A stretch of 64,000 nucleotides of DNA from Planifilum fulgidum (GTDB taxonomy: Bacteria > Bacillota > Bacilli > Thermoactinomycetales > DSM-44946): assembly GCF_900113175.1 (NCBI RefSeq), contig NZ_FOOK01000008.1, forward strand, positions 1-64,000, written 5' to 3'. How positions within the stretch are numbered: position 1 is the stretch's first letter; every line of letters begins with the position of its first letter. The notes under the pieces were generated by a model. That model made no database searches, was not told the origin of the DNA, and worked only from the letters and a program-made list of their open reading frames with translations. The position numbers and the translations under genes were made by a program. Positions 1-64,000 of this stretch are shown piece by piece.

Positions 1-217
1 TTCCGTACAAATAACCGATCAAAAGCATTTTGAACAGCATGACCGGATCGATGCAAGGACGCCCATTATCTTGACAATACAAGGGGCGGCATTTTTCCGC
101 GATAAACGAAAAGTCGATGGTTTCATTGATTTTTCTAAGCAAGTGATCTTGGGGAACAAGGTCTTCTATGTTGACTGTTTCGGGTTGAAATTCCCTGGAT
201 GGGTTCGTCCTAAACAT
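1..217 (-). CDS. IS1182-family transposase, N-terminal part (cut by window edge)
   Basis: Reading the minus strand from the ATG at 217 gives 72 codons that run off the window. The protein starts MFRTNPSREFQPETV and contains LVPQDHLLRKINETIDFSF, CRPLYCQDNGRP and IDPVMLFKMLLIGYLYG. This is the DUF772-type N-terminal domain of IS1182-like DDE transposases, which are normally about 450-480 residues. The catalytic DDE region lies outside the window, so whether the element is intact cannot be judged. A hairpin just upstream (259-292) would block read-through into the gene, as is common for such elements. The family call is from remembered family features. Confidence 0.85.
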   Translation of the reverse strand, partial: MFRTNPSREFQPETVNIEDLVPQDHLLRKINETIDFSFIAEKCRPLYCQDNGRPCIDPVMLFKMLLIGYLYG

Positions 218-258
218 ATAAAAACCTTCCTTCGGAATTGTTTTATTCCAAATTCAAC

Positions 259-292
259 AAAAAAGGCTGTTGACCCTTCTTTGTCAACAGCC
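259..292 (-). terminator. Stem-loop plus T-run guarding the transposase gene (IS end region)
   Basis: A perfect 10-bp inverted repeat, GGCTGTTGAC at 265-274 and GTCAACAGCC at 283-292, has an 8-nt loop. On the minus strand it is followed by six T (264 to 259). It lies 42 bp upstream of the transposase start and points toward it, so it would stop transcription entering from outside the element. It probably also marks the terminal region of the IS; the exact IS end and target duplication are not visible. Confidence 0.65.
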
Positions 293-294
293 TC

Positions 295-323
295 ACCCTG
301 CCGAAGGCAGGGTTTCATTTTTT
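295..323 (+). terminator. Rho-independent terminator, plus strand
   Basis: CCCTGCC at 296-302 pairs with GGCAGGG at 306-312 around a GAA loop, followed by a T-rich run (TTTCATTTTTTT). No plus-strand gene remains upstream in the window, so it may belong to whatever the IS element interrupted, or to the IS flank. Confidence 0.55.
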
Positions 324-508
324 TGGAGGAAAACCCAGGCGCATCCGGCGTGAACGGCTTTGTCCCCTTGACAGAGGGATGATGGAATGAGGGGAGGAGA
401 ATCCCCGTTTGGCCGGGATGCTCCGGCAAGCGGAGAAAAACCCGCGGCGATTCGGCGGAAATCGGGGAATGGGTCGCGGCGCCCCTGACGGTCGGGTCTG
501 AAAAGGGA
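324..508. other. Gene-free stretch before the GntR operon
   Basis: Together with the two hairpins before it, the 378 bp between the transposase and the GntR gene hold no recognisable gene. The short open frames here have no ribosome-binding site or family likeness. The only further structure is the promoter/operator at 509-561. Confidence 0.6.
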
Positions 509-561
509 TTGACATCGGACCCGGTTACCTATATGGTTATATACAGAACTATATAACCATA
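509..561 (+). promoter_or_regulatory. Promoter with overlapping 12-bp palindromic operator (YtrA-type)
   Basis: A -35 box TTGACA (509-514) and a -10 box TATGGT (532-537) are separated by 17 bp. A perfect 12-bp inverted repeat, TATGGTTATATA at 532-543 and its complement at 550-561, has a 6-bp spacer. Its left arm contains the -10 box, so a bound dimer would block RNA polymerase. The obvious candidate ligand is the GntR protein encoded 35 bp downstream, acting on its own operon; that link is inference. Confidence 0.8.
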
Positions 562-595
562 GTTGCCTGCCGGAGGCGGACAAGGAGGTGTTTCC

Positions 596-973
596 TTGAG
601 GCGCGGTTTCGATGAGACGAAGCCGATTTATCTGCAAGTCAAAGAACGGATTGAAGACCAGATCATCAGCGGCCAGCTGAAGGAAGGGGATCGGATTCCC
701 TCCACGACGCAGCTTGTCCAATTCTACAAAATCAATCATCTGACGGTTTCCAAGGCCGTTCACTTGATGGTTGAAGAAGGAAATATATTCAAAAAAAGGG
801 GTGTAGGGATGTTCGTGGCAGAAGGCGCCCAAGAGAAGTTGCTCCGCCGGCGCAGGGACCAGTTCGTCGATCGCTATCTCCTGCCGATGATTCGGGAAGC
901 GGAACGCTTGGGGATGACGGAGGAGGATGTGATCCGTTTGATCCGGTCGCAAAAGGAGAGGGATCAAGAGTGA
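596..973 (+). CDS. GntR-family regulator, YtrA subfamily
   Basis: A short GntR regulator of 125 residues. A winged-helix DNA-binding domain fills residues 5-75 (KPIYLQVKERIEDQI, then IPSTTQLVQFYKINHLTVSK). A short helical tail replaces the ligand-binding domain, as is typical for YtrA-type repressors. The chosen start is TTG at 596 with AAGGAGGTG 5 nt upstream; the longer frame lacks a ribosome-binding site. It overlaps the following ATPase gene by 4 nt (GTGA). YtrA-type regulators usually repress an adjacent ABC transporter that responds to cell-envelope antibiotics. The inducer here is unknown. The palindrome at 532-561 is its likely operator. Confidence 0.85.
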   Translation: MRRGFDETKPIYLQVKERIEDQIISGQLKEGDRIPSTTQLVQFYKINHLTVSKAVHLMVEEGNIFKKRGVGMFVAEGAQEKLLRRRRDQFVDRYLLPMIREAERLGMTEEDVIRLIRSQKERDQE

Positions 974-1869
974 ATTTTGACATCGAGATGCATCGGGTGA
1001 CGGTGAAATACGGGGAGGTCGAGGCGCTGAGGAACGTTTCGCTGAAGCTTCTCCACGGGAAATTGTACGGATTGCTCGGCAGAAACGGCGCGGGGAAAAC
1101 AACCCTCCTGTCCCTGTTGGGTTCCTTTCTGGAACCGACCGTCGGCACGGTCCGGATCGGGGGGATGGAGGTTTTCGACAACGAGAAAGTCATGCCGTGG
1201 GTGACGTTTGTCTATGATTCGGGCAACAGGGATGAACATGAAACGGTGAAGGGGATGCTGGAAGCGGCGGAACGGTACCGTCCCACCTTCGACCGCGAGT
1301 ACGCGAACTATCTGGTGAAGCGTTTTCAGCTTCCGCTCGACCAACCGATGAAACTGCTTTCCAAGGGGCAGCAGGCAGCGGCCCGGGTCACGGTCGGTCT
1401 GGCAAATCGCAGCCCCATCACCATTTTGGATGAGGCTTATCTGGGCATGGACGCGCCCACCCGGGAAACCTTCTACCAGGAACTGCTGGAAGATCATTCC
1501 CGGAATCCGCGCACGGTGATTCTGTCGACCCATCATGTCTCCGAGGTGGAACATCTGTTTGAAGAGGTGGTCATCCTTCATCAAGGCAGCATCCTCCTGC
1601 AGGAATCAATGGATCAGGTGTTGGAATGCGGGGCGATGGTCACGGGAGATGCGCAGGCCGTGGATGAATTTACCGCCGGGATGCAGGTGCTCCATACGGA
1701 GCGGCTGGGCGGGACGAAGCGGGCGATGGTGTACGGGAAGCTTTCGGAGAATCAGCTTCTGGAAGCGGGACGGCGGGGGATTGAAATCGGATCCGTTTCG
1801 CTTCAGCATCTGTTTATTCATCTGACGGAGGAGGGAAACGCGGATGGAGTCCGCAAAGACTTATCGTAA
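970..1869 (+). CDS. ABC transporter ATP-binding protein (YtrB-like)
   Basis: A 299-residue ABC ATPase. Walker A is GRNGAGKTT (about 37-45), the signature is LSKGQQ, Walker B is ITILDEAYLGMD and the switch histidine is in STHHVSE. A C-terminal extension of about 80 residues follows the ATPase core. The signature reads LSKGQ rather than LSGGQ, as often seen in this exporter group. It starts at GTG 970 overlapping the regulator's stop, and its end overlaps the permease start by 26 nt, so the three genes form one operon. It should energise the permease at 1844. The substrate is not evident; antibiotic resistance or envelope stress is inferred from the YtrA context. Confidence 0.88.
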   Translation: MNFDIEMHRVTVKYGEVEALRNVSLKLLHGKLYGLLGRNGAGKTTLLSLLGSFLEPTVGTVRIGGMEVFDNEKVMPWVTFVYDSGNRDEHETVKGMLEAAERYRPTFDREYANYLVKRFQLPLDQPMKLLSKGQQAAARVTVGLANRSPITILDEAYLGMDAPTRETFYQELLEDHSRNPRTVILSTHHVSEVEHLFEEVVILHQGSILLQESMDQVLECGAMVTGDAQAVDEFTAGMQVLHTERLGGTKRAMVYGKLSENQLLEAGRRGIEIGSVSLQHLFIHLTEEGNADGVRKDLS

Positions 1870-2569
1870 AGTGGCCTTCGACATGTCGTACGTGCAGCTC
1901 GGTTGGTCCCTTTGGTTTTTCGGGATCGTATTGATCATATACATCGCTTTTTCGTTCCTTTTCGGCATGGATGCTCAAGGGAACAATGATCTGGGACAAT
2001 GGGTCTTCAGATTCATGGGAGGGGTGGAGGCCAGAGAAACGGATTTGGGACGCGGTTTTATCGGCTTCATCCTGATGCCGGCAAAAATCTACATGATCAT
2101 ATGCGGATATAATTCCGTTTCGCACTTCCTGAACTATTTTGTCAGGCATGGCGTGACGAGAAAAGCGTATTTTTACGGCGCGGCCATCTCGTCCGCGGTG
2201 CTGTCGCTGGGGATTGCGCTGATGGCGGGCGCCGTCGTCTGGATTGAACAGGTGCTGTTTTCGCGGGTTCGCCTTGACGCTTCCTGGACCGCCGTCGTCC
2301 TGTCGCTTGCGTTGAACATCCTCGCTTATTATGTTATCGGATGGTTGATCGGTGCCGGTTTTTACCGGTTCGGCATCGGGGGCGTCCTGTTCATTCCGCT
2401 GGCTTTGGCATTGCTGCTGGTCACCGAATCGCTGTGGGCGGCGGAAACGCTGAGGGGGATGAACGTCGTTCCGAACGTTTCCGTCCCGGCTCTGGCCACC
2501 CTCATTCTGCTCGGCGTGGCTTTGTGGATCGTGCGGATGACCACCAAGCGGGTCCGGGTTCGATTGTAA
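1844..2569 (+). CDS. ABC transporter permease of the GntR-linked operon
   Basis: A 241-residue membrane protein with about six predicted hydrophobic segments, for example SLWFFGIVLIIYIAFSFLF near the start and LATLILLGVALWIVRM at the end. It has no signal peptide. It begins inside the end of the ATPase gene, so translational coupling is likely. It resembles the small membrane subunits of YtrBC-type exporters in layout, but no specific family motif is visible and the call rests largely on position. Confidence 0.7.
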   Translation: MESAKTYRKVAFDMSYVQLGWSLWFFGIVLIIYIAFSFLFGMDAQGNNDLGQWVFRFMGGVEARETDLGRGFIGFILMPAKIYMIICGYNSVSHFLNYFVRHGVTRKAYFYGAAISSAVLSLGIALMAGAVVWIEQVLFSRVRLDASWTAVVLSLALNILAYYVIGWLIGAGFYRFGIGGVLFIPLALALLLVTESLWAAETLRGMNVVPNVSVPALATLILLGVALWIVRMTTKRVRVRL

Positions 2570-2762
2570 GGGGCTCAAAGGACCAAAAGGACGTTGCTCC
2601 GGAATTTGTCCGCGGAATCCATCCGCTTCCCGAGCATGCAGAATGAATGAAGAAGGGGGAAAGAGCGGCGGCCCTTCCCCTTGAAAACGCGCCGGGGCAT
2701 GATTGGGTGCGCCGATCGGGGACGGTGGCTGCTTCCGATAAGTCTGTCTCCCGATCGGCTCC

Positions 2763-2791
2763 AACACGCCGCCGGCGTGTTTTCTTTTTTT
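2763..2791 (+). terminator. Rho-independent terminator of the GntR/ABC operon
   Basis: AACACGCC at 2763-2770 pairs with GGCGTGTT at 2774-2781 around a GCC loop, followed by a run of T broken by one C. It lies 194 bp after the permease stop; the spacer holds no recognisable gene. Confidence 0.8.
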
Positions 2792-3230
2792 GAAAAGGCG
2801 GACTTCCCGACGCTCCCGTTCATTTTTTGCGTGCCGGGCGGCGGCATCGGTCCCGTGGGCTGAAGGTGAATTTGATCGAGGGACCGGCGGTTTGAGGGAT
2901 TTATTGCTCAAGAGCAGGGGGGAGACGTTGGCCTTTTTACCGATCCGAACCTTTAAAATATTAATTTCAGACTTGATTAATATGATAAATCGGATTAAAC
3001 TGATATCACGAAGAGACTATTTTGCATGAGCGAAGGAGGGCAGGCGGTTGGAAAGGGATGAACCTCGGCGATTGGAGGAGGCGGCGGATTGTCGGTCGGC
3101 GGCTCAAACCCTTGACGTCCGGCTGTAGAGGTTTTGCTTCTTCTTCGGCGCAGGGGAGAAATTCCCGCGCCCGTTTTCGAATAAGGGTGAATATTGAGTC
3201 TTCCGGTTTTGCGACAAAGGAGGGGCGGTC
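2792..3230. other. Gene-free stretch with AT-rich inverted repeat before the acyl-CoA ligase
   Basis: This stretch holds no credible gene; short frames lack ribosome-binding sites. A markedly AT-rich island at about 2950-3015 contains a perfect 8-bp inverted repeat, ATATTAAT at 2958-2965 and ATTAATAT at 2976-2983, with a 10-bp spacer. A weak promoter candidate overlaps it (TTGATT 2974-2979, 16 bp, TAAACT 2996-3001). It could be an operator for the ligase operon, leaving an unusually long leader of about 220 nt. Confidence 0.45.
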
Positions 3231-4886
3231 ATGGAGAAGCGGTTGTTCCAGAAGGTGTGGTCCAAGGGGCAATGGGAGGGTCTACCGGTTCACCGTTCCC
3301 TCTTGACCCCGATGATGTTTCTGGAGCGTGCCCTGCACGTCTTTCCCGAAAAGACGGCCGTGGTGGACGGAAACCGCCGGTATACCTATGCGGAGTTCGG
3401 ATCCCGCGTCTATCGTTTGGCGAGCGCCCTGATCAAGGCGGGAATCGACAAGGGGGACCGCGTGGCGGTGCTGCTTCCCAACACGGCGGAATTCCTGGAG
3501 ATCTATTTCGCCGTTCCCCAGGCGGGGGGCGTGCTGGTTCCCATCAACCGGCTGCTCTCTTCCGGGGAAGTGAAGTACATTCTCCGGCATTCGGGAGCCA
3601 AAGCCCTGATTGTGCACGGGACGCTCGGTCACCTCCTGGAGCCGATTCGGGGTGAGCTGGATCTCCCTTTGGTGATCTGGACCGGACCGGAGAAGAAAGC
3701 GGGGGATCCGGCGGATTTCAGCTATGAAGACTTCCTGCGGGAGGGCCGGGACGAGCCTTTTGTCTACCGGGTGGATGACGAGGACCAGATCATCAGCATC
3801 AACTACACCAGCGGCACGACGGGGCAGCCCAAAGGGGTGATGTACACCCACCGGGGAGCTTACCTCAACGCGATGGGAGAGATCGTGGAGACGGGTCTGA
3901 ACCTTTCCAGCGTCTATCTGTGGACGTTGCCCATGTATCATTGCAACGGATGGTGTTTTCCCTGGGCCGTCACCGGGGTGGGCGCGCTCCACGTCTGCCT
4001 GCCGAAGGTGAGGTCCGAAGAGATCTTCCGGCTGATCGGGGAGGAAAAGGTGACCCATCTCTGTGCCGCTCCCACCGTGATCATCAAGATGATCAGCGAA
4101 GCTCCCCGGGATTACCGCTTTCCCCGACCGCTCCGCATCGTGACGGCGGCGGCCCCGCCGCCTCCGGCGGTGATTGAACAGGCGGAAAGGATGGGGGCGG
4201 AGGTGATCCACGTGTACGGCCTCACCGAAACCTACGGGCCCCACACGGTTTGCGTGTGGAAGGAGGAATGGGACGGTGAGGCACCTGCGAAGCGGGCCCT
4301 GTTGAAGGGGCGGCAGGGGGTCGGATACATCCACGCGCCGGAACTTCGGGTGGTGGATGAGAACATGGAAGATGTCCCCGCGGACGGAAAGACGCTGGGG
4401 GAAGTGGTGATGCGGGGCAACAACGTGATGAAGGGGTACTACCGCGACGAGAAAGCGACGGCGGAGGCCTTCCGGGGAGGGTGGTTTCATTCCGGCGATC
4501 TGGCGGTGGTGCATCCCGACGGGTATATCGAGCTGAAGGACCGGAAGAAGGATATCATCATCAGCGGCGGGGTCAACATTTCCACGATCGAGGTGGAGCG
4601 CGTCCTTTACCGGCACCCGGATATCCTGGAGGCGGCGGTGGTGGGCGTCCCCGACCCGTATTGGGGGGAGGTGCCCAAGGCTTTTGTCACCCTCCGGCCG
4701 GGGGCCCGTCTCCGGGAAGAAGAGGTGATCGCCTTCGCCCGGGAGCACCTGGCCCATTTCAAATGTCCAAAGGAGGTATCCTTCGGCCCGCTGCCGAAGA
4801 CATCAACGGGCAAAGTGCAGAAGTTTAAATTGCGGGAGCGGGCGTTGGCCGAAAAAGAGGCCCGGCTCGCCGATCGGGAGGGATGA
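3231..4886 (+). CDS. Acyl-CoA ligase (AMP-forming, fatty/aryl acid type)
   Basis: A 551-residue adenylate-forming enzyme that should convert a carboxylic acid, ATP and CoA to acyl-CoA, AMP and pyrophosphate. Seen in order: the P-loop-like motif YTSGTTGQPKGVMYTH (about 190-205), the A5-type motif YGLTETYG, GGWFHSGDLAV, KDRKKDIIISGGVNIS, and the C-terminal catalytic lysine region PKTSTGKVQKF. Length and motifs match AAE/FadD-type ligases for medium-chain, long-chain or aromatic acids; the acid cannot be told. The start at ATG 3231 has AAAGGAGGGG upstream. The stop overlaps the next gene (ATGA), so activation and the crotonase-fold protein are co-translated. Confidence 0.88.
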   Translation: MEKRLFQKVWSKGQWEGLPVHRSLLTPMMFLERALHVFPEKTAVVDGNRRYTYAEFGSRVYRLASALIKAGIDKGDRVAVLLPNTAEFLEIYFAVPQAGGVLVPINRLLSSGEVKYILRHSGAKALIVHGTLGHLLEPIRGELDLPLVIWTGPEKKAGDPADFSYEDFLREGRDEPFVYRVDDEDQIISINYTSGTTGQPKGVMYTHRGAYLNAMGEIVETGLNLSSVYLWTLPMYHCNGWCFPWAVTGVGALHVCLPKVRSEEIFRLIGEEKVTHLCAAPTVIIKMISEAPRDYRFPRPLRIVTAAAPPPPAVIEQAERMGAEVIHVYGLTETYGPHTVCVWKEEWDGEAPAKRALLKGRQGVGYIHAPELRVVDENMEDVPADGKTLGEVVMRGNNVMKGYYRDEKATAEAFRGGWFHSGDLAVVHPDGYIELKDRKKDIIISGGVNISTIEVERVLYRHPDILEAAVVGVPDPYWGEVPKAFVTLRPGARLREEEVIAFAREHLAHFKCPKEVSFGPLPKTSTGKVQKFKLRERALAEKEARLADREG

Positions 4887-5686
4887 TGTTCGTGACGTTG
4901 GTGCGGGCGGAAAATTACCGGCACATTTTGCCCCGGCTGGACGGAAGGGTGGCCGTCGTTTCGATGAACCGCCCCGAGCGGCGGAACGCCCTTTCCGAGG
5001 AGCACATGCGGGAGTTGACGGATTTTTTGAAAGCCGTCGGCGGCAGCAGGGAAGTGTCCGTCGTCATCCTGAAGGGAGAGGGCCCCGCCTTCTGCGCAGG
5101 GCACGATTTGAGCGAGATGGTCGATCGGGACATTTCCTTTTACCGCCATCTCTTCGACGTCTGCACGGAATTGATGGAGACGATTCAGGCCATTCCGCAG
5201 CCGGTCATCGCCCAGGTACACGGGATGGCCACGGCGGCCGGCTGTCAACTGGTGGCCACCTGCGATCTGGCGGTCGCTTCGGAAGAGGCCCGATTTGCCA
5301 CGCCCGGAGTGAAGATCGGCCTGTTCTGTTCGACGCCGATGGTCGCCTTGAGCCGGGCGGTGGGGAGGAAAAAGGCGATGGAGATGCTGCTGACCGGCGA
5401 ACCCCTCACCGCCCGGGAAGCGTTGGCGGCCGGCCTGGTGAACCGGGTGGTTCCCGCCGAGCGGTTGGAGGAGGAGACCCGCGCCCTGGCCGAAAAAATC
5501 GCGGAGGCCAGCGCCTTTACGGTGGGGATCGGAAAGCAGGCCTTTTACCGGCAGCTGGAGATGCCGCAACCCCAGGCCTACGCCTACGCCAAGGAAGTGA
5601 TGTCCCTCAACGCGACGGCCGCCGACGCCCAGGAGGGGATGTGCGCCTTCCTGGAGAAGCGGTCGCCCCGGTGGCGCCATCGGTGA
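4883..5686 (+). CDS. Enoyl-CoA hydratase/isomerase-fold protein (ECHDC3-like)
   Basis: A 267-residue crotonase-fold protein. The oxyanion-hole motif CAGHDL (71-76) and the helix motif GMATAAGCQL (114-123) are present, so CoA thioester binding is likely. The two glutamates used by true enoyl-CoA hydratases are absent: the GCEL position is GCQL (Gln122), and the glutamate after FxxP is Gly142 (FATPG). This pattern is found in the ECHDC3-like branch, whose reaction is not established, so hydration should not be assumed. The gene overlaps the ligase stop by 4 nt and ends before a strong terminator. Confidence 0.85.
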   Translation: MMFVTLVRAENYRHILPRLDGRVAVVSMNRPERRNALSEEHMRELTDFLKAVGGSREVSVVILKGEGPAFCAGHDLSEMVDRDISFYRHLFDVCTELMETIQAIPQPVIAQVHGMATAAGCQLVATCDLAVASEEARFATPGVKIGLFCSTPMVALSRAVGRKKAMEMLLTGEPLTAREALAAGLVNRVVPAERLEEETRALAEKIAEASAFTVGIGKQAFYRQLEMPQPQAYAYAKEVMSLNATAADAQEGMCAFLEKRSPRWRHR

Positions 5687-5694
5687 TGCGAGAT

Positions 5695-5724
5695 GCCCGG
5701 TGAACCGGATCACCGGGCTTTTTT
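5695..5724 (+). terminator. Rho-independent terminator of the acyl-CoA ligase operon
   Basis: GCCCGGTG at 5695-5702 pairs perfectly with CACCGGGC at 5711-5718, followed by six T. It lies 8 bp after the crotonase stop. Confidence 0.9.
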
Positions 5725-5995
5725 CGTCGGGACGGATGGATCTGAAAAAGGCGGGTTTTCAGGCAACTTTGTTTAACTAATATCCAAAATACGCGGCTCC
5801 GTTTTCTTTCTCAAGCGGATCAAATAAAGACATATCAAGCGATTGGAGGAGAAATTCCGGGTCTGATCAAGGGGAAGAAGGTTTAATCAATTGACAAACA
5901 AAAAAAGCAGTGCTATAGTTAACGTGGAAACGGAAATATTGCGATAATACGCATCTTTCGGTATGTATGCGAATTCTTCTTTGAGGGGGAGGGCC
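5725..5995 (+). promoter_or_regulatory. Promoter region of the oligosaccharide importer, with ROK-type half-sites
   Basis: A good promoter is seen: TTGACA at 5891-5896, a 17-bp spacer, TATAGT at 5914-5919. About 120 bp upstream, AACTTTGT (5765-5772) runs directly into TTAACTAAT (5773-5781). The reverse complement joins ATTAGTTAA and ACAAAGTT, the same two words found with an 8-bp spacer between the ROK gene and xylF (10744-10768). The ROK protein is therefore the likely regulator of this operon as well (inference). Confidence 0.65.
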
Positions 5996-7249
5996 ATGAA
6001 GAAGCCGGGATTGTTGCTTGTGGTGGGACTCTTGGTTTTTTTGACCGCCTGTATGCCTTCGGCCGACAGCGGGAAGAAGACGCTGACCTTCTGGCACATC
6101 GGCGTCGGAGAGGAGAGGACCATTCTAGAAGAGGCAGTGAAGCGCTTTGAGAAGAAGCACCCGGATGTCAAGGTGGAAATCGTGGTGCACCAAAACGATG
6201 CGTACAAAACCAAATTGCCCGTCGCCATGGGAGGGGGGAATCCTCCGGACATTTTCCATTCCTGGGGAGGAGGATGGCTCGGTGAATTTGTGGAAGCGGG
6301 GCAAGTCTATGACCTGACGGACAAGGTGGACGCCGACCGCTTTGCCCCGACCGCCCTGGAGGCCGCCACCTATGATGGGAAAATCATGGGGCTCCCCTTG
6401 GCGATGGATATGGTTCCGGTCTGGTACAATAAAGAAGTTTTTGAAAAGTACGGCGTCAAGCCGCCCAAGACCTGGGACGAATTGATGCAAGCGATCGAAA
6501 CCTTCAAAAAGAATGGCGTGATTCCCATCGCCCTCGCCAACAAGACGAAATGGACGGGCGCCTTCTATCTGATGTATTTTGCCGATCGAGTCGCGGGGGA
6601 GGAACTGTTCCAGAACGCGGTGAGCCGGGAAGGATCCTTTGCCGATCCGGGGTATGTAAAGGCCGGCGAATACATTCAGAAGCTGGTGAAGGCGGGAGCT
6701 TTCCCCGAAGGGTTCAACGGTTTGGATGAGGATACCGGACAGTCGCGGCAGTTGTTTTACTCGGGGAAAGCGGCCATGTACGTAAATGGAAGCTGGTTTT
6801 TGAACATTATCCGCGATGAAAATCCGGAAATGGAGAAAAAGGTGGGATTCTTCCCCTTTCCGACCGTGCCTGACGGCAAGGGGGATCCGAGCAACCTGGT
6901 CGGGGGAGTCAGTCCGGTCTATTCCGTCTCCGCTTCCTGCAAATATCCGGACTTGGCCGTCGAGCTGCTGAAGGAACTGACCAGTGAAGAGACGATCAAG
7001 ACCTTTGCGGAGCACCGGGGTGCCATTCCGGCCCTCAAGGGGGTTGAAGTCGACGACCCGTTTGTGAAGCAGCTGAAGGAGATGGTGGAGAAGGCGAATC
7101 ACCTGCAGGTTTACTACGATCAGACCTTGCCGCCCGAGCTGGCGGAAGAGCACAAAAATACCACCCAGTCTCTGTTCGGTCTCAAGATGACGCCGGAAGA
7201 AGCGGCAAAGGCCATGGAAAAAAAGGCAAAGGAGATTCTGAAAAAATGA
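5996..7249 (+). CDS. Sugar ABC transporter substrate-binding lipoprotein (family 1)
   Basis: A 417-residue extracellular solute-binding protein. It has a lipoprotein signal peptide with lipobox LTAC (Cys19), then the two-lobed fold of family 1 binding proteins (TFWHIGVGEERTILEEAVKR, FEKKHPDVKVEIV, MGGGNPPDIFHSWGGGW). The start is ATG 5996 (MKKPGLLL) with GAGGGGGAGGG just upstream; a longer frame would add residues before the signal peptide. It heads an operon with two permeases. No ATPase is encoded here, so a shared MsmX-type ATPase elsewhere is expected, as is usual for these importers. An oligosaccharide, possibly a xylo-oligosaccharide or aldouronate, is inferred from the neighbouring glucuronoxylan genes. 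Confidence 0.88.
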   Translation: MKKPGLLLVVGLLVFLTACMPSADSGKKTLTFWHIGVGEERTILEEAVKRFEKKHPDVKVEIVVHQNDAYKTKLPVAMGGGNPPDIFHSWGGGWLGEFVEAGQVYDLTDKVDADRFAPTALEAATYDGKIMGLPLAMDMVPVWYNKEVFEKYGVKPPKTWDELMQAIETFKKNGVIPIALANKTKWTGAFYLMYFADRVAGEELFQNAVSREGSFADPGYVKAGEYIQKLVKAGAFPEGFNGLDEDTGQSRQLFYSGKAAMYVNGSWFLNIIRDENPEMEKKVGFFPFPTVPDGKGDPSNLVGGVSPVYSVSASCKYPDLAVELLKELTSEETIKTFAEHRGAIPALKGVEVDDPFVKQLKEMVEKANHLQVYYDQTLPPELAEEHKNTTQSLFGLKMTPEEAAKAMEKKAKEILKK

Positions 7250-7272
7250 CGGGGGCATTGCGATGCCCCCGT
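7249..7272 (+). promoter_or_regulatory. Intercistronic stem-loop between binding protein and permease
   Basis: A perfect 10-bp hairpin, ACGGGGGCAT at 7249-7258 and ATGCCCCCGT at 7263-7272, starts on the last base of the stop codon. There is no T-run after it, so it is not a typical terminator. Such hairpins protect binding-protein mRNA and lower downstream expression, giving more binding protein than permease. Confidence 0.7.
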
Positions 7273-7298
7273 ACAAAATCGGTTGAGGGGCAGGATAA

Positions 7299-8180
7299 AT
7301 GAAAAAATCGTCCGTTATTCTCGCTTTCATCGGTCCGGCACTGCTCGTATATTGCATATTCGTTCTTTATCCCATCTTTTCCACCTTTTACTACAGCTTG
7401 TTTGAGTGGAGCGGGATTGAAAGCGGTGCCACCTTCGCCGGATTGTCCAATTATCTCAACATCTTGTCGGACAACGTGTTCTGGATGTCGCTGGAAAACA
7501 ATCTGCTGCTGGTCGTCGCATCCCTGTTGACCCAGCTGCCCTTGGGCCTCCTTCTGGCTCTGCTCTTGTTCGCCCCGATCCGGGGTGTGCGCCTCTTCCG
7601 TACGGTCTATTTTCTTCCCTTGCTGATGTCCAGCGTTGCCGTCGGGATTTTGTGGATTTATATTTATGAACCCAACCAGGGGATTCTGAACCGCACTCTG
7701 GATCTCATCGGGCTTTCCTTTTTGAAGAGCAGCTGGCTCGGTAGCGAAGAAACCGCTTTTTGGGCGGTGGTTGCCACGATCTGCTGGCAGTTCACTCCTT
7801 TTTACATGATTCTTTTTCGGGCGGCTCTTGTCGGCATTCCGGAGGAGATCTATGAATCGGCGAGCATTGACGGGGCCGGCGCCTGGCAAAAATTTCGCCA
7901 TATTACTCTTCCGCTTTTGCTTCCCACGATCATCACGTCCTCCATTTTGTCCATCATCGGTTCTCTCAAATATTTTGACTTGATCTTCGTGATGACGGGC
8001 GGGGGGCCCAACAATGCCACCGAACTGATGGCGACCTACATGTACAAGCAAGCCTTTTCCTATTTCAACATGGGTTATGCGAGCACCATCGCCTTTGTCA
8101 TGTTTCTGATCGCCTTCGTCGTGACCGTGATCGTATATTCCCTCGGTTATTTCAAGAGGAAAGGAAATGAAGCCGTATGA
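7299..8180 (+). CDS. Sugar ABC transporter permease, MalF type
   Basis: A 293-residue inner-membrane permease with about six transmembrane segments, the first being VILAFIGPALLVYCIFVLYP. The EAA loop that contacts the ATPase is visible as EEIYESASIDGAGAWQKFRH followed by ITLPLL. It belongs to the binding-protein-dependent family that pairs with the second permease, with which it overlaps by 4 nt. The start at ATG 7299 has GAGGGGCAGG upstream. Confidence 0.9.
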   Translation: MKKSSVILAFIGPALLVYCIFVLYPIFSTFYYSLFEWSGIESGATFAGLSNYLNILSDNVFWMSLENNLLLVVASLLTQLPLGLLLALLLFAPIRGVRLFRTVYFLPLLMSSVAVGILWIYIYEPNQGILNRTLDLIGLSFLKSSWLGSEETAFWAVVATICWQFTPFYMILFRAALVGIPEEIYESASIDGAGAWQKFRHITLPLLLPTIITSSILSIIGSLKYFDLIFVMTGGGPNNATELMATYMYKQAFSYFNMGYASTIAFVMFLIAFVVTVIVYSLGYFKRKGNEAV

Positions 8181-8998
8181 TCAGGGAGTTGAAGAAAGTT
8201 CCGCTGTACGTCCTGGCGATCCTGTTTCTGATCTTTACGGGATTTCCGTACTTGTACATGGTCATGATCTCCTTCAAGAGCCAATCGGATTTTTTTCAAA
8301 ATCCGTTCTCCTTTTGGACATCCTTTACGTTTGAAAACTATGTGCGGGTCTTGCAGATGGAAATCCCGCGATATTTTCTCAACAGCGTCATCGTTTCGGT
8401 CATATCCGTCTTCGGGGTGGTCATCCTGGCGGCCATGGCCAGTTATCCCTTTTCCCGGATGAAGTTTCGGCTGAACCGCCCCCTCTTTTTTCTGTTTTTG
8501 GCGGGGATGATGATTCCCGTCCACACGACCTTGATTCCGCTTTATGTTCTCGTCAGGCAATGGGGCTTGTACGATACCCTGTGGGCTTTGATCGGGCCCT
8601 ATATCGCCTTCAGCCTGCCGGTGTCGATCTTCATCTTGACGCAATTCATGCAGGAAATTCCGAGGGAACTGGAAGATGCCGCGCGGATTGACGGTTGTTC
8701 CCACTTCAGGATGTTTTGGAAGATCCATTTTCCGCTGTCGACACCGGCGATCGCGACGGTCGCCATCTATAACTTCATTCAGATCTGGAACGAGTTCGTG
8801 TTTGTCCTGGTGCTGACCTCCAGTCCGGAAAACAAGACGCTGCCCCTGGGGCTCCGGGATTTCTTCGGGGAGTTTTCCGTCAACGTGCCGGGGATCATGG
8901 CGGCGCTGGTTTTGGGAACGTTGCCCCTGCTGGTCGCCTACTTCATTTCCCAGGAGAAAGTGGTGAAGGGTTTGGCCGCCGGGGCGGTGAAGGGGTGA
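8177..8998 (+). CDS. Sugar ABC transporter permease, MalG type
   Basis: A 273-residue permease with about six membrane segments, starting MIRELKKVPLYVLAILFLIF. The EAA loop is RELEDAARIDGCSHFRMFWK, followed by IHFPLS. It completes the importer begun at 5996. The ATG overlaps the previous stop (ATGA). The operon ends at the GC-rich terminator near 9405-9447. Confidence 0.9.
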   Translation: MIRELKKVPLYVLAILFLIFTGFPYLYMVMISFKSQSDFFQNPFSFWTSFTFENYVRVLQMEIPRYFLNSVIVSVISVFGVVILAAMASYPFSRMKFRLNRPLFFLFLAGMMIPVHTTLIPLYVLVRQWGLYDTLWALIGPYIAFSLPVSIFILTQFMQEIPRELEDAARIDGCSHFRMFWKIHFPLSTPAIATVAIYNFIQIWNEFVFVLVLTSSPENKTLPLGLRDFFGEFSVNVPGIMAALVLGTLPLLVAYFISQEKVVKGLAAGAVKG

Positions 8999-9404
8999 TT
9001 TGAAGAGGAACTGTCTGCGAACGAAAGGGAGGTGGATTGCAGTCCGCCGTTCGGGATGTTTTTCACCGGTTGAAGGCGGGCCTGGCGCCTCCGGGACCCG
9101 ATGGGGGAAAAGGCGGAAGGAAAGAGGAAAACGGCGCGACGCTTCGGCGCTGTCTCGGGGAGACAAGAGGGAAATCCCCTTCCGGCAGGGGCCGGGGACG
9201 GGTCAGCCCGGACCGGCCGGATTCGCCGACCGGAGAGGAGGCGTTACAGGGCGGCGGAAGCGGGGCGCCTTTCTCTTTCATCCGTCGGCGGTCCCAAGAT
9301 TCGGCCGGCTGCTTTCGGAGCTACCCGGAACTTGAAGGATCGAAGGCGCCGGACCGGTTTTTTCCGCAGGGATGGCGGCAATTGGTGCCCCCCGGGGCGG
9401 GGTT
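8999..9404. other. Gene-free stretch after the importer
   Basis: This GC-rich stretch between the MalG-type permease and the convergent ROK gene shows no recognisable protein in any frame. The open frames are arginine/glycine-rich composition artefacts without ribosome-binding sites. Confidence 0.55.
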
Positions 9405-9447
9405 CGGGCACCTGCCCGGACCTTCGGCAAAGCGCCGGGGGTTTTTT
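9405..9447 (+). terminator. Probable terminator of the importer operon
   Basis: Several overlapping GC-rich stems precede a T6 run at 9442-9447: CGGGCA 9405-9410 with TGCCCG 9413-9418, and alternatively CCCGG 9415-9419 with CCGGG 9435-9439, or CGGC 9425-9428 with GCCG 9434-9437. The T-run orientation fits transcription from the importer, ending 13 bp before the convergent ROK gene stop. Confidence 0.55.
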
Positions 9448-9459
9448 CTTTTGGCGCAT

Positions 9460-10647
9460 TTATTCGATGGTCACCTTTGATTCGGAAAAAAAGTTTGTGA
9501 TCGCCAAAGAGGAGGCTCCCAGGGCGCTCGAATAGGTGCCCAGGCTGGAGAATTCGACCCGCAGTTTTTCCCGGTGATAGGGCATGAGCCGATTGCTCAG
9601 GACTTTTTTGACCGGATTTACGATCCACTGTTGGGCTTTGCTCAGCCGGTTGCCGATGACCACCAGTTCGGGATTGAAACTGAGGGCGATGTTCATGATT
9701 CCGATTCCCAGGTATTCACCGATCTGGTTGAACAGATTGATCACCTCGGTGTGCCCTCCATCGGCAAGGTGGACCAGGAATTCCAGATCGATATCCCGGT
9801 CGTCTTTTCCGCGGAACATCGGCAGGGATTTCGCCTGGGAAAGCAGGGCGTGTTCCGATGCGTAAAGCTCCCAACAGCCTTTGTTTCCGCACCGGCACCG
9901 TTTTCCGTTCACTTCAATCGTGGTGTGTCCGATCTCCCCGGAAAACCCGGAGATCCCCTTGTACAGCTCTCCGTTCAACACGATTCCCGTTCCGATGCCG
10001 ATTCCGACGCTGACGTAGACGAGGTTGGAGGATTCCCGTCCGGCTCCGTACAGTTTTTCTCCCAGGGCCCCCGTGTTGGCTTCGTTGTCGATCCAAACGG
10101 GCACCTGGAACTCGCTGTTGATCACCCCTTTGAGGTCGACATTTTTCCATCCCAGGTTGGGAGCGAACAGGATGGTTCCGTCGTTTCCGACAATGCCGGG
10201 GATGCCGATGCCGATCCCGATGATGCCGTAGGTGCTGGAAGGGGCCTGGTCGAAGACCGTCCGAAGGTCTTTTTTCAGAAGGGAGAGGATCTCGTCGTAG
10301 GACAAATCCTGGTAAAGGGTCATTCGTTCGAGGACGATGTTTCCCTGCAGGTCGGTCAGCACCGTCAGCAGGTAGTTGACGCCCAAGTCGACGCCGATGG
10401 CGTACCCGGCCGCCTTGTTGAACATGAGCATGACGGGACGTCTCCCGCCGCTGGAACGTCCGGGACCGATTTCGTACACCAGGTTGTCTTTCATCAGGTC
10501 GTTCACGATGGTGGAGACCGTTCCCTTGGTCAATCCGGTCAATTCGGCGATCTGGGCCCGGGAGATGGGGCAATGGTCCCGGATCATTTCGAGAACGATC
10601 GATTGATTGATTTTCTTGATCAGACTTTGATCCCCAGTGACTGGCAT
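9460..10647 (-). CDS. xylR: ROK-family transcriptional repressor (XylR-like)
   Basis: A 395-residue ROK repressor. An N-terminal winged-helix domain (NQSIVLEMIRDHCPISRAQI, GLTKGTVSTIVNDL) precedes a sugar-kinase-like sensing domain with IGVDLGVNY, GIGIPGIVG and the ROK zinc motif CRCGNKGCWE. The start is taken as the ATG at 10647, with AAGGAAAGTGAGG 7 nt upstream; a TTG at 10653 is an alternative. It is transcribed away from xylF. A -10 TATAAT is seen at 10685-10680 on the minus strand. Its position and the shared half-sites suggest it represses xylFGH and the importer at 5996 and is released by xylose or a related sugar. The sugar is inference. Confidence 0.87.
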   Translation of the reverse strand: MPVTGDQSLIKKINQSIVLEMIRDHCPISRAQIAELTGLTKGTVSTIVNDLMKDNLVYEIGPGRSSGGRRPVMLMFNKAAGYAIGVDLGVNYLLTVLTDLQGNIVLERMTLYQDLSYDEILSLLKKDLRTVFDQAPSSTYGIIGIGIGIPGIVGNDGTILFAPNLGWKNVDLKGVINSEFQVPVWIDNEANTGALGEKLYGAGRESSNLVYVSVGIGIGTGIVLNGELYKGISGFSGEIGHTTIEVNGKRCRCGNKGCWELYASEHALLSQAKSLPMFRGKDDRDIDLEFLVHLADGGHTEVINLFNQIGEYLGIGIMNIALSFNPELVVIGNRLSKAQQWIVNPVKKVLSNRLMPYHREKLRVEFSSLGTYSSALGASSLAITNFFSESKVTIE

Positions 10648-10740
10648 GGACAAGCCTCACTTTCCTTGATCATTCAACCATTATACTTTACAGTATCCAA
10701 TAAATTGACGAAAAAAGCAAATCAGGCGAAAGAAAAAGGG

Positions 10741-10792
10741 TTAATTAGTTAAGTCGATGGACAAAGTTAGTCGGGTTGTGATAAGATGAAAA
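10741..10792 (+). promoter_or_regulatory. xylF promoter with ROK-type operator
   Basis: ATTAGTTAA at 10744-10752 and ACAAAGTT at 10761-10768 are separated by 8 bp. The same two words lie fused at 5765-5781 upstream of the other importer. A possible promoter overlaps them: TGGACA (10758-10763), 18 bp, TAAGAT (10782-10787). The layout fits repression by the divergent ROK protein. Confidence 0.55.
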
Positions 10793-10835
10793 GAGACTGA
10801 TGTTTCAGTAAAATGCGAATTGGGGGTGGGTCGGG

Positions 10836-11900
10836 ATGAGCGGGCGGCTGCCCCGCGCACGGGCGTTGTTTGCCGTTTTCGCGGTCCTTCTTCTTCTTGC
10901 GGCGTGCGGTCAGGATGTGGGCTCCGACGCCGGGGACGACAAAATCACCATCGGCCTGTCGATAGACGATCTGCGGCTGGAAAGGTGGCAGAAGGACCGG
11001 GACTTTTTCATCGAGAAGGCCGAAGAGCTGGGAGCGGAAGTGATCGTGCAGTCCGCCAACGGGGATGATTCCAAACAGCTGGCCCAAATCGAAAGCATGT
11101 TGTCGAAGGATCTGGACGTGCTCGTGATCATTCCGCACAGTTCCGACGCGATGGCTTCCGCGGTCAATCTGGCCAAACAGGAGCAGGTGCCGGTGATCGC
11201 CTATGATCGTATGATCAACAATTCCGACGTGGACCTGTACATCTCCTACGACAATGTTCGGGTGGGCGAGCTGCAGGCGCAATATCTGGTGGAGAAGGTC
11301 CCGAAGGGAAATTACTTCCTGCTCGGGGGATCGCCCACCGACAACAACGCCAAGCTGTTCCGGGAAGGGCAGATGAAGGTGCTCAAGCCCCTGGTGGACA
11401 AGGGAGACATACGGATCGTCGGCGACCAGTGGGCCAAGGACTGGCAGGCGGATGAAGCCCTCAAAATCATTGAAAACGCCCTGACGGCCAACAAAAACCG
11501 GATCGACGCCGTGGTCGCCTCCAACGACAGCACCGCGGGGGGAGCCGTGGAGGCGCTGGCGGCTCAAAATCTGGCGGGGAAAGTGGCCATCTCCGGTCAG
11601 GACGCCGACCTGGCGGCCTGTCAGAGGATCGTGGAAGGAACCCAGACGATGACGGTTTACAAACCGATCCGGGAGCTGGCCCATCAGGCGGCCGAGGCGG
11701 CGGTTCGGCTGGCCAAGAAGGAAAAAATCGACACCACCGATGCGGTCAACAACGGCAAAAAGGACGTTCCCGCCCTCCTGCTCGATCCCATCGCGGTGGA
11801 CCGGAAGAACATGATGGAGACGGTGATCAAAGACGGGTTTCATTCCTTCGACGATGTTTACAAAAACGTGCCGGAGGATGAACGGCCGAAGCGAAAATGA
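10836..11900 (+). CDS. xylF: D-xylose ABC transporter substrate-binding lipoprotein XylF
   Basis: A 354-residue periplasmic-binding-fold lipoprotein with lipobox LAAC (Cys24). The mature part begins ITIGLSIDDLRLERWQKDRD, the pattern of xylose-binding proteins. Later landmarks are VIIPHSSDAMASAV, VIAYDRMINNSDVDLYISYD, VVASNDSTAGGAV and ISGQDAD. It delivers D-xylose to XylGH. It is the first gene of xylFGH, 189 bp from the divergent ROK repressor, whose promoter region holds the operator words. It starts at ATG 10836 after GGGGGTGGG. Confidence 0.92.
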   Translation: MSGRLPRARALFAVFAVLLLLAACGQDVGSDAGDDKITIGLSIDDLRLERWQKDRDFFIEKAEELGAEVIVQSANGDDSKQLAQIESMLSKDLDVLVIIPHSSDAMASAVNLAKQEQVPVIAYDRMINNSDVDLYISYDNVRVGELQAQYLVEKVPKGNYFLLGGSPTDNNAKLFREGQMKVLKPLVDKGDIRIVGDQWAKDWQADEALKIIENALTANKNRIDAVVASNDSTAGGAVEALAAQNLAGKVAISGQDADLAACQRIVEGTQTMTVYKPIRELAHQAAEAAVRLAKKEKIDTTDAVNNGKKDVPALLLDPIAVDRKNMMETVIKDGFHSFDDVYKNVPEDERPKRK

Positions 11901-11930
11901 AAAAAGTCGGCCTTCGATGGGGGGGATTCC

Positions 11931-13451
11931 GTGCACGCCCTGGAAATGGAAGGGATCACCAAGGAATTTCCCGGCACCCGCGCCCTGGACGGCGTTTCCT
12001 TCGCGGTGCGGAAGGGGACGATTCACGCGCTTCTCGGCGAAAACGGAGCCGGAAAATCCACCTTGATGAAGATTTTGAGCGGCGTGTATCCTGCAGGAAG
12101 CTATGAGGGGCGGATCCGGATCAACGGGGAGGAAAAGCGTTTCCGGAACCCCCGGGATGCGGAAGCGGCCGGAATCGCCGTCATTCATCAGGAACTTTCC
12201 CTGGTGGGGGAGATGACCGTTTCGGAAAACATTTTTTTGGGAGACGAACCCCGGAGATGGGGGGTGATCGACCGGGAAGAGATGCACGTTCAGGCGAAAA
12301 AGTGGCTGGATTTCCTCGGATTGGATCTGGACCCGGAGGCGAAGGTGGGCAGTCTGGGAATCGGGCAACAGCAATTGGTCGAGATCGCCAAAGCACTCTC
12401 CAAAAAGAGCGACATCCTCATCCTGGACGAGCCCACCTCCGCGTTGGCGGATGAGGAGGTACGGCGACTGACGGGGATTTTGAAGGACCTGAGCGGGAAG
12501 GGGGTCACCTGCGTTTATATTTCCCACAAGCTGAACGAAGTGATGGATTTGGCGGATGCGGTCACGGTTCTCCGCGACGGAAAAGTGGCGGGCACCTCTT
12601 TGATCGGCGAATGGACCGAAGACAAGATCATCTCCATGATGGTCGGCAGAAAGCTTGGCGCGCTGTATCCCGGGCGGAAGAGGGGGGCGGGGGAAACGGT
12701 CCTCGAAGTGAGGAACTATTCGGTGTATCACCCGGCGCGCAGAGGAAAAAAGGTGGTTCATGACGTGTCCTTTTCCCTGCGAAAAGGGGAGGTGCTCGGG
12801 TTTGCCGGGCTTGTCGGCGCGGGAAGGACCGAGCTGTTTGCCGGCATTTTCGGCGCGCATGAGGGTAGGACGGAAGGGACGGTCCTTCTCGAGGGGCGGG
12901 AGATCACTCTGCGCCATCCGGGGGAAGCGATCCGCCGCGGCATCGTCTATCTTCCCGAAGACCGCAAACGGTACGGACTGTTTCTCGGAATGGACATCAA
13001 GAAAAATCTCACCATGGCCTCCCTGGACCGGCTGGTGAAATGGGGAATCGTCGACGAGGAGCGGGAGCTCAGGGAGGCGGAGGAGCAGGCGGCCCGCATG
13101 CGGGTCAAGATGGCCGACATCGAGATGAGAATCAGGGGATTAAGCGGCGGAAACCAGCAGAAGGTCCTCCTTGGCAAATCCCTGATGACCCGTCCGAAGG
13201 TGCTGATCCTGGACGAGCCGACCCGGGGGGTGGATATCGGCGCCAAGGCGGACATCTATCAGATCATTGGCGAGCTGAGCCGGGAAGGCGTTGCAGTGGT
13301 GCTGATCTCCTCCGATTTGCCGGAGGTGATCGGGATGTCGGACCGCATTCTGGTGATGGCCGGAGGAAGGTTGGTGGGGGAATTTGAGCAGGGAGAAGCG
13401 ACAGAGGAGAAAATCATGGCTTGTGTGACGGGAGGGGGCGCCTTTGCGTAA
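11931..13451 (+). CDS. xylG: D-xylose ABC transporter ATP-binding protein XylG
   Basis: A 506-residue double ATPase of the ribose/xylose importer class. The first nucleotide-binding domain has Walker A GENGAGKST, signature LGIGQQQ and Walker B ILILDEPTSAL. The second has Walker A-like GLVGAGRTE (degenerate, usual in this class), signature LSGGNQQ and Walker B VLILDEPTRGVD. It starts at GTG 11931 with GGGGGGAT upstream and overlaps xylH by 8 nt. Confidence 0.93.
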   Translation: MHALEMEGITKEFPGTRALDGVSFAVRKGTIHALLGENGAGKSTLMKILSGVYPAGSYEGRIRINGEEKRFRNPRDAEAAGIAVIHQELSLVGEMTVSENIFLGDEPRRWGVIDREEMHVQAKKWLDFLGLDLDPEAKVGSLGIGQQQLVEIAKALSKKSDILILDEPTSALADEEVRRLTGILKDLSGKGVTCVYISHKLNEVMDLADAVTVLRDGKVAGTSLIGEWTEDKIISMMVGRKLGALYPGRKRGAGETVLEVRNYSVYHPARRGKKVVHDVSFSLRKGEVLGFAGLVGAGRTELFAGIFGAHEGRTEGTVLLEGREITLRHPGEAIRRGIVYLPEDRKRYGLFLGMDIKKNLTMASLDRLVKWGIVDEERELREAEEQAARMRVKMADIEMRIRGLSGGNQQKVLLGKSLMTRPKVLILDEPTRGVDIGAKADIYQIIGELSREGVAVVLISSDLPEVIGMSDRILVMAGGRLVGEFEQGEATEEKIMACVTGGGAFA

Positions 13452-14580
13452 AGCGCTGACCTTCGACCTTCGCGCATACGGTTTGATCATCGCCCTGGCA
13501 TTCATTGCCCTCTTGTTCACCGTTTTGACCGACGGCGATTTTCTGTCGTCACGCAATCTGTCCAACCTGTTTCGCCAGATGTCCGTGATCTCGATTCTCG
13601 CGATCGGAATGACGCTGGTGATCATCACCGGGCACATCGATCTTTCCGTCGGCTCCCTCGTCGGATTGGCCGGAGGGATGGCCGCCATCCTTCAAGTGTG
13701 GTACGGGTGGGACACGGTGAGTGTCCTCCTGTTGACGCTCCTCGCCGGGCTTCTTCTGGGGGCCTGGCAGGGATGGTGGGTGGCATACCGGGGGGTTCCC
13801 TCCTTTATCGTCACCCTGGGAGGCATGCTCATCTTTCGGGGAATTCTCATCGGGATCAGCAAAGGGGAGACCGTCGCTCCTTTGAAGGAGAGTTTTCAGC
13901 GCATCGGCCAGAGCTACCTTTCCTATGCCGCCGGATACATACTAGCCGGAATCGCCGTTTTCCTCCTTTTTTTCCTGACCGCCCTCAAGCGAAAGAAGCG
14001 GCGCAAATGGGGACTGAAGCTGGAACATCCGGTCGTCTCCTACGGAAAAATGGCGGGTTATTCCGTCCTGATCCTGGCCTTTGTCTACATGATGAACCGC
14101 TATTTGGGAATCCCCGTGCCCATCCTGTTCGTTTTGTTCCTCCTCCTGATCTTCGGTTTCGTCCTGAACCGAACCCGTTTCGGCCGGTATCTGTACGCCA
14201 TCGGCGGAAACAGCGAGGCGGCCAGGTATTCCGGCATCAACGTCAAAAGGCACATTTTTGCCGTCTTTGTCATCATGGGGCTGCTTTCATCGCTGGCAGG
14301 CCTGATCTTGACGGCCCGCCTCAACGCGGCGACGGTGGGGGCAGGTCAGATGTTCGAGCTGGATGCCATCGCCGCCTGTGTGATCGGGGGAACCAGCCTC
14401 AAGGGAGGAACCGGCAGCGTGACCGGCTCCATCATCGGGGCGCTGGTCATGGTCAGCCTGGATAATGGCATGAGCATGCTCGATATTGATCCTTTTTGGC
14501 AGTACATCGTCAAGGGTTTCATTTTGATCCTGGCCGTCTGGTGGGATCTTTCGTCGGATGCGGGAAGAGAGAGGTCGTGA
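13444..14580 (+). CDS. xylH: D-xylose ABC transporter permease XylH
   Basis: A 378-residue permease of the ribose/xylose type with about ten membrane segments. Recognisable stretches are SILAIGMTLVIITGHIDLSV, VPSFIVTLGGMLIFRG, YAIGGNSEAARYSGINVKR and GAGQMFELDAIAACVIGGTS. It starts at TTG 13444 inside the end of xylG. It forms the membrane pore for xylose uptake together with XylFG. No xylA or xylB follows; catabolic genes for glucuronate do. Confidence 0.92.
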   Translation: MRKALTFDLRAYGLIIALAFIALLFTVLTDGDFLSSRNLSNLFRQMSVISILAIGMTLVIITGHIDLSVGSLVGLAGGMAAILQVWYGWDTVSVLLLTLLAGLLLGAWQGWWVAYRGVPSFIVTLGGMLIFRGILIGISKGETVAPLKESFQRIGQSYLSYAAGYILAGIAVFLLFFLTALKRKKRRKWGLKLEHPVVSYGKMAGYSVLILAFVYMMNRYLGIPVPILFVLFLLLIFGFVLNRTRFGRYLYAIGGNSEAARYSGINVKRHIFAVFVIMGLLSSLAGLILTARLNAATVGAGQMFELDAIAACVIGGTSLKGGTGSVTGSIIGALVMVSLDNGMSMLDIDPFWQYIVKGFILILAVWWDLSSDAGRERS

Positions 14581-14905
14581 GCGGCTCGTGCCGGGACTGC
14601 ATGCGGCACGTCCGGTCCCGGAAGAAAGTGAAGGGGGCTGTCGGGCTTGGAAAAGTCCGGTCCTCCGAAAAGGACCCGTGAAGCGGGAGGGAGCCGGGCC
14701 GGGGTTGGATTCCGGAATTCTCGATCCCTGATGGATGATGAGGCCGGCCGGGAGAAAATGGCCGCGAAAATCTTGTGTGGTTGGGCTGGATCGGCTGACG
14801 ACGGGGCCGACGCGGGGAGCGTTTGCGCCCGCTCCGCCCGCGAAGTGCCGGCGGGCGCAGCCGATCCTTTCCTTCCGGAAGCTTCTGATGACGGGAGGGA
14901 AGCCA
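14581..14905. other. Gene-free stretch before uronate isomerase
   Basis: No convincing gene is seen. A GC-rich 8-bp inverted repeat, GCGCCCGC at 14825-14832 and GCGGGCGC at 14851-14858, lies 48 bp before the next start and would form a hairpin in the leader. No clear promoter is visible, so the next gene may be read from the xyl promoter. Confidence 0.5.
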
Positions 14906-16180
14906 TTGTCGGGAGCCATTACCGATAAGGAACGTCTGAGGCGGGTCGTGTTCGGGGCCGTTTATAAAACCCCCGTGACGGACATGCACACTCATCTGTA
15001 TGCCCCCGCCTTCGAAGGTCTGGGGTTGTGGGGCGTGGATCACCTGCTTACGTACCATTATTTGATCGCGGAAACGATGAGGCAGACGCCCCTTTCCCAT
15101 GAGGAGTTCCAGTCCCTTGACCGGAGGGCGATGGCGGAGCATGTCTGGAAGACGCTTTTTGTCGATCACTCCCCGTACAGCGAAGCGTGCCGGGGGGTGC
15201 TGACCACCCTGGGGCGGCTGGGGCTGGATGTGTCCTCCCGCGATCTTTCCGCGTACCGCAAATGGTACGATGGCCTCACGTACCGGCGGTTTGTGGATCT
15301 TGTGTTTTCCGCCGCCGGGGTCAAAACCGTCGTGATGACCAACGACCCCTTCGATCCCAGGGAACGGGAGCTGTGGCTGAAAAAGGGGGACGCGCTTACA
15401 AGGGACCCGCGCTTTCGCCCTTCCCTGCGCATCGATCCCCTGCTTTTCGATTGGGGGAACCAATACCGGGTGTTGCGGGAGCTGGGATACGACGTGGGGC
15501 CGGTGTTCTCCGCGGATGATCACCGGACCGTGGAGGAGACCCGCCGGTTTCTGATCGACTGGGGGCGAAGGATGGATGCCCTCTATCTGGGGGCTTCCTT
15601 TCCCCCGGATTTCGACTATCCGTCGGATTCCCCCGCATCCCAGCTGCTGGATCACTGCGTCCTGGAGGCCTGTGGCCGTCTGAACGTTCCCTTTGCGATG
15701 ATGGTCGGGGTGAGAAGGAGAGTCAATCCGTCCCTCGGCCTCGCCGGCGACATGGTGGGCCGGGCGAGGGTGGAGGCGGTGGAGCGGATCTGCGCCCGGC
15801 ATCCGGCGAGGCGCTTTTTCGTAACCATGCTGTCCCGGGAAAATCAGCACGAGCTGGCCGTGCTCGCCAGGAAGTTTCGCAATCTGATGGTGTTCGGGTG
15901 CTGGTGGTTTTTGAACAATCCCTCCCTGGTGGAGGAGATCACGGAAATGCGGTGTGAATTGCTGGGGACCGCCTTCATTCCCCAGCATTCGGATGCGAGG
16001 GTGTTGGATCAGCTGATCTACAAGTGGGATCACTCCCGCCGGGTGATCGCCCGGGTGCTCTGCAGGAAGTACGAGGACCTTTTCGACACCGGCTGGCGGA
16101 TGGAGCCCCGCGAGATTGAACGGGACGTGAGCGATTTGCTGGATCGAAACTTTTGGAAGTTTGTGAAGGGAAGCATCTAG
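14906..16180 (+). CDS. uxaC: Uronate (glucuronate) isomerase
   Basis: A 424-residue amidohydrolase-fold enzyme resembling uronate isomerase, which converts D-glucuronate to D-fructuronate. Seen: the metal-binding HTH in VTDMHTHLYAPAF near the N terminus, VVMTNDPFDPRER, SLRIDPLLFDWGN, ENQHELAVLARKF, FGCWWFLNNPSLVEEITE and the C-terminal SDARVLDQLIYKWDHSRRVI. It is somewhat shorter than E. coli UxaC (about 470). The start is taken as TTG 14906, preceded by GGGAGGGA at 5 nt spacing; an in-frame ATG at 14888 has no ribosome-binding site. It stands directly before alpha-glucuronidase and the mannonate genes, which supports glucuronate as substrate. Confidence 0.82.
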   Translation: MSGAITDKERLRRVVFGAVYKTPVTDMHTHLYAPAFEGLGLWGVDHLLTYHYLIAETMRQTPLSHEEFQSLDRRAMAEHVWKTLFVDHSPYSEACRGVLTTLGRLGLDVSSRDLSAYRKWYDGLTYRRFVDLVFSAAGVKTVVMTNDPFDPRERELWLKKGDALTRDPRFRPSLRIDPLLFDWGNQYRVLRELGYDVGPVFSADDHRTVEETRRFLIDWGRRMDALYLGASFPPDFDYPSDSPASQLLDHCVLEACGRLNVPFAMMVGVRRRVNPSLGLAGDMVGRARVEAVERICARHPARRFFVTMLSRENQHELAVLARKFRNLMVFGCWWFLNNPSLVEEITEMRCELLGTAFIPQHSDARVLDQLIYKWDHSRRVIARVLCRKYEDLFDTGWRMEPREIERDVSDLLDRNFWKFVKGSI

Positions 16181-16756
16181 CCGAACCATCCGTTTTCAAC
16201 GCCATCGCTCCCCCGCCGGCGCCTTCGTCTGCTTTTACGGCCCGGAAACGGCTGAACGCTTCCGGGATTTCGGGATGACCGATCTTTCCCGGGAAGCGGG
16301 GAAACCGGCGGAGAGATGGGCCGTTCCATCGCCGCAAGTGTGGGGAGAGACTGATCTTCCGGCGATTATCGGAGGAAAACTGCGCAAAGCCCATCCCGGC
16401 CATTGGGAAGACTGACGTTTTTCCGCTTCACGCCGAAAGGCCATTCCGAGGAGCGCTTCGGTCATTGCGTGCAGGCCCTGAAACAACATCTGAAAGCTGT
16501 GCTGGTGAAGGGACATCTCTTTGAGGGCGGGATGGAGAACATCCTCCACCGGCGGGTTCAAGGCAACCTCCGCCTTTGTCAGTTTAACCCCCGCAAAGGC
16601 CGGGGGCGAGGGGGAAAGGCGGGTGCGGCTGCGGACCGGGCCCGTGCGGCCCGGCCCACCCGCCCCTGTCCTTATAAAGAGGGCGGTCAAATTTAAGGGG
16701 CGTCGCCAACATCCTGTGGCTGGAAGAGGCGGCCCATGAGGCGAAGGGGGGATTTG
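16181..16756. other. Gene-free stretch with a GC-rich nested hairpin before aguA
   Basis: No recognised protein in 576 bp. One plus-strand frame stays open from about 16182 to 16415 (it contains AVPSPQVWGETDLPAIIGG) but has no start signal and no family I recognise; it may be a gene remnant. At 16618-16664 a nested GC-rich structure is seen: outer stem GGCGGGTG/CACCCGCC (16618-16625 with 16657-16664) and inner stem CCGGGCC/GGCCCGG (16636-16642 with 16648-16654). No T-run follows, so it is not a classical terminator. Confidence 0.5.
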
Positions 16757-18838
16757 ATGGATTTTCGCCGGGTTGAAGGGGACAGGGAGACGATCGGGGA
16801 TTATGACCCGTGCTGGCTCCGCTATGAACGGATTGAAGATGAAGCGCTGGCGGAGCAATACCGGAAGTGGTGCGGAAATTTGACGGTTCTCGGCAGCTCC
16901 CCGATTCTCGAATCCGCCAGGGATGAGCTGACGGCGGGGATTTCTTCGCTGCTCGGCGTCGCGCCGGCCCTCTCCCGCGATCTCCGGGACTTTCCGTCGC
17001 TGGTGTTGACAGCGTCAGCAGAGGGACGGGGCTGGGTGGACCGGCGGGTGTGGGAAGGGCTGGACGAAGAGGGATACCTCTTGAAAACCGTGGAGCGCGG
17101 GGGAGATGCGTTCCTTCTTCTCCTCGGAAAGACGGACAGGGGCGCGCTTTACGGAGCCTTCCATCTGCTCAGGCTGATGCAGACACGCCGGCCCCTCCAT
17201 TCCCTGGAGATCGTCGAAAATCCGGGAAACCGGCTAAGGATGATCAACCACTGGGATAATCTCGACGGGAGCGTCGAGCGCGGTTATGCGGGCAAGTCGC
17301 TCTTCTTTCGGAAGGGGCGGATCGTCCGCCGGCTGGATCGCATCCGGGATTATGCCCGGCTTCTGGCTTCCGCCGGAATCAACGCCATTTCCATCAACAA
17401 TGTGAATGTGGGGCCCGATGAATGCAGGTTGATCACCGGCTCCCTGCTGCCGGACGTGGCCCGGTTGGCGGATGTGTTTCGCGCCTACGGAATCCGGATG
17501 TTTCTCAGCGTCAATTTTGCCAGCCCCATGTGGATCGGAGGGCTTTCCACCGCGGATCCGCTGGATCCGGAAGTTCGGAGGTGGTGGCGGGAAAGGGCGG
17601 AAGAGATTTACCGGCATATCCCCGATTTCGGCGGATTTGTGGTCAAGGCCGATTCGGAACATCAGCCGGGTCCGCTGACCTACAACCGGGATCACGCCGA
17701 AGGGGCCAACATGCTGGCCGAAGCCCTCAGACCCCACGGAGGGCTGGTTGTTTGGAGGTGTTTTGTCTACAATTTCCAGGATTGGCGCGACCGTTCCACG
17801 GACCGGGCCAGGGCGGCCTACGATCATTTCAAGCCCCTGGACGGCCGGTTTGTCGACAATGTCGTCCTTCAGGTCAAGAACGGTCCCATGGATTTTCAGG
17901 TTCGCGAGCCGGTTTCCCCCCTCTTCGGCGCCATGGAAAGGACGAACCAGATGCTGGAGCTTCAGATAACCCAGGAGTATACCGGCCAGCAAAAGGATCT
18001 CTGCTTTCTGGTGCCCCAGTGGAAGGAAGTTTTGGACTTTGACACCCATGCCGCGGGAAAGGGATCGACGGTGAAGGCCATTGTGGGGGGGAAGGTGTTT
18101 CCGTGCCGCCACAGCGGAATGGCCGGGGTGTCCAACGTGGGGGATGACCGAAACTGGACGGGGCATACCCTGGCGCAGGCCAATTTGTACGGATTCGGAC
18201 GGCTTGCCTGGAATCCCGACCTTTCGGCGGAGGAGATCGCGGAAGAGTGGGTGCGCCTCACTTTCGGCCATGATTCCCGGGTGGTGGAAACCCTCCGCGA
18301 CATGCTCCTGGAATCCTGGCGGGTCTATGAATTGTACACCGCCCCCCTGGGAGTCGGATGGATGGTCAAGCCGGGGCACCATTACGGCCCGGATGTCGAC
18401 GGTTACGAGTATTCCTACTGGGGAACCTATCACTACGCCGATCATCGGGGGATCGGGGTGGACCGGACCATGAAAACCGGAACCGGTTTTACCGGACAGT
18501 ATTTTTCGCCGAACCGCGAAAGGTTCGAATCCCTGGAAACCTGTCCGGATGAACTGCTGCTGTTTTTCCATCACGTCCCCTACACCCACCGGCTGAAATC
18601 CGGAGAGACGGTGATCCAACACATTTACAACACCCATTTTGAAGGGGTGGAGCGGGTGGAGGACTTTATCCGGCGGTGGACCCGGCTGAAGGGGAAGATC
18701 GATGCGGAAAGATATGAGCATGTATTGTCCAAGCTCCGGGAGCAGCTGGAAAACGCCCGGGAGTGGCGGGACGTCATCAATGCGTATTTCTTCAGAAAAT
18801 CGGGCATTCCCGATGAAAAGGGCCGAAAGATTTATTGA
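16757..18838 (+). CDS. aguA: GH67 alpha-glucuronidase
   Basis: A 693-residue alpha-glucuronidase that removes (4-O-methyl-)glucuronic acid from the non-reducing xylose of aldouronic oligosaccharides. Family landmarks in order: [113 protein letters not shown] and WVRLTFG. The acidic residues in KADSE, GPMDFQ and QEYTG are those used in catalysis in GH67. No signal peptide is present, so it acts in the cytoplasm on imported oligosaccharides. The start at ATG 16757 has AAGGGGGGAT 3-9 nt upstream; an upstream ATG (16736) lacks this. Confidence 0.94.
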
Positions 18839-18870
18839 TATCCTTGACTGGACATCGGAGGAATGAAAAA

Positions 18871-19929
18871 GTGCGAATGGTATTTCGCTGGTTCGGAGTG
18901 GGGAACGACACGGTCACCCTGGAGCAGATCCGTCAAATCCCCGGCGTCGAAGGCGTTGTCTGGGCGCTTCACCGGATTCCCGCCGGTGAGGAGTGGCCGA
19001 TGGAGGAGATCCAAAAGGTAAAAAAGCAGGCGGAAGAATACGGACTGCATGCCGAAGTGGTGGAGAGCCTGAACGTTCACGAGGACATCAAGCTGGGACT
19101 TCCCACCCGTGACAGGTATATCGAAAACTACCAAAAGACGATGGAAAAATTGGCGGCCGTCGGGGTGAAGGTGATTTGCTACAACTTCATGGTCGCCTTC
19201 GACTGGATTCGCACCGATTTCAACAAGAAACTGGAGGACGGATCCCGGGCGCTGTTCTATGAACATGCGAAGATCAACCGCATCGATCCGCTTAAACTGG
19301 CGGAAATGTATTCCCAAAAGTACACGCTTCCGGGCTGGGACCCGAAACGGCCGAAGGAACAGCTCGCCGCCTTGATCGAGCGGTATCGCCGTCTGACGGA
19401 GGAAGAGCTCTGGGAAAACCTTCGATATTTTCTGGAAGCGATTATCCCGGTGGCTGAAAAACTCGGAATCCGGATGGCCATCCATCCCGACGATCCGCCC
19501 TGGAGCGTGTTCGGGCTGCCCCGCATCATGAAAAACCGGGAGGATCTCCGCAGGTTGACCCGATTGGTGGACAGCCCCTGTAACGGCATCACCCTTTGCA
19601 GCGGGGCCTTGGGCGCCGATCCCGCCAACGACGTGGCCGGGATGGTGAGGGAATTTGCCGACCGCATTCCCTTTGCCCACATCCGGAATGTGAAGATCTG
19701 CGGGAACGGCGATTTTGTTGAAACTTCCCACCGGGACGGCTCCCTCGATCTTTATGAGGTCGTCAAGGCTTATCACGATTGCGGCTATAAGGGTTATGTT
19801 CGGCCAGACCACGGGAGGCAGATTTGGGGGGAGCGGGGCCGGCCCGGTTACGGGCTGTACGACAGGGCCCTCGGCATCATGTATTTGTGGGGCCTTTGGG
19901 ATGCCCTGGAAAAGGGCGGGAAGCGGTGA
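18871..19929 (+). CDS. uxuA: Mannonate dehydratase UxuA
   Basis: A 352-residue mannonate dehydratase (D-mannonate to 2-keto-3-deoxy-D-gluconate). Seen: [71 protein letters not shown], the metal-site region [32 protein letters not shown] and [16 protein letters not shown] 18871 is chosen because GGAGGA lies 8 nt upstream; an ATG two codons later is possible. It sits 32 bp after aguA and 93 bp before the SDR reductase, giving the order alpha-glucuronidase, UxuA, UxuB. Confidence 0.93.
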
Positions 19930-20022
19930 CGGCGAACACTTTCTTCCGGACGGATGCTTTGAAAAAAGCGGTCACGCGGCGGGGGATCTTTCGTCTCTGA
20001 ACGTGGAGGAGGAGGATGAGTC

Positions 20023-20868
20023 TTGTTGCCGATCCATCCCGGATTGAAGGGAAAGGTGGCGGTCATCACCGGCGGGGGAGGCGTCTTGTGCGGCTGCATG
20101 GCGGAAGAGCTGGCCAGACAAGGCATGAAAGTGGCGATTCTGAACCGGACGTACGAAAAGGCGGCCCGAGTGGCCGAGCGTATTCGGGACGCCGGCGGGG
20201 ACGCCTTGCCCGTCCATTGCGATGTCCTTCAGGTGGAAAGCGTGAAGCGGGCGGAAAAAATCGTTTCTGAAAAATACGGCCCCTGCGATGTGTTGATCAA
20301 TGGCGCCGGGGGAAACCGCCCGCAGGGAAGCACCACGAGGGAAACGCTTCGGCTCGGGGACCTGGACGCCGAGGATTTGGTCACCTTTTTCGACCTGTCT
20401 CCGGAGGGATTTGAAGCGGTTTTCGATTTGAACGTGATCGGAACGCTGATTCCGACCCAGGTGTTTGTCAGGAGCATGATCCCCAAAAAAGGAACAGTGA
20501 TCAACGTTTCCTCGATGAGCGCGGCTTGTCCCATGACGAAGGTACCCGCCTACAGCGCGGCCAAAGCGGCGATCAACAATTTCACCCAATGGCTCGCCGT
20601 CCATCTGGCCGACGTGGGCATTCGCGTAAACGCCATCGCTCCCGGATTTTTTCTCACGGAGCAAAACCGGTATCTCCTGATGAATCCCGACGGGTCCTAT
20701 ACGGAAAGAGCGCAAAAAATCATATCCCACACGCCGATGCGGCGCCTGGGCCGGCCCGAGGACCTGTTGGGAACGCTGTTGTGGCTGATTGACGAGCAGG
20801 CGAGCGGGTTTGTCACCGGCATCGTCGTCCCCGTGGACGGCGGGTTCATGGCCTATTCGGGGGTTTAG
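20023..20868 (+). CDS. uxuB: SDR-family D-mannonate oxidoreductase (fructuronate reductase)
   Basis: A 281-residue short-chain dehydrogenase. The NAD(P) motif is [20 protein letters not shown], then [14 protein letters not shown] and the catalytic YSAAK (YxxxK), ending [18 protein letters not shown]. The GGGGVLCG loop and the SGV end match the Bacillus UxuB/YjmF type of fructuronate reductase rather than the long-chain E. coli type. It should reduce D-fructuronate to D-mannonate, between uronate isomerase and UxuA. The start is TTG 20023 behind GGAGGAGGAGG (7 nt spacing); an ATG at 20016 is in another frame. Confidence 0.88.
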
Positions 20869-20984
20869 CGGGGAAGCGTCATCGACTTTTTTCTGCGGAT
20901 GCAAAAAGAGGAGACTGAAAGCGGAGGGCACGGCCTGGCCATTTGCGAAGGATACGCGGCCGGGAGAAGGTACCCGCCGGAATG

Positions 20985-21775
20985 GCCGCCCGGGTTCCGG
21001 GATGGGGCAGCAAGGTGATCTCACTGTCATCGGAAGATGCCGGTCTGCTGCGGACGCCGGGGAGCACCGCTCCGGGCTTCTTCTTGTACGGCATACCGGT
21101 CCTGTTTCCGCCCACCGGCCGGAGAGGGCCGGTTCGCCTTCCGTGGGGAGGGAGCGCCGCCTCCATCTTCACGGCCGGATGCGGCGGCGGGGCCGGGAGC
21201 CGGTCAAAGGGGAGGCATCCGGCTCCTCCGCGGTGCAGGAAGCGCGATTTGCTTTCCGCGTCCGTTCTCCCTGTCCATCCGGCACCGCCTCGAAAGCTTT
21301 CTCCTTCCCAGGGTTCCCCATCGCCGGCAGGGGGACGGAGGCTTTTCCCGCGGCTTTGATTGGCACCACGACCTTTTGATCCGCCGGACCCGTTGGGTAT
21401 CGGAAGATTTACACTTTTCCCCGTCGGCGGAGAAGGAGTGGATCCTGAAGGAACGCTTCCTTTCCGCGGGAGAGACGAAATGAGGAAAGGGTAACGGCCT
21501 GAGGGCGCAGCCCGGACGAAGTGTTTCTCTTCCGGGCACAAAGACGAAAGGAGAAGCCGGTCATCCTGGGAGGAGAATGCGGGGCTCATCATCGTTCACG
21601 ACTGCGACGCGTATTTTCGGCACCGGGTGATTGATAACGGAGGCGGAGACCGGGGTTTCCCGTGCCCGAAACCCTGCACCCGGATGACCCATGTCCCCGA
21701 TTTGGACCTGTCCCCGATGGGACTCGGCGTCTTGCGGCCGTGGCAAGATTTCCGCTTGCCGGATCGGGGATTCGT
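20985..21775 (+). pseudogene. Decayed aldose 1-epimerase (galM-like), several frameshifts
   Basis: Fragments of one aldose 1-epimerase can be read in order through all three plus frames. Frame of 20943: VISLSSEDAG, LLRTPGS and FFLYGIPVLFPP. Frame of 21037: EGRFAFRGE, later FPRPFSLSIRHRLE and GGFSRGFDWHH, then SAEKEWILKERFLSAGE. Frame of 20789: RRLHLHGRMRR and SAVQEARF. Frame of 21627, near the end: HDCDAYFRHRVIDNGGGDRG and PDLDLSPMGLGVLRP. These match the family pattern LLRTP / YGIPVLFPPNRI / GRFxFRGR / HxHG / FRHWVIxNGGG / NAPNLDLPPE. No continuous frame exists and the conserved HxHG and W/E positions are broken, so it cannot make the full enzyme. It ends the glucuronoxylan operon just before a terminator. 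Confidence 0.8.
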
Positions 21776-21780
21776 GGAGG

Positions 21781-21820
21781 AAAGGACCGCCGGTTTCGGT
21801 CGGCGGTCCTTTTCCTTTTT
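21781..21820 (+). terminator. Terminator between the glucuronoxylan genes and the MFS gene
   Basis: AAAGGACCGCCG at 21781-21792 pairs with CGGCGGTCCTTT at 21801-21812 around an 8-nt loop, followed by a T-rich run to 21820. It ends the plus-strand operon 8 bp before the convergent MFS stop and may serve both strands. Confidence 0.85.
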
Positions 21821-21827
21821 CAGGGAG

Positions 21828-23000
21828 TCAGGTCACCTGGCGGGATTTCCATTCCCGGCGGAACTGTCTCCAGGAAAACCCGACCACCCCGGCAAACGCC
21901 GCGGCGGCGAACAGAAACTCGGCGTGTCCTCCCAGTTTGAACAGAAGCGCTCCCATCAGCGGTCCCGCCGCCATTCCCAGGTAGCGGGCGAAATTGTATC
22001 CGCCCATGGCCGACGCCCGGTTCCTGTGGAAAAGGGTGGCGAGAAGGGTGGTCTGCACGGGGAGGGACAAACCGAGGCAAAGGCCGAACAGGGCGGTGCT
22101 CGCCAAGATCAAGGGCAGGGAGAAGTCCGAGAAGCCGACATAGAGCAGCGTCGCCAGCACAGTGGCGGACCCGGTGGCGACCAGGAACTTGCCGCGTTCC
22201 CACTTCTCCTGCAGGCGTCCGCCCAGAAAACTGCCGATCACGATGCATAGGGACAGGGGCAGGAACGACAATCCCTTTTGACCCGAGGACAGGCCGAAGG
22301 ACCCGGACAGCAGATGGGGGAGAAAGACGAGATAATTGTACAGGGTGTAATACTGGACGAACCCGAGCAGGACGATGGCCAGACCGGTGCGCTCGGTGAC
22401 CACCTTGAACATGTCCGATGGGTGAAAATGTCTGGCTTCGCTTTCCGGCTTGGTTTCCGGCAACAGGAAGGCGTTGGCGATGCCGATCGACAGTCCGGCA
22501 ATCGTCAGCACCCAGAAAACCCCGTAAAAGCCGGTCCATCCGCCGACGATGCCCCCGATGACCGGACCGGCCACCGGCCCGAAGGTGACGAGCATCTGAA
22601 AGGTGCCCATCGCCCGTCCCAGCTGTTTGCCCCGGAAAAGGTCCCCTATGACGGTGGTGGCGATCACGGAACCGGCGGCGATCCCGACGGCCTGCAAGGC
22701 CCGAAAGAAAATGAGCCACCAGACGGAAGGGGAGATGGCGGCGCCGGCGGAAGCACCCGCATAGATCAAAATGCCCGCAAGAAGCACTTTCCGTCGGCCC
22801 ATGAGGTCGGCCAAAGGACCGTAGACGGGCTGCATCAGGGCGAGTCCGAGGGTGAAGATGGAGATGGTCAGGTTGACAGTAAAGGAGGAGGTATGAAAGT
22901 GCTGTTGGATTTCCGGCAGCATCGGCGTGTAGATGGATTGGGTGAAGGGACCGAGAAAGGCGGCGAAGGATACCAGATAGACCAACAGGCTTCGGTTCAT
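21828..23000 (-). CDS. MFS transporter (DHA1/Bcr-CflA-like drug exporter)
   Basis: A 390-residue protein with about 12 membrane segments. It starts MNRSLLVYLVSFAAFLGPFT with IYTPMLPEI, and has the MFS loop motif YGPLADLMGRRKVLL after the second segment and the antiporter-type GPVAGPVIGGIVGG region. These fit a proton-driven multidrug exporter. The substrate is unknown. It is monocistronic, divergent from the DUF2249 cluster and convergent with the glucuronoxylan operon. The start ATG at 23000 has a GAGGGAG ribosome-binding site. Confidence 0.85.
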   Translation of the reverse strand: MNRSLLVYLVSFAAFLGPFTQSIYTPMLPEIQQHFHTSSFTVNLTISIFTLGLALMQPVYGPLADLMGRRKVLLAGILIYAGASAGAAISPSVWWLIFFRALQAVGIAAGSVIATTVIGDLFRGKQLGRAMGTFQMLVTFGPVAGPVIGGIVGGWTGFYGVFWVLTIAGLSIGIANAFLLPETKPESEARHFHPSDMFKVVTERTGLAIVLLGFVQYYTLYNYLVFLPHLLSGSFGLSSGQKGLSFLPLSLCIVIGSFLGGRLQEKWERGKFLVATGSATVLATLLYVGFSDFSLPLILASTALFGLCLGLSLPVQTTLLATLFHRNRASAMGGYNFARYLGMAAGPLMGALLFKLGGHAEFLFAAAAFAGVVGFSWRQFRREWKSRQVT

Positions 23001-23149
23001 GGGCTCCCTCTTTTCGAGCGCGTTGATCGGATTTTCTTTCGTTTCTCTAATATTTTTGTATGCGAATCGTCAAGAGCTTTTCCGGTTGCGGACTTGACGG
23101 AAAGATCCTGTCCAAAGCGATCAGGACCGGTCGAAGATATTTCGAGGGG

Positions 23150-23199
23150 TGTGACGAGGATCACAATATGGGTTCTTAAACAATTTTATCATTTAAGCT
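23150..23199 (+). promoter_or_regulatory. Fnr/CRP-type class II promoter of the DUF2249 cluster
   Basis: A perfect TGTGA-N6-TCACA site lies at 23150-23165. A -10 box TATCAT at 23187-23192 predicts transcription start near 23199, placing the centre of the palindrome at -41.5, the exact position for a class II Fnr/CRP-activated promoter. No -35 box is needed or seen. In Bacillales the protein reading this sequence is typically Fnr (anaerobic activator), but a Crp-like protein cannot be excluded. Confidence 0.8.
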
Positions 23200-23236
23200 G
23201 TCCGGCAAATTGATTTGATGTTTGGGGGAGATGTTC

Positions 23237-23470
23237 ATGAAGGAGTTTGCAGCGACAATCAAGGTGACGGAATATCCGCCGCACCTGAAGCACAAGGTGA
23301 TCTTTGAAACCTTTGATCAATTGAAGTCCGGCGAAGCCTTGCTTCTGATCAATGACCACAATCCGATTCCCCTGCGATACCAGTTTGAATCGATGTATCC
23401 CGAGGGATTCACCTGGGAGTACCTTGAAGAGGGTCCCGAAGTATTCCGAGTGAAAATTGGAAAGAAATAA
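23237..23470 (+). CDS. DUF2249 domain protein
   Basis: A 77-residue protein made of a single DUF2249 domain: PPHLKHKVIFETFDQLKSGE, ALLLINDHNPIPLRYQFE and FTWEYLEEGPEVFRVKI. The domain has a TusA/SirA-like small fold but lacks the TusA cysteine; its biochemical role is not known. The start at ATG 23237 has GGGGGAG 6 nt upstream; ATG 23231 would sit on the ribosome-binding site. It is the first gene after the Fnr-type promoter, followed 14 bp later by an unknown gene. DUF2249 genes often accompany denitrification and nitric-oxide genes, which fits the promoter (inference). Confidence 0.85.
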   Translation: MKEFAATIKVTEYPPHLKHKVIFETFDQLKSGEALLLINDHNPIPLRYQFESMYPEGFTWEYLEEGPEVFRVKIGKK

Positions 23471-23484
23471 GGAGAGCCCATGCC

Positions 23485-23832
23485 ATGGCGAAAATCACCG
23501 TTGTCGACGAAAAAACGATCAAAATCGCGGTGGATTTGGAAGATGCGATCACCATGATCCGTGAGGCGGAGAAGAATGTGGAGCGCTATGCCAAGGACAT
23601 TGTGACGATCTACGAGAAGATGCCGGAGTTTCAATTTGTCCATTTCTGCTTTTATGCCTATGACAGCGCCGCCCTGTTTGAACACATGTTGGGAGTCGAC
23701 CCGAAGCAGTACCTCTCCTTTTCCCTCGACGCGCCCGATGCCTTCTTCTACGCCCTTTACGGCGGGATGGCGGCTCTGTACGAACGGGCGAAGGCGATGC
23801 TCCCTCCCGTCGTAACGGATCGGTCGCAGTGA
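23485..23832 (+). CDS. Unknown protein of the DUF2249 cluster
   Basis: I do not recognise this 115-residue protein. It starts MAKITVVDEKTIKIAVDLED, appears mostly helical, and contains FQFVHFCFYAYDSAALFEHM and LDAPDAFFYALYGGMAALYE. It has no signal peptide or membrane segment and one cysteine (HFCF) next to histidine 52. It is translated from ATG 23485 with AAGGAGAG upstream, 14 bp after the first DUF2249 gene and 13 bp before the two-domain DUF2249 gene, so it is clearly part of the operon. Confidence 0.75.
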   Translation: MAKITVVDEKTIKIAVDLEDAITMIREAEKNVERYAKDIVTIYEKMPEFQFVHFCFYAYDSAALFEHMLGVDPKQYLSFSLDAPDAFFYALYGGMAALYERAKAMLPPVVTDRSQ

Positions 23833-23845
23833 GGAGATGATCGAG

Positions 23846-24394
23846 ATGGGAAAACGCACGATCGAGTTGGATGTCCGGCCTTACCTGCGGAAGAAGCTGG
23901 AGCCCTTCAAACTGATCATGGACGCGGTGAAATCTCTCGGTCCGGAAGACACCTTCGTTCTGCACGCCACCTTTAAGCCCACACCGCTTTTGGGCGTCAT
24001 GAAGGCCAAAGGTTTCGCCTACAAAACGGAGAAGTTGGCAAAGGATCATTGGGTGGTGACCTTCGTCCCCAAGGAACGAGAAAAGGAACTGGGGGAGATG
24101 GGGGCGGCCGAAGAGAGGCTCCCCTCTTTGCAAAAGGCGAAGGCAGACCCATCCCGGGATGAGACCCCGGATTCACCCCGGACCATTGAACTGGACAACC
24201 GCGGGCTTGAACCCCCACAACCGATGATGCGCACCTTGAATGCCCTGGAAAAATGCCGGAAGGGGGACCGGGTCGTGATTCACAACGACCGGGTTCCCGT
24301 GTTCCTGTTGGAGGAGCTGGACTCGCTCGGTTACCCCTACGAGATCGAGGAACTACCGGACGGTTCGGCCCGGGTGACGATTCAAAAAAGGTAA
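23846..24394 (+). CDS. Protein with two DUF2249 domains
   Basis: A 182-residue protein made of two DUF2249-like units joined by a polar linker. The first covers about residues 4-75 (TIELDVRPYLRKKLEPFKLI, then WVVTFVPK); the second about 110-182 (TIELDNRGLEPPQPMMRTLN, then GDRVVIHNDRVPVFLLEELD and ARVTIQKR). Both begin with the IELDxR strand typical of the family. The start is ATG 23846 with GAGGAG 9 nt upstream; an ATG at 23837 is too close to that site. It lies 13 bp before the membrane protein gene. Function unknown. Confidence 0.82.
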   Translation: MGKRTIELDVRPYLRKKLEPFKLIMDAVKSLGPEDTFVLHATFKPTPLLGVMKAKGFAYKTEKLAKDHWVVTFVPKEREKELGEMGAAEERLPSLQKAKADPSRDETPDSPRTIELDNRGLEPPQPMMRTLNALEKCRKGDRVVIHNDRVPVFLLEELDSLGYPYEIEELPDGSARVTIQKR

Positions 24395-24407
24395 AGGATG
24401 GCTTGCG

Positions 24408-25640
24408 ATGTTTCGCCTCCCTTTTCTGTTTATCGCAACGGGACTTGCCCTGTTCGGATTGTTCAACCTCGCAACCCTTCTGCAGGCATCCGGATGGATC
24501 TTCCAACCGCCGCGGAGCCCCTCCGGTTGGCTGTTTGTCCACTGGCTGATCCTCGGCTGGGCGACGATGATTGCCATGGGAGCGGTGTATCAGCTCATCA
24601 GCGTGGTGCTCCAAAGGGACGTGTTCAGCCGCCGGCTGGGATTTGTCCAGTTCGGCGTCTACTTCGCCGGGGTCCTCGGCCTGCTGGCCGGATTCGGCTT
24701 CTTCCGGGTGCAGTGGATCGCCCTGTTTGCCGCATTGGCCCTGCTGGGCATCCTGCTGTTTGTCCTGAATATCGGACTGACGATCCTTCAGGCCGCCCGG
24801 TGGAATCCGATCACTTTAAGTTCGGCCGCGGCGCTCCTTTACCTCCTGCTTACGGGGCTGGCCGGGCTTTCGATGGGGATCAATTTCGCGTTCGGACTGT
24901 GGCCCGAATGGCATGAGCCGCTCTTTTACAGCCATATCTGGATGGGGACGGTCGGGTGGTTTGGGCTGCTGATCACCGGCTTCAGTTACAAAATGTTGCC
25001 GATGTTTTATCTGGCGCATGGCATCCCCGACCGTTTGCCCCGCATCATTACATGGCTGTGGAACGCCGCGGTCCTGGCGGGGGTTGCCCTTTTTTTGGCG
25101 GGATTTCCCACCTTTGGCTTCGGCGTTTCCCTCGGCCTGCTGACCCTGGCGGTGTACGCTTACAACGTTTATATAACGAAGGTGCGCAAGGCGCGACACA
25201 AAAAGAATCCCGGTGGAGGCATACGGGTATCCGTCTACAGCGCGCGGGCGCTGGCCGTCACCTGTTCGGCGGCGTTGGCGCTTATGCTGATCGCCCCCGA
25301 GCGGGCGACGGATGAACGGTTTCTTGTCCTTTTCGCCTGGGCTTACCTGTGGGGTTGGGTTGCCATGACGATTCTCGGGTATTTGTCGAAAATCGTTCCC
25401 TTTCTTTGGTGGACCCACAAATACGGCCCCCGTGCCGGGAAGGAGAAGACCCCCGCGATGGGCGATCTGCTGGATGACCGACAGGCGGTCTTTGGCTTGG
25501 CGGCCGTGGGATTGTGCCTTTTGGCTGTGATGGTCGGTCTGGGGATGGAACAGGCGGTTTGGACGCGGTGGAGTCTCGGAGCCCTTTCCCTCTTCTCGCT
25601 GTATTATGTGTTTCTGATCGCGAGGGTGTTTGCCCGCTAG
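24408..25640 (+). CDS. CcoN/NnrS-like multi-pass membrane protein
   Basis: A 410-residue membrane protein with about 12 segments, resembling the haem-copper oxidase subunit I/NnrS-like family. Histidines in membrane stretches are seen in SGWLFVHWLILGW, LFYSHIWMGTVGWFGLLITG and FYLAHGIP. There is no copper-site HPEVY or H-H pair, so it is unlikely to be a working oxidase or NO reductase. Such proteins occur with nitric-oxide and denitrification genes, and NnrS has been linked to NO resistance. Haem binding is possible but not shown. It is the fourth gene of the Fnr-type operon. Confidence 0.68.
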   Translation: MFRLPFLFIATGLALFGLFNLATLLQASGWIFQPPRSPSGWLFVHWLILGWATMIAMGAVYQLISVVLQRDVFSRRLGFVQFGVYFAGVLGLLAGFGFFRVQWIALFAALALLGILLFVLNIGLTILQAARWNPITLSSAAALLYLLLTGLAGLSMGINFAFGLWPEWHEPLFYSHIWMGTVGWFGLLITGFSYKMLPMFYLAHGIPDRLPRIITWLWNAAVLAGVALFLAGFPTFGFGVSLGLLTLAVYAYNVYITKVRKARHKKNPGGGIRVSVYSARALAVTCSAALALMLIAPERATDERFLVLFAWAYLWGWVAMTILGYLSKIVPFLWWTHKYGPRAGKEKTPAMGDLLDDRQAVFGLAAVGLCLLAVMVGLGMEQAVWTRWSLGALSLFSLYYVFLIARVFAR

Positions 25641-25673
25641 CCGGAAACCGTTGGACAGAGGAGGTGGCTTAAG

Positions 25674-25982
25674 GTGATTCACCTGAAGCCGGAAGAGATT
25701 CGCGAGCTGCTGCGGGAGGTTTACGATCCCGAGCTCGGAGTCAACATCGTCGACCTCGGGCTCGTGTACGAAATTCGGAATGACGACGGAGACGTCTATA
25801 TCCGCATGACGCTGACCACGCCGGGATGCCCGTTGCACGATACCATTGCCAGTGCAGTCGAACGGCTGCTTGAGGGACAGCCGGGGATTCGCTCCGTCAA
25901 AGTGGACATCGTCTGGAACCCACCCTGGTCGCCCGACAAGATGTCGGAGGAGGCGAAAAGGCAACTGGGCTTCTTTGGATGA
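25674..25982 (+). CDS. DUF59/MIP18 family iron-sulphur cluster assembly protein
   Basis: A 102-residue DUF59 (MIP18/SufT/PaaD-like) protein: LLREVYDPELGVNIVDLGLV, TLTTPGCPLHDTI with the family's reactive cysteine, and VKVDIVWNPPWSPDKMSEEA. These proteins help mature Fe-S proteins. The start is GTG 25674 after GGAGGTGG, 33 bp after the membrane protein. Its place at the end of the Fnr-type operon suggests it services Fe-S enzymes under low oxygen or nitrosative stress (inference). Confidence 0.87.
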   Translation: MIHLKPEEIRELLREVYDPELGVNIVDLGLVYEIRNDDGDVYIRMTLTTPGCPLHDTIASAVERLLEGQPGIRSVKVDIVWNPPWSPDKMSEEAKRQLGFFG

Positions 25983-25991
25983 TCCGGGACG

Positions 25992-26021
25992 AAAAAAACC
26001 GCCCCCTGAACGGGGCGGTTT
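25992..26021 (-). terminator. Terminator facing the nitroreductase gene
   Basis: AAACCGCCCC (25996-26005) pairs with GGGGCGGTTT (26012-26021). On the minus strand the stem is followed by seven T (25998 to 25992), so it ends the nitroreductase transcript. The plus strand has only TTTGATATT after it and may also be stopped. Confidence 0.8.
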
Positions 26022-26100
26022 GATATTGCCACCGGCGGGTTTGAGACCGCTTGGAGCTTTCCACCGACATCCGAACCCGGTAGATGCTTCGGCAAGGATC

Positions 26101-26628
26101 TTACTTTCCGTATCCTTCCCGGTGGAACACCCGTTCCATCGGGTACATTTCTTTTGGTTTCGGCTCTTCATCGGGAAATCCGAAGCCCAAAACGGCCACG
26201 ACTCGGTATGGATCGGGGATTCCCAAAAGCTTTCGCACCCGATCCTCCCGTCTCTTCGATTCCGCCTCATCCTCGGAGTGGTAAACGGCTCCCCAGGCGG
26301 CGCCGAGTCCCAGCGAGACGGCGGTCAGCCATGCGTAACCCCCGGCGATGGATGCGTCCTGCAGCCAATATTTGCTGACATCCGGCCTGCCGACGATGAC
26401 AACTCCGGCGGCGGCCTGTTCAAGCCATTTCATGTAAGGAGTGGTCGGGGCGAGGGAGCGGAGCATTTCGCGACTCTTGACGACGATGAATTCGCGGGAT
26501 GGCAGGTTATTTCCGCTCGGGGCCAAATACAGGGATTGAAGCAATGCATCCATCAGACGGTCCGGAATCGGATCGGGTTTAAACCGGGTGATTTCCCGAC
26601 GCTTATTAATGGCGGCAAGGACATCCAT
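26101..26628 (-). CDS. Nitroreductase-family flavoprotein
   Basis: A 175-residue nitroreductase-fold protein. FMN-binding landmarks are INKRREITRFKPDP at the N terminus, YLAPSGNNLPSREFIVVK, and AWLTAVSLGLGAAWGAVYHS with VVAVLGFGFPDE near the C terminus. It should be an NAD(P)H-dependent FMN oxidoreductase; the substrate is unknown. It has its own ribosome-binding site (AAGGGAGGA) and terminator, and lies between the Fnr-type cluster and ferredoxin, on the opposite strand to the cluster. Confidence 0.85.
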   Translation of the reverse strand: MDVLAAINKRREITRFKPDPIPDRLMDALLQSLYLAPSGNNLPSREFIVVKSREMLRSLAPTTPYMKWLEQAAAGVVIVGRPDVSKYWLQDASIAGGYAWLTAVSLGLGAAWGAVYHSEDEAESKRREDRVRKLLGIPDPYRVVAVLGFGFPDEEPKPKEMYPMERVFHREGYGK

Positions 26629-26749
26629 TCAAAATTCCTCCCTTTGATCCCTACGCTTCCAGACAGAAGAGAGAGTATATTTGGGAAGCAAGAAAGGGGT
26701 TTTTTGAGACGGCGAAAATGGACTGCTGAGTAAAAATGGAGATTGTTCT

Positions 26750-26766
26750 TATAAGGAATTCTTAAC
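26750..26766 (-). promoter_or_regulatory. AT-rich imperfect palindrome upstream of nitroreductase
   Basis: TTATAAGGAATTCTTAA at 26750-26766 is an imperfect inverted repeat, roughly of Fur/PerR-box size and base content, about 120 bp upstream of the nitroreductase start. No good promoter could be placed beside it; it is recorded as a weak candidate only. Confidence 0.3.
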
Positions 26767-26810
26767 ATAAACCCGTCTAATTGAATAGATGTTTAGGTAT
26801 TTATTCTTTG

Positions 26811-26843
26811 AAAAAAGCGCCGCTTCCTCCGGGAAGGGCGCTT
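26811..26843 (-). terminator. Terminator of the ferredoxin gene
   Basis: AAGCGCC at 26815-26821 and GGCGCTT at 26837-26843 form a stem; on the minus strand it runs into a T6 stretch at 26816-26811. It lies 17 bp after the ferredoxin stop. Confidence 0.8.
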
Positions 26844-26860
26844 CTTTTTAAGCTGATCCG

Positions 26861-27975
<1,115 letters not shown>

Positions 27976-28099
27976 GTGGAGATCCTCCTTTTCGTGTGTT
28001 TGCATCTTTTTGGACATCTGACCTCTCTTTAATCTGTCCCCTTCGGCTGGTGGTGATGAGCCTTTCGGGGCGGATGGCGTCAGTTATCCTGGGTTCATG

Positions 28100-28117
28100 T
28101 ATCTTGAATTCAAGATA
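28100..28117 (-). promoter_or_regulatory. MhqR-type operator upstream of wrbA
   Basis: A perfect 18-bp palindrome, TATCTTGAATTCAAGATA. It matches the known MhqR operator pattern (TATCTCGAATTCGAGATA in B. subtilis). It sits between the 3' end of mhqR and wrbA, overlapping a possible minus-strand -35 TTGGTT (28128-28123) and -10 region. Confidence 0.85.
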
Positions 28118-28132
28118 AAAACCAAAAAGGAA

Positions 28133-28579
28133 TCAGGCTTCCAACGAGAAACCCAATTTCTTCAGCAGAGAGATGAGGACCTGTTTTTCTTCCGGAGTGA
28201 GCACCCGGAAAATGTGGTGAACGGCTTTTTTGTGCTCGGGAAAAACGACATCCATCAGCCGTTTTCCTTCGTCGGTGATGGTTGCATAGATGACCCGGCG
28301 GTCCTTGGGACAATTTTTGCGGGACACCAGTTTTTTCTCTTCCAGTTTGTCGATGACGTAAGTGATGCTCCCGCTTGACAGAAGGATTTTTTTTCCGATT
28401 TGCTGGATCGGCTGGTCGCCCTTGTGGTACAGAAGCTCCAGGACGGCGAATTCCGTCGTGTTCAGGTTGTGGCTCCGGATGTCTTCCTTGATCCTTTCCG
28501 CCACCTTGTGAAAGGCCCTCGAAAGAACGATCAGCAGTTTCAAAGACAATTCCTCATTATGGGAATGAAAGGATTCCAT
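28133..28579 (-). CDS. mhqR: MarR-family repressor MhqR
   Basis: A 148-residue MarR regulator: winged helix with TTEFAVLELLYHKGDQPIQQ, then IGKKILLSSGSITYVIDKLE and the wing KKLVSRKNCPKDRRVIY. It has a single cysteine in the wing (KNCPKD). MhqR represses quinone and azo-compound detoxification genes in B. subtilis and binds 18-bp palindromes identical in layout to those at 28100-28117 and 28605-28622. It is likely autoregulated and controls wrbA. Confidence 0.88.
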   Translation of the reverse strand: MESFHSHNEELSLKLLIVLSRAFHKVAERIKEDIRSHNLNTTEFAVLELLYHKGDQPIQQIGKKILLSSGSITYVIDKLEEKKLVSRKNCPKDRRVIYATITDEGKRLMDVVFPEHKKAVHHIFRVLTPEEKQVLISLLKKLGFSLEA

Positions 28580-28604
28580 CTCGCTCTGAAGTCCTCATTT
28601 CAGA

Positions 28605-28652
28605 TATCTTGAATTCGAGATAAATGATACCCAAGAGGATGGGCGATGTCAA
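28605..28652 (-). promoter_or_regulatory. mhqR promoter with MhqR-type operator
   Basis: On the minus strand, TTGACA (28652-28647), 17 bp, TATCAT (28629-28624) form a strong promoter. The operator TATCTTGAATTCGAGATA at 28605-28622 (one mismatch in symmetry) covers the predicted start at about 28617. This is a classical autorepression layout. Confidence 0.85.
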
Positions 28653-28667
28653 CCGGCGGAGAAAAAT

Positions 28668-28696
28668 TTGACTTTTCAAAACCCTTTTTCTACATT
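28668..28696 (+). promoter_or_regulatory. Promoter of the cyclase/FAH operon
   Basis: TTGACT (28668-28673), 17 bp, TACATT (28691-28696). It is divergent from the mhqR promoter 16 bp away, so the MhqR operator at 28605-28622 could influence it, though the operator lies upstream of its -35. Confidence 0.65.
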
Positions 28697-28747
28697 TGAA
28701 TTGGGACGAGGGATTGCCGCAATGAAACATCGCAAGGGGGGGCTGAA

Positions 28748-29554
28748 GTGTTTCCCAATGGCTTTCGACTGATCGATCTGAGCCTTCCCATCGAACACGA
28801 GGCCATATCCGAACCGATGCCCGCCCGGATTCGGTACATCACCCACGATGGCGAGGGACTGGAGCAGATGCAGCAACTTTTTGGCGTCAAGAAGGAGGAT
28901 CTGGTCTGGTCCGGGGGGCTCGGCTGGGCCCTTGAGGAGATCACGGCGATTACCCATACCGGCACCCACGTGGATGCACCCTATCACTACCATCCCACTT
29001 CCGAGGGCCGTCCGGCCCGACGGATTGACGAGCTCCCCCTGGAATGGTTTCTGGCGCCGGCGGTCCGCCTCGATGTTCGGCACATCGGTGCGGGCAAGCG
29101 CATCCGGATTTCCGATCTGGAGGAGGCCCTCTCAAGGATCGGTTACCGCCTGCACCCCGGCGACGTGGTTCTCCTCATGACCGGGAGGGATCGGTTTTGT
29201 CACAGCCCGGAGTACTACCGCCAGCCGGGATTGGGGCGTGAAGAAGTGTTGTGGCTCCTTCGGCAGGGGGTGCGGGTGATCGGCATCGACGCGTACACCC
29301 TGGACCAACCCTTTGCGGACATGGTTGCCGATTACAAGGAGACAGGGGACGGCAGGCACATCTGGCCGGCTCATTTTGCCGGGATCGAGGCGGAATACTG
29401 TCAGATCGAAAAGTTGGCCAACCTCGACCGGATTCCGGTCGACCACGGCTTTTGGATTTCGTGCTTTCCCGTAAAAATCGCGGGGGCGAGCGGGGCGTGG
29501 TGCCGGGCGGTGGCCATTGTGCCGGAGAAGAAGGAAGGGGGAAGGTCGACGTGA
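28748..29554 (+). CDS. Cyclase-family (kynurenine-formamidase-like) hydrolase
   Basis: A 268-residue metal-dependent hydrolase of the cyclase/KynB family. It begins with LIDLSLPIEHEA and has the metal-binding motif THTGTHVDAPYHYHP, then GDVVLLMTGRDRF and IGIDAYTLDQP. Members hydrolyse N-formylkynurenine or related amides and lactones. The start is GTG 28748 behind AAGGGGGGG. It overlaps the FAH gene by 4 nt, so the two likely act in one catabolic route for an aromatic or related compound; the compound is not evident. Confidence 0.83.
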   Translation: MFPNGFRLIDLSLPIEHEAISEPMPARIRYITHDGEGLEQMQQLFGVKKEDLVWSGGLGWALEEITAITHTGTHVDAPYHYHPTSEGRPARRIDELPLEWFLAPAVRLDVRHIGAGKRIRISDLEEALSRIGYRLHPGDVVLLMTGRDRFCHSPEYYRQPGLGREEVLWLLRQGVRVIGIDAYTLDQPFADMVADYKETGDGRHIWPAHFAGIEAEYCQIEKLANLDRIPVDHGFWISCFPVKIAGASGAWCRAVAIVPEKKEGGRST

Positions 29555-30549
29555 AACTCCTGTCCTTTCAGATTCAAACCCCGGACGGACCGGTGGCGCG
29601 GATCGGGGCTTTGGCGGACGGCGACCGGGTGGTTGACCTGACATCCGCCTGCCATGTTCAACTGCTCAGGGAACAAAGTTGCGATCCCCGGGCGGCGGCC
29701 CGGATCGCCCGGGCGCTGGTTCCTCCGGACATGGTGGCCTTCATCGAAGGGGGAAGAAAGACGCTGGAGGCGGCGCGGCAGGCCCTCGACGAAGTGTTGA
29801 ACCGGGGTGAGGTTCCGGAGGAGATGAGGGTTTTTTATCCTCTCCAATCCCTGAAGTTGCTCCCTGCGGTTCCCCGCCCTCCGATGTTCCGGGACTTCAT
29901 GGCCTTTGAGGAACACGTGAGAAAATCGGCACAGGCGATGGGACTGGGGGAAGTGCCGAAGATGTGGTATGCGTTTCCCGTATATTACAAGGGGAATGTT
30001 CATTCCCTGGCCGCCCACGGGGATGATGTCCTTTGGCCGTCCTACAGCCGGCTGTTGGATTTTGAATTGGAGATGGCGGCGATCATCGGGCGCAGGGGCT
30101 CCGATATTCCGGAAGAGCGCGCCAGGGAACACATTTTCGGCTACACCGTTTTGAATGACTTCAGCGCCCGGGATGTCCAGGGGCAGGAGATGAGCGTGGG
30201 GCTGGGACCGGCAAAGGGGAAGGATTTTCGAACCGGCACCGTTTTGGGGCCGTGGATTGTGACGGCCGATGAACTCCCCGACCCGTACAGCCTGAGGATG
30301 ACGGTGCGGGTCAACGGGGAAGTGTGGTCCGAGGGGCACTCGGGAACCATCCACTGGCGTTTTGAGCAGATGATCGCCCACGCTTCACGGAGCGAGACCC
30401 TCTACCCCGGAGAAGTTTTCGGCTCGGGCACCGTGGGCCGCGGCTGCGGGCTGGAGCTCGGGCGCTGGTTGAAGCCGGGGGATGTGGTGGAGCTGGAAAT
30501 CGAGGGAATCGGCGTTTTGCGCAACCGGGTGGTGCGCCCGGGCCGTTGA
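29551..30549 (+). CDS. Fumarylacetoacetate hydrolase-family protein
   Basis: A 332-residue FAH-family enzyme. The N-terminal cap domain (LLSFQIQTPDGPVARIG) precedes the catalytic domain with LLDFELEMAAIIG, FGYTVLNDFSARDVQ, KDFRTGTVLGPWIV and GTVGRGCGLELGRWL. The metal-binding glutamates are in FELEMA and the aspartate in ARDVQ. Members cleave or decarboxylate 2,4-diketo acids in aromatic breakdown. The start is GTG 29551, overlapping the cyclase stop (GTGA). It ends only 8 bp before the convergent phoD gene; no terminator hairpin is apparent there. Confidence 0.86.
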   Translation: MKLLSFQIQTPDGPVARIGALADGDRVVDLTSACHVQLLREQSCDPRAAARIARALVPPDMVAFIEGGRKTLEAARQALDEVLNRGEVPEEMRVFYPLQSLKLLPAVPRPPMFRDFMAFEEHVRKSAQAMGLGEVPKMWYAFPVYYKGNVHSLAAHGDDVLWPSYSRLLDFELEMAAIIGRRGSDIPEERAREHIFGYTVLNDFSARDVQGQEMSVGLGPAKGKDFRTGTVLGPWIVTADELPDPYSLRMTVRVNGEVWSEGHSGTIHWRFEQMIAHASRSETLYPGEVFGSGTVGRGCGLELGRWLKPGDVVELEIEGIGVLRNRVVRPGR

Positions 30550-30557
30550 GGGATCCG

Positions 30558-32216
30558 TCACCCGGTCGTTACCAGGGAGGATTCCCCCTTTGTCCGGCGC
30601 AAGCCGGGTCGTCCGCTTTCCACCACGAAGGTTGCCCGGGTGGTGATCGGCGCACCGGGACGGGACACGTAGGGCAGGACCCGGTAATCGGTCCGCCAGA
30701 TGTCGGGGGTCACGGTGCACCGGACGTATCCCCGCTGTCCGTTGAAGAATTTGATATGGGGATTTTCCGCCAAAATGCCCATGATGTCGCGCCGGGTGTC
30801 GAAACCGTCTCCGTCGGAAGTGATGGAGGTGCCGACAAATTCGACGCCGACGGTCGGCGAGTCGGGGCGGTCGAAATCGGCTTTGATTTCGTTGGCCCAA
30901 TTGGAATGCACGTCTCCCGTGAGAACCACCAGATTGGAAATGCCTTTCTCGGCGATGAATTTCAGGATCCGGTCCCGGCTGGCCGGATATCCGTCCCAGG
31001 AATCCATGTTCAGCAGTTCGCCGGGGCCGACGCGCACATCCTTCTTTGAAAAAAAGACCTGTTGGGCGATCACGTTCCAGCGCGCCTTGGAGTTTTCAAG
31101 ACCGCTCAGAAGCCATCGTTCCTGTTCGGCGCCGAGCAGGGTCCGGTTCGGGTCGGCCGATTCCCGGCCCGGGGGTTTCCAGCCGTCGCCGCCGGCCTGA
31201 TTGTCGCGGTACTGGCGCGTGTCGAGAACGTGAAAGTTCACCAGGTCTCCGCAGCGGAAACGCCGGTACAGCCGCATCTCGCCCCGCCGGGGCATGAAGC
31301 GGCTCCGGAGGGGCATGTGTTCATAGTAGGCCCGGTAGGCGGCCATCCGGCGGCGGATGAAGTCCCTCCTTCCCTCTTCCCCTTGGGGGATGGTCCCGGC
31401 GTAGTTGTTTTCCACTTCGTGGTCATCCCAGACGACCACCCAGGGAAAGGCGGCATGGGCCTTCTGCAGATCGGGATCGGTTTTGTACAGGGCGTGCCGG
31501 TTTCGATACTCTTCCAGCGTTCGGGGCTTTCGGCTGTTGTGGGACCGGACATTGCCGGAGGGACAGAGGTATTCGCCGGTTCCGTGTTCATATATGTAGT
31601 CTCCCAGGTGGAGGACCAGGTCGAGGTCTTCCTCCGCCATCCGCCGGTAGGCCGTGTAATAACCGTGTTCGTAGTGCTGGCAGGAGGCAAAGGCGAAAGA
31701 CAGGACCGGCACGGCGGCGTTTGGGGCGGGAAGGGTCTTGGTCCGTCCGACGGGGCTCAGTTCGGAACCGGCCTTGAAACGGTAGTAATAATGGTGGTCC
31801 GGTTGTAGTCCCGACACCTCGACGTGCACGGAATGGGCGAAGTCGGAGCGGGCGTAGGCGGTTCCGCTTTGAATCACGCGGCGGAATCCTTCGTCGGCGG
31901 CCACTTCCCACCTGACGGGAATGTCGCGGGGCGGCATTCCCCCGCCGTTCAGGGGATCGGGGGCCAACCGGGTCCACAGGACGACGCTGTCCGGCATGGG
32001 GTCCCCCGAAGCCACTCCGAGGGTGAAGGGATAGGAGGGAAAGCGGGGCGCAGCCTCAACGGGAACGTTTTTCAGCAGGGCGCCGGAGAGGGTGAAGCCG
32101 AGGGAAAGGGCGGTGATCCGCCCCGCTTCCTGCAGAAAGCGTCGGCGGTCCATCCGTTTCGACCGGAGGAAATCGGGATCGAGCCAATCCTCAAGTGTCG
32201 GTTTGTCCTTGTCCAT
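30558..32216 (-). CDS. phoD: PhoD-like alkaline phosphatase/phosphodiesterase, Tat-exported
   Basis: A 552-residue exported phosphoesterase. The twin-arginine motif MDRRRFLQEAG followed by ITALSLGFTLSGALL indicates Tat export. An N-terminal PhoD domain (YPFTLGVASGDPMPDSVVLW) precedes the metallophosphatase domain with FASCQHYEHGYYTAYRR, LVLHLGDYIYE, VVWDDHEVENNY and LVVLTGDVHSNW, which hold the Fe/Ca ligands of PhoD. It releases phosphate from phosphodiesters such as teichoic acids. I could not find a clear PhoP box upstream, so phosphate control is not supported by the sequence. Confidence 0.92.
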   Translation of the reverse strand: MDKDKPTLEDWLDPDFLRSKRMDRRRFLQEAGRITALSLGFTLSGALLKNVPVEAAPRFPSYPFTLGVASGDPMPDSVVLWTRLAPDPLNGGGMPPRDIPVRWEVAADEGFRRVIQSGTAYARSDFAHSVHVEVSGLQPDHHYYYRFKAGSELSPVGRTKTLPAPNAAVPVLSFAFASCQHYEHGYYTAYRRMAEEDLDLVLHLGDYIYEHGTGEYLCPSGNVRSHNSRKPRTLEEYRNRHALYKTDPDLQKAHAAFPWVVVWDDHEVENNYAGTIPQGEEGRRDFIRRRMAAYRAYYEHMPLRSRFMPRRGEMRLYRRFRCGDLVNFHVLDTRQYRDNQAGGDGWKPPGRESADPNRTLLGAEQERWLLSGLENSKARWNVIAQQVFFSKKDVRVGPGELLNMDSWDGYPASRDRILKFIAEKGISNLVVLTGDVHSNWANEIKADFDRPDSPTVGVEFVGTSITSDGDGFDTRRDIMGILAENPHIKFFNGQRGYVRCTVTPDIWRTDYRVLPYVSRPGAPITTRATFVVESGRPGLRRTKGESSLVTTG

Positions 32217-32445
32217 GGTTTCATCCCCTTTTCAAGATCCCCGTTCCTTTCCGGTTCCCGTTGGAGCGAAGAGGGGATTTAATGGTTATACAGGTTTAAT
32301 ATGGTTTTCTGCTGCGCGGTTTATACAAATTCATTCAGGATCTGGTGATTTTCCGGGGATTCCGTGAAACCTGCCGGGCGGATCGAGGGTTTCTCTTTTT
32401 GGGGACAAAAACGGATTCTTCGGTCTTGTTCCGACAGGCAATCGT

Positions 32446-32474
32446 TTGTTTTCGCCATCGCTTTTTTATATACT
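32446..32474 (+). promoter_or_regulatory. Promoter of the ysmB-like MarR gene
   Basis: TTGTTT (32446-32451), 17 bp, TATACT (32469-32474). Transcription would start near 32481, 34 bp before the ATG. The remaining stretch 32217-32445 between phoD and this promoter shows no gene. Confidence 0.65.
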
Positions 32475-32514
32475 TTGGATAACTTCATTGGCTTCCGGAA
32501 GGTGTGATGATTCC

Positions 32515-32964
32515 ATGGAAAAGGACAAAGAAACGCTTTCGGAAGAGTTGATTTCGGACGTCGAGTACTTGTTGCGGGAGATGAGTCTGCTCATCAAAAG
32601 AAAGGGACGGGAGATCCTGAACCATTTTCCGATCACCCCGCCCCAGTTTACGGCGCTGTTGTGGCTGAACGAGGAAGGGGATATGACGATCGGGGAACTG
32701 AGCCAGAAAATGTATTTGGCCTGCAGCACGATGACCGATTTGATCGATCGGATGGAAAAGAACGGGGTCGTGATGCGGGTGCGGGACGAGCGGGACCGGC
32801 GGGTGGTCCGGGTTCGCATGCTGGAGAGGGGAAAGGTGATCATTCAGGATGTGATGAAGGCGCGGCGGGAGTATTTGGCGGAGATCTTGTCCACCTTTTC
32901 TCCGGAGGAAGTGGCGTCCATCCGCCGCCACCTTTCCATGCTGTATGAAAGGATGAAGGAGTAG
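32515..32964 (+). CDS. MarR-family regulator (YsmB-like)
   Basis: A 149-residue MarR protein with ITPPQFTALLWLNEEGDMTI, then GELSQKMYLACSTMTDLIDR and the wing VVMRVRDERDRRVVRVR. The start is ATG 32515 with GGAAGGTG about 11 nt upstream; the frame extends further without a ribosome-binding site. In B. subtilis the equivalent ysmB gene also lies beside racE and gerM, so this is a conserved block. Its targets are not known here. Confidence 0.85.
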   Translation: MEKDKETLSEELISDVEYLLREMSLLIKRKGREILNHFPITPPQFTALLWLNEEGDMTIGELSQKMYLACSTMTDLIDRMEKNGVVMRVRDERDRRVVRVRMLERGKVIIQDVMKARREYLAEILSTFSPEEVASIRRHLSMLYERMKE

Positions 32965-33084
32965 CCGGGACAGGCTCCCCTAAAATCCAATCATCGACGC
33001 CGGAAGGCACATATGATATCGCAACTGGTTCGGCCTTTGCAAAATCGCGGGCGGATCTTGCAGAATGGAGGATTGAAAGCGATT

Positions 33085-33918
33085 ATGAATCGGGACGACC
33101 AACCGGGAATTGGGATATTGGATTCCGGTGTCGGCGGATTGACGGTGGTAAAAGAGGTGTTGAGGCAGCTTAGGGGAGAACGCATCATCTATTTTGGGGA
33201 CACGAGCCGGTGTCCCTACGGGCCGCGGCCGAAAGACGAGGTGATCCGTTTCACGTTGGAGATCGTCCGATTTTTGGAGCGGTTTCCCCTCAAGGCCCTG
33301 GTCATCGCTTGCAATACGGCCACGGCCGTGGCCATCGACGAGGTGCGCAGGCGGACGCCCATCCCGGTCCTCGGGGTGATCGAACCCGGAGCCCGGGCGG
33401 CGATCCAGTCGACCAGAAAGGGACGGATCGGAGTGATCGGCACCCAGGGGACGGTGAGGAGCGGGGCCTACGAGAGGGCGTTGAAACGGATGAATCCCCG
33501 GCTGTTTGTCGTCAGCCATGCCTGTCCCGCCCTGGTTCCGCTGGTGGAGAGCGACTTGGGCAGGACGGAAGAGGCCCGGCGGGTGGTGGCCTCCTCTCTC
33601 GCTCCCTTGCAGGTGCACCGCGTCGACACCCTGATTCTCGGATGCACTCATTATCCGCTGATCGCCGATCTGATCGGCGAGGTGATGGGGAAAGACGTGC
33701 AATTGATCAGCTCCGCCGAGGAAACCGCACGGGAATTGAAGATTCTTCTTCAGAGGAAGAAACTGCTGTCTCCGGAGGATGAGGGGCGCCCCCTTTTCCA
33801 TCGCTTTTTCACCAGCGGCGATCCCGATTTTTTCCGGCGGATCGCCGAACGGTGGCTGGGTTGCTCCGTCCATGTCTCCCGGGCGATGGCGGAGACATCG
33901 GTGCCCAGCACCCTCTGA
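33085..33918 (+). CDS. racE: Glutamate racemase
   Basis: A 277-residue glutamate racemase (L-Glu to D-Glu for peptidoglycan). Both catalytic cysteines are present, in IACNTATAVAI and LGCTHYPLI. IGILDSGVGGLTVVKEV and IYFGDTSRCPYGPR are family landmarks. The start is set at ATG 33085, with GGAGGA 12 nt upstream; longer in-frame starts have no such site. It follows ysmB and precedes gerM, as in B. subtilis. Confidence 0.93.
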   Translation: MNRDDQPGIGILDSGVGGLTVVKEVLRQLRGERIIYFGDTSRCPYGPRPKDEVIRFTLEIVRFLERFPLKALVIACNTATAVAIDEVRRRTPIPVLGVIEPGARAAIQSTRKGRIGVIGTQGTVRSGAYERALKRMNPRLFVVSHACPALVPLVESDLGRTEEARRVVASSLAPLQVHRVDTLILGCTHYPLIADLIGEVMGKDVQLISSAEETARELKILLQRKKLLSPEDEGRPLFHRFFTSGDPDFFRRIAERWLGCSVHVSRAMAETSVPSTL

Positions 33919-33949
33919 TTCGGCCAAAAGGGACTCTTTTTCGATTTTT

Positions 33950-34014
33950 CGGTGCTAAAACCCCTCCCGGGCTCGTATACATGGGACTAGAGATTTGTCC
34001 GAGGAGGGAAAGCG
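33950..34014 (+). promoter_or_regulatory. Possible sigma-E-like promoter of gerM
   Basis: The element CGTATACATG at about 33973-33982 resembles the sporulation sigma-E -10 pattern (CATACAnT) only loosely, with GCTAAAA about 17 bp upstream as a poor -35. It is recorded because gerM is a mother-cell gene in B. subtilis; the sequence support is weak. Confidence 0.25.
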
Positions 34015-35064
34015 ATGCGGCTGAAGATCGCATGCACGGTACTCGTTATGCTCATGCTTTTTGCCCTGACGGGATGTTTGTTCGGCCCGGAGCAGAAGAC
34101 TTCCGCACCGATTGATCCGCCGCCTGCGGGGGTGGAGGAGAAGTACGAACGGCAGGGAGCGCAGAAGAAGGCCGAGGAGGACGCCAAGGCGGACAAAAAG
34201 AACCAGGCGCGGGTTCAGCTCTATTTCCTGGCGAACAACGGGTATGTGGTTCCCTACGCCGTGGACATGCCGAAGGTGGAGGGGATCGCCAAAGAGGCGA
34301 TGACCATGCTGGTTGCCGGCAGCAAGGCTGAATCCCGGTTGCCGGAGGGATTCCGCGGAGTCCTTCCCAAAGGGACGAAGGTGAAGGGGCTGAACATCCA
34401 GGACGGCACCGCCACGGTCGATTTTTCCAAGGAATTTCTCTCTTACCCGGCGGAAATGGAAAAAAAGATTTTGGATGCGGTGACCTGGACCCTGACCGGG
34501 TTTGATTCGGTGGAACGGGTCAACATATGGGTGGATGGACGCCCGCTCGCCAAAATGCCCAAGGGGAAAACTCCCGCCCAGGGGCTGACGCGGAACCGGG
34601 GAATCAATCTGGAGCTGGCGGAAGGGGTGAACATCGGGCAGAGCATGCCCGTGACGCTTTACTTTCTGGGGCAGGCGCCCGACAACACGGTGTACTATGT
34701 TCCGGTGACCCGGATGATCAATCGATCCGATGACGTGGCCGGCTCCGTGATGCAGCAACTGATTCTCGGCCCGAAACACGGTTCCGGACTGAGCGGGGCC
34801 CTGGCGGAGACCCTGAAGGTGAACAAACTGGAGATGAAGGATAAGACCGTCTTGGCCGACTTCGGCGGACAGCTGCTTCAGTACGGCAAAGGAAAGTCGG
34901 CGTCCAAGGACGCCATCCAGACCATCGTTCTTTCCCTGACGGAAAACACGGGAGCCGACAAAGTGAAGATCACGGTCAACGGGAAAGCGGAAGCGACCGT
35001 GGAAGGGAAACCCCTGGACAAGGCCGTCCTCCGTCCGGAATTTGTAAATCCCGCGAGCCTGTGA
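34015..35064 (+). CDS. gerM: Sporulation/germination lipoprotein GerM
   Basis: A 349-residue lipoprotein with lipobox LTGC (Cys21), an acidic/lysine-rich linker (QKKAEEDAKADKK), and two GerMN domains. The first is about 65-190 (VQLYFLANNGYVVPYAVDMP), the second about 205-340 (MPVTLYFLGQAPDNTVYYVP). GerMN domains occur in outer spore-membrane or mother-cell complexes, and GerM links to the SpoIIIA-SpoIIQ system in B. subtilis. This supports a spore-forming host. The ribosome-binding site is GAGGAGGGAAAG. Confidence 0.93.
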   Translation: MRLKIACTVLVMLMLFALTGCLFGPEQKTSAPIDPPPAGVEEKYERQGAQKKAEEDAKADKKNQARVQLYFLANNGYVVPYAVDMPKVEGIAKEAMTMLVAGSKAESRLPEGFRGVLPKGTKVKGLNIQDGTATVDFSKEFLSYPAEMEKKILDAVTWTLTGFDSVERVNIWVDGRPLAKMPKGKTPAQGLTRNRGINLELAEGVNIGQSMPVTLYFLGQAPDNTVYYVPVTRMINRSDDVAGSVMQQLILGPKHGSGLSGALAETLKVNKLEMKDKTVLADFGGQLLQYGKGKSASKDAIQTIVLSLTENTGADKVKITVNGKAEATVEGKPLDKAVLRPEFVNPASL

Positions 35065-35111
35065 TGCGGGTTGCGGATCGATCGGAAGGGGCGGGGGCGG
35101 CCTCTTTTCTT

Positions 35112-35139
35112 TTGGAGGGCGAAGCGGTTATGTTATAAT
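35112..35139 (+). promoter_or_regulatory. rph promoter with extended -10
   Basis: TTGGAG (35112-35117), 16 bp, TATAAT (35134-35139) preceded by TGT, an extended -10. Transcription would start near 35146, 24 bp before the rph start. Confidence 0.75.
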
Positions 35140-35169
35140 AAGACGAATAAAATTTGGAGGGAACAGCCA

Positions 35170-35982
35170 TTGCGAGTAGACGGACGAAAATATGACGAAA
35201 TGCGTCGTGTTGAGATTGTACGGGATTACATCAAACATGCCGAGGGGTCCGTCTACATAAGCGTCGGGGATACCAAAGTGATCTGCACCGCCACCGTGGA
35301 GGATCGCGTTCCTCCCTTTATGCGCGGCACCGGGAAGGGGTGGATCACCGCGGAGTATGCCATGCTGCCGAGGGCAACCCAGACGCGGACGGTGCGGGAA
35401 GCCAGCAAGGGAAAATTGGGAGGCCGGACGATGGAAATCCAGCGGTTGATCGGCCGTTCCCTGCGTTCCGTCGTCGATTTGACGGCCATCGGAGAGCGGA
35501 CGCTTTGGCTGGACTGCGATGTGATCCAGGCCGACGGGGGGACCCGGACCGCATCCATCACGGGTGCCTTCGTGGCCATGGTGGATGCATTCAGGAAGCT
35601 CAAGGAGGAGGGAGCCATCGCCTCCTTTCCGGTCAAGGACCTTTTGGCGGCCACCAGCGTGGGGATCGTCGACGGTCAGACCTGTCTCGACCTGTGCTTT
35701 GAGGAGGATTCCGCCGCCCAGGTGGACATGAACGTGATCATGACGGGCACGGGGAAATTTGTGGAGTTGCAGGGGACGGGCGAGGGATCCCCCTTTACTT
35801 CGGACCAGCTTGTCCAAATGCTTGATCTCGCCCGTCGGGGAATCCAGCAGCTGATCGAATACGAGCGGGAGTTGTTCGGGGACCTCTTGGACGAGATCGG
35901 GGAGGCTGAAGAGGTTGCAGACGGATCTTCGGAAAAGATGGCCGTGGACGGAGCTGATTATTGCCACGCGCAACAGCAATAA
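35170..35982 (+). CDS. rph: Ribonuclease PH
   Basis: A 270-residue phosphorolytic 3'-5' exoribonuclease that trims tRNA 3' ends. Seen: [90 protein letters not shown] and [16 protein letters not shown]. The start is TTG 35170 with GGAGGG about 9 nt upstream. It overlaps the next gene by 68 nt, so the two are co-translated. A C-terminal tail of about 20 residues extends past the usual end. Confidence 0.93.
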
Positions 35983-36565
35983 GGTTCGCGAACTGAATGC
36001 CCTTTCCGAACGGGAATTGGGCCTTCCGGTCGCCGGATTGGATCGGTTTTCGGACGTTCCGGAAGTGGTGGAGGATGGGGACACCTTCGAAGAAAATGCC
36101 ATCAAGAAGGCGGAGACGGTTTCCCGGTTCCTGAACCGGCCGGTGGTGGCCGATGATTCGGGATTGGTGGTTCCTTTTCTCGGGGGAGATCCCGGCGTTC
36201 GCTCCGCCCGGTACGCCGGTCCGGAGGCGAACGACAGGAAGAACAACGAAAAACTGCTCAAGGAACTTGAGGGAGTGACCGGGCAGGGGCGGGATGCCTT
36301 CTATGTGTGCGTTTTGGCGCTGAAGATTCCCGGGGAGGAGCCGCGGCTCGTCCGGGGAGAGTGCCACGGCCGCATCGCCCTTGAACCGAGAGGGGATCAA
36401 GGATTTGGATACGATCCCCTGTTTTTCCTCCCGGAATACGGGAAAACGATGGGGGAGATCCCTCCGGAGCTGAAAAACCGGATCAGCCACCGGGCGAAGG
36501 CCTTTCAGGGGTTGATTCGGCTCCTGCGGGAGATGTACCCCCCGGAAGGGGGAGGCGGGATATGA
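35915..36565 (+). CDS. rdgB: XTP/dITP pyrophosphatase (RdgB/Ham1 family)
   Basis: A 216-residue house-cleaning nucleotide pyrophosphatase that removes xanthosine and inosine triphosphates. Landmarks: [77 protein letters not shown] and SHRAKAFQ. The start is uncertain: TTG 35915 (used here, GGGGAGG 10 nt upstream) lies well inside rph; the family core begins near 35953. The order rph-ysnA-ysnB is as in B. subtilis. Confidence 0.9.
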
Positions 36566-37065
36566 GAGTTCTCATCGTCAGCGATTCGCACGGCCGGGCC
36601 GACCTCCTTGACCGGATCGTGGAGGACGTGCAACCGGACCACATGATCCACTGCGGGGATTTTTGCACCCCGCTGGATCGATTGCCGGAGGTCTCCCGGT
36701 CCGTGGTCCGGGGCAACTGCGATTGGGAAGAGGCGGCCGACGAACAGGTGTGGGAGGGGGCGGGCATCCGCTTTTGGGTGGTTCACGGACACCGGCACCA
36801 GGTCAAGAGGGATTTGTCCGCCATTTTCGCCCGGGCCGAGGAGGTGGAGGCCCAAGTCGCCTGTTTCGGCCATTCCCACGTGCCGGTCTGCGAACAGAAG
36901 GGAAGCGTCCTGCTCGTCAATCCCGGGAGCATCGCGCATCCCCGGGGGAGTTTTCCTCCCTCTTACGCCCTGTTGGAAGCGGAGGCGCCGCGTCGGGTCC
37001 GGGTGTCTTTCTTTAGCCCGGACGGCCGGCCCCTGTCCGAGTGGGGCGGCCGTTTTTCCCTTTGA
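36562..37065 (+). CDS. YfcE/YsnB-family metallophosphoesterase
   Basis: A 167-residue phosphodiesterase with the calcineurin-type metal motifs: VLIVSDSHGRADLLD (DxH), IHCGDF (GD), RGNCDWE (GNCD), WVVHGHRH (GH) and CFGHSHVP (GHTH-like). It hydrolyses phosphodiesters; the natural substrate is not known. It overlaps rdgB by 4 nt (ATGA) and ends the conserved block before the tRNA gene. Confidence 0.9.
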   Translation: MRVLIVSDSHGRADLLDRIVEDVQPDHMIHCGDFCTPLDRLPEVSRSVVRGNCDWEEAADEQVWEGAGIRFWVVHGHRHQVKRDLSAIFARAEEVEAQVACFGHSHVPVCEQKGSVLLVNPGSIAHPRGSFPPSYALLEAEAPRRVRVSFFSPDGRPLSEWGGRFSL

Positions 37066-37081
37066 CTGGCGGAGTCATCCA

Positions 37082-37109
37082 TTGACAAAATGCGATTACA
37101 TGGTATAAT
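37082..37109 (+). promoter_or_regulatory. Strong promoter of the tRNA-Arg gene
   Basis: TTGACA (37082-37087), 16 bp, TATAAT (37104-37109): both hexamers are perfect. Transcription would start near 37116, about 29 bp before the mature tRNA. Confidence 0.88.
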
Positions 37110-37144
37110 GATTCAGCGCGATATTTTGATCGCATATCCTTTTT

Positions 37145-37221
37145 GTCCCAGTAGCTCAGCTGGATAGAGCAGCGGCCTTCTAAGCCGTCGGTCGGGGGTT
37201 CGAATCCCTCCTGGGACGCCA
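37145..37221 (+). tRNA. tRNA-Arg (anticodon UCU)
   Basis: A 77-nt cloverleaf with CCA encoded. Acceptor stem GTCCCAG pairs with CTGGGAC; the D-arm is GCTC/GAGC; the anticodon stem GCGGC/GCCGT encloses CTTCTAA with anticodon TCT; the T-arm GGGGG/CCCTC holds TTCGAAT. It reads AGA and probably AGG codons. It is a single gene between a strong promoter and a terminator. Confidence 0.96.
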
Positions 37222-37259
37222 GGGGTTTTGCCGATCGGGCTTTCCTGCATTTTCAACCC

Positions 37260-37290
37260 AAAAGGGCGACGTGTGCGCCCTTTTTTATTT
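37260..37290 (+). terminator. Terminator of the tRNA-Arg gene
   Basis: AAAGGGCG at 37261-37268 pairs with CGCCCTTT at 37276-37283 around a 7-nt loop, then a T-rich tail TTTATTTTT. Confidence 0.9.
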
Positions 37291-37454
37291 TTGGAACCTT
37301 GCGCCTTGCCGGATCCCTTTTTTCGGTTTTTTGGCGGTTTTATGATTTTTCGTCCAGGCTGCGGCGCCCTTTTTTTGGATGACTTCGTTCGGAAAAGATG
37401 GTAAAATTATTGGTGCTTTCTTTTTATAGAGATATAACATCGGGGGTGTTGGTT

Positions 37455-37973
37455 TTGAAGCGTGTTTTATTGCTGTTATTGGCTTTTTCTTTCGCCCTGA
37501 TGAGTGTTGGCTGCGGAATGCTTGAAAAAATGGCGGATGCCGGGAAAGGGAAGGGGGACCAGGCGAGCGAAGAGAGTTCGGAAGAAGCAGCCGAAGCGAT
37601 TGAGCCGAATAAGTCCTACAAGGAGTTGGAGTTTGAACGCATCAACTGGATTGGCGGAGCCCCGCCCGTTGAACAGGAAGGCGGAATCTGGGTTTATACA
37701 AAGGACAAGCATCCCGCGGGGTTTGGAAACCAGGATTGGGACCACGAAGACGTGCTGTATATCCAGGCTTCCCGTGAATACGAACATCAGGACATCGTCA
37801 TCAGGAAATTGCAGGTGATCAGCGACGATGTGGTGAAAATCGTTGTTGACTGGGAGAAGGATATCGGGCGGGAGGCTCCGCCGCGCGATTGGGCAACCGT
37901 GGAAACGGGCGCGTTGGATGGGAAAAAGTTTGTTGTGGAAGACACTTCCGGGGAAAAGGTGAAACTCAAATAG
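37455..37973 (+). CDS. Unrecognised lipoprotein
   Basis: A 172-residue lipoprotein: a lysine/arginine start, a hydrophobic core LLLLLAFSFALM and lipobox SVGC (Cys20), then an acidic linker (SEESSEEAAEAIEPN) and a globular domain of about 110 residues with INWIGGAPPVEQEGGIWVYT and EYEHQDIVIRKLQVISDD. I do not recognise the domain. The start is TTG 37455 with GGGGGTG 6 nt upstream; a GTG at 37446 is possible. It lies 22 bp before the VWA lipoprotein, and the two are probably one operon. Confidence 0.78.
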   Translation: MKRVLLLLLAFSFALMSVGCGMLEKMADAGKGKGDQASEESSEEAAEAIEPNKSYKELEFERINWIGGAPPVEQEGGIWVYTKDKHPAGFGNQDWDHEDVLYIQASREYEHQDIVIRKLQVISDDVVKIVVDWEKDIGREAPPRDWATVETGALDGKKFVVEDTSGEKVKLK

Positions 37974-37995
37974 TGAACCAGTTGGGGGATAACCG

Positions 37996-39321
37996 ATGAG
38001 AAAGCTGCTCTCGTGCCTGATGATCGTTGGATTGATCTTTGCCGGCGGTTGCCTCCCTTTTGAGATTCCTTTTTCCAAATCTTCTTCCGAAGCGCAACAG
38101 GTTGAGAAGGAGAAAACCGAGAAAAAGCGGTTTATTCCCGAGGCTTTGAAGGGCGTGGACCTTCCACCCGCCGGCAAGTATGCGGGCGACAAATATGACT
38201 GGGCGAAAGTGAAAAAAGAGTTGGACCGCATTCCGAAGGATGCGACCGGAAGCCAGATTCTGAAAAAGTTTTATGAACTCGCCGCGGAGGACTATACTCC
38301 GTATTTTGAGTTCTACGAGACCTTCGATCCATCCAATATTGAAGTCACCCCCGGGCCGGGCGGATTGAAAAGCCTGAAGCTGCCGGAGCAAAAATCGGTC
38401 AACATCATGATCCTGGTGGATTCGAGCGGATCGATGGCCGGGAAAGTCGACGGCGGAGTAAAGATGGATCTGGCCAAAAATGCGGTGAAGGAATTTGCGG
38501 ATCAGATGCCTAAAGGCGCCAATGTTTCTTTGGTCGCCTACGGGCACAAGGGGAGCAATCAAAGCAAGGACAAGGCGGTGTCCTGCAAGGGCATAGAGGA
38601 AGTGTTTCCGCTGGGCGCCTATGACGAAAAAAAGTTTAATCAGGCCCTGGACAAGTTCAAGCCCGTCGGCTATACCCCGCTGGCCGACAGTCTGAAATAT
38701 GCCCACAAGAAACTGTCGAATCAGAAGAACGCCGAAAACATCGTTTATGTCGTGAGTGACGGAATCGAAACCTGCGGCGGGGACCCGGTGAAAGCCGCAA
38801 AAGAGCTCAATCAGTCGGATATCAAAGCCGTGGTCAACATCATCGGCTTTGATCTGGATGATGAAGGTCAGCGGCAGCTGAAGGCCGTTGCCGACGCCGG
38901 GGGCGGTGAATACAGCTCCGTCGATTCGAAGGTGGAGCTTGACGAGTACTTCAAGGAGGAACGTCGCCGCCTGTACAATGCCTGGGCCGAATGGGCCAGG
39001 AGACATTATAACGATGCCCAGAATGTGGCCCGGGAGAAAATGGATGAACTGGAACGGGTGACATCCGAGTTTCGGAGTGTGGCGGATCGGGAAGAACGGC
39101 GTTTTGACCGGATGAGCGAATACCTGGAAGAGGAGCGGGGGTTTGAATTTCAGCTCCTTTATAACCATGTGAAGCAGAAATACAGAGAACGGGCCGGATA
39201 CTTGCGGGATTATCGCAACTACATGGAGAACAAACTTTGGCAACAGGTTCGGGATGAAAGGGATAAAGTCCAGGATCATGTGACGGACAAGCGCGACGAG
39301 GAGCAGGACAAGCTCTATTGA
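37996..39321 (+). CDS. VWA-domain lipoprotein (YwmC/YwmD-like)
   Basis: A 441-residue lipoprotein with lipobox AGGC (Cys19). A von Willebrand factor A domain covers about residues 133-315: MIDAS motif LVDSSGSM at 141-148, threonine in GYTPLADSL, and aspartate in VVSDGIETCGGDP. The metal site is therefore complete. About 120 residues of charged, probably coiled-coil helix follow (for example NAWAEWARRHYNDAQNVARE). It should bind a partner outside the membrane. The likeness to B. subtilis YwmC/YwmD is in layout. Neither its partner nor its role is known; the adjacent small lipoprotein is the first candidate. Confidence 0.82.
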   Translation: MRKLLSCLMIVGLIFAGGCLPFEIPFSKSSSEAQQVEKEKTEKKRFIPEALKGVDLPPAGKYAGDKYDWAKVKKELDRIPKDATGSQILKKFYELAAEDYTPYFEFYETFDPSNIEVTPGPGGLKSLKLPEQKSVNIMILVDSSGSMAGKVDGGVKMDLAKNAVKEFADQMPKGANVSLVAYGHKGSNQSKDKAVSCKGIEEVFPLGAYDEKKFNQALDKFKPVGYTPLADSLKYAHKKLSNQKNAENIVYVVSDGIETCGGDPVKAAKELNQSDIKAVVNIIGFDLDDEGQRQLKAVADAGGGEYSSVDSKVELDEYFKEERRRLYNAWAEWARRHYNDAQNVAREKMDELERVTSEFRSVADREERRFDRMSEYLEEERGFEFQLLYNHVKQKYRERAGYLRDYRNYMENKLWQQVRDERDKVQDHVTDKRDEEQDKLY

Positions 39322-39338
39322 GACGGGAGGAGCGCCGT

Positions 39339-39373
39339 GAAGAACCCAAAGGATCAAGTTCCTTGGGTTCTTC
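39339..39373 (+). terminator. Hairpin terminator after the VWA lipoprotein
   Basis: A perfect 11-bp stem, GAAGAACCCAA at 39339-39349 and TTGGGTTCTTC at 39363-39373, with possible inner pairing AGGA/TCCT. The T-run after it is weak (CATGTTTCC), so efficiency is uncertain. Confidence 0.6.
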
Positions 39374-39470
39374 ATGTTTCCGCAGGTTCAGGATGTGCCG
39401 GCGGATCGGCGGCCGCACGTCGACCGCCGGTTTCTGGGCTTTTCCATCCCGCGGCTTTGCGGCAAAATCG

Positions 39471-39499
39471 TTGATCAGTGTCGGCGATTTGCTTATAAT
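39471..39499 (+). promoter_or_regulatory. tig promoter
   Basis: TTGATC (39471-39476), 17 bp, TATAAT (39494-39499). Transcription would begin near 39506, 54 bp before the trigger factor ATG. Confidence 0.82.
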
Positions 39500-39559
39500 G
39501 TAGTGAGGGTTTCAACGCAAGGGTTTTGAAGTGAGTTCGGGTAGGAGGGAAGCGACCTC

Positions 39560-40852
39560 ATGAAAGCTAGCTGGGAAAAGACCGAAAACAACCAGGGTGT
39601 CCTGACCGTCGAAGTGGACGGAGAGACGGTGGAAAAGGCCCTGAATCAGGCCTTTCGCAAGGTTGTCAAAAGGGTGACCGTGCCCGGTTTTCGCAAAGGC
39701 AAGGTTCCCCGTGCCATTTTTGAAAGGCGCTTTGGGGTCGAAGTGCTGTACGAGGACGCCCTGGATATTCTGCTTCCGGATGCTTACGCTTCGGCCGTGA
39801 AGGAGACGGGGATCGAGCCCGTCGATCGGCCGGAGATCGAAATTGAACAGATGGAGAAGGGAAAACCCCTCATCTTCAAGGCGACCGTCACCGTGAAGCC
39901 CGAAGTGAAGCTGGGCGAATACAAGGGGCTTGAGGTGCCGAAAAAGGATTTCGAAGTGAAGCCGGAAGATGTGGATGCCGAACTGGAGGCGATGCGAAAG
40001 CGGCAAGGCCAGCTGGAGGCCGTTGAAGACGGGACCGTGGAAAAGGGTGACCGGGTGATCATCGACTTCGAGGGCACCATCGACGGAAAGCCCTTTGAGG
40101 GCGGAAAAGCGGACGGCTTTTCGCTGGAAGTCGGTTCGGGCCGCATGATTCCCGGTTTCGAGGACCAGTTGATCGGCATGAAACCCGGGGAGGAAAAAAC
40201 GATCACCGTCACCTTCCCCGAAGATTACCATGTAAAGGAATTGTCCGGCAAAGAAGCTTCCTTCCGGATCAAGCTGCACGAAATCAAGCGCCTGCGGCTG
40301 CCGGAATTGGATGATGAATTCGCCCAGGATGTCAGCGAATTCGACACCCTGGAAGAACTGAAAAAAGATATCGAGAATAAATTGAAAGAAAGGGCCAAAC
40401 GGGAAGAAGAGGAATATCGCCGGAATCAGTTGGTGGAAATGGCCGCCGCCAATGCCGAGATCGATCTGCCTCCGGTCATGGTGGAACGCGAGATCGATCA
40501 CATGCTGGAGCATTTCGAGCAGCATCTCAGGTTCCAGGGAATGAACCTGGAGATGTACAAACAGTTTTCCGGGAAGGACGACAAGGCCCTGCGCGAGGAG
40601 TTCCGCGAAGAGGCGGAGAAAAAGGTGCGCGCCAACCTCGTTCTGGAAGCCATCGCCAAGGAAGAGAACCTGGAAGTGACCGACGAGGAAATCGATGAGG
40701 AGCTGGAAAAACTGGCGGAACAGCTGAACCAGCCCAAGGACGAAGTGCGGCGCCTCCTGGAGGAACGCGACGGCCTGGAAGGCATTAAGAACCAGCTGCT
40801 CACGCGCAAGGCGGTCGACCTACTTGTATCCAACAGTAAAAATGCGGCATAA
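39560..40852 (+). CDS. tig: Trigger factor
   Basis: A 430-residue ribosome-bound chaperone. Domains in order: the ribosome-binding N-terminal domain with the signature VPGFRKGKVPRAIFERRFG, an FKBP-type peptidyl-prolyl isomerase domain (about 150-245: KGDRVIIDFEGTIDGKPFEG), and a helical C-terminal chaperone domain rich in charged helices. The length is typical. It has its own sigma-A promoter and a terminator; the clpP gene follows. Confidence 0.95.
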   Translation: MKASWEKTENNQGVLTVEVDGETVEKALNQAFRKVVKRVTVPGFRKGKVPRAIFERRFGVEVLYEDALDILLPDAYASAVKETGIEPVDRPEIEIEQMEKGKPLIFKATVTVKPEVKLGEYKGLEVPKKDFEVKPEDVDAELEAMRKRQGQLEAVEDGTVEKGDRVIIDFEGTIDGKPFEGGKADGFSLEVGSGRMIPGFEDQLIGMKPGEEKTITVTFPEDYHVKELSGKEASFRIKLHEIKRLRLPELDDEFAQDVSEFDTLEELKKDIENKLKERAKREEEEYRRNQLVEMAAANAEIDLPPVMVEREIDHMLEHFEQHLRFQGMNLEMYKQFSGKDDKALREEFREEAEKKVRANLVLEAIAKEENLEVTDEEIDEELEKLAEQLNQPKDEVRRLLEERDGLEGIKNQLLTRKAVDLLVSNSKNAA

Positions 40853-40870
40853 TGAGTAGAGAGCGGTGGA

Positions 40871-40904
40871 AACGAGGCACGTATATCCATGCGTGCCTTG
40901 TTTT
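40871..40904 (+). terminator. Terminator after tig
   Basis: AACGAGGCACG at 40871-40881 pairs with CGTGCCTTGTT at 40892-40902 (one G-T pair), followed by TT. The T-run is short, so some read-through into clpP is likely; no separate strong clpP promoter was found. Confidence 0.65.
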
Positions 40905-40942
40905 ACAACCGTTCCGACCTTTGAGGGAAAGGGGTGTGGACG

Positions 40943-41539
40943 ATGCCGTTGATTCCGATGGTGGTCGAGCAGACCAACCGGGGTGAACGCGCCTATGACA
41001 TATATTCCCGGCTCCTGAAGGACCGGATCATTTTCATCGGAAGCCCGATCGACGACAACGTGGCCAATCTGGTCGTTGCCCAGCTGCTGTTCCTTCAGGC
41101 CGAGGATCCCGAGAAGGATATCAACTTGTACATAAACTCGCCGGGGGGCTCCGTGACGGCGGGGATGGCCATCTTTGACACCATCCAGCACATCAAGCCG
41201 GACGTCTCCACCATCTGCGTGGGCCTGGCTGCCAGCATGGGAGCGTTCCTGCTCGCGGCCGGAACGAAGGGCAAGCGTTTTGCCCTGCCCAACAGCGAGG
41301 TGATGATCCACCAGCCGCTGGGAGGCGTGCGCGGACAGGCGTCGGACATCAAGATCCATGCCGATTGGATCTTGCGGACTCGCCGAAAAATCAACGAAAT
41401 TTTGTCGGAACGCACCGGCCAGCCGCTGGAGAAAATCGAGCGGGACACCGATCGGGACCACTTCATGGATGCCTACGAAGCCAAGGAATATGGCTTGATT
41501 GATGAAGTGATCACCCGGAGAGACCTCCGAAAGGGGTGA
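40943..41539 (+). CDS. clpP: ATP-dependent Clp protease proteolytic subunit
   Basis: A 198-residue serine protease that forms the ClpP barrel. The catalytic triad is Ser98 ([10 protein letters not shown]), His123 (VMIHQPLGG) and Asp172 (RDTDRDHFM). The start is ATG 40943 behind GAAAGGGG. It lies 4 bp before clpX, giving the order tig-clpP-clpX. In B. subtilis clpP is elsewhere; the linked order is that of many proteobacteria and some Bacillota. I saw no CtsR heptad repeat upstream. Confidence 0.96.
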
Positions 41540-41543
41540 TACC

Positions 41544-42809
41544 ATGTTCAAGTTCAACGAGGAAAAAGGTCAGCTCAAGTGCTCCTTCTGCGGAAAATCC
41601 CAGGATCAAGTCCGAAAGCTGGTCGCCGGTCCGGGAGTTTACATCTGCGATGAGTGCATCGAGCTGTGCAATGAGATCGTCGAGGAGGAGCTGGGAGGCG
41701 AAGAGGACTTCGACCTCAGCAACCTGCCCAAACCCCAGGAAATCCGGGATATCCTCGATCAATACGTCATCGGGCAGGACCATGCCAAGAAGGCGCTGTC
41801 CGTGGCCGTTTACAACCATTACAAGCGGATCAACAGTTCCGCCAAAATGGATGACGTGGAACTGCAGAAGAGCAATATCATCATGATCGGCCCCACCGGA
41901 AGCGGAAAAACCCTTTTGGCCCAGAGCCTTGCCCGCATCCTCAACGTTCCCTTTGCCATCGCCGACGCCACATCCCTTACCGAAGCCGGATACGTCGGGG
42001 AGGATGTGGAGAACATCCTTCTGAAACTGATCCAGGCGGCGGATTACGATGTGGAGAAGGCGGAACGGGGGATCATTTACATCGACGAAATCGACAAGGT
42101 CGCCCGGAAATCGGAAAATCCCTCCATCACGCGGGATGTATCGGGCGAGGGAGTGCAGCAGGCCCTGCTCAAGATCCTGGAGGGGACCATCGCCAGCGTT
42201 CCGCCGCAGGGCGGCCGGAAGCACCCCCATCAGGAGTTTATCCAGATCGACACCAGCAACATCCTGTTCATCTGCGGCGGGGCCTTTGACGGCCTGGAGC
42301 AGATCATCAAACGCCGCATCGGCAAAAAGGTGATCGGCTTTGGCACGGACAGCTCGACCGCCGATTTGAAGCCCGGGGAATATCTGAAAATGGTTTTGCC
42401 CGAGGATCTGCTTCGGTTTGGGCTGATTCCGGAGTTTGTGGGCCGTCTGCCGGTCATCACCACGCTGGAGCCCCTGGATGAAGCGACTTTGGTCCGAATC
42501 CTGAAGGAACCCAAAAACGCGCTGGTGAAACAGTATCAGAAATTGATGGAGATGGACGGCGTTGAACTGGTGTTTGAGGAGGAGGCCCTTGAGACGATCG
42601 CCGCGGAGGCGATCAAGCGGAACACCGGGGCCCGGGGCCTCAGGGCGATCATCGAGTCGATCATGCTCGATGTGATGTTTGAACTGCCTTCCCGGGACGA
42701 TGTGACCAAGTGCGTGGTGACGAAGGAAAGCGTCCTGAACAAGGTGGGTCCCCGCCTCACCACCCGCGAAGGCCGCGTCATCGAAGAAAAGAAAGAAGAA
42801 AGCGCCTGA
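41544..42809 (+). CDS. clpX: ATP-dependent Clp protease ATP-binding subunit ClpX
   Basis: A 421-residue AAA+ unfoldase. The N-terminal C4 zinc finger is C13-C16 (KCSFCGKS) with [10 protein letters not shown]. Walker A is [11 protein letters not shown], the substrate pore loop is YVGEDVE, Walker B is [10 protein letters not shown], and sensor and [13 protein letters not shown] regions are in place. The ClpP-binding loop lies in the [11 protein letters not shown] region. Its start is 4 bp after clpP, so the two subunits are made together. Confidence 0.96.
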
Positions 42810-42815
42810 TGGATC

Positions 42816-42854
42816 AAAAGACAGCCGCTCGCAAACGCGGGCGGCTGTCTTTTT
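42816..42854 (+). terminator. Terminator after clpX
   Basis: A 13-bp stem, AAAAGACAGCCGC at 42816-42828 with GCGGCTGTCTTTT at 42841-42853, then T. It ends 7-45 bp after the clpX stop, so lonB must be expressed separately. Confidence 0.9.
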
Positions 42855-42958
42855 GTGCCATCTTGTCGGAGGTGACTATCCCCATTTTCCCCCGGCCATA
42901 CTATGCGTGAAGATGAGGGACTGGTTCCGGCGCATATTTGGTTCGGGAGGAATGGGAT

Positions 42959-44644
42959 GTGAACTGGACGGTATTTTTGATGCTGCTGCAGGTGTTTTTC
43001 TCGGTGGTCATCGGTTTGTACTTTTGGAACCTGCTCAAAAACCAGCAAACCAGCCGGACGGCCATCGACCGGGAATCGCGCAAGGAAATGGAGAAACTTC
43101 AAAAATTGCGCGCCATCTCCCTGACGGAGCCCCTTTCGGAAAAGACGAGGCCGACTTCGGTGGACGAGATTATCGGACAAGAGGAGGGGGTGAAGGCCCT
43201 GGCGGCGGCCCTGTGCGGCCCCAATCCGCAACACGTGATCATCTACGGGCCGCCGGGAGTCGGCAAAACCGCCGCCGCGCGCGTCATTCTGGAAGAGGCG
43301 AAGAAAAATCCCCTTTCTCCCTTTAATGCCGAATCCAAATTCGTGGAGATCGACGCCACCACCGCCCGGTTTGACGAGCGGGGCATTGCGGATCCCCTGA
43401 TCGGTTCGGTCCACGATCCCATTTATCAGGGGGCGGGAGCGATGGGAGTCGCCGGAATTCCCCAGCCCAAGCCGGGAGCGGTCACCAAGGCCCACGGCGG
43501 CGTTCTCTTCATCGATGAGATCGGGGAACTGCATCCCATCCAGATGAATAAGCTTTTAAAGGTGTTGGAAGACCGCAAGGTGTTCCTGGAAAGCGCCTAT
43601 TACAATCCGGAGGATTCCAACATCCCATCCCACATCCACGACATTTTCCAAAACGGGTTGCCCGCCGACTTCCGCCTGATCGGGGCGACCACCCGCATGC
43701 CCGAGGAGATTCCGCCGGCGATCCGTTCCCGGTGCGTGGAGATTTTCTTCCGACCCCTCCGGGCGAAGGAGATCGGCGAGATAGCCCGCCAAGCCCTGAA
43801 ACGGACGGGGGTTCGCTTTGAGGAAGAAGTGATCCGGATCATCCAAAAATATGCCACCAACGGCCGGGAAGTGGTCAACATCGTGCAGACCGCCGTCGGC
43901 CTGGCCTTCACGGAGAAACGAAACCAGGTCCTTGCCTCCGATGTGGAATGGGTGGTGCACAACAGCCAGCTGTCCCCCCGTCCGGAGCTCAAGATGCCGG
44001 ATTCTCCCCAAGTGGGGGTGGCGACGGGCCTGGCCGTTTCCGGCCCCAACATGAGCACCCTGCTGGAGGTGGAGGTGACGGCGGTTCCGGCGGAGAGGAA
44101 GGGCGGGGGAAGCCTGCGCATCACGGGCGTGGTCGACGAGGAGGAACTGGGGGGCGGATCCCGGACGCTGCGTCGGAAAAGCATGGCCAAGGGCTCCGTG
44201 GAAAATGTGATGACTGTGCTCCGGAGGAACGGTTTTTCTCCGGATGATTACCACCTGCACGTCAATTTTCCGGGAGGCGTGCCCGTCGACGGGCCCTCGG
44301 CCGGCGTGACGATCGCCGCGGCCATCGTTTCGGCGATCCGGGGGATTCCGGTGGACAACCGGCTGGCCATGACCGGGGAACTGAGCATTCACGGCCGGGT
44401 CAAACCGGTGGGCGGGGTGGTGGCCAAGGTGGATGCCGCCCGTCAGGCAGGGGCCTCGCGCGTGATCATCCCGGAGGAAAATATGCAGAGCCTGTTCGGG
44501 CAGATGGAAGGGATCGAGGTCATTCCGGTCCGCCGGTTGGAGGAGGTATTGGATCTTGCATTGCTCAAGGAGGAAACCGTGGAAAGGGAGCGTTCGCTTC
44601 CGGCGCCCCGGGGAATCCTTAGCGCCTCCACCACCCCGGTATGA
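42959..44644 (+). CDS. lonB: Lon-family protease LonB
   Basis: A 561-residue membrane-anchored Lon-type protease. A single N-terminal membrane segment (VFLMLLQVFFSVVIGLYFW) is followed by an AAA+ domain with Walker [13 protein letters not shown] and Walker B GVLFIDEIGEL, then the Lon protease domain with catalytic serine in VDGPSAGVTIAAA and lysine in GGVVAKVDAARQAG. The start is GTG 42959 with GGGAGG 8 nt upstream. LonB is a forespore protease in B. subtilis, again consistent with sporulation. It has no long N-terminal Lon domain, unlike LonA downstream. Confidence 0.94.
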   Translation: MNWTVFLMLLQVFFSVVIGLYFWNLLKNQQTSRTAIDRESRKEMEKLQKLRAISLTEPLSEKTRPTSVDEIIGQEEGVKALAAALCGPNPQHVIIYGPPGVGKTAAARVILEEAKKNPLSPFNAESKFVEIDATTARFDERGIADPLIGSVHDPIYQGAGAMGVAGIPQPKPGAVTKAHGGVLFIDEIGELHPIQMNKLLKVLEDRKVFLESAYYNPEDSNIPSHIHDIFQNGLPADFRLIGATTRMPEEIPPAIRSRCVEIFFRPLRAKEIGEIARQALKRTGVRFEEEVIRIIQKYATNGREVVNIVQTAVGLAFTEKRNQVLASDVEWVVHNSQLSPRPELKMPDSPQVGVATGLAVSGPNMSTLLEVEVTAVPAERKGGGSLRITGVVDEEELGGGSRTLRRKSMAKGSVENVMTVLRRNGFSPDDYHLHVNFPGGVPVDGPSAGVTIAAAIVSAIRGIPVDNRLAMTGELSIHGRVKPVGGVVAKVDAARQAGASRVIIPEENMQSLFGQMEGIEVIPVRRLEEVLDLALLKEETVERERSLPAPRGILSASTTPV

Positions 44645-44657
44645 CTTCCGCGCATCC

Positions 44658-44683
44658 CATCCATACGGTGGATGTGATATAAT
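44658..44683 (+). promoter_or_regulatory. lonA promoter (extended -10) with small inverted repeat
   Basis: TATAAT at 44678-44683 is preceded by TGA, an extended -10; no good -35 is present. An inverted repeat, CATCCA 44658-44663 and TGGATG 44669-44674, abuts it and could be a binding site or a weak hairpin. The leader to the lonA start is about 130 nt. Confidence 0.6.
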
Positions 44684-44818
44684 AGGGAAAAGCCGAACAT
44701 CTTTTCCGATGCTTGTGGGTTGCCGGTCGTATCCCGCCGTTGGGACCGGCTTTCCTTTTCAATGGAATCGTTGATCTTCTTTTTGACCCACACCTGCACT
44801 GGAGGTGCACCGAAAGCT

Positions 44819-47158
44819 GTGAAATCCGAAGAACTGGTACTCCCTCTGTTGCCTCTTCGCGGGTTGATCGTATATCCCAGCATGGTACTTCATCTGGACG
44901 TGGGGCGGGAAAAATCGGTCAAGGCCCTGGAACAGGCCATGGTGGACGACAATTCGATTTTGCTTTCTTCCCAGCGTGAAGTTCACATCGAAGATCCCAA
45001 ACCGGAAGATATATACAAAATGGGAACCATCGCCCGGGTGCGACAGATGCTGAAGCTTCCCAACGGAACCATTCGCGTTCTGGTGGAAGGGCTTCACAGG
45101 GCCAAAATTTTGGAGTATCTCCGCGATGACGATTTTTTCCAGGTGCGGGTCGAGCGGATCGTGGTCGAGGAGAAAACCGATCTCCATCTCGAAGCCTTGA
45201 TGCGCTCCGTCCTGGATCATTTTGAACAGTATCTGCGCCTGTCCAAAAAGGTGTCCCCGGAGACCTTCTCCGCCGTCTCCGATATCGACGAACCGGGCCG
45301 GCTGGCGGATGTGATCACCTCCCATCTGCCCCTGAAACTTGCCGACAAGCAGAAGATCCTGGAGACGATCGACATCAAGGAACGGCTGGAAACCCTGCTC
45401 CAGATCATGAACAACGAGCGGGAAGTCCTGGAGCTGGAGCGGAAAATCAGCCAACGGGTCAAGAAACAGATGGAAAAGACCCAGAAGGAATATTATCTGC
45501 GCGAGCAGATGAAGGCGATTCAGCGGGAGCTGGGGGAAAAGGAAGGTCGGCTCGGGGAGGTGGAGGAACTCCGCAACCAGCTGAAGGAGTTGGACGCCCC
45601 CGATTACGTCAAGGAAAAGGTGGAAAAGGAGATCGATCGCCTTGAAAAGATTCCCACCACGTCGGCGGAGGGGGGCGTCATCCGCACCTACGTGGAGTGG
45701 CTTCTGAATCTCCCCTGGAGGAAGGAGACGGTAGACGATCTCGACCTGAAAAAGGCGGAACAGATTCTGGATGAGGACCATTACGGCCTGGAGAAGGCGA
45801 AGGAACGGGTGTTGGAATACCTGGCCGTGCAAAAGATGGTGAAGCGTTTGAAGGGGCCCATTTTATGCTTTGTCGGGCCGCCGGGGGTGGGAAAAACCTC
45901 CCTTGCCCGCTCCATCGCCAGGGCCCTGGGCCGCAAATTCGTAAGGGTTTCCCTGGGCGGCGTCCGGGATGAGGCGGAGATCCGCGGCCACCGGCGCACC
46001 TATGTGGGCGCGTTGCCGGGCCGGATCATTCAGGGGATGCGGACGGCGGGGACGGTCAATCCGGTCTTCCTGCTGGATGAAATCGACAAGATGTCGATGG
46101 ATTTCCGCGGCGATCCCTCCGCCGCCCTGCTGGAAGTCCTCGATCCGGAGCAGAACAACGCCTTCAGCGATCATTACATTGAAATCCCCTACGATTTGTC
46201 CAAGGTGATGTTTATCACGACGGCCAACGCGATACACAATATTCCCCGCCCCCTGTTGGACCGGATGGAGGTCCTGTACATTTCGGGTTACACCGAACTG
46301 GAGAAGGAAAAGATCGCCCGGCAGTATCTGATTCCCAAGCAGCGCAAGGAGCACGGCCTGTCCGAGGATCAGTTCCGGATCAACACCAACGCCATCCGCA
46401 AGATCATCCGGGAGTACACCCGGGAAGCGGGGGTCCGCAACCTGGAGCGGACCATCGGGACCCTTTGCCGGAAAGCGGCCAGGGAGCTCGTCAGCGGAAA
46501 GAAAAAGAGGACCGTCATCACCGCGCGCAATCTTTCCCGCTATCTCGGGGCGGAACGGTACCGGTACGGCCGGGCCGAGGAGGAGGACCAGATCGGCGCC
46601 GCCACAGGTCTTGCCTGGACCGAGGCGGGGGGAGACACGCTGAACATCGAAGTGACGGTTCTTCCGGGCAAGGGTCAATTGACCCTGACCGGGAAACTGG
46701 GGGATGTGATGAAGGAATCGGCACAGGCCGCTTTCAGCTACATCCGGTCCCGGGCGAAGGAATTGGACATCGATCCGGATTTCCACGAAAAGCATGACAT
46801 TCATATTCACGTCCCGGAGGGGGCGATCCCCAAAGACGGTCCGTCGGCGGGAATCACCATGGCGACCGCTCTGGTGTCCGCCCTGACGCGGATTCCGGTT
46901 TCGCGGGAGGTGGCCATGACCGGAGAGATCACCTTGAGGGGGCGCGTCCTGCCCATCGGAGGGCTGAAGGAGAAGACCCTGGCGGCGCACCGGGCCGGAA
47001 TCTCTCACGTGATCATTCCCAGCGAAAACAAGAAGGATCTGGAGGAGATTCCCAAGAGCGTCCGCAGGGATTTGACCTTCTCCCTGGTGAAACATATGGA
47101 TGAAGTGCTTCAACTGGCGCTGGTGAGGGAGAATTCCGATGAGCGGAATCAAAGCTGA
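44819..47158 (+). CDS. lonA: ATP-dependent protease LonA
   Basis: A 779-residue Lon protease. The N-terminal substrate-binding domain ([20 protein letters not shown]) is followed by a coiled coil ([20 protein letters not shown]), Walker [13 protein letters not shown], Walker [14 protein letters not shown], and the protease domain with catalytic Ser in [14 protein letters not shown] and Lys in [14 protein letters not shown]. The start is GTG 44819 with GGAGGT about 12 nt upstream; the resulting length matches B. subtilis LonA (about 774). It overlaps ysxC by 20 nt. Confidence 0.96.
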
Positions 47159-47720
47159 ATATGTCGGGAGCGCGGTGAAGCCCGATCAATATCCCCGGGA
47201 CGCCCTGCCCGAGATCGCTTTGGCCGGGCGTTCCAACGTGGGAAAGTCTTCCTTGATCAACCGCTTGGTCAACCGCCGGAAATTGGCCCACACCAGCAGC
47301 AAGCCGGGAAAGACCCAGACGATCAATTTTTATAAGATCGATGACCGGTTTTATCTGGCGGACATGCCGGGCTACGGTTTCGCCCGGGTCTCCAAGGCGG
47401 TGAAAGCCGCCTGGGGGAGGATGATTGAGCATTATCTGACGAATCGGAAAGAGCTGCGGGGGATTGTTCACATCATCGATCTGCGCCATCCTCCGACGGC
47501 CGACGACCGCCAGATGTACGATTGGCTGAAACACATCGGGCTTCCGGCGATTGTTGTTGCCACCAAGGCGGACAAGATTTCCCGCGGCCGCTGGCAAGCG
47601 CATTTAAAACAGGTGCGGGAAGGGCTTTCCCTCCGCCCCGGGGATCCCCTGATCCTGTTTTCCGCCCAGACCGGTCAGGGGAAGGAAGAGTTGTGGCGCG
47701 CCATCCGGGAATGGCTCTGA
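47139..47720 (+). CDS. ysxC: Ribosome-assembly GTPase YsxC/EngB
   Basis: A 193-residue essential GTPase acting in 50S ribosomal subunit assembly. G-motifs: [15 protein letters not shown] (G1), [10 protein letters not shown] (G2), ADMPGYGFA (G3), ATKADK (G4) and FSAQTGQG (G5). The start at ATG 47139 lies within the end of lonA, as in B. subtilis. In that species hemA follows shortly; here 8.4 kb of other genes intervene. Confidence 0.95.
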
Positions 47721-47727
47721 TTTGTTC

Positions 47728-47820
47728 TTGACCGGCTGCCGGGAGCGGTATATAGTGATGCTGTGGAGTTCAGCGAGGGTTTGTCCCTTTCGGATCGCCT
47801 GCTTCGGGCGATATTTTTTT
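47728..47820 (+). promoter_or_regulatory. Promoter followed closely by a terminator hairpin, upstream of ddl
   Basis: TTGACC (47728-47733), 17 bp, TATAGT (47751-47756) form a good promoter with start near 47763. Only about 30 nt later a hairpin, ATCGCC 47794-47799 with GGCGAT 47807-47812, is followed by seven T (47814-47820). The predicted transcript is about 58 nt. It could be an attenuator for ddl (128 bp further on), a small RNA, or a terminator for ysxC that happens to follow a promoter. Confidence 0.6.
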
Positions 47821-47947
47821 GTCGCGGGGCGTTGTGCCGGTCCGGGCGAGGGATCCGGTTGACCCGGTTTCCGCCGGGGCAAACGTTGAATATGTTATGA
47901 AATGAAACGCATTTCCTGATGACGGGGATTGGAAAGGTTGGGTGAGA

Positions 47948-49054
47948 ATGAAAAGAAAGCTGCGCGTCGCTGTGTTGTTCGGCGGGAAATCGGGGGAACA
48001 CGAGGTGTCGCTGATGTCGGCGGCCTCCCTCATTCGTTCGATGGACCCCGAAAAATACGAAGTGTTGCCGGTCGCCATCGACAAGAAGGGAAAGTGGCAG
48101 CTGCGGGATAAGGCCGCCGCCTTTTTGGAAGGCAAGGTGGAAAGGGGATTGTTGGAAGCGATTCAAAAAGATGCTCCTTCCGCGCCGCCTGCCCTGGTGG
48201 AGGAAAAATCTCTGGCTCCCTTGGACTTCGAGCAGATCGACGTGGTGTTCCCCGTGCTTCACGGAACGTACGGGGAAGACGGCACGGTTCAGGGGCTGCT
48301 GGAACTGGCCCAGGTTCCCTATGTGGGGGCGGGGGTTCTCGCGTCGGCGGTGGGGATGGACAAGGTCATAATGAAAAAGGTGTTTGCCCAGGAGGGCATT
48401 CCCCAGGTTCGCTTCACCCACTTTATGCGCCACGAAATGAAGCAGTTGGAACGGGTGGTGGCGGAGGTGGAGGAGACCTTCGGCTATCCCTGCTTCGTCA
48501 AGCCGGCCAATCTGGGATCCAGCGTGGGCGTTTCCAAGGCCAAGGACAGGGAGAGCCTGATCCAAGCGATGAGATTGGCGGCCCGGTATGACCGGAAGGT
48601 GATCGTGGAGGAGTTTGTCCCCGCCCGGGAAGTGGAGGTGGCCGTTCTGGGCAATGATCATCCGGTTGCCTCCGTTCCGGGAGAAATCATTTCTTCCAAC
48701 GAATTTTACGATTATCGGGCGAAGTACATCGACGGGAAGTCGGAAATGCGCATTCCGGCGGAATTGCCCAAGGACACGGCGGAGGAAGTGAGAAGCCTGG
48801 CGATCAAATGCTTCCGGGCGATTGACTGCGCCGGGCTGGCCCGCGTCGACTTCTTCATCCGGAAGGACAATCACCAGGTTCTGGTCAATGAAATCAACAC
48901 CATGCCCGGTTTCACCCAGTTCAGCATGTACGCCAAGCTGTGGGAGCACTCGGGCCTCAGTTATCCCGAGCTGGTCGACCGGCTGATCCAACTGGCGATC
49001 GAACGCCATCGGGAGAAGGAACAGCTGGTCACGACGTACGAAGTGGATGAATGA
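47948..49054 (+). CDS. ddl: D-alanine--D-alanine ligase
   Basis: A 368-residue ATP-grasp ligase that joins two D-alanines for peptidoglycan. Landmarks: VAVLFGGKSGEHEVSLMSAA, VFPVLHGTYGEDGTVQGLLE, PYVGAGVLASAVGMDKVIMK, CFVKPANLGSSVGVSKA, the omega-loop EIISSNEFYDYRAKY, and the metal site VNEINTMPGFT. A Tyr-Lys (DYRAKY) omega-loop indicates the D-Ala-D-Ala rather than the D-Ala-D-Lac type. The start is ATG 47948 with GGAAAGG 10 nt upstream; GTG 47942 is possible. Confidence 0.95.
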   Translation: MKRKLRVAVLFGGKSGEHEVSLMSAASLIRSMDPEKYEVLPVAIDKKGKWQLRDKAAAFLEGKVERGLLEAIQKDAPSAPPALVEEKSLAPLDFEQIDVVFPVLHGTYGEDGTVQGLLELAQVPYVGAGVLASAVGMDKVIMKKVFAQEGIPQVRFTHFMRHEMKQLERVVAEVEETFGYPCFVKPANLGSSVGVSKAKDRESLIQAMRLAARYDRKVIVEEFVPAREVEVAVLGNDHPVASVPGEIISSNEFYDYRAKYIDGKSEMRIPAELPKDTAEEVRSLAIKCFRAIDCAGLARVDFFIRKDNHQVLVNEINTMPGFTQFSMYAKLWEHSGLSYPELVDRLIQLAIERHREKEQLVTTYEVDE

Positions 49055-49060
49055 TTCCGC

Positions 49061-49091
49061 AAAAAAAGGAGCCGCCCCGGCGGCTCTTTTT
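49061..49091 (+). terminator. Bidirectional terminator after ddl
   Basis: GAGCCGCC at 49069-49076 pairs with GGCGGCTC at 49079-49086, with T5 after it and A7 before it, so it can stop transcripts from both strands: ddl and the convergent membrane protein gene. Confidence 0.85.
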
Positions 49092-49108
49092 ATTTGCACC
49101 CGGTGCCG

Positions 49109-49567
49109 TCAGGCCTTTTTGGTGATGAGGAAAATCCCCAGCACCACCAACAGCACGGGCCAGTAATTGTTGAGGGAACCGGCAACCCCCGGGAGTCCCG
49201 GCCAGGCGGCGATGCCCGTCAGGATCAACAGAATACCGATGATTCCGCTTCGACGGTCCTTCTGGCTGGCGAACACCAACAGGAAGGAAGCTCCGACGAT
49301 GATGAACAGGAAAAACCAGTGATCCGGCCACCCGTCCACATTGGCTTGCCCCCACATGTGCAGGCTCAATCCGGTCAAAAGGCCCGCCCACAGCATCAGG
49401 GTTCGGTTGGAACGGAAGTGGGCGATCAGGAGCATGACGGCTCCGGTCAAAAACAGGATGAACTCCCAGCTGCCGAACCGCTCGGCGATGGGAAGATCGA
49501 TTTTTCGAAGCAGCAGCAGCAAACCGACGACGATCAATAAAATCCCCACAACGTTCGCACGAATCAT
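49109..49567 (-). CDS. Small membrane protein (LiaF N-terminal/DUF5668-like)
   Basis: A 152-residue protein with about five hydrophobic segments: NVVGILLIVVGLLLLLRKID, FILFLTGAVMLLIAH, LMLWAGLLTGLSL, FFLFIIVGASFLLVF and IIGILLILTGIA, plus VLLVVLGIFLI at the end. It resembles the membrane part of LiaF-type proteins but lacks the cytoplasmic LiaF domain. It follows the EamA gene on the same strand with a 30-bp gap, so the two are likely co-transcribed. Function unknown. Confidence 0.65.
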   Translation of the reverse strand: MIRANVVGILLIVVGLLLLLRKIDLPIAERFGSWEFILFLTGAVMLLIAHFRSNRTLMLWAGLLTGLSLHMWGQANVDGWPDHWFFLFIIVGASFLLVFASQKDRRSGIIGILLILTGIAAWPGLPGVAGSLNNYWPVLLVVLGIFLITKKA

Positions 49568-49597
49568 CCGGTATTCCGCTCCTCTTTTTGTTTTTTC

Positions 49598-50572
49598 TCA
49601 TTTTTCTAATGGGCGGCGGGAAAAGGCGGGGGTGGGGCCGGTGGCAAGTTTCCGTTTCCGACCTTCTTTCACATGCTTCCTCCAAACCGGCGGCCATTCG
49701 ATTTCCGCCAGCACCATTCCGACGAAGATGAGGAAGCAACCGGCCAAGGTGCGGCCTTTGAGCGCCACATCCATCCACCAGTAATCCGCCAAGGCGGCAA
49801 ACACGGGCTCCATGGCAAAGATCAGGGCCACGCGGGTCGGAGTGGTGAACTTTTGAAAGTGGGTTTGGGCGAGATAGGCCAAGGAGGTGGCCAAAAAGGC
49901 CGTGACCAACAGGGCGCCGGAGACGGCCGGCACCGACCACGCGCCTTCCTCAAGCGCCCTTTTCCAGGGTTCGAACAGAAGGGAGCACCCGCCGCTCAAG
50001 AGCGCCACGGTGAAGATCTGGACCGTGACCAGATGCAGCGTTTCAACCTTCGGCGCGTATTTGGCCGTGTAGACGATCTGCAGTCCAAAGGCGACGGCGC
50101 AAAAAAGGGCGAGGATGTCGCCGCGGTTGATCGATGAGAAGTCGGCGAAGGCCAGCAGATACAAGCCCGTCACCGCCAGCAGGACGCCGGCCACGGCGGT
50201 GGGACGGGGTTTCATCCCCAGCAGCACCAGGGACCAGAGCGGAACCAAAGCGACGGACAATCCGGTCAAAAAGCCGGATTTTCCCGAGGTTGTATACAGC
50301 AGGCTGAAGGTTTGCAGGGCATACCCCAGAAAGAGCCACATCCCGATAAAGGCTCCGACGGTCACGTGCCGAAGCGGAATGCGGTAGGAGACGCCCCTCC
50401 ACCGGAAAAAGAGGAGGAGGAACATCCCCGCCAGGCTGAAACGGACAGCCAAAAAGGTGAAAGGCGGCAGTGTTTCGATGGCGTTTTGGACCAGTACGAA
50501 GGTCGTTCCCCAGATAAAGGCGACCAAAAGCAGAACGGAATCGGCGATCCACCGGTGGGCGACGCTGTTCAA
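49598..50572 (-). CDS. EamA/DMT-family transporter
   Basis: A 324-residue transporter with ten predicted membrane segments in two EamA repeats (LLLVAFIWGTTFVLVQNAIE and, in the second half, ATSLAYLAQTHFQKFTTPTR with VALIFAMEPVFAALADYWWM). This is the drug/metabolite exporter superfamily; the substrate is not predictable. A C-terminal basic tail of about 35 residues is extra. It is read from ATG 50572 with GAGGAGGAG upstream. Confidence 0.88.
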   Translation of the reverse strand: MNSVAHRWIADSVLLLVAFIWGTTFVLVQNAIETLPPFTFLAVRFSLAGMFLLLFFRWRGVSYRIPLRHVTVGAFIGMWLFLGYALQTFSLLYTTSGKSGFLTGLSVALVPLWSLVLLGMKPRPTAVAGVLLAVTGLYLLAFADFSSINRGDILALFCAVAFGLQIVYTAKYAPKVETLHLVTVQIFTVALLSGGCSLLFEPWKRALEEGAWSVPAVSGALLVTAFLATSLAYLAQTHFQKFTTPTRVALIFAMEPVFAALADYWWMDVALKGRTLAGCFLIFVGMVLAEIEWPPVWRKHVKEGRKRKLATGPTPAFSRRPLEK

Positions 50573-50782
50573 ACATTCTCCTCCTCTTCTTCACCTTTCA
50601 ATATCTTTCTTCATCTTACCACAATTGCTAGAAATGTGGGGTGGGATTCCCCGTCGAGAGAGGGGGAAAATCGTCGATGAAAAGGGAGGAATTAAGGGGG
50701 AGGATCGAGAAAGGTTTAAGCAAAAAGAAGGATTTTTTAATATTTACTTCCCCAACTATTTAAGGCGATGGAAGGATTCGCG

Positions 50783-52630
50783 ATGGAGGTTCGAAGCTTG
50801 GCCTCTCTGTTGAGATGGGGCGTCACGGCGGTCGGATGGATCGCGATGATCATTTCTTTATTTGTCGTTCCGCCTTTTTATTGGGGATGGATCCATCTGA
50901 TCCTGCTGGCCTGCTTGCTCTTCATAACGGAATATTTTCCTTTTCCCCAGGACGGGGGCCGGGTGACGGCGCACTTTCCCCTGCTGTTTACGCTCTGCTT
51001 TTTGTATTCGCCGGGAGTGGCCGGACTGATATTCGTGGATGTTCTGCTTCTGGTCACGTGGCTCCGCCGCCAATCCTTCTCCCGCGCCCTGTTTCGGACC
51101 GGCTACACGCTAATCGGCCTGATTTCCGCCTACCTGGTCTTGATCGAAGGGGTCCCTTTTCTTCTGCCCGGCGTTTCAACGGTTTCCGTCATGATCGGGA
51201 AGCTGGCCGTGTTCGCCGTCGTGTACGAACTCGTCAGCAAGGGGATCCGGGACATCCTGGAGCGGGCGGCAAATCCCCGGTACAACAGGTGGTGGTGGCG
51301 GGGAGGCCTGGAGCCCGCCTTGATGATCGGCACTTCTCTCTACAGCGCCGGAATCATCCTGATGGGGGAACAGGGGCGCGACACGGACCCCCTGTCCATC
51401 GCCTTTTTCTTCTCCCCCCTGGTGGCCTTTTCCATCTTGTCCAACGTGATCGCCCGCTTGGCCCGGCAGAAGCGAAAGATGGAGCTGTTGTTCTCGATCA
51501 CGATGGGAATCAACAGGAGTTTGGACTTGCGTGAAGTGATGAACAAGACCTTGATGCTCCTGACCGACGTGGTGCACTATTCCTACGGCATCGTCTATCT
51601 GCTCCGGGATGACAGGCTGATACCGGAGGTGGTGTCCGGGGAAGGGGAGGTGGACGATCTCAAACAACCCATCCCGCTGTCCCGGGGGTTGAGCGGATGG
51701 GTGGCGGAACAGGCAGAGCCGGTTCGGGTGATCGACGCCCGGCGCGATCCCCGCTGCCAGAAGGAGCCGATGGTGGAAAAAGGGGTCCAGTCGCTCCTCG
51801 TCGTTCCCCTCGTCCTGGACGGCCATGTGATGGGGGTCATCACCCTGGGGAAGGACGAGACCCACGGTTTTGAAGAGTTGGATCTGTCCTTCCTCGCCGT
51901 TTTGGCCAGCCAGGCGGTGATCGCCATGCGCAATGCCCGCCTGGTGGAGGAGCGGGAGCGCCGGATTCTGGCGGAAGAGCGAAACCGGATGGCGCGCGAA
52001 ATCCACGACGGGCTGGCGCAATCGGTGGCCGGGGTCCTGATGAAGACGGAAACGGCCATAAGGCTGTTCGACTCCCAGCCGCAGCAGGTGAAACAGTGGC
52101 TTGTGGAATGCAGGAGCAAACTGCGGGAGAGCCTGAAGGAAATCCGCTATTCGATCACCGCCCTCCGCCCGTCCCCCGCGGTGCGGGCGGGGCTCTTGCC
52201 CGCCCTGGAGAAGCGGGTCTTAGATCACCAGTCGGAGACGGGTCAAAAAGCCAGCCTTCAGGTGAAGGGCACGCCCTACTCCCTTCCTCCGCTGGTGGAA
52301 GAGGGGATTTACAAGGTTTGCCATGAGGCCCTGAACAACGCGGCGAAGCACGCCCAGGCGGAGAAGGTGCGGGTGGTTCTCCGCTACGCCGAGTCGGAAG
52401 TGTGGCTCGTGGTCCAGGACGACGGGATCGGTTTCTCCCTCGGCCAGGCGGTGGCCAAGGCGGAAGCCAACAACCGTTACGGCATTACCGGCATGAATGA
52501 ACGGGCCCAGCAATTGGGGGCCGTCCTGCAGTTCATCACCAGCCCCGGGCGGGGCACCCGGGTGGTCATGAAAGTTCCAGTGAAAAAGGAGGAAAAACCA
52601 AAACATGCCCATCAAAGTGTTACTGGTTGA
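50783..52630 (+). CDS. NarL-type sensor histidine kinase with membrane sensor and GAF domain
   Basis: A 615-residue sensor kinase. An N-terminal membrane domain of about seven segments (to about residue 215) is followed by a GAF domain (about 245-390: [20 protein letters not shown], then [20 protein letters not shown]), a HisKA_3 dimerisation domain with phosphoacceptor His408 in [12 protein letters not shown], and an HATPase domain ([26 protein letters not shown]). The start ATG 50783 has GGAAGG 7 nt upstream; ATG 50768 does not. It overlaps the response regulator by 26 nt. The signal is unknown; GAF suggests a small ligand or redox input. Confidence 0.9.
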
Positions 52631-53261
52631 TGATCATGCGGTTTTGCGAGACGGACTGTCCAGCCTGATCAGCCTTGAACCCGACATGGAGGTGGTGGGG
52701 GAGGCCCGTGACGGCGAAGAGGCGATCAATCTGGTGGAAAGCACTCGGCCGGACGTGGTGCTGATGGATATCAACATGCCGGGCATGAGCGGGGTGGAGG
52801 CGATCCGTCGGATTCACGCCAAGCATCCCCAGGTGGCGGTTTTGGTTTTGACCATGTACGACCGGGACGAATATCTGTATGAATCCATCCGGGCGGGAGC
52901 GACCGGTTACCTTCTGAAGGACGCCCCTTCCGGGGACGTGATCGCCGCGGTCCGTTCCGCCTACCGGGGAGAATCCACCCTGCATCCGGTCATGGCCCGG
53001 AAATTGCTGGACAATTTGAGCGGCGGGGAGCGGAGGATGGAGCGCGGCGGGGGAGACGATTTCCTCACCCCGCGGGAACTGGATGTCTTGAAGTGGATGG
53101 TGAAGGGGCTGAGCAACAAGGAAATTGCCGAACAGTTGTTCATCAGCGACAAGACGGTGAAAATCCACGTAAGCAACATCTTCAAGAAATTGGGTGTCAA
53201 AAGCCGGTCCCAGGCCATCATCTACGCCATCCAACACAACTTGGTGGAGCTGGAACAGTAG
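52605..53261 (+). CDS. NarL/LuxR-type response regulator
   Basis: A 218-residue response regulator. The receiver domain has [14 protein letters not shown] and the phosphoacceptor Asp55 in [10 protein letters not shown]; the C-terminal LuxR helix-turn-helix is [40 protein letters not shown]. It is the partner of the upstream kinase by overlap. Its targets are not evident; neither neighbouring transporter has a recognised site. Confidence 0.93.
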
Positions 53262-53266
53262 CCAAG

Positions 53267-53300
53267 AAAAAGGCCCTTTCGCTGCGAAAGGGCCTTTGTT
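53267..53300 (+). terminator. Bidirectional terminator between response regulator and ABC permease
   Basis: AAAGGCCCTTTCG at 53269-53281 pairs perfectly with CGAAAGGGCCTTT at 53285-53297 around a CTG loop, with GTTT after it and A-run before it. It ends both convergent transcripts. Confidence 0.88.
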
Positions 53301-54139
53301 TATCCGCCGGCTTCCCGATGCCTCAGGAGATGCCTTTCCACCCGGGAGACGGCCAGGTACATGAGCGTTGCCAACAGCGCCACGATCAAAAGGTTCAACA
53401 TGACGAGGGTCAGGTTGAACACCTGGAACCCGTAGATGATGAGATATCCCAGGCCCGCCTTGGACACGAGGAATTCTCCGACGATGACCCCCACCCAGGA
53501 CAGGCCGACATTGACTTTGATCGCCGCGATCAGATCGGGGATGCTGGAAGGGAAAATGATTTTGACGAACAGCTGGGAGCGCGTCGCCCCGAGGGCGCGG
53601 GCCAGGATGAGATGATCGGGGTTGGCGCTTTTGAAGCTCTGGTGCATGACCAGCGTGGTGATGATGATGGTGATGGCCACGCCCATGGCGATGATCGATC
53701 CGTATCCGGCGCCGATGGCGACGATGAACAGGGGTCCCAGGGCCACCTTGGGCATGCTGTTGAGGACCACCAGGTAAGGGTCCAATACCCGCGAGAGCAT
53801 GGGCGAGGCCCAGATCAGCGTGGCCAGGGCGGTGCCGGCCGCCGTCCCGATCGCAAATCCGATCAGCGTCTCCACGAGGGTGACCGCGATGTGGTGCAGC
53901 AGCTCGCCGGAGACGGTGAGATTCACCGCCAGATTCCACATCAGACTGGGACTGGAGAACAAGAAGGGATCGATCACCCTTTCCCGGGCGGCCCACTCCC
54001 ATCCGATGATGAAAAGGAGGAGGATGGCCGTCCGGTAAAAGGCGATTTTCCACTCCCGAAGCCGCATTCGGCGCAGGTGTTCGGCGTGCAGGGGCGACAC
54101 CGCCCCCCGCTCCAGCCATCTTTTGATCCCATCGATCAT
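53300..54139 (-). CDS. NitT/TauT-family ABC transporter permease
   Basis: A 279-residue permease with about six membrane segments and the SsuC/TauC-type loop ALGATRSQLFVKIIFPSSIP; also PYLVVLNSMPKVALGPLFIV and GLSWVGVIVGEFLVSKAGLG. The start is ATG 54139, overlapping the ATPase stop by 4 nt. It is the third gene of a minus-strand importer for nitrate, sulphonate, pyrimidine-precursor or similar compounds; no riboswitch upstream points to thiamine. Confidence 0.87.
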   Translation of the reverse strand: MIDGIKRWLERGAVSPLHAEHLRRMRLREWKIAFYRTAILLLFIIGWEWAARERVIDPFLFSSPSLMWNLAVNLTVSGELLHHIAVTLVETLIGFAIGTAAGTALATLIWASPMLSRVLDPYLVVLNSMPKVALGPLFIVAIGAGYGSIIAMGVAITIIITTLVMHQSFKSANPDHLILARALGATRSQLFVKIIFPSSIPDLIAAIKVNVGLSWVGVIVGEFLVSKAGLGYLIIYGFQVFNLTLVMLNLLIVALLATLMYLAVSRVERHLLRHREAGG

Positions 54140-54906
54140 GGCTGTTCCAACTCCTTCCACAATTCATTGAAGCGGCTTCTGAACAGGGGGTGGCTGCGCG
54201 CTTCCAGGGGATCGGCCCTGCGGACCTCCTCGGGCAAGGTGATCATGCGCCGGATCCGTCCCGGCCTGCGGGATAGGACGACGATCCGGTCCGCGAGGGC
54301 CAGGGCCTCCTCCAGATCGTGGGTGATGAGCACCGTGGTGATTTTGTGCTGCCTGCGGATGGAGGCGAGGAGCCTTTCCAGATGCAGTTTGTTCTGGTAA
54401 TCGACCGCCGAAAAGGGTTCATCCAGAAGGAGAATGTCCGGCTGGACGGCCATGGTTCGGACCAGGGCGACCCGTTGCCGCATTCCGCCGGAAAGCTGGG
54501 ATGGATAGTGGTGCATCACGGAACCCAATCCCATTTCCCCGAGCAGGTAACGGGCGTGTTCCAGGGTTTTCAGGCTCTTTTTCCCCCGAATTTCCAGCCC
54601 CAGGGCGATGTTTTCCTCCACAGTCCGCCACTCCAAAAGGCCGTCCCGCTGCAACATGTAGCCGATGCGGGGGGAGGGGCCCTTCACGGGCTCCCCGAAC
54701 AGGCGGATCTCCCCCGACGTGACCGGCATCAGGCCGGCGATCAGGGAGAGAAGCGTGCTTTTGCCGCATCCGCTGGGTCCGACGACGGCCACCATCTCGC
54801 CGGGGGCGACGTGGAGGGTGATCGGCCCCAGAGCGTGACGTTCGTCCTGCCTTGTCAGATACGTTTTGGTCACATGATCGATCTCAATCGCATCGATCGG
54901 TGTCAT
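54136..54906 (-). CDS. NitT/TauT-family ABC transporter ATP-binding protein
   Basis: A 256-residue ATPase: Walker A VGPSGCGKSTLL, signature LSGGMRQR, Walker B DILLLDEPFSAVD and switch ITHDLEEALALADR. This matches the SsuB/TauB/ThiZ class. It lies 37 bp after the binding-protein gene and overlaps the permease. Confidence 0.92.
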   Translation of the reverse strand: MTPIDAIEIDHVTKTYLTRQDERHALGPITLHVAPGEMVAVVGPSGCGKSTLLSLIAGLMPVTSGEIRLFGEPVKGPSPRIGYMLQRDGLLEWRTVEENIALGLEIRGKKSLKTLEHARYLLGEMGLGSVMHHYPSQLSGGMRQRVALVRTMAVQPDILLLDEPFSAVDYQNKLHLERLLASIRRQHKITTVLITHDLEEALALADRIVVLSRRPGRIRRMITLPEEVRRADPLEARSHPLFRSRFNELWKELEQP

Positions 54907-54943
54907 GGCGATTCCCCCTGACCGGAGTGCTTGTTTGCGCCCG

Positions 54944-55969
54944 TCAATCCAGTTCTTCCATCACCGCTTCCGCGATGTCCGTGCGCACGATTTTCTCATA
55001 CGGGATGTTGCCGGGAAGTTCCCCCGCCTGGCGCATCACTTCCAACAGGTGTTCGTATTCCGGCCGTTCGATAATCGGATCCGGCGCCCAGGATTCCTGG
55101 GATTGATACCGCTTCACGACCCGGATGAGAACTTCGGGGTCGGTATCGGTAAAATAAGGGGAAATGGCGTCGCTGATCTCTTCGGGCGAATGCTCATGGG
55201 TCCACTTTTGGGCCCGGTGAAGGGCGCGCACAAAGCGGCGAATCACTTCCGGGCGCTCTTCGATGAATTGGGCCCGGGTGATGTAGGCGGTGTAGGGAAG
55301 TTTTCCGCTGTCGACGCCGAAGGAGGCGACGACATATCCTTTTCCTTCCTTCTCCAGCATGGAAGCGGTCGGCTCAAACAGTTGCGCAAAATCGCCCGTG
55401 CCGGAGGCAAAGGCGCTTCCCAGGTTTTTGTAGTCCACGTTTTGGATGATCTTTACATCCTTGTGGGGATTTAAGCCGTTTTTGCGCTGGACATATTCGC
55501 TCACCATCTGGGGCATTCCCCCCTTTCGCTGGCCGAGCAGGGCCTTTCCGCGAAGATCGCTCCAGCGAAAGTTTTCCATCGGTTCCCTCGATACCAGGAA
55601 GGAGCCGTCCGTTTGGGTCAACTGGGCGAAGGCGGTGACCGGACTGGACGCCCCGCGGGCGTTGACATAAACGGCCGCCTCGACGCCGACCAGAACGATG
55701 TCCGCATCCCCGGACAAGAGGGCGGTCATCGTCTTATCTCCGCCAAAGCCGTTGGACAGCTGGATATCCAGACCTTCCTCTTCGAAAAATCCCTTGGACA
55801 GGGCAACGTATTGGGGAGCGTAGAAGGGTGAACGGGTCACCTCCACGACGCGGAGGGTTTCCAGCCGGTTCTCTTCCGAGGGAAGAAGGGCCTTTACGAT
55901 CCCACCGATCACCGCCAGGCCGATGACCACCGCGGCGGCGATGACCCATTTGCGGGACAGGCTGGGCAT
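54944..55969 (-). CDS. NitT/TauT-family substrate-binding protein
   Basis: A 341-residue binding protein of the NMT1/SsuA type: EVTRSPFYAPQYVALSKGFF, EEEGLDIQLSNGFGGDKTM, LLSGDADIVLVGVEAAV. The N terminus is a membrane anchor (WVIAAAVVIGLAVIGGIV) without a lipobox cysteine, so it is tethered rather than lipid-modified. It is first in the operon, with GGAGGAC before the start. The substrate cannot be read from the sequence. Confidence 0.87.
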   Translation of the reverse strand: MPSLSRKWVIAAAVVIGLAVIGGIVKALLPSEENRLETLRVVEVTRSPFYAPQYVALSKGFFEEEGLDIQLSNGFGGDKTMTALLSGDADIVLVGVEAAVYVNARGASSPVTAFAQLTQTDGSFLVSREPMENFRWSDLRGKALLGQRKGGMPQMVSEYVQRKNGLNPHKDVKIIQNVDYKNLGSAFASGTGDFAQLFEPTASMLEKEGKGYVVASFGVDSGKLPYTAYITRAQFIEERPEVIRRFVRALHRAQKWTHEHSPEEISDAISPYFTDTDPEVLIRVVKRYQSQESWAPDPIIERPEYEHLLEVMRQAGELPGNIPYEKIVRTDIAEAVMEELD

Positions 55970-56065
55970 GGCTTCGTCCTCCTTTGTTGGATCTGGGCTA
56001 ATGTCATCGTATGCCCCGGATTCAAAATCTGTTCAAAGGTGTCGACTTTTTGCCGGAATGGCCTG

Positions 56066-56074
56066 TGCTATAAT
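56066..56074 (+). promoter_or_regulatory. hemA promoter, extended -10
   Basis: TATAAT at 56069-56074 preceded by TGC (extended -10). No standard -35 lies at 17 bp. Transcription would start near 56081, leaving a leader of about 94 nt that contains AATGA-N6-TCACA at 56097-56112, close to an Fnr site. Confidence 0.65.
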
Positions 56075-56174
56075 GGGGATAGACTGAAAAAACGGGAATG
56101 ATAAAGATCACACCTTTTGTGGGAAAGGTTTCAGCGGGAATGGTCACTTTTGTCCCGGCAATCGGGGTGATTGG

Positions 56175-57548
56175 ATGCACATCATGGCGTTAGGGCTGAA
56201 TCATCGGACGGCTCCGGTGGAACTGCGCGAGCGGCTGGCCTTCTCCGAAGAGGCTCTGGAGGAGGCGCTGACGCGGTTGCGCCACACCAAAAGCATTCTG
56301 GAATGCACGATTTTAAGCACCTGCAACCGGATGGAATTGTACGCCGTTTGCGATCAGCTTCACACGGGGGAGTACTATCTCAAAACCTTTCTGGAAGAGT
56401 GGTTCGGCGTACCCCGGGAGGAATTCGCCGACCACCTGTATGTGAAGCAAGACGAAGAGGCCGTGCGCCATCTGTTCCTGGTGGTGTGCGGACTGGATTC
56501 GATGATCATCGGAGAAACGCAAATTCTCGGCCAAGTGAAATCGGCCTTTTTGACCGCCCAAAGGCACGGGGCGACGGGAACGCTGTTCAATACCCTGTTC
56601 AAACAGGCCGTCACCCTCGGAAAGCGGGTGCACGCCGAGACCGAAATCGGGCAGAACGCCGTATCGGTCAGCTATGCGGCGGTGGAGCTGGGGAAAAAGC
56701 TGTTCGACGGATTTTCCGGGAAGACGGTGTTGTTGGTCGGAGCGGGAAAAATGGGGGAGTTGACCGCAAAGCACTTCCACGAGGCCGGGGCGGACCGGGT
56801 GATCGTGATCAACCGCACCCTGGAGAAGGCGGTGAAGGTGGCCAAGCGTTTCAACGGGGAAGCCCGCCCCTTCGACCGGTTGGTCGATTCCCTGCGAGAG
56901 GCGGATATTGTGGTCTCGTCCACGGGTTCCTCCGATGCGGTGATTCGCCGGGAGATGGTGTCCGAAGCGGTCCGCTTCCGCCAAGTCCCTCTTTTTTTGA
57001 TCGACATCGCCGTGCCGAGGGACGTGGAGCCCTCGGTTCATGAACTGGAACAGGTCTACCTCTACAATATCGACGATCTGGAGGGAATTGTGGAGGCCAA
57101 TCTCGTTCTGCGGCGGAAAGAAGCGGAGAAAGTGAAAGGGTGGATCGAGGAGGAAATGGTCCGCTTCCAGGAGTGGCTCCAAACTCTGGGCGTCGTGCCC
57201 CTCATCTCCGCCCTTCGGGAAAAGGCGATCGCTATTCAGGAGGAGACGATGCGGAGCATCGAGCGGAAGCTTCCGGATTTGACCGAACGGGAGCGCCGGG
57301 TGATCCGGAAGCACACGAAGAGCATCGTCAACCAGCTTCTGCGCGATCCGATCCTTCGCATCAAGGAGATGGCGGCGGGCCCGGATCGGGAAGAAGCGCT
57401 GGAGTTGTTCGTCCAGCTGTTCGCCCTGGAGGATCGCCTGCCCTCAGACGAGGAAACCGCCCGGAACGGGGAGACGCTGGCTGCCCGCCTTTCTTCCCGG
57501 CTGGGCAGGCCCGCATACGCCGGAACCGATTTCCCGACGCGCTCGTAA
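56175..57548 (+). CDS. hemA: Glutamyl-tRNA reductase
   Basis: A 457-residue enzyme that reduces Glu-tRNA to glutamate-1-semialdehyde, the first step of tetrapyrrole synthesis. The nucleophile is Cys50 in LSTCNRMELYAV; the signature HLFLVVCGLDSMIIGETQIL and the NADPH motif VLLVGAGKMGELTAKHF are intact, with a C-terminal dimerisation helix. It starts the operon at ATG 56175 and is followed by hemX as in B. subtilis. Confidence 0.95.
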   Translation: MHIMALGLNHRTAPVELRERLAFSEEALEEALTRLRHTKSILECTILSTCNRMELYAVCDQLHTGEYYLKTFLEEWFGVPREEFADHLYVKQDEEAVRHLFLVVCGLDSMIIGETQILGQVKSAFLTAQRHGATGTLFNTLFKQAVTLGKRVHAETEIGQNAVSVSYAAVELGKKLFDGFSGKTVLLVGAGKMGELTAKHFHEAGADRVIVINRTLEKAVKVAKRFNGEARPFDRLVDSLREADIVVSSTGSSDAVIRREMVSEAVRFRQVPLFLIDIAVPRDVEPSVHELEQVYLYNIDDLEGIVEANLVLRRKEAEKVKGWIEEEMVRFQEWLQTLGVVPLISALREKAIAIQEETMRSIERKLPDLTERERRVIRKHTKSIVNQLLRDPILRIKEMAAGPDREEALELFVQLFALEDRLPSDEETARNGETLAARLSSRLGRPAYAGTDFPTRS

Positions 57549-57560
57549 GGGGGAGCCGTC

Positions 57561-58376
57561 GTGTTTACCGAGCGGTGGTTTGTCGATCTCATCATTTATT
57601 TATATGCGTTCAGCCTGCTCTTTTCTTTCTCGGATCTGTTCCACCCGAACCGGAGGATCCAGCGGTTGGCCCTGGGGCTTTTGGTGGCGGTGTGGCTCTC
57701 CCAAACCCTTTTTTTCGCGTTTCGCCTGGCGTCGTGGTTTCCGGCGCTCACTTCCTTTGATGCCCTGTTTTTCTATTCCTGGGTCCTGATCACGCTCACC
57801 CTGGTGATCAACGCCGCCTATCGAATGGATCTGTTTGTCTTCTCGGCCAATTTGATCAGTTTTGTCGTCATGGCGGTCAATCTGTTCGTCGCCAGGGATT
57901 CCGGAAGCCCGGCATCGGAAATCCTGCTGTCAGAGCTGGTGTTCATCCACGTCACCATGGCGTTCGTGGCCTATGCCGCCTTTTCCCTGTCCGCGGTTTT
58001 CGCGGCTTTTTACCTGATCGGAAACTTTCTGCTGAAGCGGAAGAAATGGAATCGGGTGCTGCGCCTTTTGCCCAGCCTGGACCGCCTGCATTCCTTTTTC
58101 CACCGCTGGGTGATGATCGGCGTTCCCCTCATGCTCCTGTCGATGATTTTGGGGCTGGTCTGGCTTCACCAGAAGGTTCCGGAAACGCCCTGGTACGATC
58201 TCAAGATTGCCGGTTCTCTGCTGGTGCTCATCGCCTACGGCTTGCACCTGTATTTCCGGCTGTCGGGCCGGTGGCGGGGGCGCAGGTTGGCTTGGTGGAA
58301 TTTGCTCTCTTTTTTTACCGTCTTGTTGAACATGTCGATTTCCGGAACCGGCGTTTCTTTCCACCGATGGTTGTAG
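57561..58376 (+). CDS. hemX: HemX, CcsA-like membrane protein
   Basis: A 271-residue protein with about eight membrane segments, of the cytochrome c assembly (CcsA/CcmC-like) superfamily: TSFDALFFYSWVLITLTLVI, LSELVFIHVTMAFVAYAAFS and FFHRWVMIGVPLMLLSMILG with histidines in hydrophobic context. HemX lowers GluTR levels in B. subtilis. It starts 12 bp after hemA. Confidence 0.9.
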   Translation: MFTERWFVDLIIYLYAFSLLFSFSDLFHPNRRIQRLALGLLVAVWLSQTLFFAFRLASWFPALTSFDALFFYSWVLITLTLVINAAYRMDLFVFSANLISFVVMAVNLFVARDSGSPASEILLSELVFIHVTMAFVAYAAFSLSAVFAAFYLIGNFLLKRKKWNRVLRLLPSLDRLHSFFHRWVMIGVPLMLLSMILGLVWLHQKVPETPWYDLKIAGSLLVLIAYGLHLYFRLSGRWRGRRLAWWNLLSFFTVLLNMSISGTGVSFHRWL

Positions 58377-58390
58377 AGGAGCGAAGAGAG

Positions 58391-59077
58391 ATGACACAAC
58401 ATCTTTACCCGATGATGATCGATCTCACCGGCCGGCGTTGCCTTGTCGTGGGCGGGGGGACGGTGGCCGAGCGAAAGGTGGCCTCCCTTTTGGCCGGAGG
58501 CGGCGATGTGGTCGTGGTGAGCCCTTCCTTGACATCGGGGCTGATGGATCGCTTCCGGGCCGGGGAAATCGAATGCCGTCTCCGTCCCTACCGCCGGGAG
58601 GACGGAGAGGGTTGCTTTCTGGTAATCGCCGCCACCGACAAGGAGGCGGTAAACCGGCAAGTGTACGAGGATGCCCGGGCCCGGGGGCAGTGGATCAACG
58701 TCGTGGACCGACCCGATCTGTGCAATTTCATCGTGCCTTCCGCCGTCCGTCGGGGAAGGCTGACGATCGCCGTTTCCACCGCAGGAGCCAGCCCTTCCCT
58801 CGCCAAGGAGATCCGGATGCGTCTTGAAACGGAATACGGGCCGGAATACGAAGTGTTTCTCGACTTGCTCGTCGAAATGAGAAAACGCATTCAGTCGAAG
58901 GTGGACGACACCCGGCTCCGTTACCGGTTGATGGGCGAGCTGGTCCAGGAGGAGTGGATTCGGCTCTGCAGGGAGGATCCGGAGCGGGCGCGCCGGAGGA
59001 TGGAGGAGTGGGTGGATCGGAACATCCTGGAGGAAATGGCCGTGGCGGCGGATTCCGCGGCGGGGATCAGCGGGTGA
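58391..59077 (+). CDS. Precorrin-2 dehydrogenase (siroheme synthase N-terminal type)
   Basis: A 228-residue NAD-dependent dehydrogenase of the Met8/SirC/YlnF family, converting precorrin-2 to sirohydrochlorin. YPMMIDLTGRRCLVVGGGTV, AERKVASLLAGGGDVVVVSP, NVVDRPDLCNFIVPSAVRRG and VSTAGASPSLAKEIRMRLE are diagnostic. It lacks the SUMT domain, which is instead fused to HemD downstream. The start is ATG 58391 with GAGGAGCGAAGAG upstream. Its place between hemX and hemC puts the siroheme branch inside the haem operon. Confidence 0.92.
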   Translation: MTQHLYPMMIDLTGRRCLVVGGGTVAERKVASLLAGGGDVVVVSPSLTSGLMDRFRAGEIECRLRPYRREDGEGCFLVIAATDKEAVNRQVYEDARARGQWINVVDRPDLCNFIVPSAVRRGRLTIAVSTAGASPSLAKEIRMRLETEYGPEYEVFLDLLVEMRKRIQSKVDDTRLRYRLMGELVQEEWIRLCREDPERARRRMEEWVDRNILEEMAVAADSAAGISG

Positions 59078-59084
59078 GGAATTT

Positions 59085-60023
59085 ATGGGCAAGAGCGTGA
59101 AAACCGTAAGCGTGGGAACGAGACAAAGCGCCTTGGCACAGACCCAGACCCGGTGGGTGATGGATCGGCTGAGGGAGTTTCAGCCGGACTGGGAGTGGCG
59201 GATGGAGAAGATCCTGACCAAAGGGGATCGCATTCTTGATGTCACCCTGTCCAAAATCGGGGGAAAAGGTTTGTTCATCAAAGAGATTGAGAGAGCGCTC
59301 CTCGAGGGGCGAATCGACCTGGCGGTCCACAGCATGAAGGACTTGCCGGCGGAAATGCCCGAGGGGCTCGTGGTCGCCGCGGTCACCCCGAGGGAGGATC
59401 CGCGGGATTGTCTGATTTCCCGCACCGGGGCGGGGTTGGACGAACTCCCCGCAGGATCCGTTGTGGGCACCAGCAGCCTTCGCCGTCAAGCCCAGATCCT
59501 TGCCCGCAGGCCGGATCTGGAGGTGAAGCCGGTCCGGGGAAATGTGGACACCCGGCTCCGCAAGTTGGAGGAGGGACGGTTTGACGCCGTCGTGCTGGCC
59601 CGGGCGGGCCTTTCCCGGTTGGGTCTGGAGGATCAAATCACCGAGGTTTTGTCTTTTGACAAGATGCTGCCCGCCGTGGGGCAGGGGGCGCTGGCGGTTC
59701 AGTGCCGAGGGGAGGATGCGTCGGTGCTCCGCTTGATCCGGAAGATCAACGATCCCCATGCCGAGAAGGCGGTCCGGGCCGAACGGGCTTTCCTCCACGC
59801 CTTCGAGGGAGGCTGTCATCTGCCCGTCGCCGCCTACGCCCAAGTGGAAGGGGAGAAGGTGTGCCTGGACGGGCTGGTGGCTTCTCCGGACGGCCGCCGG
59901 GTGCTGCGGGATCGTGAGGAAGGGAACGACGCGGAAGCGGTGGGGCGCCGTCTGGCGGAAAAGTTGCTCCGATTGGGAGCGGAGGAGATCTTGTCTGCGG
60001 TGCGAGCGGAGGTGGAGCGATGA
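59085..60023 (+). CDS. hemC: Porphobilinogen deaminase
   Basis: A 312-residue hydroxymethylbilane synthase. VGTRQSALAQTQTRWVMDRL, KGLFIKEIERALLEGRIDLA, VHSMKDLPAEMPEGL, GTSSLRRQAQILARRPDL and VKPVRGNVDTRLRKLEEGRF are present. The cysteine that carries the dipyrromethane cofactor is in FEGGCHLPVAAYA. It overlaps the SUMT-HemD gene by 4 nt. Confidence 0.96.
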   Translation: MGKSVKTVSVGTRQSALAQTQTRWVMDRLREFQPDWEWRMEKILTKGDRILDVTLSKIGGKGLFIKEIERALLEGRIDLAVHSMKDLPAEMPEGLVVAAVTPREDPRDCLISRTGAGLDELPAGSVVGTSSLRRQAQILARRPDLEVKPVRGNVDTRLRKLEEGRFDAVVLARAGLSRLGLEDQITEVLSFDKMLPAVGQGALAVQCRGEDASVLRLIRKINDPHAEKAVRAERAFLHAFEGGCHLPVAAYAQVEGEKVCLDGLVASPDGRRVLRDREEGNDAEAVGRRLAEKLLRLGAEEILSAVRAEVER

Positions 60024-61570
60024 GTGTGGGAACGGTTTACTTGGTCGGGGCCGGGCCGGGGGATCCCGGTTTGATCACCGTGAAGGGACTGGAGTTGATC
60101 CGGCGGGCGGACGTGCTGGTGTATGATCGCCTGGCCAGCCCCCGCCTGCTGGGATATGCCCCCGAAAAGGCCGAACGGATCTACGTGGGCAAGCGCCCGG
60201 ACCGGCACACCCTGTCGCAGGAGGAGATCAACGAATTGCTGGTCCGCAAGGCGAAGGAGGGGAAGACCGTCGTGCGGCTGAAGGGCGGAGATCCCTTCGT
60301 GTTCGGCCGGGGCGGGGAAGAGGCTGAGGTCTTGGTCGAACACGGCATTCCCTTCGAGGTGGTTCCCGGGATCACTTCCGCCATCGCCGTTCCCGCCTAC
60401 GCGGGGATTCCCGTCACTCACCGGGATTTCAACGCTTCCTTCGCCGTAATTACCGGCCACGAACGGCCGGAGAAAACCGAGTCCTCCATCGACTGGGGAC
60501 ACCTCGCGCGAGCCGCGGAGACGCTGATCTTCCTGATGGGAGTGGGCAACCTTCCCTTCATCCGCGAGCAATTGATCCGCCACGGCCGCTCTCCGGACAC
60601 TCCGGTCGCCCTCGTCCGCTGGGGGACCCGCGTCGATCAACAAACCCTGACGGGCACCCTGGCGGATATCGCGGAGCGGGCGGAGCGGGCAGGCTTTCAG
60701 CCCCCGGCGGTCATCGTGGTCGGCGAAGTGGTGAAGCTCAGGGAGACCCTGAAGTGGTTCGAAAGAAAGCCCCTGTTTGGCAAGCGGGTGTTGGTGACCC
60801 GGGCGCGCAGCCAGGCGAGCGCCCTGTCGGAGCGGATCGAAGCCCTCGGCGGGGAGGCGGTCGAATTTCCGGTGATCCGCATCACCCGCCCCGCCCGGCA
60901 GGACTTGTTGGATGCGGCGCTCCGCCGGTTGGAAGACTACGATTGGGTGGTGTTCACCAGCGTCAACGGGGTGAAATGCTTTTTCCGCCGGCTCCGCGAA
61001 CTGAACCTGGACATCCGCCGGATGGCCAAGGCGAAAGTGGCGGCCATCGGGCCCCGGACGGCGGAGGCCCTTTTGGACAAGGGGATTCAGGTGGACGTTC
61101 TCCCCGGGGAATACCGGGCGGAATCCCTGGCCGAAGCGATGGCATCCCGGGTGGAAGCCGGCGAAAAAGTGTTGCTCCCCCGGGCCGATATCGCGCGGAA
61201 GGTGCTGGCCCGGCAGCTGGAGCGGTGCGGCTTGGACGTGACCGAGGTGGACGCCTACGACACCCGGGTCGGGACGGAAGACGCGGGTGAGGTGGCGCGG
61301 TTGCTGGAGGAAGGGGCGATCCACGTGATCACCTTTACCAGTTCCTCGACGGTCCGCAATTTCGTCGAGGCCATCCGCTCGGTGCGGGAGGATTGGAGAT
61401 CTTTGATCGCACCGGCGCAAATTGCGTGCATCGGTCCCATCACCGCCCGGACGGCGGAGGAGTTCGGCCTCCGGGTGGATGCCGTGGCGTCGGAGTATAC
61501 GATCGACGGCTTGGTGGACGCGGTGATTCGGTTGCCCCACAGGACCTTTTCAGAGGAGGGATCCCGATGA
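60020..61570 (+). CDS. cobA-hemD: Uroporphyrinogen-III methyltransferase/synthase fusion (CobA-HemD)
   Basis: A 516-residue bifunctional protein. Residues 1-245 are SUMT ([80 protein letters not shown]), making precorrin-2 from uroporphyrinogen III. Residues 255-505 are uroporphyrinogen-III synthase ([70 protein letters not shown]). The fusion would channel uroporphyrinogen III toward siroheme. It overlaps hemC and hemB by 4 nt each. Confidence 0.95.
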
Positions 61571-62547
61571 ACTCCTTTCGGCGCCATCGTCGGCTGCGCC
61601 AAAGCGGAGCCATTCGCAGCATGGTCAGGGAGACGCGCCTTGACGTCACCGACCTGATCGCTCCGCTGTTTGTCGTGGAGGGGGAAAACGTGCGCGAGGA
61701 GGTTCCCTCCATGCCGGGGGTGTTCCACTTTTCGGTGGACCGGCTGGAGGAGGAACTGTCCGAGCTGGTCGATCTCGGCATTCCGGCGGTGATCGTGTTC
61801 GGCGTGCCGTCGAAAAAGGACGCCGTCGGCAGCGAGGCCTACTCGGAGCAAGGCATTGTTCAACGGGCCGTCCGCCGCATCAAGGAGCTGCATCCCGACT
61901 TGTGCGTCATCGCCGACACCTGCCTCTGTCAGTATACGGATCACGGCCATTGCGGCGTGGTGAAGGACGGCGTGATCGTCAACGACGAGTCCTTGGAATT
62001 GTTGGCGCGGACGGCGGTTTCCCAGGCGCGGGCCGGGGCCGACATCATCGCCCCTTCCAACATGATGGACGGTTTCGTCCGCGCCATACGGCAGGGACTG
62101 GACGAGGCCGGGTTTGAGTATACGCCGATTCTTTCCTATGCGGTGAAGTACGCCTCCTCCTTCTACGGTCCTTTCCGCGAAGCGGCCCACTCGGCCCCTC
62201 AATTCGGCGACCGTAGGTCCTATCAGATGGATCCGGCCAACGCCCGGGAAGCCTTGCGGGAGGCGGCCTCCGATGTGGAGGAGGGAGCGGACCTCCTGAT
62301 GGTGAAGCCCGGTCTGGCCTACATGGACATCATCTGCCGGGTTCGGGAGCGCTTTGACCTGCCCATCGTCGCCTACAATGTCAGCGGGGAGTACGCCATG
62401 GTGAAGGCGGCCGCCGAGCGGGGGTGGATCGATGAGCGGGGGGTCGTGATGGAGCTGTTGACGGGAATGAAGCGCGCCGGTGCGGATCTGATCTTGACGT
62501 ATCACGCGAAGGATGCAGCCCGCTGGCTGCGGGGAGGGATCGACTGA
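61567..62547 (+). CDS. hemB: Porphobilinogen synthase (delta-aminolevulinate dehydratase)
   Basis: A 326-residue enzyme joining two ALA molecules. The zinc cysteines are in [14 protein letters not shown], the two active-site lysines in [15 protein letters not shown] and [29 protein letters not shown] is the usual N terminus. It starts at ATG 61567 overlapping the previous stop, and its own stop overlaps the siroheme decarboxylase start (TGATG). Confidence 0.96.
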
Positions 62548-63599
62548 TGGCCGTGGAAGCGATGGATGTCCTGGACAGGCGGCTTCTCAACGAATTGCAG
62601 GAAGGAATCGAGTTGGTGGAACGCCCCTATCAGGCGTTGGCCGACAAGCTGGGGACGACGGAGGAGGAGGTGCTGAACCGGGTCCGTGCCCTCAAGGGAG
62701 ACGTGATCCGGCAGATCTCCGCCATTTTCGACACCCGCTCCCTGGGGTACAAGTCCAGCTTGGTGGCCGCCAAGATCCCCGAGGAGCGGATCGACCAGGC
62801 GGCCCGGGTGATCAACGAACACCCGGGAGTGAGCCACAATTACAAGCGAAACCACGCCTACAATTTGTGGTTTACCATCGCCGTGCCCCCCAACAGCCGC
62901 CTCGGCCTGGAAAAGACGGTGGAGCTGCTCGGGAAGATGGCGGAGGCGGAGCAGGTGCGCCTGATGCCCACCCTGAAGCTGTTTAAGATCGGCGTTCAGC
63001 TGGATATGACCGGACAAGAGGATATGAGCAAAGCGAAGGCCAAGCCCGCGTACGGTTACGAAGAGCGGACAAAGGCGGCCCAAACCGTGTCGGACTTCGA
63101 CATCGCTGTCATCCGCGAACTGCAGAAGGATTTGTCCGTCGAGCCCCGTCCCTTTGACGCTTTGGCCGAAAATATCGGGGTCTCCACCGAAGAATTGCTG
63201 CGGGCGGGCCGGGAACTGCTCGAGCGAAAGCAGATGCGCCGCTTTGCCGCGGTACTGTACCACCGCAAGGCGGGATTCCGTTTCAACGGGATGGGGGTGT
63301 GGGCGGTTCCGGAAGAGAAGGCCGACGAGATCGGGATGAAGATGGCCTCCTTCAAGGCGGTCAGCCACTGCTACCTGCGTCCCACCTATCCGGACTGGCC
63401 CTACTCCATTTTCACGATGGTCCACGGACGGACGAAGGAAGAATGTGAGGCGATTCTCCAGTCGATCGAGGAGGAGACGGGCATCCGCGAACGGGATGTT
63501 CTTTATTCCACCAAGGAATACAAGAAGACGCGGGTCACCTATTTCACCCCGGAGATGGACGAATGGGAGGAGAAGGTGATCCGGCGGTTCGGGATTTGA
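62547..63599 (+). CDS. ahbAB: Fused siroheme decarboxylase AhbA-AhbB (NirDL-like)
   Basis: A 350-residue protein made of two Lrp/AsnC-type halves. Residues 1-155 are AhbA-like: HTH-type start DVLDRRLLNELQEGIELVER, IFDTRSLGYKSSLVAAKI, GVSHNYKRNHAYNLWFT. Residues 182-350 are AhbB-like: DFDIAVIRELQKDLSVEPRP, RRFAAVLYHRKAGFRFNGMG, VSHCYLRPTYPDWPYSIFTM. The conserved histidine and tyrosine positions of siroheme decarboxylases (HNY/HCY) are in place. Known members decarboxylate siroheme to 12,18-didecarboxysiroheme on the Ahb haem route or toward haem d1 (NirDL). Location next to SUMT and precorrin-2 dehydrogenase makes a regulator unlikely. AhbC/AhbD or nirJ/F/N are not in this window. Confidence 0.88.
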   Translation: MAVEAMDVLDRRLLNELQEGIELVERPYQALADKLGTTEEEVLNRVRALKGDVIRQISAIFDTRSLGYKSSLVAAKIPEERIDQAARVINEHPGVSHNYKRNHAYNLWFTIAVPPNSRLGLEKTVELLGKMAEAEQVRLMPTLKLFKIGVQLDMTGQEDMSKAKAKPAYGYEERTKAAQTVSDFDIAVIRELQKDLSVEPRPFDALAENIGVSTEELLRAGRELLERKQMRRFAAVLYHRKAGFRFNGMGVWAVPEEKADEIGMKMASFKAVSHCYLRPTYPDWPYSIFTMVHGRTKEECEAILQSIEEETGIRERDVLYSTKEYKKTRVTYFTPEMDEWEEKVIRRFGI

Positions 63600-63608
63600 C
63601 GCATGCGC

Positions 63609-63660
63609 CAAAGGCCGGTGTTCTCTCTCCTCATCCGGGATGCCGGCCTTTGGGTTTTTC
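63609..63660 (+). terminator. Hairpin with T-run between ahbAB and hemL
   Basis: A perfect 10-bp stem, CAAAGGCCGG at 63609-63618 with CCGGCCTTTG at 63643-63652, has a 24-nt loop and is followed by GGTTTTTC. It would partly end the operon before hemL or act as a processing site; the large loop lowers confidence. Confidence 0.6.
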
Positions 63661-63728
63661 CGGAATGCTTGCGGGCGATGCCCGGGGGCTTCTTCTCTGC
63701 CATCCAATTCCCGAAGGGGGCGGTGTTT

Positions 63729-64000
63729 TTGCACAAAGGTTATGAAGGGTCCAAAGCCCGGTACCAAGAGGCGGTCCGGTTGATCCCCGGCGGGGTCAAC
63801 AGCCCGGTCCGTGCCTTTCGCTCGGTGGAGATGAATCCGGTGTATATCGAGCGGGGAGAGGGTTCCCGCGTTTTCGACGTGGACGGGAACGAGTACATCG
63901 ACTATCTCTGTTCCTGGGGGCCCCTGATTCTCGGACACGCCCACCCGAAGGTGGTGGAGGCCGTTCAGGAGACGGCGAGAAGGGGAACCAGTTTCGGCCT
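63729..64000 (+). CDS. hemL: Glutamate-1-semialdehyde 2,1-aminomutase, N-terminal part (cut by window edge)
   Basis: The first 90 codons of GSA aminomutase, which makes ALA from glutamate-1-semialdehyde. [53 protein letters not shown] and [15 protein letters not shown] match HemL. The start is TTG 63729 (then His-Lys-Gly-Tyr-Glu), with GGGGGCGG upstream. The PLP lysine lies beyond the window. It completes the operon order of B. subtilis. Confidence 0.93.

Follow-up and report, generated by a model that had tools for sequence, protein, structure and literature searches.

A promoter-to-terminator unit kept between ysxC and ddl in Planifilum may act as an insulator rather than as a sensing leader or small RNA

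In Planifilum fulgidum, a promoter-like sequence is followed within a few dozen bases by a terminator, and both lie directly upstream of ddl, the gene for D-alanine--D-alanine ligase. Why should a transcript be started there only to be stopped at once? An earlier note on this DNA had offered two answers, attenuation of ddl and an undescribed small RNA. We asked what the layout, conservation and genomic context of the unit say about these and other possibilities.

Layout of the unit and chance expectation

Within the window (the whole stretch of DNA analysed, 64,000 nucleotides), a Lon protease gene (NCBIfam TIGR00763) is preceded by a putative LonB-like frame, named by eye from the list of open reading frames, and followed by ysxC and ddl, all on the forward strand. 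The ribosome biogenesis GTPase gene ysxC (or engB; 47139–47720, including the stop) is placed by the same list and by NCBIfam TIGR03598 above its cut-off, and ends directly before the unit; ddl (47948–49054) matches NCBIfam NF002526 and NF002528 above their cut-offs. The predicted promoter, which we call P1 (47728–47756, forward strand), is of the sigma-70 type: its −35 hexamer TTGACC (47728–47733) and −10 hexamer TATAGT (47751–47756) match the consensus at 10 of 12 positions and are 17 bases apart, within the usual 16–18. The intrinsic terminator (47794–47820, forward strand) consists of the hairpin ATCGCCTG-CTT-CGGGCGAT at 47794–47812, with an 8-bp stem of which five pairs are G-C and a 3-nt loop, then an A and a run of seven T at 47814–47820. 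Such a GC-rich stem directly before a T run predicts termination, and the ATG of ddl (47948) lies 127 bases past the last T. Since transcription should start about 7 bases past the −10 hexamer, near 47763, the predicted RNA (47763–47820, forward strand) is 58 nt long. The earlier description of a promoter, a hairpin with seven T and a transcript of about 58 nt ahead of ddl is thus confirmed by sequence and by scan, the transcript itself being a prediction. A short GC-rich dyad, CCGGC-N-GCCGG (47732–47742), starts in the −35 hexamer of P1 and extends into its spacer; each genome of the genus has it, and it could be an operator or a product of chance.

Consensus matches by themselves are no proof of such a unit, because their counts in a 2.8-kb scan were near chance expectation (one promoter-like site against 1.0 expected, five terminator-like sites against 3.3). 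Under stricter criteria, both strands of 464 kb out of the 3.38-Mb genome yielded 49 promoters, 86 terminators and a single promoter-to-terminator unit within 80 nt, the one before ddl, and five Markov replicates yielded none. Rarity alone is nonetheless weak evidence, since simple arithmetic on randomly placed sites (49 and 86) gives about 0.34 units in 464 kb. Stronger evidence, at the level of sequence, is that the predicted promoter and terminator are both kept in the two other genomes of the genus. When the 110-base unit was used as a query against 31 genomes, matches with E no higher than 1 turned up in 22, and E fell below 1e-9 in only three, the members of the genus. No second copy was found in the genome with this query, and we therefore rejected the idea of a repeat or mobile unit.

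Conservation within the genus and across the order

The genus sample comprised three genomes, the reference (G000), G001 and the 67% complete G002, which we compared block by block using motifs as anchors. The P1 hexamers and their spacing are identical in all three; the P1 block matches the reference at 34/36 positions in G001 and 33/36 in G002, and the terminator at 28/30 in G001 and, in G002, at 29/30 plus a 5-base insertion (83% identity with the insertion counted). The RNA body between P1 and the terminator is identical at 22 of 30 positions (73%) in G001, where the transcribed stretch is among the two least conserved parts, and in G002 it is 140 nt long against 30 nt and cannot be aligned. 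Past the terminator, the spacer falls to 71% identity (G001) and 52% (G002). A block at 47865–47902 then stands at 34/38 in both genomes. Identity is 85% (G001) and 46% (G002) between this block and the ribosome-binding region, and 91% and 83% in that region up to the ATG. For the flanking genes, the last 210 bases of ysxC are 88% (G001) and 75% (G002) identical, and the first 210 bases of ddl 88% and 80%. In G001, the excess of P1 and the terminator over these genes amounts to only two or three bases; the argument from conservation therefore rests on G002, in which P1, the terminator and the block at 47865–47902 stand out above the flanks.

Of the 42 genomes of the order, 41 entered a comparison of the ysxC-ddl gap; G041 was left aside because its contig ends in ddl. 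ysxC is followed by ddl in all 41, with gaps of 17–375 bases (by the tblastn-based start). The three members of the genus each have a terminator in this gap, and none of the 38 others does. Weak terminator matches in G009 and in G001 sit at the end of ysxC itself, and promoter-like sites with no terminator occur in the gap of G031 and at the ysxC end of G027. Long gaps are also found in G005 (299 bases), G019 (375) and G021 (351). Those of G019 and G021 (loci L211 and L212) share a related element with inverted ends, which in G019 read ATGTATCTGACCAC ... GTGGTCAGATACAT; a small mobile element is possible. The 299-base gap of G005 (locus L125) contains an insertion-like stretch, and the gap of G006, from the same genus as G005, is 119 bases long.

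A conserved block closer to ddl

The earlier note had seen no other good promoter before ddl. This holds for the sigma-70 scan, but not for the conserved block between terminator and gene, which looks promoter-like. The block, here P2 (47865–47902, forward strand), reads GGTTTCC...GTTGAATATGTTATGAAA. On reading the ysxC-ddl gaps of the order we noticed a motif, GGAACC-N15-GAATAGGNTACAT, which 13 of the 41 genomes carry at 15–18 of 18 positions, 58–101 bases before ddl; control windows of the same loci reach at most 13/18. These motif scores are not independent, as we derived the consensus by eye from the very sequences scored. The carriers are nine of the ten genomes of family f2, all three of f4, and G026 (loci L119–L127, L129, L131, L132 and L139). 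The remaining 28 genomes, the genus included, score 9–13, which is not above the control, and among 72 ddl loci outside the order (by title from Paenibacillus, Cohnella, Bacillus, Desulfotomaculum and unclassified Firmicutes) the best score was 12, the same as the control. Across 42 genomes, all seven matches with at most one mismatch lie before ddl; at two mismatches there are 11 matches, five before ddl and six elsewhere, and at three the motif is about as frequent as a reversed-pattern control. We therefore rejected a regulon. One of the two-mismatch matches elsewhere (L177) precedes a putative glycosyltransferase-like frame, so named by eye. The motif may serve as an operator or as the promoter of an alternative sigma factor; by its resemblance to their sites, sigma-H or an ECF sigma factor might recognize it.

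At the place and spacing of this motif, G000 and G001 have GTTTCC-N15-GAATATGTTATGA, and G002 a near-identical stretch. Their motif scores are at background level, 11/18 at the expected place in G000 and G001, and in G002 the best match (11) is located elsewhere. From its position, spacing and conservation, P2 is probably ddl's own promoter. This weakens the premise that ddl depends on P1, which lies farther from the gene. The upstream part of P2 is overlapped by an imperfect dyad, GGATCCGGTTGACCCGGTTTCC (47851–47872), a possible operator or hairpin, which in G002 is a perfect 21-base palindrome (GAAACCGGATGATCCGGTTTC). With no more than one mismatch it occurs only before ddl in the three genomes, and with two mismatches at four sites elsewhere, within open frames of 159–456 codons; for want of a convincing second site, we rejected it as a regulon-wide operator.

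Insulator, attenuator or small RNA

The unit that the earlier note described is present, and its promoter and terminator are retained throughout the three genomes; neither function proposed for it found support. In Bacillota, attenuators with terminated leaders include T-boxes, riboswitches and ribosome-stalling leaders, and the arrangement here is like theirs in having a promoter, a short leader, a terminator and then the gene. Under regulated attenuation, P1 would be the main promoter of ddl, and a signal (D-cycloserine, D-Ala or cell-wall stress) or a protein would let RNA polymerase pass the terminator. The joint retention of P1 and terminator before ddl is consistent with this, and so, for G000 and G001, is the energy of the hairpin, which at 37 °C is weaker than 60 (G000), 56 (G001) and 45 (G002) of the 86 sampled terminators, and at 60 °C than 60, 54 and 53 of them. 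Such a weak ranking makes leaky readthrough into ddl plausible; leakiness would not be common to the genus, since the G002 hairpin is about median in strength. Unlike the known attenuators, however, this unit revealed no sensing part or alternative pairing, and its leader varies freely in length and sequence. We compared the pairing of each leader with the 5′ arm of its terminator to that of 500 mononucleotide-shuffled leaders per genome, and 396 (G000), 381 (G001) and 83 (G002) shuffles paired as well. By eye, CAGCGA of the G000 leader could pair with UCGCCUG in the terminator; we discarded this candidate antiterminator, as G001 has not kept CAGCGA and the computed pairing is no better than in shuffles. 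A frame that begins with an ATG at the presumed RNA start extends over 34 codons in G000 and over 13 in G002, but in G001 it meets a stop at the third codon. Another frame, starting with GTG and open through the terminator (45, 28 and 73 codons in G000, G001 and G002), was rejected as a leader peptide, as its starts differ and the only residues shared, by eye, are those encoded by the terminator. Comparison of reading frames gave no leader peptide shared by the three genomes. Rfam at the gathering threshold detected only a tRNA at 37145 in the whole window, and at a permissive threshold two chance-level matches in the window stretch and two in G002; together with the non-conserved leader, this led us to reject a T-box or riboswitch. 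Neither Rfam, the frames nor the leader comparison thus pointed to an attenuator sensor, whether aptamer, T-box or leader peptide. With P2 also lying closer to ddl, regulated attenuation appears unlikely.

A small RNA that base-pairs with other transcripts, with a length of about 58 nt in G000 and about 172 nt in G002, seems rather improbable too. By sequence it would have its own promoter and its own terminator, and G000 and G001 share a second small hairpin in the RNA body. Yet it is the body that is poorly kept, at 73% in G001 against 94% for the promoter and 93% for the terminator, and in G002 it is 140 nt long and cannot be aligned, which leaves no conserved pairing region among the three genomes. 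With a predicted folding energy of −17.4 kcal/mol and a z-score of −1.1 relative to shuffled sequences, the RNA is not unusually structured, and an Rfam family and a second copy are both lacking. Both a sensing leader and a base-pairing small RNA are disfavoured, then, because we found no antiterminator, shared peptide or Rfam family and the RNA body varies in length and sequence. A more sceptical explanation, to which we likewise give little credence, is that the terminator simply marks the end of the operon and the P1 match is functionless, arising by chance or left over from a former promoter. One promoter in 2.8 kb is what chance predicts, about 0.34 units would arise in the 464-kb sample from randomly placed sites, and the G031 site with no terminator scores as high as P1; against this, hexamers and spacing are identical in three genomes, although the adjoining non-coding DNA has diverged to as little as 52% identity (G002). 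Finally, selection may act on promoter-proximal termination itself: RNA polymerase would acquire a factor at P1, through the conserved promoter and the first transcribed bases, and this factor, in place of an RNA structure, would decide passage of the terminator. This is the least likely of the explanations, and quite a remote one; were it true, ddl would be under promoter-linked antitermination, and the leader sequence would be free to change.

Because both signals are kept and the RNA between them is not, the unit resembles a plain insulator or throttle more than it does a sensor or a small regulatory RNA. The explanation we prefer, with a probability of about one half, is a genus-specific insulating terminator with a promoter ahead of it, which would contribute at most leaky readthrough into ddl, P2 being the main ddl promoter. 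The terminator would stop transcription arriving from the lon-ysxC operon and also most transcripts begun at P1, so that P1 would give a short RNA ending there, the exact sequence of which would be of little importance; the few transcripts passing the terminator may provide a fixed, non-switching basal supply of ddl, with the main ddl transcript beginning at P2. The pattern of conservation favours a function residing in the two signals themselves, which would end upstream transcription and start a mostly short-stopping RNA. One difficulty is that a conserved P1 would be hard to explain if its RNA were useless. If the insulating terminator is what it seems, the locus is a small case of operon remodelling, in which the genus severed ddl from ysxC by a terminator and a promoter, whereas in most relatives the two are close neighbours. 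In part of the order, the comparison further revealed an upstream motif specific to ddl, an antibiotic-target gene.

The GC-rich hairpin and seven T shortly behind ysxC resemble the intrinsic terminator that insulates an operon end, from which the unit differs by the conserved promoter-like site between the last operon gene and the terminator. Searches of open-licence papers listed no account of this unit or of a terminated leader ahead of ddl. In Bacillus subtilis, transcription from a sigma X/M/V promoter located within ydbO is reported to continue into ddlA-murF, and ddlA has a further promoter upstream (PMC5126115). The gene neighbourhood there is different, and the passage on these promoters mentions no terminated leader; what the two cases would have in common is that several promoters serve ddl, including one directly ahead of it.
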